NCBI GenBank assembly: GCA_019054805.1
Contig: JAHQIY010000003.1
Coordinates: forward strand, 1,798,001 to 1,862,000
DNA length: 64,000 nt
Origin: Brachionus manjavacas
Lineage: Eukaryota > Rotifera > Eurotatoria > Ploima > Brachionidae
Reading direction: 5' to 3'
Shown here: positions 1 to 64,000 of the stretch, one piece after another
How the letters are laid out: each line of letters begins with the position of its first letter
How positions within the stretch are numbered: the first letter of the stretch is position 1
Position numbers and translations under genes: made by a program
Notes under the pieces: generated by a model
Told to the model about the DNA's origin: nothing
The model's database searches: none
The model's input: the letters and a program-made list of their open reading frames with translations, nothing else

Positions 1-299
1 CTAATAGCTTATTTTTTTTCAAAAACTTGGATTTTTTTCAACTGACATCATTAATTCAATTGCCAGAACTATCACAAATTTAATTCTTGAACGTGTTCTT
101 AGTTTAGCACAAATATTAAATCTAAGATAGAGAAATAGAGCTTTATGAATGCGAGTAACGAGCCGCTAAACTTTTATTAAAAAATTCAAGAAAAGTATTT
201 AGAAGAAGTGAATGATTAAAGGACAATTGGAAGTTATATAATATAAATTACAACTGAAATTGTCAGATTAAGATAATTTAATGCAAATGGCTTAAATTT

Positions 300-960
300 T
301 TTGGGGGTGACAAATTTAATTTTTTTAAGATGACAAAAATAACTAAAAGTGGTGACTAATTTAATCTATTTTAGCTGACAATAAAAAACTAATTATTCTG
401 ACAAAAAAACTAAACGACTGGCAAATATGTATATTTTTTTTTTTTTTATATATATATTGAGATGACTATTTAACAATTTTGCACTGGCAAAATTTTATTC
501 ATTTTTATTTTATTTTAGTTCTAATTAAGCTATTTAGTTCGAATTGAGTGGAAATCAAAAGTAATGACCCTATGCTTCACAAGGAGTGATAAACGAAAAA
601 AAAAGAAAGCTATTTAGTAATTTAATTTTCTAAGATTGTAAGGAATGAACTTAAATTGTGACGTTTTCTCATAGTTGACTCTAGCTTGATGATGAGATTT
701 GGACAAAACGGTTTGTCATAATTGTCTGGAGCTTCCTTCTAATTTTGGTGCTATAGTTCAAGATTTTGATTTTTATTGTGACCTCAAAATCATTAATTTG
801 TTGTAAAATAATTAATTAGTCAAAAAAATATTTTGTCACTCAAATAATTGTTTTATCAGTCAATTAATTTATTTGTCATCTAATTGAGTTTTTTGTCAGT
901 AGATTTAGTCTTTTTTGTCAGTAAAATTTAATTTTTTTTGTCAGTCCATTAATTGATGGC
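300..960. repeat. Foldback-like repeat with inverted arrays of a TGACAAA word
   Basis: Between about 308 and 425 the word TGACAA/TGACTAA recurs every 20-30 bases, followed by AAACTAA or TTTAATT. Between about 826 and 945 the reverse complement TTTGTCA/TTTTGTCAGT recurs with similar spacing. The two arrays face each other around a 400 bp core that has no open reading frame. Inverted word arrays of this type end the MULE-like elements elsewhere in the window, so this may be a non-autonomous relative. No target duplication was identified, so the ends are uncertain. Confidence 0.45.
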
Positions 961-2385
961 CTATGCAAATATGTGAAGTATATTTTTTTAATAAACCTAG
1001 CAACTAATAATCAATTAATAAAAATAAGATTGATTTCTTCTTCTCATAAAGTCTATTGACCAAATTTGTCAAGAATTTTTCTAAAATAATACAGGAATCA
1101 GGAATCTAACTCAATCTTTTTTTTTTTTTTTTTTCTCTTCTGATTAATTGACAATTTCAGTTTATAATTTAAAGTAGAAACTCAATTTTTATTTTTTTCC
1201 AACTTTTCAATATATAAAAATTTCGTGAACACTTTCCTAACATGGGGTTGAAAAGAAGGCTATCGTCTTTCGGAACTGCCCAGGGTATCCACCCAAATTA
1301 TATTTTTTTTATTTTATTTTAATACAGGAATCAATTTTTTTAGCGCATTTACGTTTGTTTAATTAGCTCGTCCCTCGCAAAGCAGTCAAAATTCTTAAAG
1401 TCTATCGAAAAGCAATCCAATGATTTTGAATATTAAACAGAACCTTTAGAAACGAAGAATTTTATCTTATTTAGAATTAAATTCGACAAAATTTAAATGC
1501 TTTCACAAGGGTAACTAGTAATATTTTTTACCGAAATGTCTTTAGCAATTTATAATGTAAAATTTGTTCCCAATGCTTGACTTGTGTTGCTAATAATGAA
1601 AAGTATTTTTTTAAAAACTCATGTATGGAGAAAATAAAAAAATGAATTAATACTTGATTTTATTTATGACGTTTTCTGGAAAAACCATTTAAAAATCATC
1701 AGTCATTTATAAGCTAAAACAAGATTATTCATAATATTTAAATAATGAAATTGGCCATTCAATAAAATTAATAATTTTTCTAAAAAAATAAATTTTTATA
1801 CTCATTTAATAGGTTTAGCTAATGGTATTCAGGATTTAAGTTCTAAATGAATTTTATGCTAAATTATAAATAAGGAATTTAGTAATAAGTGAAATAAATA
1901 TTAATGAATTCTATGATTTTCTTATCCAAGACTATTTATTTTCTAATTAAGAATTTAGGCTAATAATTAAAAAAGTTGTTGGCATTAAAATTTAATTTAT
2001 TAGATCGAAAAAAAAATTAATTTATTAATTATCAAAATTTTGGTTGCGATTGCGTTCCAAAAAATCTAAGTGCATATTGTTAGTTTTTTCGATTCGATTT
2101 TTTTTTAAATATTTCAATGAGCTTCATCTCTATCATTCTTGCTAACCCCGCTTGCGTTTTCCCAATTGACCATTTGTTTGCCAAATCCGTTAAATTTCTT
2201 CCTTGATTTGATCTTTTGTTATTAGAGTAACACAGGCTTCAATTCTTCTTCAAGGCGCCTCTCTCAATATATTATAGAATTTGAGCCATGTTCTTAGTCG
2301 AGCGCACATAAAACTTCGAAACTTCAAGAATCATCATCATCGTAAATGTCTGTTCCAAATATTCTTACCCGCATCTTGCTACATG
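961..2385. other. AT-rich stretch without a recognised gene
   Basis: Mostly A/T homopolymer-rich sequence with no open frame of note. The one compositional exception is a GC-richer patch at about 1239-1295, described under findings. Confidence 0.6.
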
Positions 2386-2389
2386 AAAA

Positions 2390-2960
2390 GTAGTTCAAAC
2401 TGCAGTATCAATTAAATTATTTGATTGTTCTATCATATCAATATATGATGTTGTTGCAACAGCGCTTTCCATAACTACGTTACTCTCCGCAGTCGTTTAT
2501 AATTCGATAACTGGTAATCCCAACTCTTCATGAACCATGTTTTTATCTTTATCTTGATAAAAAGGAGCCAAATCTCGTTCGTCTTGCCAATACACACATA
2601 GAAATTCGATGAAGATTAAAATTGACTCAAATTTGACGTTTTTTGGAACTTAGCTTTAATACTCTCTGGGGTAATCTTTGTCAACTTGTTTTTTATATTT
2701 TTGCTTGTAAGTTCTTGGCCTTGTTTTAAATGCTCGTAGTAAACAGCAGTTGAACATAGTATATCATTGAGAAGTTTAACTATTGAAACCCGAATGGAAG
2801 CCTTCAAGCTCATTGTTTGTGCGATTATCAGAATCAAATGACTTCAATTAACTGGAGGAACACTTTTGGTCCATTGTCGTTCGAAGTATTTGTACAATTC
2901 TTTACAATTTGAATCGTTCGTCATGAATTTTTTTATTGAGATTGTTGTTTTAACATACAT
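2390..2960 (-). pseudogene. MULE-like transposase C-terminal remnant
   Basis: Read on the minus strand in shifting frames, this stretch gives a tryptophan-rich start (WTKSVPPVN) followed by a piece containing RTNNELEGFHSGFN. That resembles the conserved C-terminal RTNN-x-(I/L)EG-(W/F)H motif of MULE-type transposases. The longest intact block is 73 codons (2616-2837), with charged helical sequence after the motif. Frames break at least twice. No catalytic core is visible, so this is a dead 3' part of an element. The family call rests on a single short motif and is only moderately certain. Confidence 0.4.
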
Positions 2961-3060
2961 AAAAATCTTCATAGCATACATAAAAATCTTTTCGACACGC
3001 ATGATTTCTATCACAGCATACATAAACTAGAAAACATACATTTAGCTGAAATTTATGTAA
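2945..3060. repeat. Short-word array (CATAGCATACATAAAAATCTT-like)
   Basis: CATACATAAAAATCTT occurs twice in a row at about 2956-2990, once preceded by CATAG. Degenerate copies (ACAGCATACATAAA, AACATACAT) follow up to about 3050. The array lies immediately beyond the 3' end of the SWIM-type transposase remnant, so it is probably that element's terminal repeat. The shared core CATAGCA is also the word that ends the FLYWCH-MULE near 41.6-43.4 kb. Confidence 0.45.
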
Positions 3061-3204
3061 AATCTTTTAATCAAACAAATTTAAATGAAAAAAATTGATC
3101 GATTCAAAAAATTTATTTATTTAATTTTTAATTATTAATTATTTAATTAGATTAAATTCAAGTCAAAAAATAATAAAAAGTATATATTAAGTATATATAT
3201 ATAA

Positions 3205-3720
3205 AAAAAACTAATCTCTAGTAAGAGCCTTTTGAGATTTTTTTTGACCACCCTTTTCGCCTTGTGAATGAACTCCTCCGAATTAACTAAAGACTCTAAT
3301 GCTATCAAATGACCACATGTTTTGTACTTTAAACGGTACTTACAACTACAATCTCTAGTATTTAAATTTAAATTAAATAACTTCGAGTTTTCCTTATCAA
3401 TAAATAGCCATTCATCATTTTCTTTTTCTTCAAAATATCTTAATTTTGAATATTTATTGGCAAATTGTTTTGTTTTGGTATTTACTTGTGGATTTATTTC
3501 AAAATCATCTTGTTTTATCGAATAATATTTCGCTATTTTTAGCATCACACGAACGAAATTGAAAATACTAAGCTTTTTACGTAAAGTAAAAGTTCGCTTT
3601 ATTGAAGAATTAAAAGATTCGAGCGGAGAATTAGTACATGAATAACCAGCTGGACGCTTAAATATTTGCCAGTGTTTGAAATGTGTTTTTAACCAAACAT
3701 CTTCTAAATATTTATTAAAA
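3205..3720 (-). pseudogene. MULE-like transposase C-terminus with SWIM zinc finger
   Basis: The minus-strand frame is open from about 3719 through the 133-codon block at 3147-3548. It begins with FNKYLEDVW, then carries TNSPLESFNSSIKR and an LRKKLSIF helix. The SWIM zinc finger is CSCKYRLKYKTCGHL (C-x-C...C-x-H), at about residues 65-80 of the 133-codon block. A SWIM finger after an N-S-x-(L/I)-E motif is the usual C-terminal order of MULE-type transposases. It probably binds DNA or zinc in the transposition complex. The upstream catalytic domain is missing: at about 3720 the frame runs directly into a non-LTR retrotransposon fragment. What remains cannot be active. Confidence 0.65.
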
Positions 3721-3765
3721 ATCAGGACAATTCGACTCCGAATAAAACTTCAATTGTTTTAAATT

Positions 3766-5088
3766 TCAGATAAAGGAACGTCTCTTCTGGCGAACGAGTG
3801 AAGCAACTTCGTAATTCCACCATGGTGGTTTGGCGTTGAGAGGCTTCTTCCGTCGCCTTTTGACGAATAACTTTGCGGCCTCGCCGAAGATGCCTAGAAA
3901 TTTTGAATAAGAATTTTGCACCGACCCTTTCTTTACTGCTCCTTGCCAATTGTAATTTTTAAAAAACTCACTCAATGCGGCGAAATCACCGCTACGCCAA
4001 TGCAGTGTTCTACTGTCGAAGGCTTGCGACCGCACAGCTCTGGAGTGAAGTTGGAAGCTCAAGCTACAGTGGTATCTAGAAGAGTTTCCGTCTAGAGGAG
4101 GGCCTCTCTTTACATTTGTCACACGGTTTGGATCGCTAACCAGCACAAGATCTAACAGACTAATCGGATGTTCGTTACAAAAAAACGTCTCTTCTTTAAC
4201 CATCTGCACAAGACTTGAGTTGCTAATTGCATTACCAACAAGGCAGTTCTTCGTTGAAACATCAATGAGCATTGGCGCGCCGTCCTCGTTCCACTCGACA
4301 TGCGGCAAATTGAAGTCGCCCATTAGAATGATTCCAGAATACTTTCCGCTTCTTAGCAAGTTCGAGGTAGATTCAAGTGAGGTCGATATGGCAATATCTG
4401 AATCGCTCGGACAATTGGTGTCGTTTTGCGGTGGAGGCCTGTACATGCAGCCAACAAGTAGTGGTTTTTCATTCTCTATCTTGATAGCTACCCATATCTG
4501 CTCACAACAAGGGCAAAGAAAGCTTACCTCCGACGTCATGTAGACTTCATAGCACGCCTTAACGTATAAGCATACTCCTCCACCTTTCTTGTCACAGTTG
4601 CGGTCTTTTCTCAGTAACTGATAACCATCAAGCTCGGCAACTGAGCTCTGATCAAACCAGGTCTCGGTGATGCCGATAATGCTTGGAGACGAACTGGCTG
4701 CTATTAACTCAAGAAATTTCATTTTGTTATTTAGACTGCATGCATTCGTGTACCAAAATCTGATACCATCTACATAACTTGATTCTGGTTTGAGACTAGA
4801 CATTTGCGACGAGAAGCTGTTGAAGGAGGCTAGTGATGACGAGGATAAAGACGAAGGCGAAGATTGCGATGAGAGCGCCGAGCTGTAACTTGATTCATCA
4901 GAGCTTTGGTTTCGGTTCATAAATGTTTCATATATCGGCGAAAAGTGTTCTGGAGCCGATCGAGCTATTTCAATTGGTCCCGCTGTATCATTAGAATGGG
5001 CGAGCGAAACATCACTCATCGAAGAGTTTGGTAAGGATCTAAATGTTTTTGTTTTGACATGTGCTGGAACAAACCTTGATAAAGGCAT
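3766..5088 (-). CDS. LINE ORF2 N-terminal part: APE-type endonuclease (truncated)
   Basis: This 440-codon frame starts at ATG 5088. A serine-rich leader (about residues 60-95) precedes an exonuclease-endonuclease-phosphatase domain. Visible landmarks are RFWYTNACSLNNK, GITETWF, the GGGVCLYVK strand, GCMYRPP, and GDFNLPHVEW with the catalytic-type D and N. A later H in SRYHCSLSF stands in place of the usual SDH. The domain would nick target DNA to prime reverse transcription. The frame ends shortly after the WWNYEV helix. A full ORF2 of this group needs some 500 more codons of reverse transcriptase, so the protein could at best be an endonuclease fragment. Confidence 0.8.
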   Translation of the reverse strand: MPLSRFVPAHVKTKTFRSLPNSSMSDVSLAHSNDTAGPIEIARSAPEHFSPIYETFMNRNQSSDESSYSSALSSQSSPSSLSSSSLASFNSFSSQMSSLKPESSYVDGIRFWYTNACSLNNKMKFLELIAASSSPSIIGITETWFDQSSVAELDGYQLLRKDRNCDKKGGGVCLYVKACYEVYMTSEVSFLCPCCEQIWVAIKIENEKPLLVGCMYRPPPQNDTNCPSDSDIAISTSLESTSNLLRSGKYSGIILMGDFNLPHVEWNEDGAPMLIDVSTKNCLVGNAISNSSLVQMVKEETFFCNEHPISLLDLVLVSDPNRVTNVKRGPPLDGNSSRYHCSLSFQLHSRAVRSQAFDSRTLHWRSGDFAALSEFFKNYNWQGAVKKGSVQNSYSKFLGIFGEAAKLFVKRRRKKPLNAKPPWWNYEVASLVRQKRRSFI

Positions 5089-5948
5089 TGTTTGACCAAA
5101 TGAGGCAATGGTCTAGAGTAACGGCAGCTTTCGCTGCTAGACGTTATTGGCCTAAGCTCACCATTTCTGATTCCCCAGAAACTCTTCTTGTTGTCGTCGC
5201 ACTCTTTCACCTTGACAATTCGCCCGTTAACTGTTGCTATTGCAGTTAGTTCATTGTTTCTCCGATCCCGCTCTTCCCTGAGTTTTTTATGGGCGATTCT
5301 CTCGCTCGGCGTAAGATCTTCATTAATATAGACTCCTTTTAATTCCTCAGAATTTCGTAGCTTTTTGCTATTGCCAAGCATGTCCAACTAGGAACTGACA
5401 CTGTCCATTTCAGCGACGAATAGGACTTGCTCGATATTGGACCCCGCTGTCTCCACTCCCCGAACTGGCGTTTTTTTAGTGATACATCTTGCTTTCTTTA
5501 CTTTGGCCTCTGGTACTCCAATTGCTAAGGCCAGTTTTTTTGCCAGAATCATCTCTTCATTCTCCTTGAACATGCTCACTGGGATTGCAGCTATAACGTT
5601 CTGAGCTCTTTCCTCCTTCCTCCTTAGCTCCGTAGCCACAGTTGCCATCATCGCGGCGGCCTTGTCATTCTTGTGGGCATTACCCGCAACAACATTTGCC
5701 CAGTTGAACGATAAATTCTCTTTTGCAACCTCTTTGCTACTTTTTTTCATCTCGCCCATTTCTTTCTTTAGCGCTTCGTTCTGCTCTTTTAATTCTAGGA
5801 TACCATCGACGAGGCCTTTGATCCAGGCGTGTTGCCTCCGAATAACCGATGCAAGTTCAGTGTTCTTAGGATTCTCTGATAAGGTTTCCGGCCAATTTGC
5901 TTCTGTCGACCAGTTACGTCGGATTTCAGCAAGAATCTCTGCTGACAT
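5016..5948 (-). pseudogene. LINE ORF1 (RNA-binding protein), one in-frame stop
   Basis: ORF1 starts at an ATG at 5948 and is open for 186 codons. A single in-frame TAG at 5388-5390 follows, and the same frame then continues 123 codons to 5016. The N-terminal part (residues about 45-75) is rich in K/E with heptad-like spacing and probably forms a coiled coil. The middle has IAAIPVS and the C-terminal part has VYINEDLTPSERIAHKKLREER, the characteristic end of the RRM-like ORF1 of this LINE group; the copies at 19.8 kb and 24.4 kb end the same way. Such proteins coat the element RNA. The last 73 bp overlap the start of ORF2 in another frame. Confidence 0.7.
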
Positions 5949-5960
5949 TATTTTTAGTTA

Positions 5961-6985
5961 ATATGTTCGAATCGAATCATTGAATTTTAATTTTGAAAAA
6001 TCACTGGGCCTATTCGGTCTATTTTTTGCCTTTCGCTTTTGAAGACTGATAGCTATTGATTTATACGATCGAAAATTGGTTGGGATTACTTCGTGAGGAA
6101 ACTGTTGCGTAACTAATTGTGCTTGTGCTTCGTTGTAAGCCTGTTTCTTTTTCTGAATGGATTGTTAGCGACCCCTCTTTGCAAGTTTTGCTCTGTGATT
6201 TTCGACAGAATTTGTGTTTCTAATAGTTTATCGTGGAAATGAAGTCCACTAGTTTGGACGACTTATTCACCGAATAATTTTATGGTGGTATTACATTTCT
6301 GTTGATTCCGTGGATGACAATAAAATATTACGGAAAGGTCTTTATTACAATTTTTCCACCAGTGTGTTTTGTTTTCAAAGAAAACCACTGGGTGGGATTA
6401 TCGATTCAAAAATTTAGACTATTTTAAGTTAATTGAAGAGCACTTAGGATTGGTTAATATATATATACAAGAAGTTAGCTAATTATATTAAAAAGCCTTT
6501 AATTATAAAAAATTCTATTTAATTTAATTAAATAATTAGCAAGAATTTTATTTTCGACATTTATTGTTTTTTATAGAAATAGTATTCAATTAGTATTAAC
6601 TTCTCATAGTTTTAATTTCTCGTTTTATAATTTATTGTAGTATTAAAGTCGTTTAGTATTAAATTCAAAAATAAGGATTAAGATTTAATTTTAAAATAAG
6701 CTTTTAGTATTAATTTTTTTTTTAAGAATTTAGTACAAAATCCTTAGTACTAATTTCATGGTATTAAATTCATTAGAACTAGATTACAGTCAATCTAGTT
6801 AATAGCCTCAAATTTAATTTCAAATAAGCATCAAAAATTCAAATTTTTGTCTTTAATTTTACAATCGCTGAATATCCTAGTATTACCTCTGAATATTGTG
6901 TAGGACATGTTAATTTTAATAATTTAGAAAGGATCAAGAATTCATTTTTTCGAAAATACAAATGGTTTTTCTTTTTGTATCAATA
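5961..6985. other. LINE 5' leader and AT-rich sequence
   Basis: About 5961-6420 is probably the 5' untranslated leader of the minus-strand LINE. It contains an imperfect hairpin where CCACCAGTG (about 6356) faces CCACTGGGTGG (about 6388). From about 6575 to 6780 the word TTAGTATTAA recurs four or five times (also AGTACTAA). No gene is seen. Confidence 0.4.
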
Positions 6986-6987
6986 TA

Positions 6988-7764
6988 CAGTCGAGTCTTG
7001 TTAAAACGATGCTTATTAATAGGATATCTGCTTTATAAAAGATATTTTTTTCATAATTTTCAATCATCAAAATTATAACATGTTAAATTTATTTGTTAAT
7101 ACGATGTTTCTTTAATACGATATCTAATTAATCCGATAGGTTTATTCAGAAAAAAACAAACAAATCATTTCTAATTCATCGTTTTTAATACGATATTGAT
7201 CTTTTAAAAAATAAAACTTGAAATTTCGAATGGTTTTAAATAAAATAATCTCACTTTCACAGATAAAATATAATAAGACTTCAGAGTACTGTTTCTTCTA
7301 ATCTTAAGGCAGAGAATCAGGAAAAGATAAAAATCTTATATGAAAATAATTTAATCAATCCAAGCTCTAAAAGAATGAGAGGTTCTAATTATGTTAAACT
7401 TGAAGAGGCCCTTGATCAGTTATGTCATTTAAATATTACTCTTATCGGTCCATTGTTTCAAACCCAGGCTATTAAATATGCAACTCTGTTAAATCAAACT
7501 GATTTTAAAGCTAGCAATGGATGGTTAAACGGATTTAAAAAAAGGCTTTATATTACCTTTAAAACTATTGCATAGATAAACTACGATTGTATTTTGCCCA
7601 AAAGAACGAAGACTGTTCTTTATTCATTGATCAGTTGTCTAAAATTTATCAATTTTGTAGCGTCCATCAGTCTTTTCTAAGTAAAATTGATAAATATTTT
7701 ACTTTTTAATCTATTTTTTTACTTTTTAATAAAGAAAACACATCGTATTATCGAGACTCGACTG
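6988..7764. mobile_element. pogo/Tigger-like (Tc1-mariner superfamily) element, decayed
   Basis: The left end begins CAGTCGAGTCTTGTTAAAAC. The reverse complement of the right end begins CAGTCGAGTCTCGATAATAC, and both continue with GATG. Both ends are flanked by TA (6986-6987 and 7765-7766), the target duplication of Tc1/mariner/pogo elements. Subterminal AATACGAT repeats occur at about 7099, 7116 and 7188. The 777 bp length is far below an autonomous pogo element (usually over 2 kb). It still holds part of a CENP-B-type DNA-binding domain, so it is an internally deleted derivative. Confidence 0.75.
7290..7710 (+). pseudogene. CENP-B/Tc5-type helix-turn-helix fragment of a pogo transposase
   Basis: From about 7290 a frame leads into the 66-codon block 7375-7575 with VKLEEALDQ, then LIGPLFQTQAIKYATLLN and FKASNGWLNGFKKR. 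This is the second helix-turn-helix of CENP-B/Tigger-type transposases, in which FxAS-x-GWLxxFKxR is a hallmark. It normally binds the terminal repeats. A shift in the T/A-rich run after GFKKR changes frame, and coding-like sequence (DKLRLYFAQKNEDCSLF) continues to about 7708. No DDD catalytic domain is present, so the fragment is non-functional for cutting, though the DNA-binding part is mostly intact. Confidence 0.65.
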
Positions 7765-7975
7765 TAAAACGATAAATATAAACTGCAGATATTATTACCT
7801 TGGCAATGTGTGACATTCATATCATAATCGTAATAAGGAACCACAAAAATTAATTCAAAAAATTGCATTTCAGGAAATTATATTTAGATTAATTTTTTTG
7901 GAATAAATCAATCAGATTAATCAAATCATCTGATATAATAATAAAATGACTAAAAGAATGGCTACAAATTATTTT

Positions 7976-8090
7976 AGTATCTAATTTATTTTAATCTATA
8001 TCTAATAAAAATAAAAAAAAAATATCTAATAAAATTTCATAGTATCTAATAAAATAATATTTGTATCAAATAAAAAATAAAATATCACAC
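7976..8090. repeat. Word array TATCTAATAAAAT
   Basis: TATCTAATAAAAT or TATCTAATTT/TATCAAATAAAA occurs about five times between 7978 and 8085. The array sits directly next to the FLYWCH-like coding remnant on the minus strand, the arrangement seen at the ends of the two MULE-like elements later in the window. I could not find the matching inverted array on the other side. Confidence 0.4.
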
Positions 8091-8142
8091 TCAAGTAAAA
8101 AAAAATAATAAAAATGTGAGAAGAGTTATTTTCGATTCTTCT

Positions 8143-8530
8143 TCATGTGAAGTTGAGACTTGGTTGGATTGATTGACCGTGGTATTTGAACTTGATGAAT
8201 CGATATGTTCGATATTTTCTTGAGTTACCATTTGTCCTGAAATGGTTATGGTTACAGTCTTCAACAAAAATAATTGTACCCGAATCTGTTCTGGGTTTTT
8301 CAATGTACAACATTTTTGGACAATTCTTGCATTTGAAGAACTGTTTATCACTGTTAGTTCCCTTACCTAATTTTAGGCTTTTTTTCCCCAAAATGTATCC
8401 TCAAACAAAATATCTTTATCTTGGATTACTTTTAATGCTTCTTGATAAGAAGCATAGCGTTCAATTTTCTTTTTTTCAAAGCAATTTGAATTGTTTTACT
8501 AAAAATTACTAATTTTAATTTAAAATAATA
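8143..8530 (-). pseudogene. FLYWCH/MULE-type zinc-finger N-terminal remnant
   Basis: On the minus strand, coding-like sequence starts near 8500 (ERYASYQEALKVIQDKDILF), shifts frame in the run of A/G near 8390, and continues through 8143. It gives LGKGTNSDKQFFKCKNCPKML and later VEDCNHNHFRTN. The pattern of K-x-F-x-C-x2-C followed by a CNHNH tail fits the FLYWCH or FAR1-like DNA-binding domain at the N-terminus of MULE-like transposases. The catalytic part is absent. The family assignment is tentative. Confidence 0.4.
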
Positions 8531-8686
8531 AAAAATACTTAAAAAGACTTAAAATGGCTTAGTTTGGCCAATTTTGAGCTTTTTGTTAAAGCTCATCCCT
8601 TAAATTAAATATAAAAGGCTCCATTATTTAAAAAGGTCTATTCAAAATATTTTGCATTATTAAGTGAACAATAATACTTCAAGTGA

Positions 8687-9052
8687 ATGCAAGCATATTT
8701 TTCTAATTCCAAAATTAAGAATTTTATGTCTAAAAAAATGGTTTATTCATATTTACGAACAATTTATCCAGATCTTCCAAATCGCTCAAGAAAAAATAAA
8801 CTAAAGCAACCAATTCCTAAAATAAGCACTTTAAAATTCAATCATAATAATTTAACCAAAGCGTTCGATTTTATGAAAACGCAAGATAATTTGGCAAATA
8901 AAATCGTAATTAATAGTAAAACAAACGAAAGAATTAAACAAAAATTTGATCCTGATATTAAATACCACGATTTCAAGATAAAAGATGCTTGTGTTTTAGT
9001 AGAAAAATTGGATAAAAAATTAGTAACATTTTTAATGAATCAATTAAAATAA
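8687..9052 (+). CDS. Hypothetical protein, 121 codons
   Basis: The only reasonably long forward frame in this area starts at ATG 8687 and ends in TAA at 9052. The protein is very rich in lysine, asparagine and isoleucine. It has a basic patch near residue 32-42 (NRSRKNKLKQPIP) and predicted helical sequence to the end. I recognise no domain. The codons simply follow the local A/T richness, so it could be a chance frame or a small basic protein from a decayed element. A short spliced exon of a larger gene is also possible. Confidence 0.25.
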   Translation: MQAYFSNSKIKNFMSKKMVYSYLRTIYPDLPNRSRKNKLKQPIPKISTLKFNHNNLTKAFDFMKTQDNLANKIVINSKTNERIKQKFDPDIKYHDFKIKDACVLVEKLDKKLVTFLMNQLK

Positions 9053-9059
9053 TTTTATT

Positions 9060-9850
9060 ATCTACGTTATTTTTTTGGCAATAATTTTTGTAAACTAGTG
9101 TTGCTATTTTTGACTTATTATTACTTTAATTATTAATTAATAAATTTAAACTTTGTTTATATCAGATTTAAACTTTATTCATTTGAAATATAACTAAATT
9201 TTATTTACAATTATACAATGAGTCTAAAAAAATTTAAAATTTCTAATTTTATCCTACTTATAGATTTTTTAATTTAGAATTGGAATTTGAAATTTAAGCA
9301 ATAAATTAATTAAATCGGCTTCGGTTTATTTTCTTATGTAATCAATATTTGATTTAAATAATGTATTTTTTTTACATTTTATTATATAAACTATTCGGGT
9401 AGCATCACAATTTGAATCACACAATTCGGTAAAGAAAATTTTCATTATTTTACACAAAAACTATTTCTGTAAGTCGACAAATTTAAATTACATTCTTGAC
9501 TTATTAGAAAAAAAATTTTTTTACTCATTTAAATTAAGCTCGAAAACAAAAATAGAATCAATGTTTTTATAAATTTTTTTTACAATCATCAAATCTTTAT
9601 CTTTGACATAACCTAAGTGTAATTTTCCTTTATTAAACAATTCACAGTTTATGGTTAATTCTAATTTTAATTAAAGAAAAATGCTTTAATGTGTTGTAGT
9701 TTAAAGGATTTATTTAATTTAAAAAGGATTTTGTTAAATTAAATTATTCAGATTTTTTTAAATCCTTATTAATTTTTATTTTTTATGATAAAGCTCAAAA
9801 CGTATTTTTATACATTTTATTAATTTTTTATTGTGTACTAGAACGGTATT
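9060..9850. other. AT-rich stretch, nothing recognised
   Basis: No open frame, tandem array or terminal repeat was recognised between the orphan ORF and the inverted-repeat element. Confidence 0.6.
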
Positions 9851-10982
9851 TTTTAAAAAAGAGCGAAAAACAGCACCTTGTGTAAACCGCATTAAATATT
9901 ATAAAATACCTTTCTTTTTAAAGTTCGCGCGATGCAAAACTTCCACACTATCTCCAGATATGGATTTCAACCTCATTTTTGGATTCTACGTATATGAAAA
10001 CCTATGTTTTGTCAAAATTTTAGGGGGGGTCAAAAAAAATTTTTTTTGTCTAGGAGGGTCTGAATCTTTACAGCCTTATATAAAGTATATCTTATTTAAG
10101 CTTTTTTATCTCAGAATTTAATCAATCGAATCTACTCGATCGACACATTTTCTGATAGAGAATTAGATGGTCTATATTCTGAGCTGGTTTTCTTGAAAAA
10201 AAAAAGAAAATTGAAAATTTTTTCGGAAAATTAATAGTTTATTTTGTAAAACCGACTTCAAAATCGTTTTTCTCGACCTCAGAAACCACAAAAAAATTGT
10301 TTCTTTCAATAAAAATATTTTTAAAAAAAGATAAGATAAACAAATTTTTTTTTTTTTTAATAAGATTTTCTTAAGAGACTGTTAAATTTTTAAATACTGT
10401 AAAAATAAATTTCAATTTTTTTAAATTTAAATTTTCTAGTTTTATTTCGGTCCAAATAGAAAGCATTAAATGAAACCTTAGCCAAACTAGGAAACTTTTA
10501 GCTATATTGACCAAAAAATGCTTGAATTTTGTCTATTTGTAGCTTAACAAAAAAAATCTAAAAAACAATAACATTCAATCCTTATTTCGTTTAATTATTG
10601 GTTGGTGAAACACAACCTGAGTTTGATAAGACTTGGACTTTTACTTAATTTCTAAAAGCTGCATTATATATGATATTGCCTTGAAATAAATTTAGATATT
10701 AACTAGTCCGAGGCTGATTCGACTCTTGTTTTTTATTCATTAAGAATAAAGCAGTTTCTTCCAAACCTCAACTGCTTTGGCTCTAAATTCTTCTCAATAA
10801 GGCTCTTCGTACCATAATTCTAATTATGGCGTATTCAACAAAGCTGCTGTCAAATAAATCTTTCAGCTGAGTTAAAATTCAACTTTGAGTTTAATGATTT
10901 ATTAAAATCTTCGTTAATTTTTTTTTTCCAGTTTCATTTATAGCCTTAAGTGTTCCATTTAAGATTATGATTAGACCAGGTA

Positions 10983-11897
10983 TAAACACTCAAAGGACCA
11001 AGGGGTTTTGATGACCCTTTATGATGCTTTTTTTGCTCTTTGCTCAATATATTTAATCATTTTTGACAATTTTTTTTTTCATCAAATCTAAAATCAAAAA
11101 AATACAATAATTAATTCATTTTTGTTTTAAAATCTTTTAATTTTTCTTCAAAAAAATAATTTATACGTTAAGGCCTAAGAGGGGTTTTTTGAACTCAACA
11201 GAAATATTTTCTTTTTTTTTGTAAAATAAATTGAAGACCAAGCTAATTATGCTTTAAATTTCAATATCTACTTAAATTAAATAATTCCTTTTATAAATTA
11301 CAATTTTATGAACTATTTCTCGACGAAAAACTGCCTTACAAGCCCTTGAACTTCTTAGAAATGCGGATGATACCCAATTAGTAGACGCTGATGATAATGA
11401 TAATGATTATAAGGATAATGATGACTTTGATAATGATTTTGAAGATGAAATGGAAACAACAAATCAGCCTAATGCTGAATATGATTCAGATGAAGACTCT
11501 GATAATATAGAAACTGAAGGCGAAAAAGAAACTTAAGAATCTAACAAAGACAAATCTTCGAAAAATGGAACGATATGGATAAGATTGAAAGATGGACAAG
11601 ATAAAATAATTATTATTAAAAAATATTAAAAGAATTTAGATAAAAATATTTTGAATTTTTTTCAAATTTTTTTTTTAAAGTAATTTAAGGTTTTTACTTA
11701 AATCTAGACATATTTTTTTTTGAAAGTATAACAAAAATGATAAAAGACATTTATTTTTGCAATCTGTAACATTTTTTAACATAATTTTAATAAATAATCT
11801 AGTTTATTTTATCTAAAAAGCAAATCTTATTTATAGGTCTTTTTTGGACCCCTTTGGTCCTTAACGTAATAAAAAAAATTGGGCCTTTGAGTGTTTA
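10983..11897. mobile_element. Mini piggyBac-like element
   Basis: At 10,983 the sequence TAAACACTCAAAGGACCAAG begins. The reverse complement of about 11,862-11,897 begins TAAACACTCAAAGGCCCAA and continues to a second GGACCAAAGGGGTCC block. So 15 or more bases of perfect inverted repeat bound a 0.9 kb segment that contains a piggyBac-type N-terminal coding remnant. piggyBac duplicates TTAA; here the flanks read ATAA and CTAA, consistent with one mutation each, but this is inference. It is nested within the larger inverted-repeat element. Confidence 0.5.
11312..11620 (+). pseudogene. piggyBac transposase N-terminal remnant
   Basis: The forward frame from 11,312 reads ISRRKTALQALELLRNADD, then about 50 residues dominated by D, E and N, and stops at TAA 11,534-11,536. 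After the stop the same frame continues ESNKDKSSKNGTIW. PiggyBac transposases start with an S-R-(R/K)-x-(L/T)-x-(A/L)-x-E-(A/L)-L motif, an acidic stretch and then a (K/R)DGTxW strand entering the DDE domain, so order and spacing fit. Everything after that strand is gone. There is no in-frame ATG, and the catalytic domain is absent. Confidence 0.55.
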
Positions 11898-12819
11898 GTC
11901 GCCAATTGTCCAGTAAGATTTTTGAGTCAAAATCGAAAAGTAAACTAAAGGTGTAATATCTTCAGGAAGAGATGATTGTTTCTTTTGAAACAGGACATGA
12001 TTTATCAATGGCAAACGCTTCCTTTTCGAAGCTTCAAAAATTGAGAAGAGAACCATCTTGTGCAATATTCCAGATAAAATTACATTTTTTATTGAAAAAA
12101 TTGATTGATTTAAAATTTGAACGACGAATAGAACTAAGAATAAAATTTAACTCAATTTAAAAAATTCATCCCCAGTTAAATTAGCTAAAATATTAATTTC
12201 AAAAAGTAAATTATCATCTAAAAAAAAACCAAAACCAAAAAAATTATTATCAAAAAGTACATATTCTATTATTTATTCTTTATAATATAAAATGAAGAAA
12301 AAGGAAAATTCTAGTTCTATTTATATTTAAAAAGTATTTTAAACACTTTATATCCGATTGTTAAATTTTCGAATATTTCTCTGATTAACTCGAGTTTGAT
12401 CAGCTATGGAGCATGGTAATTTCGAAGTTATATTTCGATAGTTAAAATCGCGATTCTTTTCGCCCTTGTCTTGGCATTTTAACATGAGAAATTTAAATTA
12501 TCTTTTAAAATTTTATCAATTTTGAAAAACCAAAAATTACGTGTATTTTGGATACGGGTGCATGTACAGGTAAGAACCGAAACCCGTACCCCAACGAATC
12601 TTTCTTTCTGGTTGGCTTGTATGGGTGTTTCAGGGTGTTTTAAAAAGTTTTGTACAAATTATTTTTACACTTGAAAATTTAATATAATGACAATATTTTT
12701 TTAATACAAAAAATAATGTTTATTAAAATTGAGTTTATTAGAAATAAATATATAAAAAAAGGTATTTTATAAAATTTAATGCGGTTTACACAAGGTGCTG
12801 TTTTTTCGCTTTTTTACGA

Positions 12820-13620
12820 GTGGTGTTTATAAAGACATATTTAAGAAATGTCTTTAATTAAAATTTGAATTGAAGGAAGATATTTTTTATCAATTTGTTT
12901 TCTCGACAAATGCTCCAAAGTTTTTAAAAGTCTCAAATTTAAAGTCTAAGTGCGCAGTTGGAAATCCTCTGAAAACTGGGACACTGAAGCATTCAAAATA
13001 CTTTTTACAACGTCTTTGCAACTCATTTTAGATCAGGGGTGATCAAATGTAGAACAAAAAGGAATCAAAATTAATTTCAAATGATAAGTAATTAAAAACA
13101 ATTAATGAAAAGTGAAAATGCTTCGAATAACTCTTATCTTCAATAATTAGTCCTGATTCTGATTTAATAGATACTAAGAAATATATCGTAATACTAAATT
13201 TTTACTCTTAATTCTTTAGTAATTATAATCAGTGTAATTTCAATGATCCAATTTGTTTAAATGAAATAATTGTGGCCTTAAAAAGATTTAAAAATGAAGC
13301 TTACATAGAAATTTATTAATAGAAATCAGAGTTGTTTAAAAGTCACAAGTCTCAAGTCAAGTCCAAGTCAAGACTTTTTTTTTTTTTTTCAAAAATCCCA
13401 CCAAAGACTTTTTTTTTTTTCTTTTCTAAAATAAACGGGCCGCCAAAAAAAAGGTAAAAAAATAAAAATTTAAGTCAATTTAATATATTTATTATTTAAA
13501 AAAAAATATTTTTTTAATTAAAAAAAATTAATTTAAAGTTAAAAAGAAAAAATTTTATTCAAAAATTTAAAAAGAAAAAAAAATTTTATTAAAAAATAAA
13601 AAAAAAAAAGAAAAAAAAAA
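12820..13620. other. AT-rich stretch with a GTCAAGTC word cluster
   Basis: No gene recognised. At about 13,337-13,376 the word AAGTC recurs six times (AAGTCACAAGTCTCAAGTC and continuation), followed by long T runs. A comparable AAGTCAA cluster lies near the 3' end of the hAT remnant at about 54,680-54,740, so this may be the end of a related element. Confidence 0.35.
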
Positions 13621-13626
13621 TTTAAT

Positions 13627-13827
13627 TTAAAAATAAAAAAAGAAAATTTTTTTTGTTTTAAAATTAAATTTGATTTTGTATTCCAATTTTGATTTATTGA
13701 GCTCAAGGTGGTTTTTGAAGCTGATTTTCGGGTCGAATTTAATTCCTAAAAAGATTGATTTTGCTTCTAGTGGTAATGGTGCATTGTCAATGGTCAGATT
13801 TCTTCTTCTTCTATCTTCTACTCCCAA
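13627..13827 (-). pseudogene. Short LINE reverse-transcriptase fragment
   Basis: The minus-strand frame contains NLTIDNAPLPLEAKSIFLGI followed by FDPKISFKNHL. This matches the post-catalytic part of non-LTR reverse transcriptases, where a self-contained L-G-(I/V)-x-(F/I)-D-x2-L-x-(F/W) strand follows the FADD site. The piece is about 50 residues long, then runs into A-rich low-complexity sequence. No other parts of the element adjoin, so it is an isolated scrap. Confidence 0.55.
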
Positions 13828-13829
13828 TG

Positions 13830-14855
13830 GTCAGATTTAGGCTGTATTTAATTATCTTTAGAGAATAAATACTGAAATTTCAAAAACCATTTTTTAAAGA
13901 ATCTTTAAAGTCTTTAAAATTTTTATTGACTGGACAATTAGTTTTTTGGGTCAAATCAATTTATATTTGGTACAGGTATTCTACAGGTATTTTCGAAAGT
14001 GAGTCGGTTATAATGGTTATTGGGTTTTCCTGACTTTTCTCTTCACGACTTTTTACTTCTACAGTTACAAGGTAAGCTTAAAGAAATGTTTGAATTATTG
14101 TTGGAATCAAAATTCTTTAAAATTGAACAAAAATAAAATGTTTCAAAGTTATGCCTTGACTTTTATTTAAACTTGTAAATTAAAAACAGGTCTGTAAATT
14201 AGTCAAGAGTTAAATTAAAAATAATTTTTTAGAATATATAATAATTTTAGCATATATAAATTAAAAATGTATTCAGAACGAAAACATTTACCGAATATTT
14301 AATTAAAACAGTTTTCAGAAATAGTTCCATATAATTGAAATTTATTTTTTAAATAAAATCTTTTTTTTAGAACTTAAATTGAAATGTAAAAAAATAAATT
14401 TTGTTTAGTTTCAAATAAATAAAAAAATTGTTTCTTTTAAGTAATACTTAATTTTACTTAAATGTTTATTTTTAGATTGTAAACGAATTTTAACTACCAT
14501 CATCAAAAAAAAGATCATTAGTGAAAAATAAATAAAGAAAAGAAAATGAACATAATTTTTTAAAAATCAAAAAAATAATTTTTTTCTTTATAAATTAATT
14601 TCAGGATAATTTTAAGAGTAAATTTTTCTGAAGATTAACTTTAATTTTTTGAAATCTGCTCATTTTTCAAATAATATGATTTAGATCTTTTAAATTTAGA
14701 TAATTTGCCCTGAAATTAATTTTTAATATTTTGAAATAATCAATTGCAAAAGTTACATTTTTATTGCAATCAAAAATAAATTTTTTTTGAAATGTGTCAG
14801 ATATTTAGAAATATTTATTTTCTCAATTATTCACCATTTTATAAGCAATAATTAA
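13830..14855. other. Upstream region of the Yip1-family gene, AT-rich
   Basis: About 1 kb of A/T-rich sequence lies upstream of the Yip1-family start codon. I see no upstream exon and no certain core promoter element. TATA-like words are too frequent here to be meaningful. A 5' exon or regulatory sites could lie here unseen. Confidence 0.4.
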
Positions 14856-14857
14856 CA

Positions 14858-15843
14858 ATGAACAATATTCAATTAGCAAATGATGGTTCTGGACAAACTC
14901 ACATATTCACCAGCTTTCCTGAAACTCATCAAGACGAAGTAAATATTTTGGGGAAAAAAATTTCATCATAATAATAATTTTTACTAGCGAAACTATCAAA
15001 ATATTGATTCAGATCAAACCACTTCTTTTTTAGATGAAAATGCTTCATCTGAAAAAACTTACTCAATATGGCAAATAGAATACTATCAGAAATATTTTAA
15101 TATCAACACTACGGACTTTATGTCTCGTATCATCGGATCTATGGTTCCCTCTTTCGGTCAAAATTCCTTACTTAACAAAATCAGGCCAAATCCAGATTTG
15201 TATGGACCATTTTGGATAACAACAACTCTGATATGCACCATCGCCATCGGAGGAAACATAGTCAGCTTTATTCAGAACTTTGGACAAAATTATACGTGGC
15301 AGACCGATTTTCATAAAGTCACATCATCTGCTTTCACCATTGTTTCTTATTCAGTCATCATTCCCGCTGTTCTTTATGTCATAATGAGATCTAGGCAAGC
15401 CAGGGCTGAAATGGAGTTTATAGAAATTTTGTGTATTTATGGTTATTCATTGGCTATATATGTACCTGTTTCGCTTTTATGGTTGATAAATATTTCTTTA
15501 ATGCAGTGGATATTAGTCATGGTGGCGATTGCTTTGTCAGGAAGTGTACTGTTTCTAACATTTTGGCCTGCTATTTCACAGGATCAAAATAGAAATGTAA
15601 TTTTGTTAAAATCTTAAGAAAGTATTATTTTTTTGCCAAAGATTGCTTTTAGTGTGATGTCTGTCATTCTGATACTGAACGCTCTACTGGGAATTGGATT
15701 TATGGTAGGATGATTTAACTTTATTTGAAAAAAAAAGTTTAATTTTTTTTAAGTTGTTCTTTTTTCACTATCCGTCACCGGGAAATAAGGAATTAATAAC
15801 TAGTACAGTGGCAGCGATAACAGCAAACAATACCAGAGTTTAA
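14858..15843 (+). CDS. Yip1-family membrane protein (YIPF1/YIPF2-like), four exons
   Basis: Predicted exons are 14858-14938, 14988-15596, 15642-15704 and 15754-15843, joined by GT...AG introns of 49, 45 and 49 bp. The protein is 280 residues; animal YIPF1/2 are about 300. The N-terminus is polar. The Yip1 domain follows, with a YYQKYF motif near residue 61, the signature NPDLYGPFWI, then GYSLAIYVP, and about five hydrophobic helices. The fourth exon restores a short polar tail; unspliced reading would stop early in intron 2. Yip1 proteins sit in Golgi/ER membranes, bind Rab GTPases and help vesicle traffic. All exon junctions keep phase 0, and the codons lack stops. This is the only clear host gene in the window. 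Its intactness next to dead transposons supports the model. The start ATG is the first in frame but a further upstream exon cannot be excluded. Confidence 0.9.
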
Positions 15844-15889
15844 TTAATGCAGATGAATTTAGTTTTTTTTATTAATGAGAATTGTTTTG

Positions 15890-15895
15890 AATAAA
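15890..15895 (+). promoter_or_regulatory. Polyadenylation signal AATAAA for the Yip1-family gene
   Basis: AATAAA lies 46 bases after the TAA stop of exon 4, followed by T-rich sequence. Such hexamers are common by chance in AT-rich DNA, but the distance is right. Confidence 0.5.
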
Positions 15896-16279
15896 ACTTT
15901 TTTAATTCTAAATTTTGTTTTATGGAGTTTTGAAAAAAAATAAATTGAATTTATCTCAACTTTTAATTAAAAAAAAAAAAATTAATTTCAAAGACTTTGA
16001 CTTAAGCGCGGCCGCGAAAAACACAACATAGAACGTGTTCACATCTTGTATTAATAATAAGCCCCTGTTCTAATAATAATTCCATTTTCACTGCTACATA
16101 AAAAAATATTATTTAGTTATTACACTAACTATATAAATTGTTAGAGCTTAACAATTATTCAATTAACTATTTAAAAAGTATACTTGTATTTCATTTCATT
16201 CATTATACCGCCTTACAAATGGCAAAAAAATCACCTGGGTGCAATCATGACTGAATAAGACGGTAAAAATTCAATTGTT

Positions 16280-16699
16280 AATTTTTGCAATTTGAAGTTT
16301 ATGATCAATGTAAATATCATATCAAAATTTTAGTTTTTGCTTAAATTAAATGAATTTTTATCTGAAGTAAAATAAAATCTTAATCAATATTTTGAAATTT
16401 TGCAATACAAAATTTAATTTTGGTTCGCTGTAATATATTTTATTTAATAATAAAAAATCATTTAAAGCCATAATTTGGATGCTTTAATGCGGATTTCATG
16501 TTGGTTTTTAAAATTTTTATATAAATATTTTATAAAAATCAGTTCAAGATCAATTGGAAAATTTTTTTTTTATTTAATCAAAATAATAAAAATTTTTTTT
16601 TTAAATTAAAAAGTATTTTGAATAAGCTTTTTTCAACATTTTTATTAAGATTTTAATCAATCAAGTTTTGATCATGTGATCATGATCATGAACTTCAAG
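16280..16699 (+). repeat. Dispersed repeat, copy 1 (truncated by LINE insertion)
   Basis: Several blocks here recur, inverted, at about 57,340-57,740: for example TCTGAAGTAAAA with TAAAATCTTAATC, TATTTTGAAATTTTGCAAT, and GAACTTCAAGTT near the end. The order is the same in both copies. The copy ends abruptly at 16,699 where the 3' tail of the downstream LINE begins, so the LINE appears to have landed in it. There is no coding potential. Confidence 0.45.
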
Positions 16700-16771
16700 T
16701 TATAATAATAATAATAATAATAAATAAATAGCTATAATGTGCTAGGCACATGAAATGAGGGTTTAATCTCA

Positions 16772-18679
16772 TTATAATAGCTCAATCAAATTAATTTTGT
16801 CAATTTTGTTTTTAAAAACGTTTATAGAATTAGAATTTACAATATCATTATCCAGTTTGTTCCATACATTCACTACTCTATTGCTAAAGAAATTGTATCT
16901 TTGTTCACAATTCTTCACCAGTTGTTTCTCCATAACAAACTCATGCAGTCTAGAGGAAGGACGGAATATGTTTTCAAGCTTGTTCTTGAACACTAAGGGT
17001 ACATGCCAGTTAATTTTGTCCAGTCCATTGATTATTTTAAACATTTCAATCAAATCACCTCTTAGTCTTCTTGTCTCTAAAGTGGTCAGATTCAATGCCT
17101 TTAGTCTTTGGTTGTAATCTAATCTTTTTAATTCCGGAACAAGTTTTGTAGCTCTTCTTTGCACGGACTCTAGTACTTGAATGTCTTTTTTAAATAAGGT
17201 CTCCAAACCTGCACTCCATACTCTAGGTGGGGCCTAACAAATGCTTTGTATAATCGACCCAGTGTGTCTTTATTTTGGTGTTTGATCGTGCGCTTAATTG
17301 AACCCAGTATGGAATTTGCTTTATTTGCAGCTGCGTTAACTTGTTTAGACCATTTTAGATTGTTCGTTATAATTATACCTAGATCACGCTCAGTCTCAGT
17401 TTCCAAAAGATTCGTGTTTCTAATTATGTAATTGAATTTCGGATTGTTTGGACCGCAATGCATCACCTTACACTTCTCTTCGTTCAACTTTATTAACCAA
17501 TCATCCGTCCATTTTGAAATTTTGCTCAAATCTCTTTCAAGTTTTAAACACGAATATTCGTTATCTATAATTGACATCAATTTAGTATCGTCCGCAAATA
17601 CCTCACAAAAAGTTTCAAGAAGCTTAGGCAGATCATTGATGTAAATGATAAATAAAATTGGTCCTAAAACCGAGCCTTGGGGAACCCCGCTCGTAACATT
17701 TACCCATTTAGACATCTCAGTTCCTAACACTACTCTCTGTCTTCTTCCAAACAAAAACGCTTCTATCCATTTGATAATAGATACATCAAAACCATAACAC
17801 GTTAATTTGTGAATTAAGCGCTTATGCGGAACTGTGTCGAATGCTTTAGCGAAATCTAAATAGATAATGTCCAGAGCATTTTTTTGGTTCAATGTCTCTG
17901 ACACTAAATCGATAGTCTCAAGAAGATTTGTAACACATGATTTATTGCTAATGAAACCATGTTGCCTGCCATCTAACAAATCATTTTCAGTTAAAAAATT
18001 AACTATTACTACTTTTAGAAGCCTTCCCATCACTTTACAAACAATGGAAGTAAGAGATACAGGTCTATAATTAGAAGCCTGTATTCTACAACCTTTCTTG
18101 AATAAAGGAGTAACGTTCGCCTCCAACCAGTAGCTTGGTACTCTTGAGCTTTTGAACGATTTAATAAAAATTATAGATAGCGGGATTGACATAGCTTCAG
18201 CGATCTCGTGGAGAACCCAGGGATGGAACTCATCTGATCCTCTAGATTTATATTTGTCCAACCTCTTGAGCTCATTAAAAACGTTTTCTTTAGAAAAAGT
18301 AACATACGGATCAATACATACAGTTTTTTCAGTAAAATTCTCCAGGCGAACAGTAAAATCAGGCTCTTCTTTGATAAAAACTGACTCAAATTGCTCATTT
18401 AAAATGCTGCATAAATCGGAAGATTCTGTTTTTTAATTCGCCAAATTTATCTTTTAGTGCCTTGATTTGATCTTTTACAGCCAACTTGGAATTTACGTAC
18501 GAATAAAACAGTTTTGGAAATTTCTTTGATTTCGCAACCAAATTCATCTCGAACTCTTTAAGGTCATTTTTCAACGACTTGTTTGCATCTTTTTTAACTT
18601 TTTTGTACTCCACAAGTAAAACGACGTTTTTTCCAGAAGCTAAATACTTAAACCAAAAATTCTTTTTCTTACGAGTCAA
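16772..18679 (-). pseudogene. LINE ORF2 C-terminal part: reverse transcriptase
   Basis: Three overlapping frames (18,679-18,395; 18,261-17,170; 17,206-16,772) make up linker, polymerase and thumb/C-terminal domain. Landmarks in the 363-codon block are NYRPVSLTS, QHGFISNKSC, motif A IIYLDFAKAFD, motif B SGVPQGSVLGPILFIIYIND and motif C EVFADDTKLM with both aspartates. They are followed by EKDLGI-like and HLEYGVQVW strands. The last block has the IQVLESVQRRATKLV motif usual in CR1/Jockey-group elements. All catalytic residues are kept; inactivity comes only from frameshifts near 18,390 and 17,190. Confidence 0.8.
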
Positions 18680-19774
18680 TTTTTTGCTTTTTCGTAATCC
18701 ATGGTACTTTTACTTTCGCTTGCTTTCTACGCAGAGGTATGTACTTTTTACAAAGATGGTTGTAAACTTTGAGTAAAAAGATATAAGATGCTTCAACATC
18801 TTTTTTGTTAAATATACTCAACCAATTAATTTTCACCAGCTCATCTGCGAACAGTTTATATTTACCTTTCGAAAAGTCAAACAAACGGTTATCGAAATTG
18901 CTAAAGATCGATACTGTTGAGTACTTGAATGTCAACACATGATGTCCTCGTAAAAGATCACCCAAAACCGGTTTGTGTTCCAGCTCAAGAACTCTTTCTC
19001 TGTTCGAAGCTAGGACTAAATCTAGAATGTTTGAACTTGAATTTTCACTTGTCTGGAACGTATTTTTCATAACAACTTGACTTAAAAACGAATCTTGTAA
19101 GTTTTCAACAAAAACTTGGCTTGCTAGGTCAAAAGGTGTAATATCTGGAAAATTACTATTCGTCGACCATTTGATCGACGGATAGTTGAAGTCGCCACAT
19201 ATTACTAAGCTACTAAAGCGTCCTCCAGACACCAGCTTGCTAGCTTCTGCTATCAACAGATTGATTCTCAGATCGATCTCGGCACGAGAATCTGGTGGTC
19301 TGTAAAAACATCCAATGAGTATCTTGTCTGTCTGATTTTGAATCTCGCACCAAACACACTCAACTAGACCATCTTGCAACTCCGGAATCTCAACTAATAG
19401 ACCACTTAAATTGCTTTTTACGTAAACACAAACTCCACCACCTCTAGATCCTCTATCTCTTCTAAACAACGAGTAGCCAATCATGTTGGTTACAGAATTC
19501 TCCACGAACCAAGTTTCTGATACAAGCAAAAGGTCAGGGTCTTCATCAGCGATTTCAGACTCTAAGTAAGGCAGTTTATTGTCGAGAGAAGTTGCGTTGG
19601 TGTACCAAAATTTAAAAAGTTTTTGCTAATTACATTATTACGTTTGTTGGATAAGTTTTGAGACGAAAGATTCATTGATGAAAAATTATTTGATGAACAA
19701 TAAATATTACTAATGCTCACTGCTACGTTACTATCTGCTAGACTTGAACTGTTAATAAAAGAGTTTACTTGCAT
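18669..19774 (-). pseudogene. LINE ORF2 N-terminal part: APE endonuclease
   Basis: The leader block (19,774-19,562) is serine/asparagine-rich. A shift near 19,610 separates it from KFWYTNATSL, and the 286-codon block 19,529-18,669 then carries VSETWF, SRGGGVCVYVK, GCFYRPP and GDFNYPSIKW, the usual strands of the APE-type nuclease. A histidine late in the domain sits in LRGHHVLTF. The enzyme would nick target DNA for target-primed reverse transcription. Layout and motifs match the endonuclease at 3,766-5,088, which supports a shared family. The frame shifts again at the 3' end, near 18,690, before the linker to the polymerase. Confidence 0.75.
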
Positions 19775-20439
19775 TCAATTTGAACTTATTTTGATCTTCA
19801 CGATCTCAAAGTTGCGTATTCCATATCTAAACCCAGTTTGAGCACTGTCGTTGCTATTGTTTAATTCGTTTCTTTTAGCTATTAATTTCTTGCTGAGCTC
19901 TCTCTCAGCAAACGTTTGATCAGGGTTGATATAAACTTTTTCAAATTTTTCGTTGTGCTTTAAATACTTCGCTGATTTTAACAATTCAAGTCTGCTGTCT
20001 TTATCTTCTAATTCAACGAGTATTGGTGTACTTTTGACATTGTCATCCTTTCGTTTAAATCTTCTCACAAACTTTACTTTTTACTGTCACAACCAACCGA
20101 CTCAACCATTTCTTTAACCAAATCAACGTTTACTTTACTGTCTTCGGTAAACTCGGTGCCAAATATTAGCACGTTTTTACTCTTCTTCTCCTCCTCACAT
20201 CTTTCCAGGCGAATAGCATTAATTATATTTTTCTCGACGTTGTCCATTTTATTCTTTTTAAGAAGATCCGAAAATAACATAGGTTTGTTTTGCTCTTTGC
20301 TTCCTTTCAATTTCTTATTCTCAGTCTCCAACAACTTACATTTCTCTTCCAAATCTGAAATTCTCATTTCCGGTCCATCTATTAGCTTTTTCTGTTCAGC
20401 TGCAAACGCATCGAAAGTGGATTTTTGGACATTTACCAT
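19775..20439 (-). pseudogene. LINE ORF1: coiled coil plus RRM-like RNA-binding protein, frameshifted
   Basis: The first block (20,439-20,074; 121 codons) starts at ATG and has a clear coiled coil around residues 25-50 (ISDLEEKCKLLETENKKLKG) and an RNP2-like strand NVLIFGTEF. One extra A in an A-run near 20,080 shifts the frame. The second block (20,068-19,775) continues with FVRRFKRKDD, PILVELED and VYINPDQTFAERELSKKL, the conserved end of ORF1 in this group. Coiled-coil plus RRM ORF1 proteins trimerise and coat the element RNA as nucleic-acid chaperones. A single-base change would reopen the frame, so decay is recent. Confidence 0.7.
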
Positions 20440-20450
20440 TTTAGAATAAA

Positions 20451-20890
20451 TTATTAAAATTTTTGATCATATATCTGTAAATTAATTGTTCTCTTAATTG
20501 TTTTAAGTTGCCGTTAATTTTGATTTAAAAATCAACTCATTTTTAAATCAAGTCTAATGACTTGTTCTGAAAAAAACTAAAGAGTCAAGTACCTCGAAAA
20601 ATACCGCATTCTCTTGTTTTTAAAGTGTTATAGAAATATGAAAATTCAGTATTTACGACCACTTTGGAACTTGATTTAACAAAACGAGCTGCCCAAAACG
20701 CATTTTTTGGCTGAGTTTCTAAGGACGCAGATCAATGAATTTTTTTATCTCAATGGACTTAGTTGACTAAATCTGAAGAAAAAGTTATCTCAATTCTAGT
20801 GCCTCGAAATTTCTTTGTGATATTTAAAGCAGTGACGTCTTCCTTAGTTTTTTGTGACATTAAATTGATGCTTTTTTTAACCAATTCTTT
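20451..20890. other. Probable LINE 5' leader and unassigned sequence
   Basis: This region follows the ORF1 start of the minus-strand LINE and may be its untranslated leader. It contains GACTTG/CAAGTC words at 20,560-20,600. No open frame. Confidence 0.35.
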
Positions 20891-20891
20891 T

Positions 20892-21317
20892 TCATACATG
20901 AACTTGTATGATTAAAAATAGATCACTTCTTTTTCTTATTTCAACCAGATTTGGAATGTTAAAAGCCTTCAATCTGCTTTCATACGGTTTGTTTCTAATT
21001 GAAGAAACAAATTTCGTAGCTTTGCGTTGAATTCTTTCAACATTCTCACAGTCAGAATTAAGAATTAGAGACCACACAGGAACCGAAAATTCCAAAAGAA
21101 GACCAACAAAAATTAAATGCAGAGATCTAAATAATTTACAATCATAACATTTCTTTGCATAATTTAACACTTGATTTTTCCATTTCAGATTTGAATTGAA
21201 AATAAATCCAAGATCGCTTTCGGTTTCTGACGTTGATAACTGCTTACCATTCATTAGATAAGAAGAATCCATGACTATGACCACGCATTTTGATATCTGA
21301 AGAGAAGAAGATATCAA
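20892..21317 (-). pseudogene. LINE reverse-transcriptase C-terminal fragment
   Basis: This 141-codon minus-strand block shows an ISKCVVIVMDSSY region and SETESDLGFIFNSNLKWK, then a thumb-like strand LLEFSVPVWS and NVERIQRKATKFVSSIRNKP. These are the post-FADD strand and C-terminal domain of the same LINE group as the neighbouring long copy. It lies just upstream of that copy's 5' end in the same orientation. It is a separate 5'-truncated insertion, since the upstream copy already has its own C-terminus. The catalytic motifs are missing. Confidence 0.65.
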
Positions 21318-21484
21318 AATATATTCTTCGCTTCAATTGTTATTTCGCTGCACTATTGGATAAAGGTCAATCTAAAGTGTTGACAGCTTTTTTGTTTGCT
21401 ACCTGATAAATGGGAATATTTTCATGCTGATAAAGAAAAATATCGCATAGCGTCTCATAATAGTATATCATAATAGTATATGAT

Positions 21485-21525
21485 AATAGTATTGAACATA
21501 ATCTGAATTTATGTTCAATACTATT
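21485..21525. repeat. Perfect 17 bp stem, 7-base loop hairpin
   Basis: AATAGTATTGAACATAA (21,485-21,501) and its exact reverse complement (21,509-21,525) enclose TCTGAAT. Immediately upstream, ATAATAGTATAT is repeated about three times from 21,458, so the hairpin arm is embedded in a small array. Confidence 0.7.
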
Positions 21526-21529
21526 TTCT

Positions 21530-22270
21530 ATTAAAGTTTCTTTTATAGAAAATATAAAAAATTTTTTTTAAATTTTACTCAAATTAAAAGCTGCATCTTT
21601 TAATACAAATGAGTCGGTTTATTTATCAATAAAGATAAACCATCGCATCTGCGTTCATCACTTCTGACCTTAATGTACAAATTGTTTCCTTTAACGTTTG
21701 GAATTGAGATGCTCTTGAACCAAGTCTCAATAACTTCCAAAATTTGTAGGCTATCTGTTTCAATAACAACACTGGATTCATCTTGTTTTCAAAGAAGTTC
21801 CATTTAAAAACATACATATTAATGATTTGAAACTATAATAGTGTGAATACGCATCTGATGAACGATTATTGTTTCTTGAATTTGACGATCTTGACGGATG
21901 CCATACCGAAAGGACAAGTCTTGTGACAGACAAGTCTTGTAATTTGCATCGTTTTTTTGTTTTCAAATGAAATGCTCTTTCAGTTTCAGTCAAAAACTTC
22001 GAACACTAGTCACTTTTCGATTTTTTTTCCTGGTCCCCTTGTAAATGGTTAACTATTTTTCGAACTAAACGGCCTAGCTGGTTAATTTTACTTAAAGAGT
22101 TTAGGATATTTAATTTTGAAATAATTTTTTTTTTAACATGTTTTAAAAATATTATGCAAAATTAAATATCCTAAATTTTGTATTATACAGGATAAAATAG
22201 AGTTTCTTTTTTTAAATTGATTTTAGTTAAAAGTTGATCAATTTAAAAAACAAAAGTTGATCAATAAAAA
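21530..22270. other. Sequence without a recognised gene
   Basis: A somewhat GC-richer block at 21,640-22,000 carries two overlapping minus-strand frames of 60-70 codons that I do not recognise. They may be chance frames or a decayed element. Confidence 0.4.
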
Positions 22271-22275
22271 AAACT

Positions 22276-24030
22276 GGGTCTTGTACCATTCGTGGACAAT
22301 TGTCCATGGACAATTGTAGATGTCTGATTGGTGGACAATTAAAAAAAAAAATAAAAAAACATAAAATACCTGGACAATTATTCAATTAGGTGGACAATTA
22401 ATTGAAAAGTTGGACAATTTTATTAGAAAAAAAATCAATCAAAATAATCAATAAACTTAGTCTCTCTAATTATTTTTACGACTTCTTAAATTATATTTTA
22501 TCGGCAAATCACACGTACTCTCTATTGCTTCATTATTTCTATCGCTATTCTTCTTTCTCCCTCTTTTCTTTGGAGATTTTTTCGACAATTACTTGGTCAA
22601 CATTTTCAAAGGCTGGTATGGTGGCCGGAGCATCTTTAATAAGATTTAGTCTAGCTATCTGTCTAGATTTAGGACTTCCGCTATCACTTACAACAACTGG
22701 ACTCTCCACTCTTTCCATAGCTGAACTATCACCAGCCTGATAATCATGGTCTCCGTGGTTGTCATACAATGGAAGGTCATTTGAGATTAATTCATCATCT
22801 GAAACAACATCAAACTCTTCGCCACCAGTCTTTACTAAAGCTTCAGCCATCTCATTCATATCAAATCTACTTGAATCATATTTAGATATTTCGTCGATAA
22901 TAGCATCAGCGGCATCACCTCTTCCGGTCAAACAAGCCTTACGACGCCAACAAAACTCAACTAAATATGACTCTAAATAATCTCTGGAAACACCCCTCAT
23001 TACTTTGATATGCACCTTAGCAGCATTCCAAACCGACTCAATGCTGTTTGTGTGCACTCCGTTTTCTGGATTAACGAAATAAAGTTGATGATTGACCGTC
23101 AAGTGTTTGAAGTGTTTGTCTAAGTCACGGATACGACTATAAGCCTTCCAACAATCTGAGTAGATCAAAGTACCAGGAAGGATAAACTTGTAGATAACAT
23201 TTAATAAATTGAAGGCATCTCGTTTTGGCACAACGATAAACAAGCATAGTTTGGAACCTCGCTCGTACATACCAAACACCCATATTTGCCTCCTTTTTAG
23301 ATCCTTGCCTTTGTTGTGTTTCACTTTGATAAATATCGATTCGTCGATCTCGACGATTTTACCATCACCACCGAGTTTAAAATTTTCAATATCTAATGAC
23401 ATCACTGCTATTTGTCTAAGTCTTTGTTGGTACGTTATAAGAGTTTGACGTTCAACTGGGACCATACACGTTTGATCTACCTGTCGGACTTGAATGGCCC
23501 AATAATGGACAACTTTAAGGAAAGTCTTCAAATCAATACGAAATTTTTCTAAATAAGTTCCATCTCTGAGACTGCATCTCTTGCTATCGGTCGTACATCG
23601 CCATGCAAATCCATCTAAAGAATCCTGCCTTTCGATGAACTTCATAGCCATCTGACATTTTGGACATGCTTTGGATTTTGGGATAAGACCTTTAACTTTG
23701 AACCATTCGACAATACTACTTTGATCAAGTTCAATAACCTCAATCGCTTTGAATGATTCAAGTGGTTTACTAAGAAGAGTCATTTTTTGTAAACTTTTTG
23801 AAAAATTGTTTTTTTCAAATGTGTTAGCAGAGAATTGAATCAAAAAAGAAAGCGCTTAAATTAATTGTGATTTTTTTTTTGCAAAACAAAATACACTTTA
23901 GTTTTAATGGACAATTTTTCAAATACCTGGACAATTATTCAATTAGGTGGACAATTAGATAAAAAAATTGTCCACCAATCAGACATCTACAATTGTCCAT
24001 GGACAATTGTCCACGAATGGTACAAGACCC
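22276..24030. mobile_element. Complete Merlin (ISXO2-like) DNA transposon
   Basis: The left end starts GGGTCTTGTACCATTCGTGG at 22,276. The 65 bases 22,276-22,340 are the exact reverse complement of 23,966-24,030. The element is flanked on both sides by AAAAAACT (22,268-22,275 and 24,031-24,038), an 8 bp target duplication. That matches the 8-9 bp known for Merlin. Total length is 1,755 bp with one intact transposase gene. Inside each end, TGGACAATT recurs many times as likely transposase-binding sites. Perfect ends and an open gene mean a very recent, possibly active, insertion. Confidence 0.95.
22545..23783 (-). CDS. Merlin/ISXO2-like transposase
   Basis: The intact 412-residue frame starts at ATG 23,783; the open frame extends 20 codons further upstream but without an ATG. 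The N-terminal zinc-binding region holds CPKC at 40-43, then WRC and a fourth C near residue 70. The ISXO2 DDE domain follows, with D147 in VEIDES, D210 in YSDCWKAY and E249 in HTNSIESVW. These are the three catalytic acidic residues. A WRR motif closes the domain. The last 100 residues are acidic and serine-rich, with no recognised fold. The enzyme would cut and paste the flanking 65 bp repeats. Nothing suggests inactivation. Possible alternatives within the ISXO2 family do not change the predicted function. Confidence 0.92.
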   Translation of the reverse strand: MTLLSKPLESFKAIEVIELDQSSIVEWFKVKGLIPKSKACPKCQMAMKFIERQDSLDGFAWRCTTDSKRCSLRDGTYLEKFRIDLKTFLKVVHYWAIQVRQVDQTCMVPVERQTLITYQQRLRQIAVMSLDIENFKLGGDGKIVEIDESIFIKVKHNKGKDLKRRQIWVFGMYERGSKLCLFIVVPKRDAFNLLNVIYKFILPGTLIYSDCWKAYSRIRDLDKHFKHLTVNHQLYFVNPENGVHTNSIESVWNAAKVHIKVMRGVSRDYLESYLVEFCWRRKACLTGRGDAADAIIDEISKYDSSRFDMNEMAEALVKTGGEEFDVVSDDELISNDLPLYDNHGDHDYQAGDSSAMERVESPVVVSDSGSPKSRQIARLNLIKDAPATIPAFENVDQVIVEKISKEKREKEE

Positions 24031-24339
24031 AAAAAACTAATTCGACAATAATCTTAATATTTGAAAATACAGTGATTTATTTTTTGCGAGCAAAACCAAA
24101 TGCCCCCGCTGCAGATGGGGGTAATGTCTACCATAATAGTTCACCAGAAAGAACAGGAAAGGTGAGCTAAAAATGAATTAATTTTTAGTATTGAGGAGTC
24201 TAAAAATGACTGAGACGAGAACAAGATCAAATAAGATAGAATCTCAATAGGAGGAATTTTCGATCGAATCAAAGTAGATAAAAGAAAAATCTCAAACATT
24301 TTTCGTTTCAGATCAAGGCAGGGTCAAAAGCATTCGCCA

Positions 24340-24864
24340 CTAATTTTATTAAAATTCGCATCAGAAAAAGATCGAAATGAGGTTTTATCGGCAGCAAATT
24401 TATTAATAAATGATAATGGAGAATTCATGAATGTATACAAAAATCCCGATTTAACTGAAGTTGAGAGGGACTTATACAAAAAATTGAGATTTGAGAAAAA
24501 AGAGAGAACAGCAAGGAAATTAGCGCGAACCAGCCTTTTTGTTGGATCATTAGGGATTATGGTCTCAAACGAGCTCACCCGAGCAAAGACCACGGTATCC
24601 AAAGGTTTCAGCGTGTTCCCGGAACCTTTCGGTCCTAAATTAAATGATAGTAATCAGCAACCATTAAATTTGAATCGTTGCAAAGTCAGTATTGTAAACA
24701 ATACCGAAGCTTCTAATCGTTCAAAATCTTACAAAGAATACAAGGAAAATTCTAAAGATGAGAGCGCAACAAAAATTTTCCAAGATTATGTCAACAACGA
24801 AACTGATTTGTCAACGATGATCAAACAAAAAATTGAGAGCTTAAACTTCGAATTAAAAACCTAA
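24340..24864 (+). pseudogene. LINE ORF1 C-terminal part
   Basis: The frame is open from about 24,340 (LLKFASEKDRNEVLSAANLL) through the 145-codon block ending at 24,864. It contains NVYKNPDLTEVERDLYKKLR, the same conserved ORF1 ending as in the copies at 5.0 kb and 19.8 kb, followed by a low-complexity polar tail. It would be the end of the RRM-like RNA-binding region. The upstream coiled coil and first RRM strands are not visible in frame, so the 5' half is missing or eroded. Confidence 0.65.
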
Positions 24865-24899
24865 GTAAGTAGACTTAAATGTTAATATACAAATTTTAC

Positions 24900-26625
24900 A
24901 ACTTTACGTAACAAATCAAGTGAGGTGTAAGCCATAACGGAACATTTTGATCCAGATCTACTCTTCATATGTGAAATTTGGTTTAAAAGCTTTACAGACG
25001 TCATCAGGATTCATAATTATGATTGTCTATTTTAAACCGAGAATATTGAAATGGTGGTGGTGTATGTTTTTTTTTCAAAAATTCTTTCTCAAAACTAGTA
25101 CGGAAGTCGAGGATGATACCTTGTCTGATTCGTCCATTGAGCAAGTCTGTGTGTCTACTGGCTGAATGTATTTATAGACCGCCGCTTTGTCACAAAATAA
25201 CTCAATTATGTGACTCACTGAAAAGGACTAAAAGTCTTCGGGAGTCAGATTTTTATTCGGGGATCATTTTGTTTGGAGATTTTAACTTCACCAATATTAG
25301 GTTCGTCTGATTGTCAACCTAATACTGATGTTTTCAGAAATAGAATAGATGAGCTCACGTTTTTAGAGTGTTTCAGTGAATGCTTTTTTCATCAACATGA
25401 TAGCTTTATACGTTTATCAAGAGTAAAAATTGTTCAACTAATGTCCTAGATTATTTGATAACTGATGTGCCAGCTCGAATCGGAGAAATCGAAACGTCCA
25501 CGCTCCTTGGGTGTGTGAATCAAGGTCACTTAAGGCTAGTGTGAGAATATCTTGTGGTAAATGAAAAAAGTAGAGAAAAGTTTTCCTCAAGGAGATACAA
25601 TTTTAAAAAAGCTGATGACAAGTCCATAAGAGAATTCTTCAACGATTTTGATTGGTTTTCTGTGCTTTGGAGTAAAACCATTGAAGAAATTTATAAAATT
25701 TTTTACGATTGTTATTGAAAAGCAAGGGTAGTCTGGTGAACCAGTTTTTCCAACTATTGTCAATGCCAAAAATAAAAAATCAACCCCATTGGTTTATCAA
25801 GAAAGTGAAGAGTGCCGTTAGGGAAAAGTTCAATCTTTGGAAACGATATACTAGCTTAGGTCGGAAGTCGAAAAGATTAATGGATGAATATTAACTATGT
25901 CGAGTTAGATCTAATGCAGTGATCAAAAAAGCTAAGTCCATTTTTGAATTTTCTTTTTTGAAGAAGATTAAGTCCAACCAAAAAAGAGTTTATTAGTACA
26001 TAAATGGCGAAGAAAAGCTCAAGAACACAATTAAATCCCTTAAAAAAATTAATGGAAATTTATCTTCTAATTCCTAGTAAGTAGCAAATGCGCTCAATGA
26101 CTATTTCAAATCGGTATTTATCCAACCCAATAGTTTTGAATCTCCTGTCTTCGAATCCCGGACATCAAAGACATTTTATTTTAACATTGAAGAAAAGACT
26201 TTTCCGAATAATATTAAAGGTATTCTTGAAAAGTTAGATGTATCCAAATCGATCGGTCCAGATGAAATAGATTCAAACTTCTAAAAGAATAATGCCGATT
26301 GTCTGACCTTACCGATATCGATTCTTTTCAAGAGGTCTATTGAAAAGAGTAGATTACCAAGAATATGGAATTTTGCAAATGTAACACCTCTTTACAAGAA
26401 TGGAGAAAGAACTGATGTAGGGAATTATCGACCTGTCTCCCTAACTTGTATACTCTGTAAAATGCTAGAGAAGATAATAAAGCAAAGTCTTTTGAAATAT
26501 CTGATTATCAACAAGTTGATGACGAATTTTAGCATGGCTTTGTTCCTAACAAATGTGCACTACAAATTTATTGGAATCACTTGATCTAATAACAAGTTCC
26601 TCAAGCGAAAGTAATTGTATAGATG
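24900..26625 (+). pseudogene. LINE ORF2 remnants: endonuclease and start of reverse transcriptase
   Basis: Pieces in three frames can be put in order: a LFGDFNFTNI strand with an upstream YRPP (near 25,170-25,300), a long basic linker with QPHWFIKKVKSAV (about 25,770-25,830), then NVTPLYKNGERTDVGNYRPV near 26,370-26,440 and HGFVPNK near 26,530. Many in-frame stops and shifts show this copy has been dead for long. It ends at the left LTR of the Gypsy element. Confidence 0.65.
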
Positions 26626-26836
26626 TGTAAAGTCTCGGTTTTGGACTTTAGGGATTTAAGCCGAGGAATAAATAAAACAATTAAATTTAGTTAGAGTTTA
26701 TTTAAATGGAATCCAAAATTACAATAAATAGTTAGTGGTTTATATAGTAGCTAGAACGTGTGTTTTAGCTGCAGTTAATCTTAGAACATGCAACTCTAAT
26801 AACATATTGAGAGATGTCAAGACTTGGGTCTTAACA
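26626..26836 (-). repeat. Gypsy 3' LTR (211 bp)
   Basis: On the plus strand it begins TGTAAAGTCTCGG and ends CTTAACA, i.e. TG...CA ends on either strand. It matches 32,984-33,194 with about five substitutions. Confidence 0.95.
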
Positions 26837-26850
26837 TACCTCCCCCTTTT
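26837..26850 (-). promoter_or_regulatory. Gypsy polypurine tract
   Basis: Directly 5' of the 3' LTR the minus strand reads AAAAGGGGGAGGTA, the expected plus-strand primer. Confidence 0.85.
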
Positions 26851-26986
26851 ACTAGAAAAGAGTTCCAGCCTCTTAATTTTCGACCTTACTAATAAAACCA
26901 CCAAAAAAAAAAAAAAACAAAACAACAAAACAAAACAAAAAAAAAAAAAGCAAACAAAAGAAACACCAAAAAAATGGAGACTCACA

Positions 26987-27301
26987 CTAGTTATAGAGGA
27001 CTTTGTGGTGGTAGTTTTGGGCTAACTGCGAACGGCAAACTGGGCAACGTTCTCGGACGTCACGATCGGAGTTGCGGACGTACCCGTACATACAGTCCTC
27101 GCACATGAGGTGTCCGCATTGTGTCGAGACGATTGAAGGGCAGTTCTCGAACTGCTCGAGGCACACTGGACATGGTCCTCCAAGGAATCGATGGAACTTT
27201 GTCGTTGGTGGCCTGGAAAGTTGTCTGATCGACACAAAGTTCGATATTTTGACTGGCTGTTGGCTTCCGGTGACCTGTCTTTGAACTTGCGATGGCCATC
27301 G
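26987..27301 (-). CDS. Extra Gypsy gene, part 2: C3HC4 RING finger
   Basis: Directly downstream of the TAA that ends the RRM-coiled coil, and in the same reading frame, a roughly 100-codon stretch contains a complete RING finger: CPVC, then after 14 residues CGHLMCEDC, then after 15 residues CPVC, i.e. C-x2-C-x14-C-x-H-x2-C-x2-C-x15-C-x2-C. RING fingers of this type usually act as E3 ubiquitin ligases. The frame ends at 26,987, about 140 bp before the polypurine tract. An ATG 3 bases after the TAA (27,299) opens a different frame without zinc ligands. Joint reading gives a TRIM-like order reversed (RNA-binding, coiled coil, RING last). Confidence 0.75.
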   Translation of the reverse strand, partial: RWPSQVQRQVTGSQQPVKISNFVSIRQLSRPPTTKFHRFLGGPCPVCLEQFENCPSIVSTQCGHLMCEDCMYGYVRNSDRDVRERCPVCRSQLAQNYHHKVLYN

Positions 27302-27874
27302 TTAGTTTCCTTGTTCGGTTAGGAGATCAAGCACCAAATCTCGACTGTTGTTCAGTTGCACCTGCAGTTGTTGTTGGTTGAGTTCCAATCGGCTGACTTG
27401 ATTTTGCAAGTCATTTATTAGCTGGCGGCTCTCTGCCAATTCAGTTTCAGCATTGGAAGTCCGCTGATTGGCAGCTTCAGCCTCCAGTCGCTGTTGTTGG
27501 CACTGTTTGGTGCTCTGTTCGAGCTTTCGCTTTTCTTCGCAAAGCTCCTCCATCAACCGAGACACTTTTGGGGTTACTGACTCCTCCTGTCGATGGTGAT
27601 TGATCGTGGTCGGGCGTGGGTTAATCTCGAACCAGATGTTGGTTTCGGGGATACTGACTTTATTTAGGAAGACGGTGGCTTCCTGATGTATTGAGCTGTC
27701 CTGATATCTTAGGAAAGCGTAATTTGTCTTGTGGAAACCCCGGTTAGGACCCATTCTTAGCCATTTGATCGGACCGAACTTTTGTTTATATTTGTCCAGC
27801 TCTTTTCGGAGTATTTCGTTTGCATTTTGTACATTCGGGACGCCGTGTACCATAATGTCGTGTTCGTCTTGCAT
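27302..27874 (-). CDS. Extra Gypsy gene, part 1: RRM-like domain plus coiled coil
   Basis: A 190-codon frame starting at ATG 27,874 lies after integrase, where envelope genes sit in other elements. Residues 5-88 look like an RRM: the RNP2-like strand IMVHGVP (7-13), helix, and RNP1-like TNYAFLRYQD (50-59). Residues about 104-186 are a long Q/E/L-rich coiled coil (LMEELCEEKRKLEQ ... VSRLELNQQQLQVQL). G+C is close to half, strikingly above the flanking pol. A single TAA ends it, and the same frame continues into a RING finger. There is no signal peptide or membrane span, so it is not an envelope. The role is unknown; RNA binding with oligomerisation is plausible. Confidence 0.75.
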   Translation of the reverse strand: MQDEHDIMVHGVPNVQNANEILRKELDKYKQKFGPIKWLRMGPNRGFHKTNYAFLRYQDSSIHQEATVFLNKVSIPETNIWFEINPRPTTINHHRQEESVTPKVSRLMEELCEEKRKLEQSTKQCQQQRLEAEAANQRTSNAETELAESRQLINDLQNQVSRLELNQQQLQVQLNNSRDLVLDLLTEQGN

Positions 27875-27913
27875 TTTTCGATTTTAATAATTTTGAGTTT
27901 AAAATTTTAAATG

Positions 27914-27947
<34 letters not shown>

Positions 27948-28150
27948 TGTATTTTAAATTTTAGTGGTTATTCAAAAATTGTTTTACAAAAATTAATAAT
28001 TTGTGTCAGATTTAACTTAGCATTTTGATTCATATTTTAATAGAAAAAGAAAAGGTTCTTCTGGATTACTCCTCCTTTTGTTTTACATCATTACTAGAAA
28101 ATATACAAAATATTATAAAATAAATAATTATTTAGAAAACAGTTCAATGA
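27875..28150. other. Spacer between integrase and the extra gene, with 29-base T run
   Basis: The spacer is AT-rich and holds an uninterrupted run of about 29 T (27,914-27,942), i.e. A on the element sense strand, just upstream of the RRM-type gene. No splice site or promoter could be singled out. Confidence 0.5.
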
Positions 28151-28153
28151 AAA

Positions 28154-29627
28154 TTAGTATCCTAACCTATCTACGGGCTTAATTGAGCGTTTGCTCCTCC
28201 TAAGAAGGTCTTGTCGATTACTAATCTTCTTTTGAAAATAGTGGTTTGGTTGAAATGTCTCATCCTCATCATCAGTTGATTCCAAAACTGACTCGGATTG
28301 TGATACCAAATCTTTATTCGAATTAAATTCAGCAATTTCTTGGGCGTCACTTTGGATAGCAGTATCAATTTTGTTAGGCATATTTTTAGGCGATTTGGTC
28401 TTCACTATTTTCTTATTTGACTTTTTAAATAAACTCTTCTTGTCCTTACTATCATCCTCCACTACTGAGTCGTCAGGTTTGAGATACGAACCAAAGAAAC
28501 GTTTTAAACGGTTATGGTGCACCAGTTTTTGTTTGGATTTTGGTTGATTGAACCTTTTAATTTTATAGTTTACTGGGCCAACCCTTTCCTGTATGATAAA
28601 TGGGACTTCCCATTTGGGTGACAATTTCTTTGAGAGACCTTTCTTTATTTGTGGTTGGCTTAGCATTACCATATCGTCGATTTTGTACTCGACGGGCTTG
28701 ATATTCCTATCATGTTGAATTCTAGATCTATTAACCATAAAATCCTTATTCTTCTCGACACTCTTATAAACCTCACGAAGCTTTTCTTGGAGATCTCCGA
28801 CGAACAATTTGACTACAATGCTTCCTTGGCTAGATTCATCCAATTCATAGATTTCGTTGTTCTTCTCATCTTCAATTATTAAATCTAATGGGATTTTTGG
28901 TTTTCTTCCATATACAACTTCGAATGGTGTATGGTTAGTGGTTGCATGGGTTGACGTGTTGTATGCATATGCAATATATTGTAAATACTCATCCCAATCA
29001 TTTTGGTGCTCGTTGACGAAGCATGAAAGCATTGTTTTTAATGTGCGATTGAAACGCTCGGTCAAGCCGTCACACTCAGGGTGATATGGTGAAGTCTTGA
29101 GTTTATGAATGTCAAGTAGTTCATAGATTTTGCTTAAAAGTTCCGATTGAAAGTTTTTCGCACCGTCTGTTAGGATATTGATGAAGAGACCATGGATCAT
29201 CATGAGGTTAATTAGACGCTTGGCGACGCTCTCAGCAGTAATGTTTTGAAGAGCGCAAACCACTAAAATGTAAATATTTCCATCTTTTGAAAGTGGGAGC
29301 GGACCAATTATATCACAGGTTACAAGCTGAAATGGCCTGGTGGGGAGTAGGGGTTGCAATTTAGCCTTGTGAAGGGTTTGTGGATTTTTTTATTTTTTGA
29401 CAGGTAAGACAACTTTTTACAAAAGTAATGGTTCTGTTCTTTAGAGCAGGTCTAAAGAATCTAGACTGGATTTTATCCAGAGTCTTCCTGACTCCTAAAT
29501 GTCCTTGAAATATTGAGCAATGGATAAAAGTTATTATTCTATCTACCATATGTTCCGGTAGTATTATCAGTTTTTGAAACGATCCGTCTTCTTGTGGTTT
29601 AAACCAATACAAGAGTTGATCAACGCG
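28154..29627 (-). CDS. Gypsy integrase (one frameshift)
   Basis: The first block (29,612-29,361) holds the zinc-binding H-H-C-C region (HMVDRIITFIHCSIFQGHLG ... SCLTCQKIKK). An indel in an A run near 29,385 shifts the frame. The second block (29,359-28,154; 401 codons) has FQLVTCDIIGPLP (first D), NILTDGAKNFQSEL (second D) and CDGLTERFNRTL (E), the catalytic D,D-35-E core, though about 10-15 residues after the first D seem deleted (LVVCALQNITAESVAK). The C-terminus has the GPF/Y-like PKWEVPFIIQERVG strand and an acidic, lysine-rich tail. It would insert the cDNA with a 4-base stagger. Confidence 0.85.
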
Positions 29628-30560
29628 TCATAAGTCATCATAGTTCTCGTAAAGAACACTTTTAAGGTTTGTATTCAATTGCTCTATTTCGATAATCGGC
29701 TTTGTGTTACTACTTTTCTCGATTAGTTGTTTAATCCACAGAATGCAACTTTCTTTGTTCTGTTCTGCTGGCGTAATTAGAATATTGCAATGAGCCTCAT
29801 CTTTGTGCTCAATTTTTATATTTTCGGAGATGAAGTTTATAATTTTGTCATCATCTTCTTCTGGTTGGTCGTCCGACTTGTCCTGGTTCTCCTGAACATT
29901 CCATCTTGAAAGCGCATCCGCGTTTGAATGAATCTTGCCACTTCGATATATAATACGAAAAGTATAGTTGTTAATTCTGATTAACCATCGTACTAACCTT
30001 GAGTTTGGAGTTTTACAAGATAAGAGCCATGACAGCGGCTGATGATCAGTAACAATATCGAATTCTCGGCCATAAAGATATTGGTGAAAGTGTTCGACGG
30101 CTAGTACGATGGCCAAAAGTTCTTTTTCGGTTGTCGAGTAATTTCGTTGGGCCTTGTTTAGTGGTTTACTAAAGTATGCTATTGGCCGCAAATATCCATC
30201 CAATTCGTGGCTAAGCACTGCGCCAACGCCAGTGTTACTTGCGTCGGTTTCCAGGACAAACTTCTTTTTGAGATCTGGTAGTATGAGAATTTTATCACGC
30301 GTAAGATAGTTTCTAAGTGTGTTGTATGCATCTTCACAATTTTCGTTCCAGTTGAGCTCATATTTGTTCGAGGCTTCTTCTTTTGTTGTTAGTTTGTATA
30401 ATGGGGCGGCAATCTTAGCAAAATTTTCAATGAATTTTCGATAATATTGTGCAAGTCCGAGGAAGCTCTGAAGTTGAGTCAAGGTGTTAGGTCGTTTGTA
30501 TTGGAAAAGAGCTTCACATTTCGACTTGTCTGGCTTGATAGAACCGCCTGAAATTACGTG
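29628..30560 (-). CDS. Gypsy RT connection and RNase H
   Basis: After the frameshift the frame gives FLGLAQYYRKFIENFAKIA, the standard end of the polymerase. RNase H follows with FVLETDASNTGVGAVL (first D), NYSTTEKELLAIVLAVEHF (E) and FDIVTDHQPLSWLL (D), then the R-L-V-R-W strand and a chromatin-distal linker. Catalytic residues are intact. It degrades the RNA strand during DNA synthesis. The frame stops at a single TGA near 29,625, after which integrase continues in the same frame. Confidence 0.85.
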   Translation of the reverse strand, partial: HVISGGSIKPDKSKCEALFQYKRPNTLTQLQSFLGLAQYYRKFIENFAKIAAPLYKLTTKEEASNKYELNWNENCEDAYNTLRNYLTRDKILILPDLKKKFVLETDASNTGVGAVLSHELDGYLRPIAYFSKPLNKAQRNYSTTEKELLAIVLAVEHFHQYLYGREFDIVTDHQPLSWLLSCKTPNSRLVRWLIRINNYTFRIIYRSGKIHSNADALSRWNVQENQDKSDDQPEEDDDKIINFISENIKIEHKDEAHCNILITPAEQNKESCILWIKQLIEKSSNTKPIIEIEQLNTNLKSVLYENYDDL

Positions 30561-30562
30561 TC

Positions 30563-31165
30563 CTAAAAAACTATCTCCTGCTTTGCTACTTCACATTTTT
30601 TTATTTTAACTGAGAGTTGGAATTTTTTCAATTCGTTGACTACAAGTTCTATGTGTTTAAAGTGTTCGACTAGGGTCTCTGAATGAATCAGAATATCATC
30701 CAAGAAAACCACTACAAATCCAGCAATAATGAATCTTTTCAACACTTGATTCATCGGCATTTGAAATGTAGCTGGGGCGTTTGTGAGCCCCATCGGCATT
30801 ACGAGGTAATCGAACAAACCCCATTCGCATGTGAATGCCGTTAGTTTTCTACACTCCTTTTTCATTAAAATTTGAAAATATCCCGTATAAAGATCAAGTT
30901 TTGTAAACCATCTCGATTGAGCCAACAATGCATACAAGTCCTCGTTGTTTGGTAATGGATGAGCGTCTTTGAGTGTTCGTTCGTTCAACGAACGGTAATC
31001 AATTGTGACTCTTATTGAACCATCCGGTTTCGAGACTAGCATGAGCGGTGAAGCCCATGAAGAGTTGCTAGGTTGGATCAAATTCGCGGCTAACATTTCG
31101 TCTAGCATTGTTTTGAATTCTTCTCTTTTACTGTAGGGTATACGTCTCATCTTTTGCCTTATTGG
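30563..31165 (-). CDS. Gypsy reverse transcriptase
   Basis: Begins with PPIRQKMRRIPYSKREEF, the usual entry of Gypsy polymerases. It runs through LMLVSKPDGSIRVTIDYRSL, motif A WFTKLDLYTGYFQI, FDYLVMPMGLTNAPATFQ and motif C VVVFLDDILIHS. The catalytic aspartates of motifs A and C are kept. Near 30,575 one base is missing in a T run, which ends the frame. The next frame carries LGHVISGGSIKPDKSK and the RNase H part. The polymerase copies the element RNA into DNA. Confidence 0.88.
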   Translation of the reverse strand, partial: PIRQKMRRIPYSKREEFKTMLDEMLAANLIQPSNSSWASPLMLVSKPDGSIRVTIDYRSLNERTLKDAHPLPNNEDLYALLAQSRWFTKLDLYTGYFQILMKKECRKLTAFTCEWGLFDYLVMPMGLTNAPATFQMPMNQVLKRFIIAGFVVVFLDDILIHSETLVEHFKHIELVVNELKKFQLSVKIKKCEVAKQEIVF

Positions 31166-31168
31166 TGG

Positions 31169-32116
31169 TTAACTTGGGTCGATCATTTTGATTTCGTGTT
31201 CGAAGCAGGGTGACGGCTTTAGCTCCTTTAGTGATGCTGCTGAAATTGATGTAATAAGTGTGTTGATTTTCTCAAGGTAGTGGTTTAAATTTATGTCGGA
31301 GATGGTGTTGATCAAGCATGATTTACTAAGTGTATTTTGTAGATAGTACTTGGGTTCGTTGACGAAGTCTTTACTTAATTGCTTCACGGTTTCTCGAAGA
31401 TTATCGATTGGTTGAGAAAAATATGGAAACTGCTCTAGTAAATCCATGCCTAAAAGACAGTCTGAGACCAAGTCTTTAATGACCACTAGGAATGTAAATA
31501 TAGCGGTTTCGCCTATTCTACATTCTGCATATGTTCTACCTAAAGTTGCAAGACCTGCACCACCAGCGCCAGCGATCACATTCGGCACTTTTTCCAAAGG
31601 TGATGGATTCTTGAGTTGACTGTACACTCTGTCACTGATTACGCTTATTTGCGCACCGGTATCAACGATGTTAGATGTAGGTAATTCATTAATTAAACAC
31701 CTACCTTCAATTAGGTTATCAATATTTTCAATATCTTCTTCCTTTTGGAAAACTTTTTCTGTCGTGTCAACTTTGGAGTTTAGTGGTTGAACATTCTCGC
31801 CTTGGTGTTCGATTGAATGGTGTTCAACACGTACCGTGTTGTCTTGTTTAATAGTTGGTACTTTCCTCTTCTTTTGATTACGTATTGCCCGAACTTGATT
31901 CTCCGAATTGTTTCTGTTTCTTGGATTGCTTGGGTTTTTAAAGCAATCTTTGGCTAGATGTTTGTGGTGTGTACACAGGGTACAAAAATCATGATTAGCT
32001 TCATTCTCGATGCTTCGTGGGTTCTCCTCGAAAGTCACTCGAGTGTGCATTTGTTTTGGGGTCTGATATTTTATAAATGCTTCCTCTAGCTGGAAGGCTT
32101 TATTCAAGACGTCTGA
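31169..32116 (-). CDS. Gypsy nucleocapsid zinc knuckle and aspartic protease
   Basis: This frame directly continues Gag after one TAA. Near its start CTLCTHHKHLAKDC is a C-x2-C-x4-H-x4-C knuckle that binds RNA. After a basic linker, NIVDTGAQISVIS carries the protease active site D-T-G. Downstream, SDCLLGMDLLEQF is the second hydrophobic-GxD strand of retropepsins. The protease would cleave the polyprotein as a dimer. The frame stops at a single TAA (31,169-31,171), with PPIRQKMRRIPYS of the reverse transcriptase following in the same frame, so gag, pro and RT appear to derive from one long frame. Confidence 0.85.
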   Translation of the reverse strand, partial: SDVLNKAFQLEEAFIKYQTPKQMHTRVTFEENPRSIENEANHDFCTLCTHHKHLAKDCFKNPSNPRNRNNSENQVRAIRNQKKRKVPTIKQDNTVRVEHHSIEHQGENVQPLNSKVDTTEKVFQKEEDIENIDNLIEGRCLINELPTSNIVDTGAQISVISDRVYSQLKNPSPLEKVPNVIAGAGGAGLATLGRTYAECRIGETAIFTFLVVIKDLVSDCLLGMDLLEQFPYFSQPIDNLRETVKQLSKDFVNEPKYYLQNTLSKSCLINTISDINLNHYLEKINTLITSISAASLKELKPSPCFEHEIKMIDPS

Positions 32117-32914
32117 TTATTTGTTACACGTTGGGGGTCTGCACAACTCCTGTTTGATCTTAATATCGTAGATTCCACGAATAAAACGATCAACAATTAG
32201 TGGTTCAAGCGTAGGCTCATTCTGACCTGGATAAGCGACTTCTGCTAAATGCTCCCATTCACACAAATAATTATAAATGTTCTCTTGTGGTTGTTGTCTT
32301 CGTGAAGCAAATTCAATGAGAGGATCATTGTATCTGTACCATTTACCATACAATTTTTTCAAAACCTCTTTGATTTCCTCATAAGTGGCGTTTGATCTTC
32401 GATTCAGGATGCGTTGTTCAAGCTTGTTTAGGCATCTGTCTTCAATTAAAGCTAATAATGCGCCTGTCTTGTCTTGTAACCTCATTGCATACCTCTCGAA
32501 ACTCTTAACCCACGAATTGAAGTATTTGTCCTCAGTAAAACGACTAACCGTGTATGTAGGAACATTCAATACTGGTAGCGGATATTGTGTCTTGGATTTG
32601 TTGAACCAACTGATAGGGGAGTTAATAAGAGTCCACGTGTTTCTTAATCCAGAACCACTAAACCACCTGATCCCTATTAGTATGAAGACTAAAACCACAA
32701 TCGAGATAACGAGTAAAACCGATTGGTTTAATTGCCAGTACTGTAAGAATTGGTACTCTACCTTCTCAGCCAAAATGGACAAAATACTCTGATATGTTAA
32801 ATCTTTAGCATGTGGCATTGGGTTCTTTTGAGTCTGTATTGGTTCGTTTCGGAAAATGTATCCGATTAAATTGGATAGCTGTTGCCTCATCATTTGATCA
32901 AATTTTGATTCCAT
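32117..32914 (-). CDS. Gypsy Gag (capsid) with an N-terminal membrane segment
   Basis: The 265-codon frame starts at ATG 32,914. Residues about 66-82 (SVLLVISIVVLVFILIG) form a strongly hydrophobic helix, unusual for a Gypsy Gag. The capsid-like region follows from about residue 130 (FNSWVKSFERYA...YGKWYRYNDPLIEF...QENIYNYLCEWEHLA), the typical retrotransposon gag fold with the R-x-Q-x2-E-x2-x2-Y motif. The frame ends at TAA 32,117-32,119, but the same frame continues into the nucleocapsid/protease part, so the stop either separates gag from pol by readthrough or is a mutation. Gag would assemble the particle around element RNA. Confidence 0.8.
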   Translation of the reverse strand: MESKFDQMMRQQLSNLIGYIFRNEPIQTQKNPMPHAKDLTYQSILSILAEKVEYQFLQYWQLNQSVLLVISIVVLVFILIGIRWFSGSGLRNTWTLINSPISWFNKSKTQYPLPVLNVPTYTVSRFTEDKYFNSWVKSFERYAMRLQDKTGALLALIEDRCLNKLEQRILNRRSNATYEEIKEVLKKLYGKWYRYNDPLIEFASRRQQPQENIYNYLCEWEHLAEVAYPGQNEPTLEPLIVDRFIRGIYDIKIKQELCRPPTCNK

Positions 32915-32963
32915 GATGTGTTTTTGTTCTCTTCAATGGATCCTTCTAAAATATATAGCAGAA

Positions 32964-32981
32964 TCCTCCCGTTGGGCACCA
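32964..32981 (-). promoter_or_regulatory. Gypsy primer binding site, tRNA-Lys-like
   Basis: Two bases inside the 5' LTR the minus strand reads TGGTGCCCAACGGGAGGA. TGGYGCCCAACG is the pattern complementary to the 3' end of tRNA-Lys. The next bases (TT) would extend pairing into the T arm, so minus-strand DNA synthesis is probably primed by tRNA-Lys. The exact host tRNA was not seen. Confidence 0.75.
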
Positions 32982-32983
32982 AA

Positions 32984-33194
32984 TGTAAACTCTCGGTTTT
33001 GGACTTTAGGGATTTAAGCCGAGGAATAAATAAAACAATTAAATTTAGTTAGAGTTTACTTAAATGGAATCCAAAATTATAATAAATAGTTAGTGGTTTA
33101 TATAGTAGCTAGAACGTGTGTTTTAGCTGCAGTTAATCTTAGAACATGCAACTCTAATTACATATTGAGAGATGTCAAGACTTGGGTTTTAACA
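32984..33194 (-). repeat. Gypsy 5' LTR (211 bp)
   Basis: The partner of the LTR at 26,626. The plus strand begins TGTAAACTCTCGG and ends TTTAACA, followed by the target duplication GATG. Confidence 0.95.
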
Positions 33195-33198
33195 GATG

Positions 33199-33320
33199 TT
33201 CTTTTTACAGATTATTGCAAAGCGTTCGATAAAGTTTCACATCATACGTTACTATTAAAACTAAAAAAGTATGGAATTAATGGTCCTATCCATAATTGGA
33301 TAAGTGACTTTTTAAAGTAA
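33199..33320 (+). pseudogene. LINE reverse transcriptase motif A fragment, right of the Gypsy insertion
   Basis: LFTDYCKAFDKVSHHTLLLK followed by IHNWISDFLK is the motif A region of the same LINE. It begins exactly where the right LTR plus GATG ends. After about 33,480 the similarity is lost. Confidence 0.75.
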
Positions 33321-33579
33321 TTTTTTAAGGTCATAATAAGTCTCTAATAACAGTGAATTCCAACGAGCCTACAAAATTATACTTAAATCAAGATGAAAAA
33401 ATAAAGGAAAATGATGAAATTGAGATACTCAAAAACATGCGTTAACAAAGTGCCCCTGAATGTAAGACTATTTCATTTTAACCTCAATGACCAATTTCCT
33501 AAATCCAAATGACTGCCAGTTTACCTTCCAAGTCAGCAGAAATGTTTTTTAAAAGGATGAACCGATTTAAGTACAGAAT

Positions 33580-34340
33580 TAAAGAAATTAATGGAGGAAC
33601 AAAACAAAAAAATTGGAGTCACAACTTGCTAAATTTAAAAATATTGAAAAAGAAAATAGCAAAAATTTAGACAGTTACGTTGAGGATTTTGATGATGTTT
33701 TAACTGAGATGGAAGATGAACGTGAAAATGGATGACGTTATCCGGTTAGTTCAGCTCAACCTTTTTGAAGGTAAACTTTCTGGGGATGTAGAAAGTTGGT
33801 TATTTAGTTAAGAAAAAAATTTGAGGAATGCAAATATCCCTTAGAGTGAAAAAAATTTTTATGCTAGTTCATACTGTAAGGGAAACGCTCAATAGGTTTA
33901 TAAGGCTATTCTAAAAGCAAATACGTAAATCACTTGAACAAGAATTTTTAAAAAGGTTCAAAAACAAAAACATTGATGATATTGCGATCAAAAAGTAAGT
34001 AAGAATAAAACAGAATGGTTCAATAGAGGAGTTTATTAACCAGTTTCAATTGAGTCTGAATCAATCTAGTGAATTGATCCTTAAGTTTAATATTAGGCCT
34101 GAAATAGAATGTTATTTAGATATGAGAGAACCAGAAACAATTAATCAAGCTTTAGTTGGGCAATTTTACACGAAAATAATGTTCTAAAGAGAGAAAATAG
34201 AGAGGATAGAATTAATGCGTTTAGAAGCAAAGGAAATAATATTTCAAAATGTTATTATTTTGGTAAATCAGGAAATTTTAAAGCAGATTGTTATGCTAGA
34301 AAAAGATCTCAGAATTTTAAGATAAGAAGCGAAATTCCTA
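33580..34340 (+). pseudogene. Gypsy gag and degenerate zinc knuckle
   Basis: Several frames give capsid-like helical sequence (for example FLKRFKNKNIDDIAIKK near 33,940 and FINQFQLSLNQS near 34,040). At about 34,245 CYYFGKSGNFKADC is a nucleocapsid knuckle in which the second C became F and the H became N. RNA binding by this knuckle would be lost. Confidence 0.55.
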
Positions 34341-34360
34341 GAAATTTAACGAAAAAAGCT

Positions 34361-35071
34361 ATGATTAATATAGTTCAAAGAGACCACAAGAGAATCAAAT
34401 ATAATAACGAAAATAAGCCAGACAATTTTCAAAAAATAAGCGTCGATGATGATGAAATGGATATTAGTGCAGTACGAACTGGATGCTTTAAAAATTATGG
34501 ACAACAAAACAAATTAAAAATTAAAGGAATAACTAATGGAATGAACACTGAAATGTTAATAGACACAGAAGCTCAAAGATCAGTCATTTCTGAGAAGGCT
34601 TTTCAAAGATTAAAATTAGATGAATCAAAAAATGTTAAGATAGTAAAACCAATTGGAAGCCAATCTTTTGAGTCAAAAATAACAAAACACGTAGAAATTG
34701 AAACTTTTGGGAAAGTGATAAAATTGAAATTTGCAATTGTACCATACTGTTTTACTGATGTTTTACTTGGAGCAGATTGGCTTATAATGGAAGATGCTGG
34801 TACTTGGTTAAGTAGATAAATGGTATGGTTTGGTGATGAATCAGAAATTATTAAATTTACCCAAAATAAATGTGTACAAAAATGTCATAGATTTACAAAA
34901 TTTACCCATACAATTGGGAGGAATGAAGATTTAGACAAAAATATAGACGAGAGTATGAACGAAATAGATCCATTTGTCAATGATTATTTTTTGTATGAAT
35001 TAGATCAAGACAAGACATATCTAAATATTAGTATTCAAGGAAATAATGTTGATATAGAAAAATATTTTTAA
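34361..35071 (+). pseudogene. Gypsy aspartic protease remnant
   Basis: A 152-codon frame contains MLIDTEAQRSVISEKAF, in which the active-site triad D-T-G has become D-T-E, and later CFTDVLLGADWLI, the hydrophobic G-x-D strand. A stop at 34,819 separates it from an 83-codon acidic spacer (34,820-35,071) that leads to the polymerase. Glycine-to-glutamate at the active site would inactivate the enzyme. Confidence 0.65.
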
Positions 35072-35159
35072 AAATTGATTGAAAAAAATTTAGATGTTTA
35101 TGCCACAGATTTGTTAGATTTACGAAGATTTGTATTACGATTAAATTCAAAATTAGGAC

Positions 35160-36000
35160 AACATGCGAGATACCAGTATATTCATACTCATATGATGCTT
35201 CTCAAGTTGAAAGAGAAATAATGAAACAAGAAATAGACGCAATGCAAAAAAATGGCATTATAAGACCATCAAGAAGTGCTTGGAGTGCACCAGCGATAGG
35301 AGTGAAGAAAAAGATGGTTTATGGCATTTTTGAATAGACTATCGAAAATTAAACAAAGAAATTAAACAAGACTATTTTCTTATTCCGAGCGTTAGTGGTA
35401 CATTGGATAAATTAAGTGGTGCTTCAATTTATTCTTCCACTGATTTAAAATCTGGAAATTGGCAAATTCAAATGGAAAATGAATCAACAGAAAAAACTGC
35501 ATTTACTACACAAGATGGACATTTTAAGTTTACAAGAATGCCATTCGGATTAAAAAATGCTCCTTCCGAATTTTCAAGAGTCGTGAATAAGGCTATTAGA
35601 CATTTATATAAAAAAAAAAGCATATAAAACATTAAAACATTTAATAAAAGATCATTTAAAAAATTTTAATAAAAGTTTTCAAAGTTTTGAGAAAAAAATT
35701 TACGAATAAATCCAAAAAAATATAGCTGGTTCGAAAAATCGATAAAAGTTTTAGGACACATTGTTTCCAAAGACTCGATACAAGCAGATCCAGAAAAAAT
35801 TTTGAAGATAAAAAATTATATAGAGCCGCGTAATACAAAAGAGCTTCAAATTTTTCTTGGATTACCAGGATTTTATAGACGATTTATCAAGGACTTTGCA
35901 AAAATTGCATCACCACTTTACGCACTACTCAAGAAAGACAAGAAATGGAATTGGACAGAAGAATGTAGAAATTCATTTAAACTACTAAAAAATTAGTTAA
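35160..36000 (+). pseudogene. Gypsy reverse transcriptase remnant
   Basis: Pieces in several frames: IIRPSRSAWSAPAIGV near 35,260, DYRKLNKEI near 35,340, motif A SSTDLKSGNWQIQM near 35,430 and FTRMPFGLKNAPSEF near 35,540, then ELQIFLGLPGFYRRFIKDFA near 35,845. The YxDD motif C region around 35,640 is deleted or scrambled, so the enzyme is dead. Confidence 0.7.
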
Positions 36001-37440
36001 TAAACGATCCAATTATAAAACAACCAGATTTATCAAAACCCTAGAATTAATAACTGATGCGTTTAATGTTGCATTAGCTGCAATTTAAGCTCTAGAAAAT
36101 GACGAAGGACTAGAACCATCGTATGTTATGCGTCGTGTCTTTTAAAAGGAAGTGAATTACATTTCAGTATATTGAAAAAATAATGTTTAGCTGTTGTTTG
36201 GGCTATAAAGTATGTTAAAATTTATCTATATCTATATTTTAACGCTACGTGGTCTGATAACCGACCACGTAGCGTTGAAATAGTTAAAAGATATAAAGGT
36301 CCAATTGGACGTTTAGCTAGATGGGCAATATTTCTCCAAGGCTTCGATTTTGAAGTGAAACATCGACCTGGAAAAAAGCACACCAATGCTGATGCTCTTA
36401 GTCGACCAATTCAAGTCCAAGCTTTAGAGAAATTTGAATCCAGACAGACCATTAAACAACAAGAATTAGACGATGATACTGAGAGCGAAGAAGAACAAAC
36501 TCCTGATATTCAAAGATCTTCGAATTAGTTAGATTTTAATGAAAATGGTCCGTTAATGCATTATCTGGTGATATCGAACCTGGAAATCTCGAAATGAAAA
36601 AAATAGAATTTAACAAAATTGGAGTGAAATTAGTAATTCATGATGACCAAATCTGGTAGAGAGAAAATGAAGATTATCCTTATTCTGATTAAATGGTTCC
36701 TAGAATTGAAAAAAGAGAGCAGCTCATTTGGCCTGAACATTTAATCGGACATTCCGATGATAAAACAACATACGAAAATGAAATGACAGTATTATAGGAA
36801 ATAAATGCTAAAACAAATTAAGAAAATGTTAAAGAAATGTGTTAAATGTTTACAACGTAACCGAGGAAGAGTTTTAGAACATTTTGCAAAAGCTAAAATA
36901 TTGACTTACATCTTTCAAAGAGTTTGCATTGACTTACAATTTGGTTTTCCAGTTACACTTGACGGTTATAAAGGTTTGTGTGCAATAATGGAAAACCTAT
37001 CAAAATTTCCAGTCGCCTTTCCTTTTCGAAGTAAATCAGCCGAAGAAATTGCATTATGCCTATTTTGTGCTCCACTTGAAATTCTTTCCGATCGAGGACT
37101 AGAACTTAAAAAGTTATCCTAGCACTTTGCCAGTTGTTTGGCACTGAAAGAAGGGTAGCTTAAGCATACCATCCCCGCACAAATGGTCTGGTTGAAATTT
37201 TTAACAAAGCTATTACGGATTTCATAAGCATCAAAACCCTGAAGAATGGGATAAATGGATTGTTTACGTATTTCTTGCTTATCGTTCGAGAATCCATCCA
37301 TTAACAAACCAAACTCCATTTGAATTAGTTTTTGGCCGAAAAATTGAAATGTTTGAAGATTGGAATAAACTTGATAGAGAATCTGAAATTGAACCTTTAT
37401 TATAAAAAAAAATCATTAATACATATGGACTAATATGGAA
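36001..37440 (+). pseudogene. Gypsy RNase H and integrase remnant
   Basis: RNase H is recognisable by ARWAIFLQGFDFEVKHRPG and NADALSRP near 36,320-36,410. The 105-codon frame at 36,805-37,122 has CVKCLQRNRG (zinc-binding end) and RVCIDLQFGFPV (first D), with EILSDRGLE (second D). At about 37,150-37,200 AYHPRTNGLVEIFNKAI gives the E. All three acidic positions are still there but in broken frames. The sequence fades after about 37,400. Confidence 0.7.
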
Positions 37441-38150
37441 CTCAACACTAAATCAATTAGTTAAGGAAAGAGTATGATGTTTATATAAAATTTATTGGAA
37501 AATGAAATAATATAAAAGTTTTTTCAAATTTGTTTTTCTTTTTATTTTTGCTCTTATTTTTATAGGTTGTTTACATTCTAATTGTTCTTTTAAGAAAAGA
37601 ATATTTTAGTATTTAAATAGACGTTAATTTTGTAATATTTACTACTATAATGTAAAAAGAATTATGTTTAAATTATTTTAATGACGATTCAAGTATTCTT
37701 GTAGCATGTCCAAATTTCTTGTTTGTTCTCATTTTTCAACACGTTTGGTTCACTGAGTGAGTCGGTGACCAAATTTTAGGAGATCAAAATTGTCAATAAT
37801 TTCTTTTAAATGGATAAACTTTATATTCTTAATTGTTTCAAATGGAATTAATTTTTATGTCTTATTTAAATGCTATTCGTTTTAAAATTGCTTTCTGGTT
37901 GATAATTTGAATAAATGAGTTAGTGTTTGGAAGAAATATGTTACGAATAGTATCTCAGTTTCTACGTCTTGCAATTCTAATCAATTTAGCATTATTATTT
38001 AAAAAACTTTAATAGTTATATTTATGTAGATATAGTTAATTTGAGCATCATAGTTACACTTTGTTAAATTTTTTATCGCTTCAAAGTGACATCACAAGTA
38101 AAAATTGATGTGAAATCGATTCAAAAACTATTTAATATTTTCCTTTTTTT
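37441..38150. other. AT-rich stretch, nothing recognised
   Basis: No open frame or repeat pair was recognised between the old Gypsy and the minus-strand remnant that follows. Confidence 0.55.
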
Positions 38151-38152
38151 GA

Positions 38153-40310
38153 TTAGATTGTTTTCGTGAAATGTTTTCGGACTGGCAAATGATATATAGC
38201 TGAATCAACAGACGAATTTGCTTTGTTGAATGCTTCAATTTCAAACCCTTTATCTTGAAGTCTTTTTCTTGCTTCATTACACATCAGTATAATTTGATAA
38301 TAAGCAATCACAAAATTAAAGGGAATTCGTTTTGTAAAAAAAGTAATCAAATGAAGCTTGAATTTCTGAAGGAAAGTCTTTAAGCATATGGTCTCGGTCT
38401 CTTTGTGCCCATTCTTTGTCGGAAGGTATAAGAGAACCTATTAGTTTGCAAAAACAAGACGTATCACTCTCACTTCTATTGGAGACATATAGGTCAATTT
38501 GACGCTTTTGATTTGAGTCAAGACTTACATTTGGCATTTTAATGATAGAATATGGAAAATTTTCCTGATCTTTGTGAGAATAAATGGGTAAATTTAAAAG
38601 ATCATCTTTAGAGCCAAATAACTTAATTACATTTAAGCTTATTTCTTTCAATCTGTTTATGTAATTTTCATCATAACAATTATTGTAACTCTCTAACATT
38701 TTATTATTAATTTCTAATTTATGTTCTAGTTCTCTAATTTTTTCATAAGCAATGTCAAGATTTTTTCTATCTGATTAAATATGTCTTGATATAATCCTTT
38801 TTCATTACTTAAAGAAGATATGCTAAGATTTTGTGAATTTTAAATATTTTTTACACTAGGATTTTTTTTTGGATTTTCAACTGAGTATTCTGATAGAGAT
38901 TTTAATTGATTTCCGCAATCAACTGAATTTCCAAAATATTTGAAAACCACATTATATTTTTTATTAAAATAATCTTTTTCATTGATCACCTAGTTTGATC
39001 ATTACAAAAGGTCCTAATTTGTCCAATTTTATCTTATCAAAAGTTCTGTCACATAAAAACTGAATGACACAATATTTTTTATCATTGGAATTAGGTCTGC
39101 CATCTTTACTTTACTTTTTCTTTACTTTACAAATAAAGTAAAGCAACTGTATTTACTCACTTTACTTTTTAAAATAAATCTATTTTAGGAAAATATAGGT
39201 TATAACCTTCGAATTATTAGTGAAATATTAGTTTTCAGAAAAAGAAAATAAAGTAAAGCATTTACTTTACTTTACTTGTAAAAAGTAAAGTTATGAAAAA
39301 AATATTTACTTTTACGGAAACTCATTTTTTGGATTCAGAAATGAAAAAAAATACTAATAACATTCATTTACTTAACTTTACCTGTACTTTACTAAGGTAA
39401 AGTGAAAGATTCAATAAAAATTGCATATTTCAGTTGTTAGACATATTTTTATTCATTTTTAATTCTCCTAAAATCAAACAGGATTAGAATCAATAAAAGG
39501 TTTTAATAAAAACAAACAGAAATATTATGAGTTTCCGTAAAAGTAAATATTTTTTCATAACTTTACTTTTTACAAGTAAAGTAAAGTAATAATTTACTTT
39601 ATTTTCTTTTTCTGAAAACTAATATTTCACTAATAATTCGAAGGTTATAACCTATATTTTCATAAAATTGATTTATTTTAAAAAGTAAAGTGAGTAAATA
39701 CGGTTGCTTTACTTTATTTGTAAAGTAAAGTAAAGATTGCAGCTCTAATTGGAATAAACTTTTTTGTAAATAGTTAATATTTAAATTTAAACTTTTAAAA
39801 TCTAAATAATTTTGGTTACCGTTATGACCATATTTGTTTTTAATTCGAACAGGTAATGGTTGTCTTTGAAATTTTTGATAAATTATTTTAGTACCCTGGC
39901 TCGAAATACTCTCCATTGTTGAGCTCTGACTTAGTTTTTGAAACACTTTTTCTTCATAAAAACTACTCGAGTTCGATTGACATGACTTAGAACCGGATGA
40001 TTCATCAGGGGAATTAGTCTTTTCCTTGAATAGTGTTTGATAATGTCCTTCAAAATGTTTAGCTAACTGACTACAAAAAGTTTTTGATGTTTCTTAGAAC
40101 TTTTTTAGACAAATCATTAACTTCTGTACTCCTTGAAATCTGATCCTTCAAATCATTAGATTTAACTGTTAAACAATCTTCTCTTGAAATTTTCGGATTT
40201 TTTTCCAGAGCTGGATTTAGCGATATCGAACTTTTTGGTAACTTGGAAATCGTAATTTTACTTTTAACAATACTTGGCTCGTTGATAATTTCTGATCTAG
40301 TTTCCATTTA
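38153..40310 (-). pseudogene. Unrecognised minus-strand coding remnant, possibly the second ORF of a CACTA-like element
   Basis: Minus-strand blocks at 40,307-40,071, 38,699-38,316 and 38,350-38,153 lie downstream of the CACTA-like transposase pieces in the same orientation. The first is serine/lysine-rich and polar, starting at ATG 40,307. The 127-codon block is better preserved, with helices containing NRSESDTSCFCKLIGSLIP and RDRDHMLKDFPSEI. That is vaguely like the helical BEN domain that accompanies some animal transposons. I would not assign it with confidence. Part of the intervening sequence (39,092-39,747) is a later foldback insertion. Alternatively this is an unrelated eroded gene. 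Confidence 0.35.
39092..39747. mobile_element. hAT-type foldback MITE with 220-235 bp inverted arms
   Basis: The left arm (39,092-39,325) and the reverse complement of the right arm (39,527-39,747) are nearly identical apart from a few substitutions and small indels. They surround a 200 bp core with no gene. ATTGGAAT is duplicated outside both ends (39,084-39,091 and 39,748-39,755), an 8 bp target duplication. The right end, reversed, starts TAGAGCTGCAATCTTTAC and the left starts TAGGTCTGCCATCTTTAC. Eight bases plus a TAG/CAG-type end is the hAT signature. The words TTTACTTTAC recur near the ends. Confidence 0.85.
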
Positions 40311-40820
40311 CTAAATAATTATTAAAATTATTAGACTTTTATTTAAATTTTAGTTAAAAAAACAAATTATTTGCTAATTAATAAGATAAATAATTAAAAA
40401 TTTAATTTGCAATTTAAAATTTTTTATTATCTTTAAAATATTCAGAATAAACTTTAAGTCACTTAAATGGAAAAGAAATATGAAATATAGGAAATTTTAA
40501 ATAAAAGAATTTATCAATAAAATTAAAATCACTCAAGAAATATTTTTCACATATAAAACAGAGACTTATTTTTGCTGATAAATATTCTTGATCAATAAAG
40601 AAAAAAGGATTATGTAAAAGAATTATTTGTTTAGAGATTGCATAAAAAAAAGGTTGATTTCAAAAATTGCACAAATTAAACCAGATTTTTCTATTTTTAT
40701 CAAATATTGCAAAATTAGAGTTACGATTTTTTGCCTGAATTTGATCAAAAAATATTGATATTTGGATTTTAAATTCACCTTATATCAAATTAGAAAAAAT
40801 ATTGTATTAATAAAATAAAA
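40311..40820. other. AT-rich stretch without recognised gene
   Basis: Lies between two minus-strand coding remnants of what may be one element. No feature recognised. Confidence 0.5.
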
Positions 40821-40824
40821 AGTT

Positions 40825-41590
40825 TTATCTTGTTTTAACAGAAATAGGATTTGAATAATTTCTTGAGTTTGAAGATTTTATAATACTGTCTGTCTTAATA
40901 AAAAGAGAAATTTTATTAGAATCATCATTAAATTTATGTTGGAACTCACTATCTTTTTGAACTAAATTAAAAATTTTTGTAAATTCAGCCCGAATAAAAT
41001 GTTTTCTTTTTATTGATCTAATTATTTTTCCATTAATTTCCTCAAATTGAAAACAATTTAAATTATTAAGTGGACCAAATTCTAAAGTCAAATCTGCAAG
41101 ATTCAAGAGTTCATGTACATTTACTAAATATTTTATATTTTGATAGTATTTGAATGGCATAATATTACCAAAACAAATGAGACAGTAATGAAGAATAAAG
41201 TTAAGAAAGTCATGAGATCTCCAATTTTTCCAAACTCTTATTGACCGTGGCAGAGATGAAATATAAAATGGTGGTTTCAAACTTAATAAGCGTGCATCTA
41301 ACCATTTACATAATTTTTTAAAGAAAAATGTTTAATTGCTGGGCTTTCAAACCAATAGATAAAGAAGCTTTTTACAACTCCCAAAAAAATGCTATGCATA
41401 GCATCAATATTGGTATTTTTCACAGATTAATGTACTTAAGTTGATTCAACGTGCAATTTACTTTGATCCCAAATCTATGAGGTACTGCTTTTGTTCTTCT
41501 TGTAATTAATTGCTCTTTCAGATGTTCATTACAGAGGTCTTCGGTTCGTGGTGGTCTATCAGGATTTGAAATATCATAAGGATGTAAGTC
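40825..41590 (-). pseudogene. EnSpm/CACTA-like transposase, C-terminal part
   Basis: Reading minus from 41,585: SNPDRPPRTEDLC, RFGIKVNCTLNQLKYI, LMLCIAFFG, then across a shift the 151-codon block 41,280-40,825 with LKPPFYISSLPRSIRVWKNW, FLNFILHYCLICFGNIMPF, VHELLNLADLTLEFGPLNNL and CFQFEEINGKI. This succession (RT-x-D, G-I-K, D-x-MH, PP-x-I-x-R-PRSI, E/D-x-x-NF-x-L-x-Y, L-x-x-L-x-x-GPL, CF-x-FE) matches the transposase of animal EnSpm/CACTA-like elements. It is broken by stops and by the MULE insertion at its upstream edge. Confidence 0.6.
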
Positions 41591-43430
41591 CGTAATGTTT
41601 CATAGCATTATTTTTTTCATAGCATAAAAAATTTCATAGCAGATAAAAAAATATTCATAGCAAAAGCATTTTGTTTCATAGCTATTTTTTTTTTTCATAG
41701 CACAAAAATTCATAGCATTTAAAATTTGATTGTTAAAAAAATATTACAATTATTACAACTGATAACACAAAAATGAACAAACGCTTTATAATGGAAAATG
41801 CAAATAAATCACCGTCGATCAGGCGGTTAAGATCTGTTCTAACAATTCAACCTAAAGAAATTGCTACAATTCCTTCTGAAATTATAAACAGGCAATCTAG
41901 TGTTCTTTTATCAAATACTGATGAGCAATTTTTTTTTTATCGTACAAATGAATGTAATGAAAATAAAGATCCGGATAGTGATAAATCTGATGATGATAAT
42001 GATCCGGCTGACAATCAGGAGAATGATACATCTGACGAAGATGATCTGAGTGTTAACGATACAAGTGAATCTGACAGTGATGAAGATGGAGAATTTTACA
42101 TTGTCTTGACTGAAGAGATAAATAAACTTTGTATAACTACTAAAGATTTTTATTTGTCAAAAACCATTCGTAATGGCCAAAAATTGTGTTCATTTGGATA
42201 TTACTATACCAAAGAGAGGACTACAAAAAAAGGCTTTATTCATTGGAAATGTGAAGATTGTTTGACATGCAGTGGTCGGGCACATTCTGAGGGCGAAGAT
42301 GTTGAAATTACAATTGCTCATTCACATAAACCTGATATCGTTAGAAAGTAAAAATTAATCAATGATGAAAAAATAAAAGAATTGGCTATTAAATCTAAAG
42401 ACAACCCTAGAGATATCCTAATCGAGACTTAAAAATGTGATGATGAAGACGTTGTGCTCAAATCAAGTTAAAACAATGTAAGACAGGTTATTTCTAGAGT
42501 AAGACAAAATAAAGCAGGCTATGGTAAGAACGCAAAAGACTTGTCACACATTGTTATACCGGATAATTTACGATTTACATATAGAAATCAATTATTTGTT
42601 TACTCAGATACAGGTTTGATGAAAATCGTATTCTTTTATTTACAACAGAAGACAACTTGCATTTTCTTGAAAAGTATCGTGATTTTTTCATCTTACTCAA
42701 AACTTTTGGCGTAAAATGATTAAGATTCCAGGATTTTTGGAAAATTATTATAAGAAAGAGAGCAAATTTAAAGAAGCTTTTATGATGCACAAAGCTTTAT
42801 GCTATGTACCTGAATCTGACGTTGTATATGTGTTTAAACAACTCAAGTCTCAATTAGATAAATCTTTCGATCCGTTCTTTAAATACATTGAAAAGTATTA
42901 CATAGGCAAGAAAAAAAAAGTAGCTCGTTATCAAATTCCCACTTAGAATTTGTGCAATCGTGTTTTAGAAGAGTTGCCAAGAACAAATAATAGTGTCGAA
43001 TCTTGGCACAATGCTTTTACAACTAATGAAAAAAAACATCTAAATATCAATGCTCTGGTAGAGAAGATGAGACTTGAGCAATCAAATACCGAAAATAATT
43101 ATACGCGAATTAGAAGTGGACATTTATTTGATAGAGATGTTGATCAAATAAAAACCGACAAGCGTATATTCAATGTTGTATCTAATTATTCAAAAGTCGA
43201 TTGCTTGGAATATTTAAAGAATATTAGTTTAAACACAATTAACTAATTTTTTTTTTTAATTAATCTTAATTGACATGTATCTCACTTTCATATGAACTTT
43301 ATTTGAATAAATAAATTTTTTTGTGCCATGTATAATATGCTATGAATTTTAATGCTATGATAATTTACCTGTATGCTATGAAAAAGAATAATGCTATGAA
43401 TTAATACATGCTATGAAATAAACCAGTCTC
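41590..43430 (+). mobile_element. FLYWCH-MULE transposon, internally deleted, with CATAGCA word ends
   Basis: The left end has CATAGCA (once CATAGCT) at 41,601, 41,618, 41,635, 41,656, 41,677, 41,696 and 41,711. The right end has the reverse word TGCTATG at 43,338, 43,353, 43,374, 43,392 and 43,409. Between them is one plus-strand transposase gene in pieces. The element splits a CACTA-like transposase. Only an imperfect target duplication (ACATATCC against ACATCC-like, minus strand) is visible. Its architecture equals that of the element at 59.2-61.4 kb. Confidence 0.75.
41773..43246 (+). pseudogene. FLYWCH-MULE transposase lacking its catalytic core
   Basis: The first block (41,773-42,351; 192 codons) has an RRLRS motif near residue 20, a long D/E-rich stretch (70-120) and a FLYWCH-type zinc finger: LCSFGYYYTKERTTKKGFIH then WKCEDC and HSHKPD. 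Broken frames to about 42,600 give DNLRFTYRNQ. The C-terminal blocks (42,716-42,946 and 42,950-43,246) carry FKEAFMMHKALCYVPESDVV and the RTNNSVESWHNAF motif. The D,D segment of the catalytic domain (the WxxDGTF and DxExA regions) should lie between 42,600 and 42,720 but is gone. This copy depends on another source of transposase. Confidence 0.75.
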
Positions 43431-43439
43431 GGATATGTG

Positions 43440-43740
43440 ATTACAAATCCTCCTATTAATTTTTTAATAATTTAAAGATTTGAATAAGAAAAAAATACTT
43501 TCAGGAGGAATGTTTTTTCCTTTCTGCACACATTTTAGACATCCATAGAAGCAATTCGAACTGTTGATTTTAATTATTGAGGTACGTGCGGTTTTATCAA
43601 AGACTGTGGAAATCAAAAATGTCTTACATATTTTGATTGAATCTTCTCTTAAATAAAAGCCGAACTCAATGAATTTTAATTCGCTTGTAACTTTGCTAAT
43701 TAGCATATCCAAACTTGGTTTGCCATTTGCTACTTAAAGC
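43440..43740 (-). pseudogene. EnSpm/CACTA-like transposase, fragment upstream of the MULE insertion
   Basis: The 82-codon minus-strand block 43,712-43,464 carries TSELKFIEFGFYLREDS, FLISTVFDKTARTSIIKINS and NCFYGCLKCVQKG. In this superfamily a D-x-PAR...NG-x-YGC-x-x-C-x-x-x-G region precedes the RT-x-D region found at 41.5 kb on the other side of the inserted MULE. So the two fragments were contiguous before the MULE landed. The first codons of the block (43,650-43,712) lie inside a 2.25 kb segment that is duplicated near 51.3 kb. Confidence 0.6.
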
Positions 43741-45946
43741 CCTTTTTACAAAATATTAAAATTAATAATTCTTTTAAAAACATAAATTAGAAAAAGACAT
43801 TTATTAAAACTCAAGTAATTTTAAATAAGTTATGATAAATTAAAAATGACATTAGACTTTATATTTATCGAATGTATTTTAACAAAGAAGACTTAGAAAA
43901 TATTTTAAATTCAATTTTATACTTTTTCACTAGACTTATTCATAATAATCAAAAAAAATCTTTTAGAGGCTGAAAATTGAGTAAAACTCGCTTAATTTTA
44001 AAATAATTTGATCTGTAGTTTAATTTATTATAATAGATAATAAATCAAATTTTACTAGTCACGTTAACAATCTAAAAGCTACTATTAATAAAAAGCTTAA
44101 CTCAATTAAGCAATTATTTTTTCTTTCAACTCAAGGTAGTGTACTTGGGCCGCTTCTATTTCTTATATTCATAAATGACATTGTTAGCTATTTAAATGAT
44201 TTAATGGTCAAACTATTTGCCGATGATACCACAATCCTAAAAATGTTAAATTTAATTGAGGACTTTAACAGGTCAATTCAGAATTTAATATCATGGTGTA
44301 GATTTAATCGAATAGACATTAATTGGAACAAAACAAAAATAATGTTTATCTCGAATAAGAAAAACTGCCTAATCCCAAACTCGATAGTAATAGGAAACAA
44401 TGAAGTAGATGTTGTTTATCACTTCAAATTACTTGGCGTTACGATTGACAACAAACTTACATTCATCAATTATGTAGCTGACCTTCGAAAATCCATCAAT
44501 AAGCGCATTTACTCGATCAATCGTTTATTCTACTTGTCTCATAGAGTGAGGCTCCAGTTTTATAAATCTTTTTCCAGTTTTATAAATCTTTAAATTTATC
44601 AACTCTTTTACACTGAAATATCTAGATTTATATTTATCTCTTTTTAGACAAGGAAAAATTAATAATGTAAATCTACACTTTATTGAGTTTATTCAAATGT
44701 TACCCAAATTTGACATCTTTAATACATCTATAATTTTCTCAATTATGTAAAATACAAAAAAAATAATAACCTAAAAAACGTCCACATTCGACCTTTCATC
44801 TTCAGTCAAACTCATCAATTCATCCTCTAAATTTTTTCATCGAGTTGTTTGATTTCTAATTTTTGAAAGTAATTAAAGTCTATATTTCTTTCTTTGCTTT
44901 TCTAGAAAAAAAGTAAAATAAAAATTGCTAATATTTATCATCAAAAAGCTAAAATACCCCTTTTTGTTTTAGTTTAGGTCTATTTTGACCATTTATTATA
45001 TGCTTATATTTTCTTTTATATGGCATCTTAAATGATTTGTCTAGTTATAGAATAAAGCACATTGAATTTAGATTTCTTAAGCTAAAAAACTATTTATTAG
45101 AAAAAGAGGCATTAAAAAACTTATCATGCTCCCCTAAGCATTCGTCTAAAAATTATCAAATTAAATCTACATTAATTTATGCTAATATTTAAATGTCGAG
45201 AAAAAGGTCTGTTAAAAGGTTAAAAGTTTAAAACTTTCATCGAATAATTTTTCATGTAAGAGTTATGAAAAATTATTTGATGAAATAAGTAGGACAAAAA
45301 ATAGGCTACTTTTTTTAATTAAAGATAAAATTTTTAACTTAATCATTATAATTTTTTCTATTTTGATAAAATATTTATCAATTTTTTATATATTTCTTTT
45401 TCAGATATATTTCTTTGCCAGACCAGAATTTTACAAAAAAAACTAATTGCAATTGTTAAAAAGTATTAACAAAAATTTTGTTATTTATTTTAAAATTCGA
45501 AAAATTTTAATAATTTTTTTAGTTTTTATTTCGGTTCTCTTACAATTTTTTTTATTAAATTATTGTCATACTAAAAGAATAAATAAATCAGAATTTCAAA
45601 ATTTCCTTTAATTTTTCATAAAGATCGATGGACTTTAAAAAAACTTCAGATTCTCTTCAAGAAAACTTGCAAATTTTTTTGAACATCAGAAATTCTTTAA
45701 ATTCACATCACAAAATTGGATCAACTTTGAAGTGAATTTGATGCGAATCAAAGTGTCTTCAAATTTATGTTAATTGGGTCGTAGAATTGTATCATTTGAT
45801 TAAACAAGCTACATAATCTTTCGTTTGTTGTCAATTTATTTTATTAATTATTCAGAAAATCCAATAAGATTTATAATCGAAATCGGCAACTAATAAATGT
45901 TCTTTAATATTAAGATTGATGTTCTTTGACTTTTTTAAATTAAAGT
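43650..45946. repeat. 2.3 kb direct repeat, left copy (A)
   Basis: From TAAATAAAAGCCGAACTC at 43,650 to GACTTTTTTAAATTA at about 45,946 the sequence is nearly identical to 51,274-53,526, except that 44,130-44,593 here replaces 51,746-52,165 there. Differences elsewhere are mostly one-base indels in homopolymers. The copies sit immediately on either side of a non-LTR element. Confidence 0.85.
44130..44593 (+). pseudogene. LINE reverse-transcriptase patch inside repeat copy A
   Basis: About 442 bases (44,130-44,571) are identical by eye, except one base near the start, to 50,168-50,609 of the LINE downstream. They encode the stretch from SVLGPLLFLIFINDI through KLFADDTTIL to the YHFKLLGVTID strand. 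At the right junction CCAGTTTTATAAATCTTT is doubled (44,554-44,571 and 44,574-44,591). The patch sits exactly where copy B has an older LINE C-terminal fragment. This fits gene conversion or template switching from the nearby LINE, or an assembly error. Confidence 0.8.
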
Positions 45947-46132
45947 CTATATTGTAAAGATAAAAATTTACAGAAAAGACCCAGTTCGAAATCAGAAAAA
46001 TTATACACGAAATTTAAATTGAAATTTTAAAAATTATAATAAATTATAATAATCTCTATTGAGATCAAAATCTTCGTTAACTACCGTTTTAAAACAAACT
46101 TTAGCGCTAATCGATTGTTTCTCCTTAATAAA

Positions 46133-47435
46133 ATGACAATTGATACAAAAAAAACTACGCTTGACCTTGACGACCATGAATTAAAATTTAAACTTGGATT
46201 CATTGAAAATAAGGTAAGTAAAATTCTTTCTTTTTTTTCATTCGTATTTCAAGACGATCAAGAAGCACTCAAAAAAAAAACTCGAGCGAACTAAATTAAA
46301 CGACTTTAATTAAAATATCCCAGAACTAAGCGAAAAATTCAAACTCGAAATATTAGAATTAATAACCTATGAATTCAATACACGACATGAACGCGAAAAT
46401 TTTGTAATAATAATCGGTCTCCCAGAGAATGGACGCGACCATTCTGCTATTCGTTTTCTATTTAACAAAATGAATCAACATTACCCGTTGCAATTTAATC
46501 GAATAGATAATTACAATAGCGATTCAATTTACCCGAGACCTATTGTTTGTGAACTAGAAAGCATTTGGCATGTTCAACATGTCCTAAAGAATTCAAAAAT
46601 GTTAAGAAAATTAAAAGGTTTTGAATTCGTTTACATCAATCAACATCTAACCAAATACCAAAGAATTTTGAGTGCGAAAAGACGCACGAGCAAAAAATGC
46701 CTCAATTACCCGAAAGTCCTGAATCAGCTGCCAAGCACAACACCGATTGGCACTGAGAGTACCAAGACCAATCCGAAGCCTGTCCCAGGTCCTATCAAAA
46801 AAGATCCAAATCATTTGAACCCGACTCCAAATGGCTCTGAACAAAGTCAAGTTTCAAATCAACTGCCAAGAACAACACCGATTGGCACTGAGAGTACCAA
46901 GACCAATCCGAAGCCTGTCCCAGGTCCTATCAAAAAAGATCCAAATCATTTGAATCCGACTCCAAATCGCTCTGAACCAAGTCAAGTTTCGAATCAACTG
47001 CCAAGAACAACACCAATTGGCGCTGTGGTTACCAACATCAATCCGAAGCCTGTCCCAGGTCCAATCCTAAAAGATCCAAAACGTGTGAGTCTGAATTCAA
47101 TTAAACCCAAACCAAGCCATGCCTTGAATAAGCCGTCAAACACAACATCAAATAACACTGAGATTACCAAGACCAACCTTAAGCCTGCCCCTTGTGCAAT
47201 TCCAAAAGATCCAAAACGTCTGAGTTTGAATCCAGTAAAATCCAAACCAATCCAAGCTTCGAATCAGCGGCCAAGCACAACACCGATTGGCACTGAGATT
47301 ACCAAGACCAATCCGAAGCCTGTCCCAGGTTCAATCCAAAAAGGTCCAAATCACTTGAACCCGAATCCAATAGAATCAAATTCGAGTCAAGTTTTGATTT
47401 CGGCTCCAATAGAATCAAGTCAAATCTTTGTTTAA
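46133..47435 (+). pseudogene. LINE ORF1: RRM-like domain and five 45-residue proline-rich repeats
   Basis: A start ATG at 46,133 opens about 45 codons; after a shift near 46,280 the frame continues with LSEKFKLEILELITYEF, the RNP2-like strand ENFVIIIGLPEN and, in the 321-codon block 46,470-47,435, PIVCELESIWHVQHVL and YINQHLTKYQRILSAKRR, the usual ORF1 ending. Then five units of 45 residues follow, each with (N)QLPSTTPIG...TNPKPVPGPI-K-KDP, forming a flexible P/T-rich linker. One TAA (47,433-47,435) ends the block, but the same frame runs into the Ulp1-like domain. So ORF1 probably was a fusion of RNA-binding protein, linker and protease. Confidence 0.7.
46724..47398 (+). repeat. 135 bp coding minisatellite, five units
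   Basis: CACCGATTGGCACTGAGA recurs with a period of exactly 135 bp between the first two units (46,741 and 46,876), and more diverged copies follow to about 47,390. Units 1, 2 and 5 are most alike. The period is a multiple of three and keeps the reading frame. Confidence 0.9.
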
Positions 47436-47453
47436 ACGACAAGCACGACATCA

Positions 47454-48157
47454 ATGGACACCGTATGTTATAATTCTTTTTCTTGTATGACGATCTACCC
47501 TATTCAGGAAACTGATGTTAGTATCAATCAACCTACACAACTTGATCCGACTACCATCACAGCTTATGGCTTTACAATAGATATGTCAGACATCTATTCA
47601 CTTGTATCTGGAGCGCGTTTAAATGATAAAATCGTTAATTGCTATATGAAAATAATTAGCAACTCATCAAAAACTTCAGCAAAGATTGAAGTCATCGTTT
47701 CAATTCTTATACATAAAATTTTATCACTTGACCACAGAGGACTTCCATAAGTTTAGAAAAATACAAAAAACTTAATTTCGATATTCTATTGTTCCCATTA
47801 TTTATAAAGACGAATCACTGGGCTCTCTTAGCCTTCAATATTCAAAAAAGAGAAATATATTACTATGATTCTTTATACCTGATTGATTTTGAACTTGTAG
47901 TAAAAATCAGCACTATACTATCAAAATATATGCTGCAGCTTAAAAGTGCCAATCATTGGAAAGTTGTAAACGACCAAAATCACCCAAAACAAACTGGAAA
48001 TTATAACGACTGCGGTGTATTTGTCTGCCTCTTTGCAAAGTATATTGCTTTTAATGTTGGTTTCAACTTTTCGCAGAACGATATCCCCGTAAAAAGATTT
48101 GAAATAGAAAGTGAAATTAGAAATGGTGAGATCAATCCAATCCCAACATCCAACTGA
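47454..48157 (+). pseudogene. Ulp1/SENP-like cysteine protease (C48) domain in a LINE
   Basis: GARLNDKIVNCYMKIIS is the entry helix of Ulp1-type proteases (W/R-LND-x-x-I-N-x-Y). After two frameshifts (near 47,700 and 47,755) the 122-codon block 47,789-48,157 has FIKTNHWALLAFNIQ with the catalytic H, YYYDSLY with the D, and QTGNYNDCGVFVCLFAKYIA with the oxyanion Q and nucleophile C. The triad is complete. Ulp1 proteases cut SUMO or related ubiquitin-like proteins. In a retroelement it may process the element protein or act on host SUMO; that is inference. Confidence 0.8.
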
Positions 48158-48191
48158 CAATTAATCCAACCAATCGCAAAACTGCAAAAGA

Positions 48192-51160
48192 ATGGAATAT
48201 TTAAACGAACTTTTAAACTTTAATAAATCAAGCTCCAACTTTCAAGCACTACACTTAAATATTAATTCAATCCTAAATAACATATATGAAGTAAACGAAA
48301 TACTTAACTCAAAAAAATTTAATTTTGTTTGTTTTAGTGAAACAAAACTTGATAAAACGATTCCTAACACATTTTTCAAAAATAACCATTATAATAAAAT
48401 AAGACTGGACAGAACGAGACACGGTGGCGGTCTACTGGTTTTTATAAAATATGGAATGTCCGTAACAAAAACTATTCTTAATGATGAACTAGAACTTATT
48501 TACACCCAATTTAAAATTAATAGTCAAAGATTTAAGTTTGTATATTGTTACCGACCACCCAATACAAAAGAAAAAGATTTTCTAGATAAATTGGATGATT
48601 TTATACATACTCTGAACTTGTCTGAACCACTTTTCATTTTTGGAGATTTAAATATGACCCAAAGCTCACCTCCAACATTACTGATTTTTGTACAAGTAAT
48701 GATCTAATAAATTTTATTCACAAACCGACTAGAGTATGTTCCAAGTACTACAAAAAAACAAACAAAACCAAAACAACATCAACCCTAATAGACTTTTTAC
48801 TTCATAACGGAAATTTGATAGAAGAAACTGATGTTATTCCATTCCCATTCAGTGATCATAATTTCGTCGTAGCAAGCTTACTAATTAAAAAACCAAATGA
48901 AACGTACAAAACAATTAAATGTAGAAACCTTTGCCAATCGAACCAACTTGAAATTTGTTCACAAATTGAAAAAGCCAACTTCAAACCACTCCAATCACTT
49001 AAAAGTATTGAAGAGAAATGGCACTTTGTTAAAGCTGAAATCTTAAATGTTATCGATCGAATAGCTCCAGAACGAATTGTAAAAATTAAAAATAGCTCGT
49101 ATTTTCCTTGGTACGATGATGAATTGATCAAGCTGAAACATCTTAAAGAATCGGCATATAAAAGGTCTAAAAGAACACTTGATCAAAACGACAAAGATAT
49201 ATATGAATATTACAACAAGCTTTTCAAAGATTACAATGATCAAATACTTATCGAATACTTCAAAGATAAGTCCCTCAATGATTTCAAAAACTCCAAAAAG
49301 TTTTTGGGAGTTCTACAGTTCAAAAATGAATATAAAATCCGACAAAAGCGAAAAGAACCCAATTAGTCACATAAAATTAGATGGCCAAGTTTTTGACAAC
49401 AAAAACGAGTTATCAAACATATTCAACTGTTTTTTTACGTCAATCTCATCATCTTCCGATTCAACCTTGGACGAATCCATGGAGTTTATTGAAAGAGTCA
49501 TCCCTATCAGTGAAGTAAAAAAAGAAAATAATTTCAAATTTAGTCTAACAAATTCGAACGAAATAAATGAATTACTATCTGACGTGCAATCTTCCAGTGC
49601 GCAAGGTTGTAGTGGCATCCCAATCAAAATATTTAAACTACCATCATCAAAATTTAAAACTATAATTGCATACCTTTTTAACTACTCACTCAATTAGTTG
49701 TACTATTCCGGCTGAATGGAAAACTGCTGTAGTTACTCCACTCTACAAAAATAAAGGTAGTGCCGAGGAAATAAATAACTATAGGGGCATATCTATTCTT
49801 CCCCCGATTGCAAAACTATTCGAAAAGTTATTACACAAACAACTGCTCTCATATCTTAATTTAAACGAATGCATATCGAACGAACAACATGGATTCCGAT
49901 AAAATAATCGTTGTGAGTCAGCCCAACACGAAATAATCTCGAAAATGAATGAAATTAAAAGTAAACGCCTAATCGGACTTATTTTATTCATTGACTTCTA
50001 GAAGGCCTTTGACTTAGTTGAATCGAAGTTATTGTTAACTAAACTCAAGCGTTATGGTTTATCATATTCTGCGATTGATCTCCTCAAGTCCTATTTTACA
50101 AATCGCATACAATATGTTAAGATCGGTGATAGTACCTCAGGTCCACAAAATATTAGACTTGGGGTTCCTCAAGGGAGTGTACTTGGGCCGCTTCTATTTC
50201 TTATATTCATAAATGACATTGTTAGCTATTTAAATGATTTAATGGTCAAACTATTTGCCGATGATACCACAATCCTAAAAATGTTAAATTTAATTGAGGA
50301 CTTTAACAGGTCAATTCAGAATTTAATATCATGGTGTAGATTTAATCGAATAGACATTAATTGGAACAAAACAAAAATAATGTTTATCTCGAATAAGAAA
50401 AACTGCCTAATCCCAAACTCGATAGTAATAGGAAACAATGAAGTAGATGTTGTTTATCACTTCAAATTACTTGGCGTTACGATTGACAACAAACTTACAT
50501 TCATCAATTATGTAGCTGACCTTCGAAAATCCATCAATAAGCGCATTTACTCGATCAATCGTTTATTCTACTTGTCTCATAGAGTGAGGCTCCAGTTTTA
50601 TAAATCTTTCATATTACCTCACTTTGACTACTGTATATCAATTCTTATCTATTTCCCAAAAAGGGCATTGCAAAAATTAGCAAATACGTACTACTATACC
50701 CTTCTTAAATTGCTAAATATTCGGTTTAATGTTTTTAAACTGGATGACTTTAACGAACTAAATATTACGCTCAATAAAATTCAACTTAGATTGTTTTCAA
50801 CATCGTGTAATCAAAAAACTATCTGTATTCATCCACAAAATTTTTGATTCTAACAATTCGCCTTCAAATCTCAAGTCAGTATTTGTGAAAAATCATTCAA
50901 TTAAACAAACCCAAATGGATTTAAGAAACAAATCTCATTTCGCTATACCATCCAAAGGAAAATTCAATGATTTTGGTGAAAATACCTTTGGGTATTTTTA
51001 TTCGAAATTCATTTACCTTTTTTCAAAAGATAAGCTTGGAGCAAGACCTAACAATTTCAAACGTAGTATTGAAGAAACAATTGGGCCAATGTTTATTAAA
51101 TTCAGCAAACTTTTTCAAAAATTTGATTTAAATTATAAACCATACTATTATTATTTTTGA
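48192..51160 (+). pseudogene. LINE ORF2: APE endonuclease and reverse transcriptase, broken frames
   Basis: ATG 48,192 opens 171 codons of APE-type endonuclease: LHLNINSI, VCFSETKLDK, RHGGGLLVFIK, YCYRPPN and FGDLNM. A shift near 48,660 leads to the 183-codon block with FSDHNFVV (SDH triad). Linker frames follow. The polymerase has NYRGISILPPIAKLFEKLL (49,780), NEQHGFR, an IDF-stop-KAFD motif A (49,990), LGVPQGSVLGPLLFLIFIND and KLFADDTTIL in the 271-codon block 50,032-50,847, then LPHFDYCISI and the C-terminus to 51,160. At least four shifts and two in-frame stops exist. Catalytic aspartates of motifs A and C remain. Confidence 0.8.
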
Positions 51161-51273
51161 AAACTTTATTTGAACAATTTATTTTTATTTTATCTTTATT
51201 TTATTTTACTTTCAATCGACCCATCTGGGATCGACACTAGTCTCTTCGATTGAAATAAACTACTAAATAAAAG

Positions 51274-53526
51274 CCGAACTCAATGAATTTTAATTCGCTT
51301 GTAACTTTGCTAATTAGCATATCCAAACTTGGTTTGCCATTTGCTACTTAAAGCCCTTTTTACAAAATATTAAAATTAATAATTCTTTTAAAAACATAAA
51401 TTAGAAAAAGACATTTATTAAAACTCAAGTAATTTTAAATAAGTTATGATAAATTAAAAATGACATTAGACTTTATATTTATCGAATGTATTTTAACAAA
51501 GAAGACTTAGAAAATATTTTAAATTCAATTTTATACTTTTTCACTAGACTTATTCATAATAATCAAAAAAATCTTTTAGAGGCTGAAAATTGAGTAAAAC
51601 TCGCTTAATTTTAAAATAATTTGATTTGTAGTTTAATTTATTATAATAGATAATAAATCAAATTTTACTAGTCACGTTAACAATCTAAAAGCTACTATTA
51701 ATAAAAAGCTTAACTCAATTAAGCAATTATTCTTTCTTTCGAAACCAGTCTTTCTTTCAATCATTATTCTTTAAAACGTTCATCTTGCCCCACTTTGATT
51801 ATTGTTTATCACTAACCATCTATTTCTCCAAACCTGCTATTCAATCTCTATCCAATTCATATTATATTTCGCTTTTCAAATTGATTCACTTCAAAGCCCA
51901 AGTTAATTATCCTTATGATTTCAATACAATAAATAATAATCTTGAAATTCTAGGTCTTTACGGATTTCAACATTGGCTGATCATTAAGCTTTGCTGTTTT
52001 TCTTATAAGATTTTAAAGAACCCAGAATCGCCTCTTCCACTTAAAACTCAACTTATTGTGAACGAATCACTTAACAAACCATATAATTTAAGAAACAGCA
52101 ATAAGTTTTATACTCCAGGTAGATAGGGTTCAACTCTTTTGGTGAATTAACATTTTCCTTCTATTTTTCTAAATTTATCAACTCTTTTACACTGAAATAT
52201 CTAGATTTAAATTTATCTCTTTTTAGACAAGGAAAAATTAATAATGTAAATCTACACTTTATTGAGTTTATTCAAATGTTACCCAAATTTGACATCTATA
52301 ATACATCTATAATTTTCTCAATTATGTAAAATACAAAAAAAATAATAACCTAAAAAAACGTCCACATTCGACCTTTCATCTTCAGTCAAACTCATCAATT
52401 CATCCTCTAAATTTTTTTCATCGAGTTGTTTGATTTCTAATTTTTGAAAGTAATTAAAGTCTATATTTCTTTCTTTGCTTTTCTAGAAAAAAAGTAAAAT
52501 AAAAATTGCTAATATTTATCATCAAAAAGCTAAAATACCCCTTTTTGTTTTAGTTTAGGTCTATTTTGACCATTTATTATATGCTTATATTTTCTTTTAT
52601 ATGGCATCTTAAATGATTTGTCTAGTTATAGAATAAAGCACATTGAATTTAGATTTCTTAAGCTAAAAAACTATTTATTAGAAAAAGAGGCATTAAAAAA
52701 CTTATCATGCTCCCTAAGCATTCGTCTAAAAATTATCAAATTAAATCTACATTAATTTATGCTAATATTTAAATGTCGAGAAAAAGGTCTGTTAAAAGGT
52801 TAAAAGTTTAAAACTTTCATCGAATAATTTTTCATGTAAGAGTTATGAAAAATTATTTGATGAAATAAGTAGGACAAAAAAATAGGCTACTTTTTTTTAA
52901 TTAAAGATAAAATTTTTAACTTAATCATTATAATTTTTTCTATTTTGATAAAATATTTATCAATTTTTTATATATTTCTTTTTCAGATATATTTCTTTGC
53001 CAGACCAGAATTTTACAAAAAAAAAACTAATTGCAATTGTTAAAAAGTATTAACAAAAATTTTGTTATTTATTTTAAAATTCGAAAAATTTTAATAATTT
53101 TTTTTAGTTTTTATTTCGGTTCTCTTACAATTTTTTTTATTAAATTATTGTCATACTAAAAGAATAAATAAATCAGAATTTCAAAATTTCCTTTAATTTT
53201 TCATAAAGATCGATGGACTTTAAAAAAACTTCAGATTCTCTTCAAGAAAACTTGCAAATTTTTTTGAACATCAGAAATTCTTTAAATTCACATCACAAAA
53301 TTGGATCAACTTTGAAGTGAATTTGATGCGAATCAAAGTGTCTTCAAATTTATGTTAATTGGGTCGTAGAATTGTATCATTTGATTAAACAAGCTACATA
53401 ATCTTTCGTTTGTTGTCAATTTATTTTATTAATTATTCAGAAAATCCAATAAGATTTATAATCGAAATCGGCAACTAATAAATGTTCTTTAATATTAAGA
53501 TTGATGTTCTTTGACTTTTTTAAATT
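51274..53526. repeat. 2.3 kb direct repeat, right copy (B)
   Basis: The partner of the repeat at 43,650-45,946. It starts directly after the 3' end of the Ulp1-type LINE. Its first bases repeat a piece of CACTA-like coding sequence that in copy A is continuous with the neighbouring transposase, so copy A marks the original site. Confidence 0.85.
51740..52165 (+). pseudogene. Older LINE reverse-transcriptase C-terminal fragment in repeat copy B
   Basis: The 113-codon frame 51,785-52,126 begins MPHFDYCLSLTIYFSKPAIQ and continues with SNSYYISLFKL. It parallels LPHFDYCISILIYFPKRALQ in the nearby Ulp1-type LINE but is clearly diverged. It ends with the PYNLRNSNKF strand. It is an isolated 5'-truncated copy of a relative, and it is missing from the sister repeat at 43.65 kb. 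Confidence 0.7.
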
Positions 53527-53529
53527 AGC

Positions 53530-54785
53530 TTTATTTGATTCGGCTGTCAAGTATATTCCTTCGGTTGTTATAGTAAGATTCTTTTCACATTTATTATGAA
53601 AAAATTGATCAGTTAATTCAAATAAAAAGTTTGATCATGTAGAATATGCGATGTTATTACTAAAATTAAAGTTTTCTTTACGGATTAATAGAAATGGGCT
53701 TTCGCTAATAATAGTTTTATCTCAAATAAATGTTTTTGGAAAGTAAATACAATAAAAATAATTAATTTATTAAATGAATTAGTTATTTTGTTAACTCATT
53801 TTTAAACTCATATTTTTTTAGTTATTCATTTTTTTTCTGCTTCAATATATTGATGAAAAGAGAAAATTAGTTGACCATAAAAATCAATTATTTAACTAAT
53901 TAATTAATTAAAAAATGACTTTTTCTTTTAAAAATTCCTTTAATTGCAACAAAAGATCCTAAATGAAACCAATATTAATTAAAAAACAATAATTATAAAA
54001 AATTATTATTTATTATAAATTATTATAAAAATTATTATTAATTATAAATTAAATAACTTAAAATTAAATTTAATCCTTAAACCCATTGCTGAAAAAATTA
54101 CACACTACTAAAAATAAATTTTAAAAAATATTGATCTATTGGTAAGTTTTTTTTTCCAATTTATTTAAAAAATATTTATCGAAAATACAAAAAAAATCAT
54201 GAAAAACAAAATTTTATGAGTACAGTGTTTCAAAAATAAATAGTTTAATCGTACTACTTCATTAATTTTCTATAAAAAGTCACTCAATTGATTTTCTACG
54301 CCTTTGAATCTGCTTACTAACAAGATCGCTCATTCCTCACAATCGAACAAGATTTATACATTTTTTTGCAAACGCTAATTTTTTTAATTTAAAGCAAATC
54401 TAGTTAAACTATTTATGAATTTAAAATTAATAATTTTTTTACAAAATAAACCTTTCATATTGCCTGATCAATTGCGTTATTAGCATTTTATGTTGAAAGT
54501 TTTTTGTCCTATGTCAATAGTTTTAAAAACCTTTTTCGTTTTTATTTTTTTTAACCAAAAATTAAGAGATTCTAGGAGAAATTTAAATTTAATGATAAAG
54601 AACCTACGACATTACACCTTAGCCATTTAAACAATTTTAATCAATAGGCATGGTGAAAATTCAATGTTTAGCTGAGAGTTGGTTAAAAGTCAAAGTCAAG
54701 AAGTCAAAGGCAAGTCTGAACTTTAAATTTTATTTTTTTGAAGTCAAGTTAAAATTAAAATTTACATTTAAAAATATTTATTTTA
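53530..54785. other. AT-rich stretch, with AAGTCAA words near the end
   Basis: No open frame recognised. At 54,680-54,740 AAGTCAAAGTCAAGAAGTCA and further copies form a small word cluster beside the 3' end of the hAT remnant. It may be that element's subterminal region. Confidence 0.45.
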
Positions 54786-56529
54786 AATAAAGTTTAGTAC
54801 TCGAATTTTAATGTTTTCAAATTACATTTTATCATTGTTAATTTTTCCAAGTTATTTGGTGTTAATCTTGAACGATGAGGTCTTATGATATAGCCTAATG
54901 AAGAAAATAATCGTTCAACTGGACCTGATTTAGCCGGAATACCTAGAAATTTAATTGCCAACCGATACATTCCAGGAATAACAAATTTCATTTTTCTCCA
55001 AAAATCGTTTACATCTAGATCAGCATCGTACTCAATGTTTCATAATATTTATTTTCCTTCGCAAAACATTTATTTTGGCATGGATTTTTTAATTTTGCTT
55101 TAGAATAGCTAAAAAACTTTTTTCTCTTTGTTGGTGAGTTAAGAAGAGAAAAGGATACATAAGAATTTACACTAATTGTAAGAGCTGAAATTGGGATGTC
55201 TAATTGCATTGTTTGATCATTTTCATTGTTTTGACTTGGTTCATTTAAATTTTGATTAATTAGTTGCCATTCGTTTTTGATTAACTCTTTTAAACATGAA
55301 CGAAAATTGTCTGAATCAGTTTCAATCAAATTTATTGATTCAAGCCAATAAAAATTAAAACTAGGATCAAGGAAGGTTGCAATAAACCAGCAACAATCAT
55401 TAAAAATTCCAGATACAGGCAGATCATAAATATTTGAGAATATTCCGGCGAAACAATCATTTATCTCTTTTTTTAAATTTTCAAATAAGGTTTTTGAACA
55501 TTTGATATTAATTTTAAACACTTCAAGATTGTTTAAAAGTTGTAAAAGACTAGGAATTGCTAAACTAAGTGATGAATAAAATTCTCCTAAAATTGTAAAT
55601 TTTTAAAATTTAGCAAGTTAAAAAAATAATAGGAAATAAAAAATTAGAGTTTTTAAATATTCTTAAAATTTAAAGTCAAATTGAGACGCTATATTTTAAT
55701 TTTTTAGCGTTCCATGAACTAATTTTACTGGCGATTTTTTTTCATAATCTTTTAAATGACTTTAAAATAAAATAAAAAACAAGTCAACAGAATTATTTAA
55801 TAGAAAAAAAATTTTTATGTCAGATCAAACAACTTGAAAAATTTTAAAATTAAAGTTAATTACTTGACTTTAATATTTAAAAATACTTTAATATCACTTT
55901 TTTTTACCATTGTGCAGGTTTATTTGAAAATTTAATAAATTCTTTCTTAATAAAATCTAATTTTTTATCCAATTTTTTAAAATAGAAATTACCTTGGAGC
56001 AAATCTGTTAAATATTCGAAAGGTTCTAAGATGTTAATCAAATCAGCTAATTTGGTTATATCTTAATGTTTTACCATTAAATTACTCTCGTCGACTGATG
56101 ATAAAATGGCATTAAAATCTTATAATTTTTTATTTTAAGAATGGCTCTTAAAGTTTTTAATTCACTATTCCATCTCACTTCAATTGGCTTTGGTATCATA
56201 TTTTACTTTTTTTCTGATAAAAAGTCTGTAAATATCTTTTTTTGTCTCGATTTATTTCCTATCTTAAAGCATTTCACCAGAAGTCTTTTAGCGTTGTTGA
56301 ACCTTTTTAGACTTTTTTTGATAACAGACTGAAGAGAATGAGCAAAACATCTAAGATGAAGACCTTTAGTATTTGTGATGATAACTGACCGAATGAGTCC
56401 AAATTTATATTTCCTCTTCTCCATTTAGCGATTCCTCATCTTCAGAATCATCTGAATCAATTAATATTTGATTTGTGTCTGGCCCAATTTCGAAATCACC
56501 GTCTCCAACTTTTGAAATTAATAAAATAA

Positions 56530-58255
56530 TTATATTTTTTCAAATAAAATGCCAATCTTTAGTTTTAAAAATCTGTTAGTAAAATTTTTTCTTTATTTAT
56601 CCATAAATATTTTCACGATCTACAGCTTTCGCCTGTGCTAGTTTGATTTATTAAAAATTGCTCCTTGCTAAGACAAGAAAATTGGGAAATTAAAGAGAAA
56701 CACAAACTTGATATGTTTAACTTTGGCAATGAAAGATCATGGAAAACAAGTGTAAGTTTCTGTGTCTCATAGTAAATTTAAGAGCAAATTTTTCACCCAT
56801 CAAACAAGCACAGACGAAATCTATAAAAAGTTCTTTACTTTGCTAAAACATTTTTAAAAAAATTGTGTAAAATTGATTACATGAAAAATATAAATTTTTT
56901 TAGCTATAAGTCATGATCGTTATTTTTTAAAAAATAATGTTATAATTAATCATTATTTTAAAATCTGAATAAAACATTTATTCAAATTTAATCAATTAAT
57001 TATGGCTTAAAAAGAAAACATTCTAATTAGATTTTGGATCAATATAGAAATTATTTTAATATCGTTTAAGATAATTAATTATTTATTTAAAAAAAAATGT
57101 CTAAAAAAAATCCTTAAATCCTTTATTATCTTTTTTTATTGTATTAATTGAATTAGTTTAGTGCTGCTCGCAATCTTAAAATTTATTAGGCCTTGAATTA
57201 TAATTGCATGTTTAAAATTTAATTCAATGTGACAAATTATTTGACTAAAAAGTTAAAATTAACATAAATTTTTCCTTGAAAATCTATAAATATGGTTTTT
57301 ATAAATATGAATCTATAAATTTAAAAAAATATTCAAAGGCAACTTGAAGTTCTTGATCATGTTCAAATGATCAAAATGTAATTCATTTTAGTATTAAATA
57401 ATAATGATGAAATTAGCTTTTATTGATTATATTTAAATTAAACATAAGATGTTTACTGTTTTAATTAAAAAAAAACAACTTGTTTTTTAATTGATTTTTG
57501 ATTGATTTTTCTAAATTCTAAATTTTGAAAAATAAAAAGACAAATTTAAAATCCACAAAAAGGTTTACAAATTGTGACTTAAAATGATATTTAAATATTA
57601 ATTAAAATATGATTCGACAAAACAAAGTTAAATTTTTAATTGCAAAATTTCAAAATATCGATTAAGATTTTACTTTTACTTCAGACAAAAATTTATATAA
57701 TTTTCTATTTAATTAAAGATTAAACAATTTATGTTTAATTAAGTTTATTCATTTATTATTAAAAAAAAATGATTAATAATACCATTTATTAAACTCAAAA
57801 ACTAAAGATTTTGATTTTGTTCATGAATTTAAATTTGCCATATTCAAAATGATATAAAGAATAGAAAAAAATTGAATCACTTTTTTTCTAAAGGTTTAAA
57901 CTAAATTCTGTAAAAGCAACATAATTCAACATTCAAAGTTTTATCAAATATCAAGGTCTGCTAAATTTGCAGATTTCAGCAGATATTAAATTTCAATAAA
58001 ATCGAGTGTAGTACATTTAGCAGATATTTTGCACATCAGACTTTTATAATTGATGCAATTTTGAATGTTGCAACATTCTGTATTTAAATATTAATTTTAA
58101 ACTTTTAGAAAAAAATTAATTCAATTTTTATACACTTTGTTTTGTTCTTTTGTACTGAACTTCACAAAACGACTTGTTTTGAGACTTTTAACTTTTAAAA
58201 ATTTCTAATTAATAATGTAGATTCAGACTTAATTCATGTTAATTGTTTTTCTTCA
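56530..58255. other. 1.7 kb AT-rich gap inside the hAT gene (intron or insertion)
   Basis: There is no coding sequence. It contains the second copy of the dispersed repeat (57,340-57,740). It could be a spliced intron, since GT and AG borders fit, or an inserted non-autonomous element. Confidence 0.45.
57340..57740 (-). repeat. Dispersed repeat, copy 2
   Basis: This is the inverted counterpart of 16,280-16,699. Shared blocks include TCTGAAGTAAAA, TATTTTGAAATTTTGCAAT and GAACTTCAAGTT in the same order. Confidence 0.45.
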
Positions 58256-59112
58256 TTTTTACAAACCTAGATCTTTGAGTTTTCCGAACTTAGCCATATT
58301 TTCTCCATTGTCAGTTACTATTTTTACAACTTTTTTTCTTAAAAAACAAATTATTATTTATGTAGCGATATTTTCAAAAAGCAAACTTAATGTCAAAAAA
58401 GGCTAAAACGTTGTCCATTTCAGTTTTAATCTTTTAACCGGTAATTGAACCGTTTATGTGTCTACAAGCTAAAAACAATACTTTTAAACTCAAACAATTC
58501 GTCTACGAAATGACATGTCACTCCAATGAAGGATAGAAGCCTACGATCACTCCATATATCGACTGTTAATGACAAGTATTCAATACTTTTTAATGTTTCA
58601 CATATGCACGATAACATTAACAAATTAACATTCTTTTGATTGGATATTAGGCCTCTCCTTGTGATAGGTATCCATTTTGGGCAAACAACATTCATAAAAA
58701 TACGAAATCCTTTAATTTTTTTGAAAAAATTAGAAAAAAAAATGAGATTAAATTAAATTCAATTTAACTTTCTATAATTTCTACCTAATTTCAAAATCTA
58801 TATTTTTAGAATTGCATTTTTTATAAAATCAAGCATTCACAAAGAAATATATTTAATTTTAAGAAAACTAGACATGAAATTGGTATGTTCATTTTTGGTT
58901 TATAAAAATTTTAAATACAATTTTGAAAATGCTTTGAAAATATGCAATGGTTGAGATATTTTAATTTAGAAATATTTGGAGAAATTTTTAAAATGTCGAG
59001 CTATTGAAATTAAATTTAGTGTTTCAAACATGGAATATTTTGTTTTAGCAAATTTTTAGAGAAAAATAATTAAATTGTACTACTTTACTCTACTTTTACT
59101 TTAACTAATTAA

Positions 59113-59178
59113 AAATATTGACCATCGGGTTAATTTTCCTGTCATTTTTTTAATGTTCTTAAGCCAAACAAGCGTTGA
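59113..59178 (-). pseudogene. Gypsy RNase H, second part (other side of the MULE)
   Basis: LFGLRTLKKMTGKLTRWSIF completes the RNase H strand begun at 61,428. After SIFL the frame is lost and the Gypsy sequence ends. Confidence 0.7.
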
Positions 59179-59179
59179 G

Positions 59180-61427
59180 GGCACTAAATCGTTTCATAAT
59201 GAATCTTCTCATACTGTGTTTAAATTTTCATAGTGAATTCAATTTCATAGTCACTATCATTTCATTGTGAATTTTTTAATAGTGTATTATTTCATAGTGT
59301 ATTTTTATTTGATATATACATCGAAACCATAGTTTTTCATAGTTTGTCATTAAAAAACATAAATTTAAGAATGATAAAAAATTTCCTTAATGAAAATAAA
59401 GCGAGGAATACTCCTAGGCGATTAAGAAGTGGAACTATTTTAAGTAAAATTTCATCTGTAGTTTCTGAAATAAATAATACTAATGTTGAAACATGTGAGG
59501 CTACTACAAGTAAAAATTCTGAGGTTGATGAAATATTTGAATGCGTTGATGATGATATTGAAGACGATGATGATAATGACGAGGATGATGAAATTGTCGA
59601 GGATGATGATAAGGACGAGGATGGTGAATATTACGACGAAAACAATATAAATGAAACTGTTTTTCATTTTCATTTTCTTGAACCAAATTTTGAGCCACTT
59701 GTTATATTAAAAACAATAAGAGGTCACCCGAAGTTTAGTTATCAAGGCTTTTTTTATACGATTGATTAAAGGGGTAAAAATAATATAAGATGGAAATGTG
59801 AAAAAACTGGAACCAAGACACAAGTTAAATGTCTAGGTAAAGCACACACTGGTTCATTATTAAATGGTCCTGTTACAGCAACTCGTGAACATAATCATAT
59901 TCCAGTGCCTGAAAAAGAAGACTGTATTTTGGCAGTACAAGCAATGCTTGAAAAAGCTTCTATTACAAATGAAAGACCTAGAACGCTAATCAAACGTCAT
60001 CAACTTGAAATTTCAAATGAATCGGCGCCATATATGCCACGCACTAATCAAATACGTCAACGTATGAATAGAAGACGACAAAAAGTTTCAGGTTATTTAT
60101 TGATCAAAATTTTATTTATATGATGATTTATAATTTAAAATATAATATAGGCAATGCTGTTAATGCAAAAACAATTGAAGAAATAAACATTCCTTCTGAA
60201 CTAAAAATAACTTATAATGGAGAAGAGTTTTTATTGGCAGACAGTGGTCTAAATGATCCAGAACGGATTATAGTTTTAGCTACTAAAGCAAATATTAAAC
60301 GTCTAAATGAAAAAGTTGATTGTTGGCATGTCAACGGAACTTTTGCCGTTTGTCCTGATTTATTTTACCAATTGTATACTATAAACGGCGTGATAAATGG
60401 AAAAAATTTACCATTCATTTACGCTTTATTACCAGGCAAAAGTGAAATTATTTATTTAAAACTTTTCAAATTAATTGGAAATTTTTAAAACGTCCAAAAT
60501 ATATTATGTCATATTTTGAACTTGCTGAATTAAAAGCACTAAGTTCAACATTTAAAGATATTAAAATAGATGGGTGTTTTTTCCATTATTCTCAAAACTT
60601 ATGGAAAAATATGCAAAAAAAACATTTAAGTACTTTATATGCCACTGATAAGGAAGTACGTTTAGCTTTTAAGCGTTTGAAATGTTTAGCATTCATTAAG
60701 CCAAATGATGTTATTTATGCTTTTAAATTATTAAAAAAAATTTGTCCATCTAAGTTCAATGAAATGCATTTTAATTTTGAAACTTATTATATTGGCAATT
60801 TAAAAAAAAATAGTTTAACAATAAGAAAAGTTCCATCATTTCCAATTTTATCATGCAATTGTCATGATAAAGTATTAGATGGTCGCCAGCGTACAAATAA
60901 TACATTGGAAGCGTGGCATTTAGCTTTTGAAAATGATGTCGGTAAACACCCAACTGTAAATAAGTTAGTAGAGCAATTTAGACTCGAACAAAAAAATACT
61001 GACATTTTATATACTCAGTTAATGGCAGGAGATCAATATGAGAAAACTTTTAATTCTAAATTAAAAGAAAAAAAGATCAAAAATATTGTCGACAGATCAT
61101 ATTGTATATCAAATGATTCAAGCATATAAGAATATCTAGACTCGCTAAGTGCTGTAGTTTAAATTTTTTTTGACGCAACTTTTTTTTTTGACATTTTTTT
61201 TAAACGGAAATTATATCTTTTTATCAATTAATTAATAAATTAGCTTTTTTTTCTTCTTAATTAATTTTTACATAAACGTGTTTTACGGACACTATGAAAA
61301 AAAAACACTATGAATAAATCACACTATGAAATGAATAATCACTATTAAATGATATACACTATGAAATCATCTCTCACTATGAAATATATGCACTATGAAA
61401 AAACTCACTATGAAATGATAAAGTCCC
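59180..61427 (+). mobile_element. FLYWCH-MULE transposon with CATAGTG word ends and 8 bp target duplication
   Basis: GCGTTGAG flanks both ends (59,172-59,179 and 61,428-61,435). The left end reads GGCACTAAATCGTTTCATAA and the right end, reversed, GGGACTTTATCATTTCATAG. Internal to each end is an array of CATAGTG/CACTATG words: TTCATAGTGAAT, TCATAGTCACTA and others at 59,200-59,345, and CACTATGAA about nine times at 61,288-61,415. The insertion split a Gypsy RNase H gene, and removing it rejoins the frame, which proves the borders to within a base or two. Length is 2,248 bp. Confidence 0.88.
59371..61129 (+). pseudogene. FLYWCH-MULE transposase, catalytic aspartates replaced
   Basis: From ATG 59,371: RRLRSGTILS motif, a D/E-only stretch, and a FLYWCH finger (ILKTIRGHPKFSYQGFFY, a stop at 59,767, then IRWKCEKTG...REHNHIP). 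A second set of frames gives PRTNQIRQRMNRRR, then the 122-codon block 60,120-60,488 with GLNDPERIIVLAT, CWHVNGTFAVCPDLFYQLY, and 60,506-61,129 with YFELAELKAL, GCFFHYSQNLWKNMQ, RTNNTLEAWHLAF. MULE transposases normally have W-x-x-DGTF and DFExA; here the first D is N and the second is Y. At least two stops also break the frame. The copy cannot cut DNA. Confidence 0.8.
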
Positions 61428-61930
61428 GCGTTGAGTGGTCTGTTATAACTGTAAATTTTATTCCATACAGGTACTTTCTGAATTGTGTTATACCATAGAT
61501 AACTGCTAAACATTCTTTTTATGAAATACCGTATTTTATTTCTGTTTTTGAGAGTGTTCGTAAAGCACAAGCAACCATGAATTCCTCTCCGTTATCATCT
61601 TTTTGAGTTAATATTGCTCCAAGTGCGTATCCAGAAGCATCGACATAGAGTCTATATTTGGAATTAATTATTTATTTATTAATTATTGGTATTCTTAATA
61701 TTGGATATGACGAACATTTTTTCTTAAGCATTTTAAAAGCTTCTTCACATTCACTACTCCATTCAAATACTGAATCTTTTGCACACAAAGCATAAAGTGG
61801 ATGAGCAATTTTTGAATTATCCTTAATAAAGCGTCGATAAAAATTAGGTAGTCCAAGAAAACTTTGTAGTTCCTATATATTTTTAGTCGAGCTCTTTCAA
61901 CAATTGCACTGATTTTTTCAGGGTCCATTT
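61428..61930 (-). pseudogene. Gypsy RT end and RNase H, first part
   Basis: The 77-codon block 61,928-61,695 starts MDPEKISAIVERARLK and leads to a G-L-P-N-F-Y-R-R-F-I-type stretch in another frame. From 61,665 the minus strand gives LYVDASGYALGAILTQ (first D), EIKYGIS-stop-KECLAVIYGI (E) and FTVITDHSTR (second D). It is interrupted at 61,428 by the MULE. The continuation LFGLRTLKKMTGKLTRW lies at 59,178-59,128. Confidence 0.75.
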
Positions 61931-62002
61931 TAACTTGATTGTGGGATACAATATGACCAAGTACTTTAATTTCATTTGCAAACCACCTACATTTAGTTGG
62001 GT

Positions 62003-62482
62003 TTATTTTAAATTTGCCTCTTTTAATTTTTTACAAACTTGTCTTATGTGAGAAAGTTGTTCGTGAAAGGTTTTTGAATGTATAGTGATATCATCCTCAT
62101 AAACTTCAACGAAAGGAAGGTCACCTAGGGTCATCTGCATAATCCTACAGAAGTCTGTTGGGGAATTCTTTAAGCCAAAAGGTAGTCTTAAAAATTCAAA
62201 ATGACCATCTGGAGTGGAAAAAGCAGTTTTATGAATTGAACTTTCATCCATTTTTACTTGCCAGTAGCCTGACTTTAAATCAAGTGCAGTAAACCAATTC
62301 GAATCCCTCATTCTATCAATTACATTTGTATTATTTGGAAGTGGCCATCTTTCTGTTAAAGTGTTTTCGTTTAACTTTCTATAATCTATACAAATTCGTT
62401 TATTACCGTCTTTTTTTGGAACAACAATTACAGGAGACGACCAAGCCGATTCAGATGTTCGAATGATTCCAGCTTTTATCAT
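62003..62482 (-). CDS. Gypsy reverse transcriptase (partial)
   Basis: A 159-codon block opens with MIKAGIIRTSESAWSSPVIV and continues with VPKKDGNKRICIDYRKLNE, motif A WFTALDLKSGYWQV, FEFLRLPFGLKNSPTDFCR and motif C FVEVYEDDITIHS. Both catalytic aspartate motifs are present (Y-E-D-D rather than Y/F-x-DD with V/L). The frame is interrupted at both ends by stops: upstream PPIYKRPYRMSENER near 62,530 and downstream in the connection region. This is a moderately decayed copy. Confidence 0.8.
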   Translation of the reverse strand: MIKAGIIRTSESAWSSPVIVVPKKDGNKRICIDYRKLNENTLTERWPLPNNTNVIDRMRDSNWFTALDLKSGYWQVKMDESSIHKTAFSTPDGHFEFLRLPFGLKNSPTDFCRIMQMTLGDLPFVEVYEDDITIHSKTFHEQLSHIRQVCKKLKEANLK

Positions 62483-62943
62483 TTTACTGATTTCGGTTCT
62501 TAAAAATTAGCGTTCGTTTTCTGACATTCTATATGGTCGTTTATAAATAGGAGGTACATTTTCATCAATCAACCTGATTGCGTGTTTATACACCTCACAG
62601 CTACCGAATTCTTCTATAGAATTGGCAAATAAACATTTTGCTTCGGTTAGAATTTTATCGAAAGCTTTTTGCTGATTGAATGATAAAGGACTTAGCGGGT
62701 TGACTTATATGATTTGTTTTCCCAAAAATAATCATCTGAGGTTTCTGGATTGACATCAGATAGAAAAATATCAAAAATATTTTCTTCTTTATTATTTTCG
62801 CTATTTTCTAATTTAAAATCTGAGTCAGAAAATTTTATTAGTCCTTAGGATGGAAAAATTCCTGAATTTGTTTTTTGAAACCAATCTAGACCTAACAAAA
62901 CATCATGGTCTTCATGATCGAAAACAATAAATTCGATTAAACA

Positions 62944-63300
62944 TCAACTGTTTCCAAGCTTAATTTCAATTGGTTTCGTTTTGCCAGAAGCATGAGTAAT
63001 TCCTGTTGCAGTCTTTATTTTGTTTTCACATGCTAAAACATCTATTTTAAATTGAACTGCTGTGGTATGGTTCATAATAGAATGGGTAGCCCCGCAATCT
63101 ATTCCAATTTTCATTAATTTACCTCCTACATAATCTGTAGTTGATGGTATGCAATTAATATTTTTCGAAAGAGAAGAAACCATATAAAACTTTTCTTCCG
63201 AATCATAAACAATTTCTAAAGAATTTATCTTTTGTAATATTACCCTGCACTTATTAGCATAATGTCCTTTCTTTTTACATCTAAGACATGTAATATCATG
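62944..63300 (-). pseudogene. Gypsy zinc knuckle and aspartic protease
   Basis: Near 63,260 the minus strand gives CLRCKKKGHYANKC, a perfect C-x2-C-x4-H-x4-C knuckle. The 79-codon frame 63,183-62,944 has GKLMKIGIDCGATHSIMNHT; the active site reads D-C-G instead of D-T/S-G, a variant that keeps the aspartate and glycine. The second strand (FDHEDHDVLLGLDWFQK, near 62,900) follows after a stop. The two parts process and package the element. Confidence 0.65.
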
Positions 63301-63419
63301 TGATTTATTGTTTCTTTGATTTAAATATTTATTAGATACAGTTTTTTGTTTTTGTAAATCATTGAAAGAATCTCTTTTATATGAAAAATTATTATTTTTC
63401 TTTTTTACATTAACTTATT

Positions 63420-63901
63420 GGTCAAAGTCAAAAATCTGTTTACAAAATGTTCAACATTTAATTCCTTATGTTTTAAATTAGAGAGTTCGCTTCTTATCTT
63501 ATGTTCTCTATCAACATTCTAAAGGCATCTTTGAGCTCCTTTTCAAATTCGAACCAGTTACTTTTTGACTCAATATGTCTTCTTAATATTATCAAAGGGA
63601 ACTCAGCTACAAAATTAACGACTGCATTAAGTCGATCTTCATCAGGAATTTTTGCTGCTATAAAACCTTGCTTGATCATAAAAAGCCAATCTTCTACATC
63701 ATCTTTATTATTACCAGAAAATTTTGGTGTACTTACATGAAGATGTTTTGGTTTATTCTCCTGATTTTGGTTGAGCAAAAATTTATAGATTGGATCGTTT
63801 GATAAAGGAAACATTTGTTCCCTCATCTCGACCGGATGATTTATTGAATTTCGTTTATTATTTATCATGTTTTCATAACCATTTGATACATAGTCAGACA
63901 T
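63420..63901 (-). pseudogene. Gypsy Gag
   Basis: The 135-codon frame starts at ATG 63,901. A polar N-terminus is followed by LHVSTPKFSGNNKDDVEDWLFMIKQGF, the usual entry into retrotransposon capsid, and by helices with LRRHIESKSNWFEFEKELKDAF. The frame ends at 63,494 and nucleocapsid sequence resumes downstream in another frame. Gag would form the particle. It is shorter than a typical Gag because of the frame break. Confidence 0.7.
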
Positions 63902-64000
63902 TTTAGGAGTTTTTTGCTGATCATAATCATGATTAACCGAATTTGCTTGGTAAATTTTTGAATTCCAATCTTTAATTATATCTTTTCCATAACAATACGA

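What the first reader, a model, noticed from the sequence alone, without database searches (positions are those of the whole stretch)
26987..27874. Gypsy element carrying an RRM-coiled coil-RING gene in the envelope position
Directly seen: downstream of integrase and before the polypurine tract, one reading frame (a single TAA apart) encodes an RRM-like domain with RNP2/RNP1-type strands, a long coiled coil and a perfect C3HC4 RING. Its G+C is near half, unlike the rest of the element and the very AT-rich host DNA. Known: extra ORFs in this position are usually env-like; Gag or pol fusions with host domains are rarer. Inference: a captured host gene or a novel accessory protein that could ubiquitinate host restriction factors or control element RNA.
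Basis: partly seen in the sequence, partly recalled or inferred. Interest (0 to 1): 0.88.

Follow-up and report, generated by a model that had tools for sequence, protein, structure and literature searches.

The report
Rotifer retrotransposon carries an RNA-binding ubiquitin-ligase gene
A family of jumping genes in a tiny aquatic animal (a rotifer) has long carried its own extra gene for a protein that looks able to hold RNA at one end and tag other proteins for disposal at the other; selection has kept that gene, so it probably helps the element survive in its host.

Summary
The window contains a Ty3/Gypsy element (LTRs 26626-26836 and 32984-33194, 4-bp duplication). Between integrase and polypurine tract lies an 888-nt minus-strand gene: RRM, long helix, C3HC4 RING, broken in this decaying copy by one TAA. 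The host genome (Brachionus plicatilis or close kin) holds more: 20 further loci were fetched, 16 with pol upstream, six with one open frame over most of the gene. Databases add B. calyciflorus and ten unnamed relatives. AlphaFold models of the window's own N-part and of a relative are RRMs. The RING is closest to RNF4 among solved structures. Several subfamily pairs show dN/dS 0.16-0.40, others weaker; between families pN is far below saturated pS; close copies look neutral. Higher G+C marks ORF3 in 12 of 12 copies measured, so it does not signal recent capture. Some more distant families have an RRM-type ORF3, partly with no RING found; half of those sampled have no clear ORF3. Best reading: an RNA-tethered ubiquitin ligase serving the element. 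Activity and targets are inferred. Nine answered literature searches found no description.

The parts
26987..27874 (-). ORF3 gene (RRM, coiled coil, RING), interrupted by one TAA in this copy
27590..27874 (-). RRM domain (about residues 1-95)
   Evidence: AlphaFold2 model of the window's own sequence; structural matches
27311..27571 (-). Long helix, predicted coiled coil (residues 102-188)
   Evidence: weak coiled-coil Pfam matches
27302..27304 (-). In-frame TAA stop; open frames at this place exist in other copies
27032..27172 (-). C3HC4 RING finger, all eight ligands present
   Evidence: Pfam zf-RING_2 E 1.1e-9; RNF4 is the nearest solved RING for two relatives
26851..26986 (-). T-rich (sense) stretch between ORF3 and the polypurine tract
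   Evidence: T fraction 0.53 in the 170 nt after the stop; 0.34-0.62 in the 17 copies
26837..26850 (-). Polypurine tract next to the 3' LTR
   Evidence: same position in the copies shown
26626..26836 (-). 3' LTR, 211 bp
32984..33194 (-). 5' LTR, 5 of 211 differences from the 3' LTR; GATG on both sides of the element
28154..29389 (-). Integrase part of pol
   Evidence: Pfam Integrase_p58_C E 1.3e-9
29628..31168 (-). Reverse transcriptase and RNase H in two overlapping frames
   Evidence: Pfam RVT_1 7.5e-32, RT_RNaseH 1.1e-38
31169..32116 (-). Zinc knuckle and protease region
   Evidence: frame; motifs by eye, names recalled, no family search made
32117..32932 (-). Gag-like frame with a strongly hydrophobic segment
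   Evidence: called gag by position, no family search made

Best explanation
ORF3 is a conserved, selected accessory gene of a rotifer Ty3/Gypsy lineage. Its protein has an N-terminal RRM, a long predicted coiled coil that would make it a dimer or oligomer, and a C-terminal RNF4-like RING. The most likely mechanism: the RRM tethers the protein to RNA (most simply the element's own RNA), the coiled coil brings RING domains together, and the RING recruits a charged E2 so that proteins on or near that RNA are ubiquitinated, to the element's benefit (host silencing or restriction factors first, its own Gag or RNP second). Shown: gene, position, conservation, selection between families, RRM fold in the models, ligand conservation. 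Inferred: RNA binding, dimerisation, E3 activity, targets.
For: 20 loci fetched because of ORF3 hits, 16 of them with pol upstream on the same strand by tblastn. One open frame from most of the RRM into the RING in 6 of these 20; between their families 26-46% of compared codons encode the same residue. RRM in models and structural matches. RNP1-type residues T49, Y51, F53, R55 invariant in 12 of 12 rows. Ligands complete in 13 of 17 genome rows and 10 of 12 database rows; Arg after the last ligand invariant in the 11 rows and the 12. RING nearest to RNF4 for P0002 (single-RING chain 1.7e-8, next non-RNF4 6.6e-4) and, by a smaller margin, for L010 (9e-6 against BRCA1 1.3e-4). Selection: four comparisons with L018 give dN/dS 0.25-0.40 (Fisher P <= 1.1e-5), L032-L033 0.28 (P 0.022), L025-L026 0.16 (P 4.8e-15, but pS 0.73 is near saturation); in 20 between-family pairs pS is 0.75-0.95 and pN 0.31-0.53. 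Distances of RRM and RING co-vary (0 of 2000 permutations reach the observed value) and both follow integrase (88 and 6 of 2000). No transmembrane-like segment.
Against: No biochemical or expression data. RNP2 has Met where an aromatic is usual (recalled rule). Pfam RRM scores of the window and of P0002 are below the curated cut-off. L019-L021 0.71 (P 0.11), L021-L022 0.63 (P 0.16), L019-L022 0.66 (P 0.048) and L020-L028 0.49 (P 0.013) show weak or no constraint, and 12 of 12 pairs of close copies are not distinguishable from neutral. Four of 17 genome rows lack one ligand (L011, L020, L026, L028), and L018 lacks the Arg; P0010 lacks two ligands and P0014 one. Eleven of 22 RT-chosen loci gave no clear ORF3 match. 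pTM 0.38 and 0.47: the models do not fix how the domains are placed to each other.
Confidence: 0.6

Rival explanations
1. ORF3p is mainly an RNA chaperone or particle protein, like LINE ORF1 proteins (RRM plus coiled coil); the RING is a structural zinc module for assembly rather than a ligase.
For: RRM plus coiled coil is a LINE ORF1 theme (recalled; PMC4120745 on modular ORF1s seen in a search listing only). L037, L038 and L047 show an RRM-type match and no RING in the stretch fetched, so the RRM may be the older, core part; L038 is weak.
Against: The Arg after the last zinc ligand and the RNF4-like tail, which matter for E2-ubiquitin handling in RNF4 (recalled), are conserved; a purely structural zinc site would not need them.
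Confidence: 0.2
2. ORF3p limits the element itself: it ubiquitinates the element's own Gag or pol product, or rival elements, and so keeps copy number tolerable.
For: Only four close copies of this family, the window's included, were found by ORF3; the element's RNA is the nearest platform.
Against: No direct evidence; low copy number has many other causes, and LTR-only copies were not surveyed (one search scored 40 of 139 candidates).
Confidence: 0.12
3. Recently captured host gene fragment, a passenger with no function for the element.
For: The RING resembles a cellular RNF4; G+C 0.49 against 0.38 for pol; close copies look neutral.
Against: Present across families with saturated synonymous sites and constrained between them, co-diverging with integrase; the G+C difference is in 12 of 12 copies measured.
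Confidence: 0.03
4. Envelope-like gene, as often assumed for a third reading frame after integrase.
For: Position.
Against: No transmembrane-like segment in the 20 sequences scanned (highest 19-residue hydropathy 1.53); the domains are RRM and RING.
Confidence: 0.01

Closest known systems
Third-ORF genes of bdelloid rotifer LTR retrotransposons (Vesta, Juno, TelKA; PMC5408684: passages and sections 10 and 11 read)
   Same: Rotifer LTR elements with a non-envelope gene after integrase; family-specific acquired ORF3s
   Different: Those are DEDDy exonuclease, GDSL esterase, paramyxovirus-type env, coiled-coil or TM types; RING, RRM and ubiquitin do not occur as words in that text. Their sequences were not compared here
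RNF4 (RING ubiquitin ligase)
   Same: RING and part of its C-terminal tail are the nearest among solved structures
   Different: ORF3 has an RRM and a long helix; RNF4's SUMO-binding motifs (recalled) were not looked for
LINE ORF1 proteins with RRM and coiled coil
   Same: RRM plus coiled coil in a retroelement protein (recalled)
   Different: Different element class; here ORF3 position, RRM before the coil, RING at the end
Giant Gypsy-like elements of planarians (PMC6431247: passages read)
   Same: Gypsy-like elements reported with unusual motifs, some tied to ubiquitination (AIR1 with RING Zn-finger, MATH_TRAF_C, BIR)
   Different: Giant elements; no RRM-coiled coil-RING protein in the passages seen, and the word RRM does not occur in the text
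TRIM proteins
   Same: RING and coiled coil
   Different: RING at the N-terminus with a B-box (recalled); ORF3 has an RRM instead and the RING at the C-terminus

Membership tests
Ty3/Gypsy LTR retrotransposon | LTRs starting TG and ending CA, with a short target duplication | tested here: met
   LTRs TGTTAAGACC...AGACTTTACA, 5 of 211 differences, GATG on both sides
Ty3/Gypsy LTR retrotransposon | Order RT, RNase H, integrase | tested here: met
   Pfam matches in that order
RRM domain | Beta-alpha-beta-beta-alpha-beta fold | tested here: met
   predicted models and structural matches
RRM domain | Pfam RRM_1 curated score | tested here: not met
   14.4 bits against 20.7 for the window; 7 of 12 relatives match at E <= 0.05, best 1.3e-4
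RRM domain | RNA binding | not testable with these tools
   RNP1-type aromatics conserved
RING finger | Eight zinc ligands in C3HC4 order | tested here: met
   all eight in the window; 13 of 17 genome rows, 10 of 12 database rows
RING E3 ligase | E2-dependent ubiquitin transfer | not testable with these tools
   only residue conservation is available
RNF4 / SUMO-targeted ubiquitin ligase | RNF4-like RING | tested here: met
   solved structures only, no tree of cellular RINGs was built
RNF4 / SUMO-targeted ubiquitin ligase | Tandem SUMO-interaction motifs (recalled) | not tested
   no scan made
Envelope-like third ORF | Transmembrane segment | tested here: not met
   20 sequences, highest hydropathy 1.53
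Bdelloid ORF3 types (DEDDy, GDSL, env, CC, TM) | One of these domains | tested here: inconclusive
   no DEDDy, GDSL or env match for the window or for the 10 proteins; one search shows only 25 of 52 families. It does have a coiled coil, and the bdelloid CC sequences were not compared
LINE ORF1 with RRM | RRM plus coiled coil | tested here: inconclusive
   both parts present in the model; no comparison with ORF1 families was made

The most novel reading that the evidence does not exclude
A lineage of animal LTR retrotransposons encodes an RNA-tethered ubiquitin ligase that destroys host silencing factors (for example small-RNA effectors) where they sit on the element's transcripts: a retrotransposon counterpart of lentiviral accessory proteins that hijack ubiquitin ligases (recalled), but with the ligase carried by the element itself, built by adding an RNF4-like RING to an older RRM-type third gene.
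Probability: 0.3. Interest if true: 0.85.

Novelty: new variant of a known kind. Interest (0 to 1): 0.62.

Why it matters
Third genes of LTR retrotransposons are often called env by position (PMC5408684, passage). Here several families keep, under purifying selection, a predicted RNA-binding ubiquitin ligase instead. If active, it would give transposable elements their own tool against host control and a naturally evolved RNA-directed protein degrader. The many diverged families in one small genome allow comparative tests of which part (RRM or RING) is indispensable.

Tried and rejected
Rejected: env-like gene. Recent capture. Chance frame. Poly(A) tract before the start as a conserved signal: runs of 16-37 A in 7 of the 17 copies (W, L020, L023, L038, L040, L045, L047) and of 8 or fewer in the other 10, so treated as a variable simple repeat. 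A programmed stop at the TAA: the three closest copies have an open frame at this place, and the window copy also has two stops in gag-pol that are absent at the same places in 6 of 6 other copies checked. Viral contigs: 8 pattern matches, none confirmed.

Distant RT-chosen loci (22, RT identity 38-63%, from 150 scored of 613 candidates; not a random sample; L032 was also in the ORF3 list): 8 gave an ORF3-profile match at per-domain E <= 1e-3 (L031, L032, L033, L034, L036, L037, L043, L047; E-values for three frames only, and L043 and L036 have whole-frame E of 0.16 and 0.0059), three more of L043's family gave 0.002-0.005 (L038, L040, L041), and 11 gave nothing clear. Profile comparison (hhalign probability): L032 97, L037 95, L047 93, L036 59, L038 27, L045 9, L039 about 0, so the RRM claim for L036, L038 and L045 is tentative. 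Search with the L038 protein found one partial relative.

Literature: nine answered searches and word look-ups in the main text of six papers gave no description of this gene; the library holds open-licence papers only, and supplements were not read.

Limits: the 20 ORF3 loci were chosen by ORF3 hits; L012, L021, L022 and L027 had no pol match upstream. One search was given 18 of the 21 copies (L016, L022, L027 left out), and its distance test keeps the close pair L023/L024. One search was a first count with loose edges, superseded. P0001 (partial), P0013 (truncated) and P0015 (another RING protein) were left out of A4. One search scored only the 7996 candidates sharing most words. VIA rows test the RRM only; row 47, an RRM plus coiled-coil protein, has rmsd 30 and says nothing.

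Full report
What is there. The window (G000:C3:1798001-1862000 of a 114-Mb genome) contains a Ty3/Gypsy element on the minus strand, 26626-33194, with 211-bp LTRs that differ at 5 positions and GATG on both sides. RT, RNase H and integrase follow in the usual order, preceded by gag-like and protease-like frames recognised by eye. The finding's gene lies between integrase and the polypurine tract exactly at 26987-27874, with one TAA at 27302-27304. This copy is decaying: it also carries stops at the gag/protease and protease/RT junctions that are absent at the same places in 6 of 6 other copies checked.

Host. A database protein 97% identical to sister copy L010 over 75% of its length is named 'E3 ubiquitin- ligase RNF4 isoform X1, partial [Brachionus plicatilis]'; the host is taken to be B. 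plicatilis or close kin (inference).

The gene is a family. The RING part has 22 matches and the N-part 25 in the genome, the window's own included and some copies split into several matches. Four copies, the window's included, are 94-100% identical in the RING part; the others range from about 25 to 62%. Of 20 further loci fetched because of these matches, 16 have pol upstream on the same strand. Six of 20 keep one open frame from most of the RRM into the RING (L010, L014, L017, L019, L020, L023): in that frame L017 and L023 lack the first strand, L019 ends before the tail, and L020 has lost one RING ligand. Public databases hold relatives with the same domain order: one from B. calyciflorus (P0014) and ten without a name (sources 'lgn' and 'ena'); two NCBI records of B. 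plicatilis (P0010, P0013) join integrase to ORF3 in one gene model, the second ending before the RING.

Fold. AlphaFold2 of a relative (P0002, mean pLDDT 80.5, pTM 0.38) and of the window's own N-part (84.6, 0.47) both give an RRM, then a long helix; in P0002 Pfam places a RING after it. Foldseek and VIA-align rows are by title mostly RRMs or particles that contain them. By sequence alone the RRM is weak: 7 of 12 relatives match RRM_1 at E <= 0.05. The RING's nearest solved relative is RNF4, by a wide margin for P0002 and a smaller one for L010. All eight zinc ligands are present in 13 of 17 genome rows (missing one each: L011, L020, L026, L028) and in 10 of 12 database rows (P0010 lacks two, P0014 one).

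Selection. Counted on natural open pieces: 12 of 12 pairs of close copies (families of W and of L013) do not differ from neutral (lowest P 0.21), nor does L023-L024. L013, L014, L015 and L017 against L018 give dN/dS 0.37, 0.40, 0.25 and 0.39 (P 1.0e-9 to 1.1e-5); L025-L026 0.16 (P 4.8e-15, synonymous sites near saturation); L032-L033 0.28 (P 0.022); L020-L028 0.49 (P 0.013); L019-L022 0.66 (P 0.048); L019-L021 0.71 (P 0.11) and L021-L022 0.63 (P 0.16) are not significant. Between families (20 pairs) pS is 0.75-0.95 and pN 0.31-0.53; L031 against L032 and L033 gives pS 0.89 and 0.85 with pN 0.27 and 0.24. RRM and RING distances correlate (Spearman 0.78, 9 copies, 0 of 2000 permutations), and both correlate more weakly with integrase distances (0.43, 7 copies, 88 of 2000; 0.46, 9 copies, 6 of 2000). 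So ORF3 is mostly inherited with the element and kept by selection; with so few and partly related copies the permutation counts are only a guide.

Composition. ORF3 has higher G+C than pol in 12 of 12 copies, from six families, where both were measured (0.41-0.51 against 0.34-0.43). This is a lasting property of the gene, not a mark of recent capture.

Depth. Among 22 loci chosen by RT identity (38-63%), the ORF3 profile matched 8 at per-domain E <= 1e-3 and 11 not clearly. RING-type sequence occurs in L033 (Pfam 6e-7) and, by similarity to L033's RING region, in L031, L034 and part of L032, and weakly in L036. L037, L038 and L047 show an RRM-type match with no RING found in the stretch fetched. 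The simplest reading is that the RRM-type third gene is older than the RING. This is tentative: no RT tree was built, several matches are weak, and some loci are decayed.

Mechanism. Proposed: an RNA-tethered, coiled-coil-paired RING ligase acting on proteins at the element RNA. Fold, ligands, the Arg after the last ligand and the RNF4-like tail are shown; what these residues do in RNF4 is recalled; RNA binding, pairing, activity and targets are inferred.

Known relatives. Bdelloid LTR elements carry exonuclease, esterase, env, coiled-coil and TM third ORFs (PMC5408684: passages and sections 10 and 11). Planarian giant Gypsy-like elements were noted with RING-, TRAF- and BIR-related motifs (PMC6431247: passages). 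I found no description of an RRM-coiled coil-RING third gene (searches listed under Tried and rejected). I rate it a new variant of a known kind: a new type of acquired third gene, kept over several families.

Noticed in passing
window about 22276-24032: A 436-codon frame (22545-23855, minus) that looks like an ISXO2/Merlin-type transposase (recalled) between inverted copies of a sequence with GGACAATT; probably a DNA transposon (by eye).
   Followed up: no
window 34145-37122: A second, decayed Gypsy element on the plus strand (protease, RT, RNase H and integrase pieces by eye).
   Followed up: no
window 62006-62554: A further Gypsy RT match in the window on the minus strand, with a match of equal score on the other strand just outside the window.
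   Followed up: no
window 25000-26600 and 20892-21332: Remnants that look like non-LTR reverse transcriptase frames (by eye).
   Followed up: no
L012:7534-8376: An ORF3 relative with no pol or LTR match in the 9.4 kb fetched; gene and downstream flank have no other DNA match in the genome; frame broken only by one TAA, G+C 0.37. Either a lone relic or a candidate domesticated copy.
   Followed up: partly
window 32117-32932 and gag regions of L009, L010, L011, L013, L014: The Gag-like frame has a strongly hydrophobic segment (19-residue hydropathy 2.3-3.0), lower in L017, L020 and L024 (1.4-1.9); a membrane-anchored Gag would be unusual.
   Followed up: partly
L014, L015, L016 (C13:375-397 kb): Copies of one ORF3-bearing family lie head to tail within about 20 kb.
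   Followed up: no
L025:4272-7389: A stretch with the integrase tail is repeated in tandem (period about 446 bp) before ORF3.
   Followed up: no
L049 and L050: Other Gypsy families have what looks like a C2H2 zinc finger at the end of pol and no ORF3 match in the stretch fetched (by eye).
   Followed up: no
P0010, P0013, P0016: NCBI gene models of B. plicatilis that join integrase (P0010, P0013) or a stretch with a hydrophobic segment (P0016) to parts of ORF3.
   Followed up: partly
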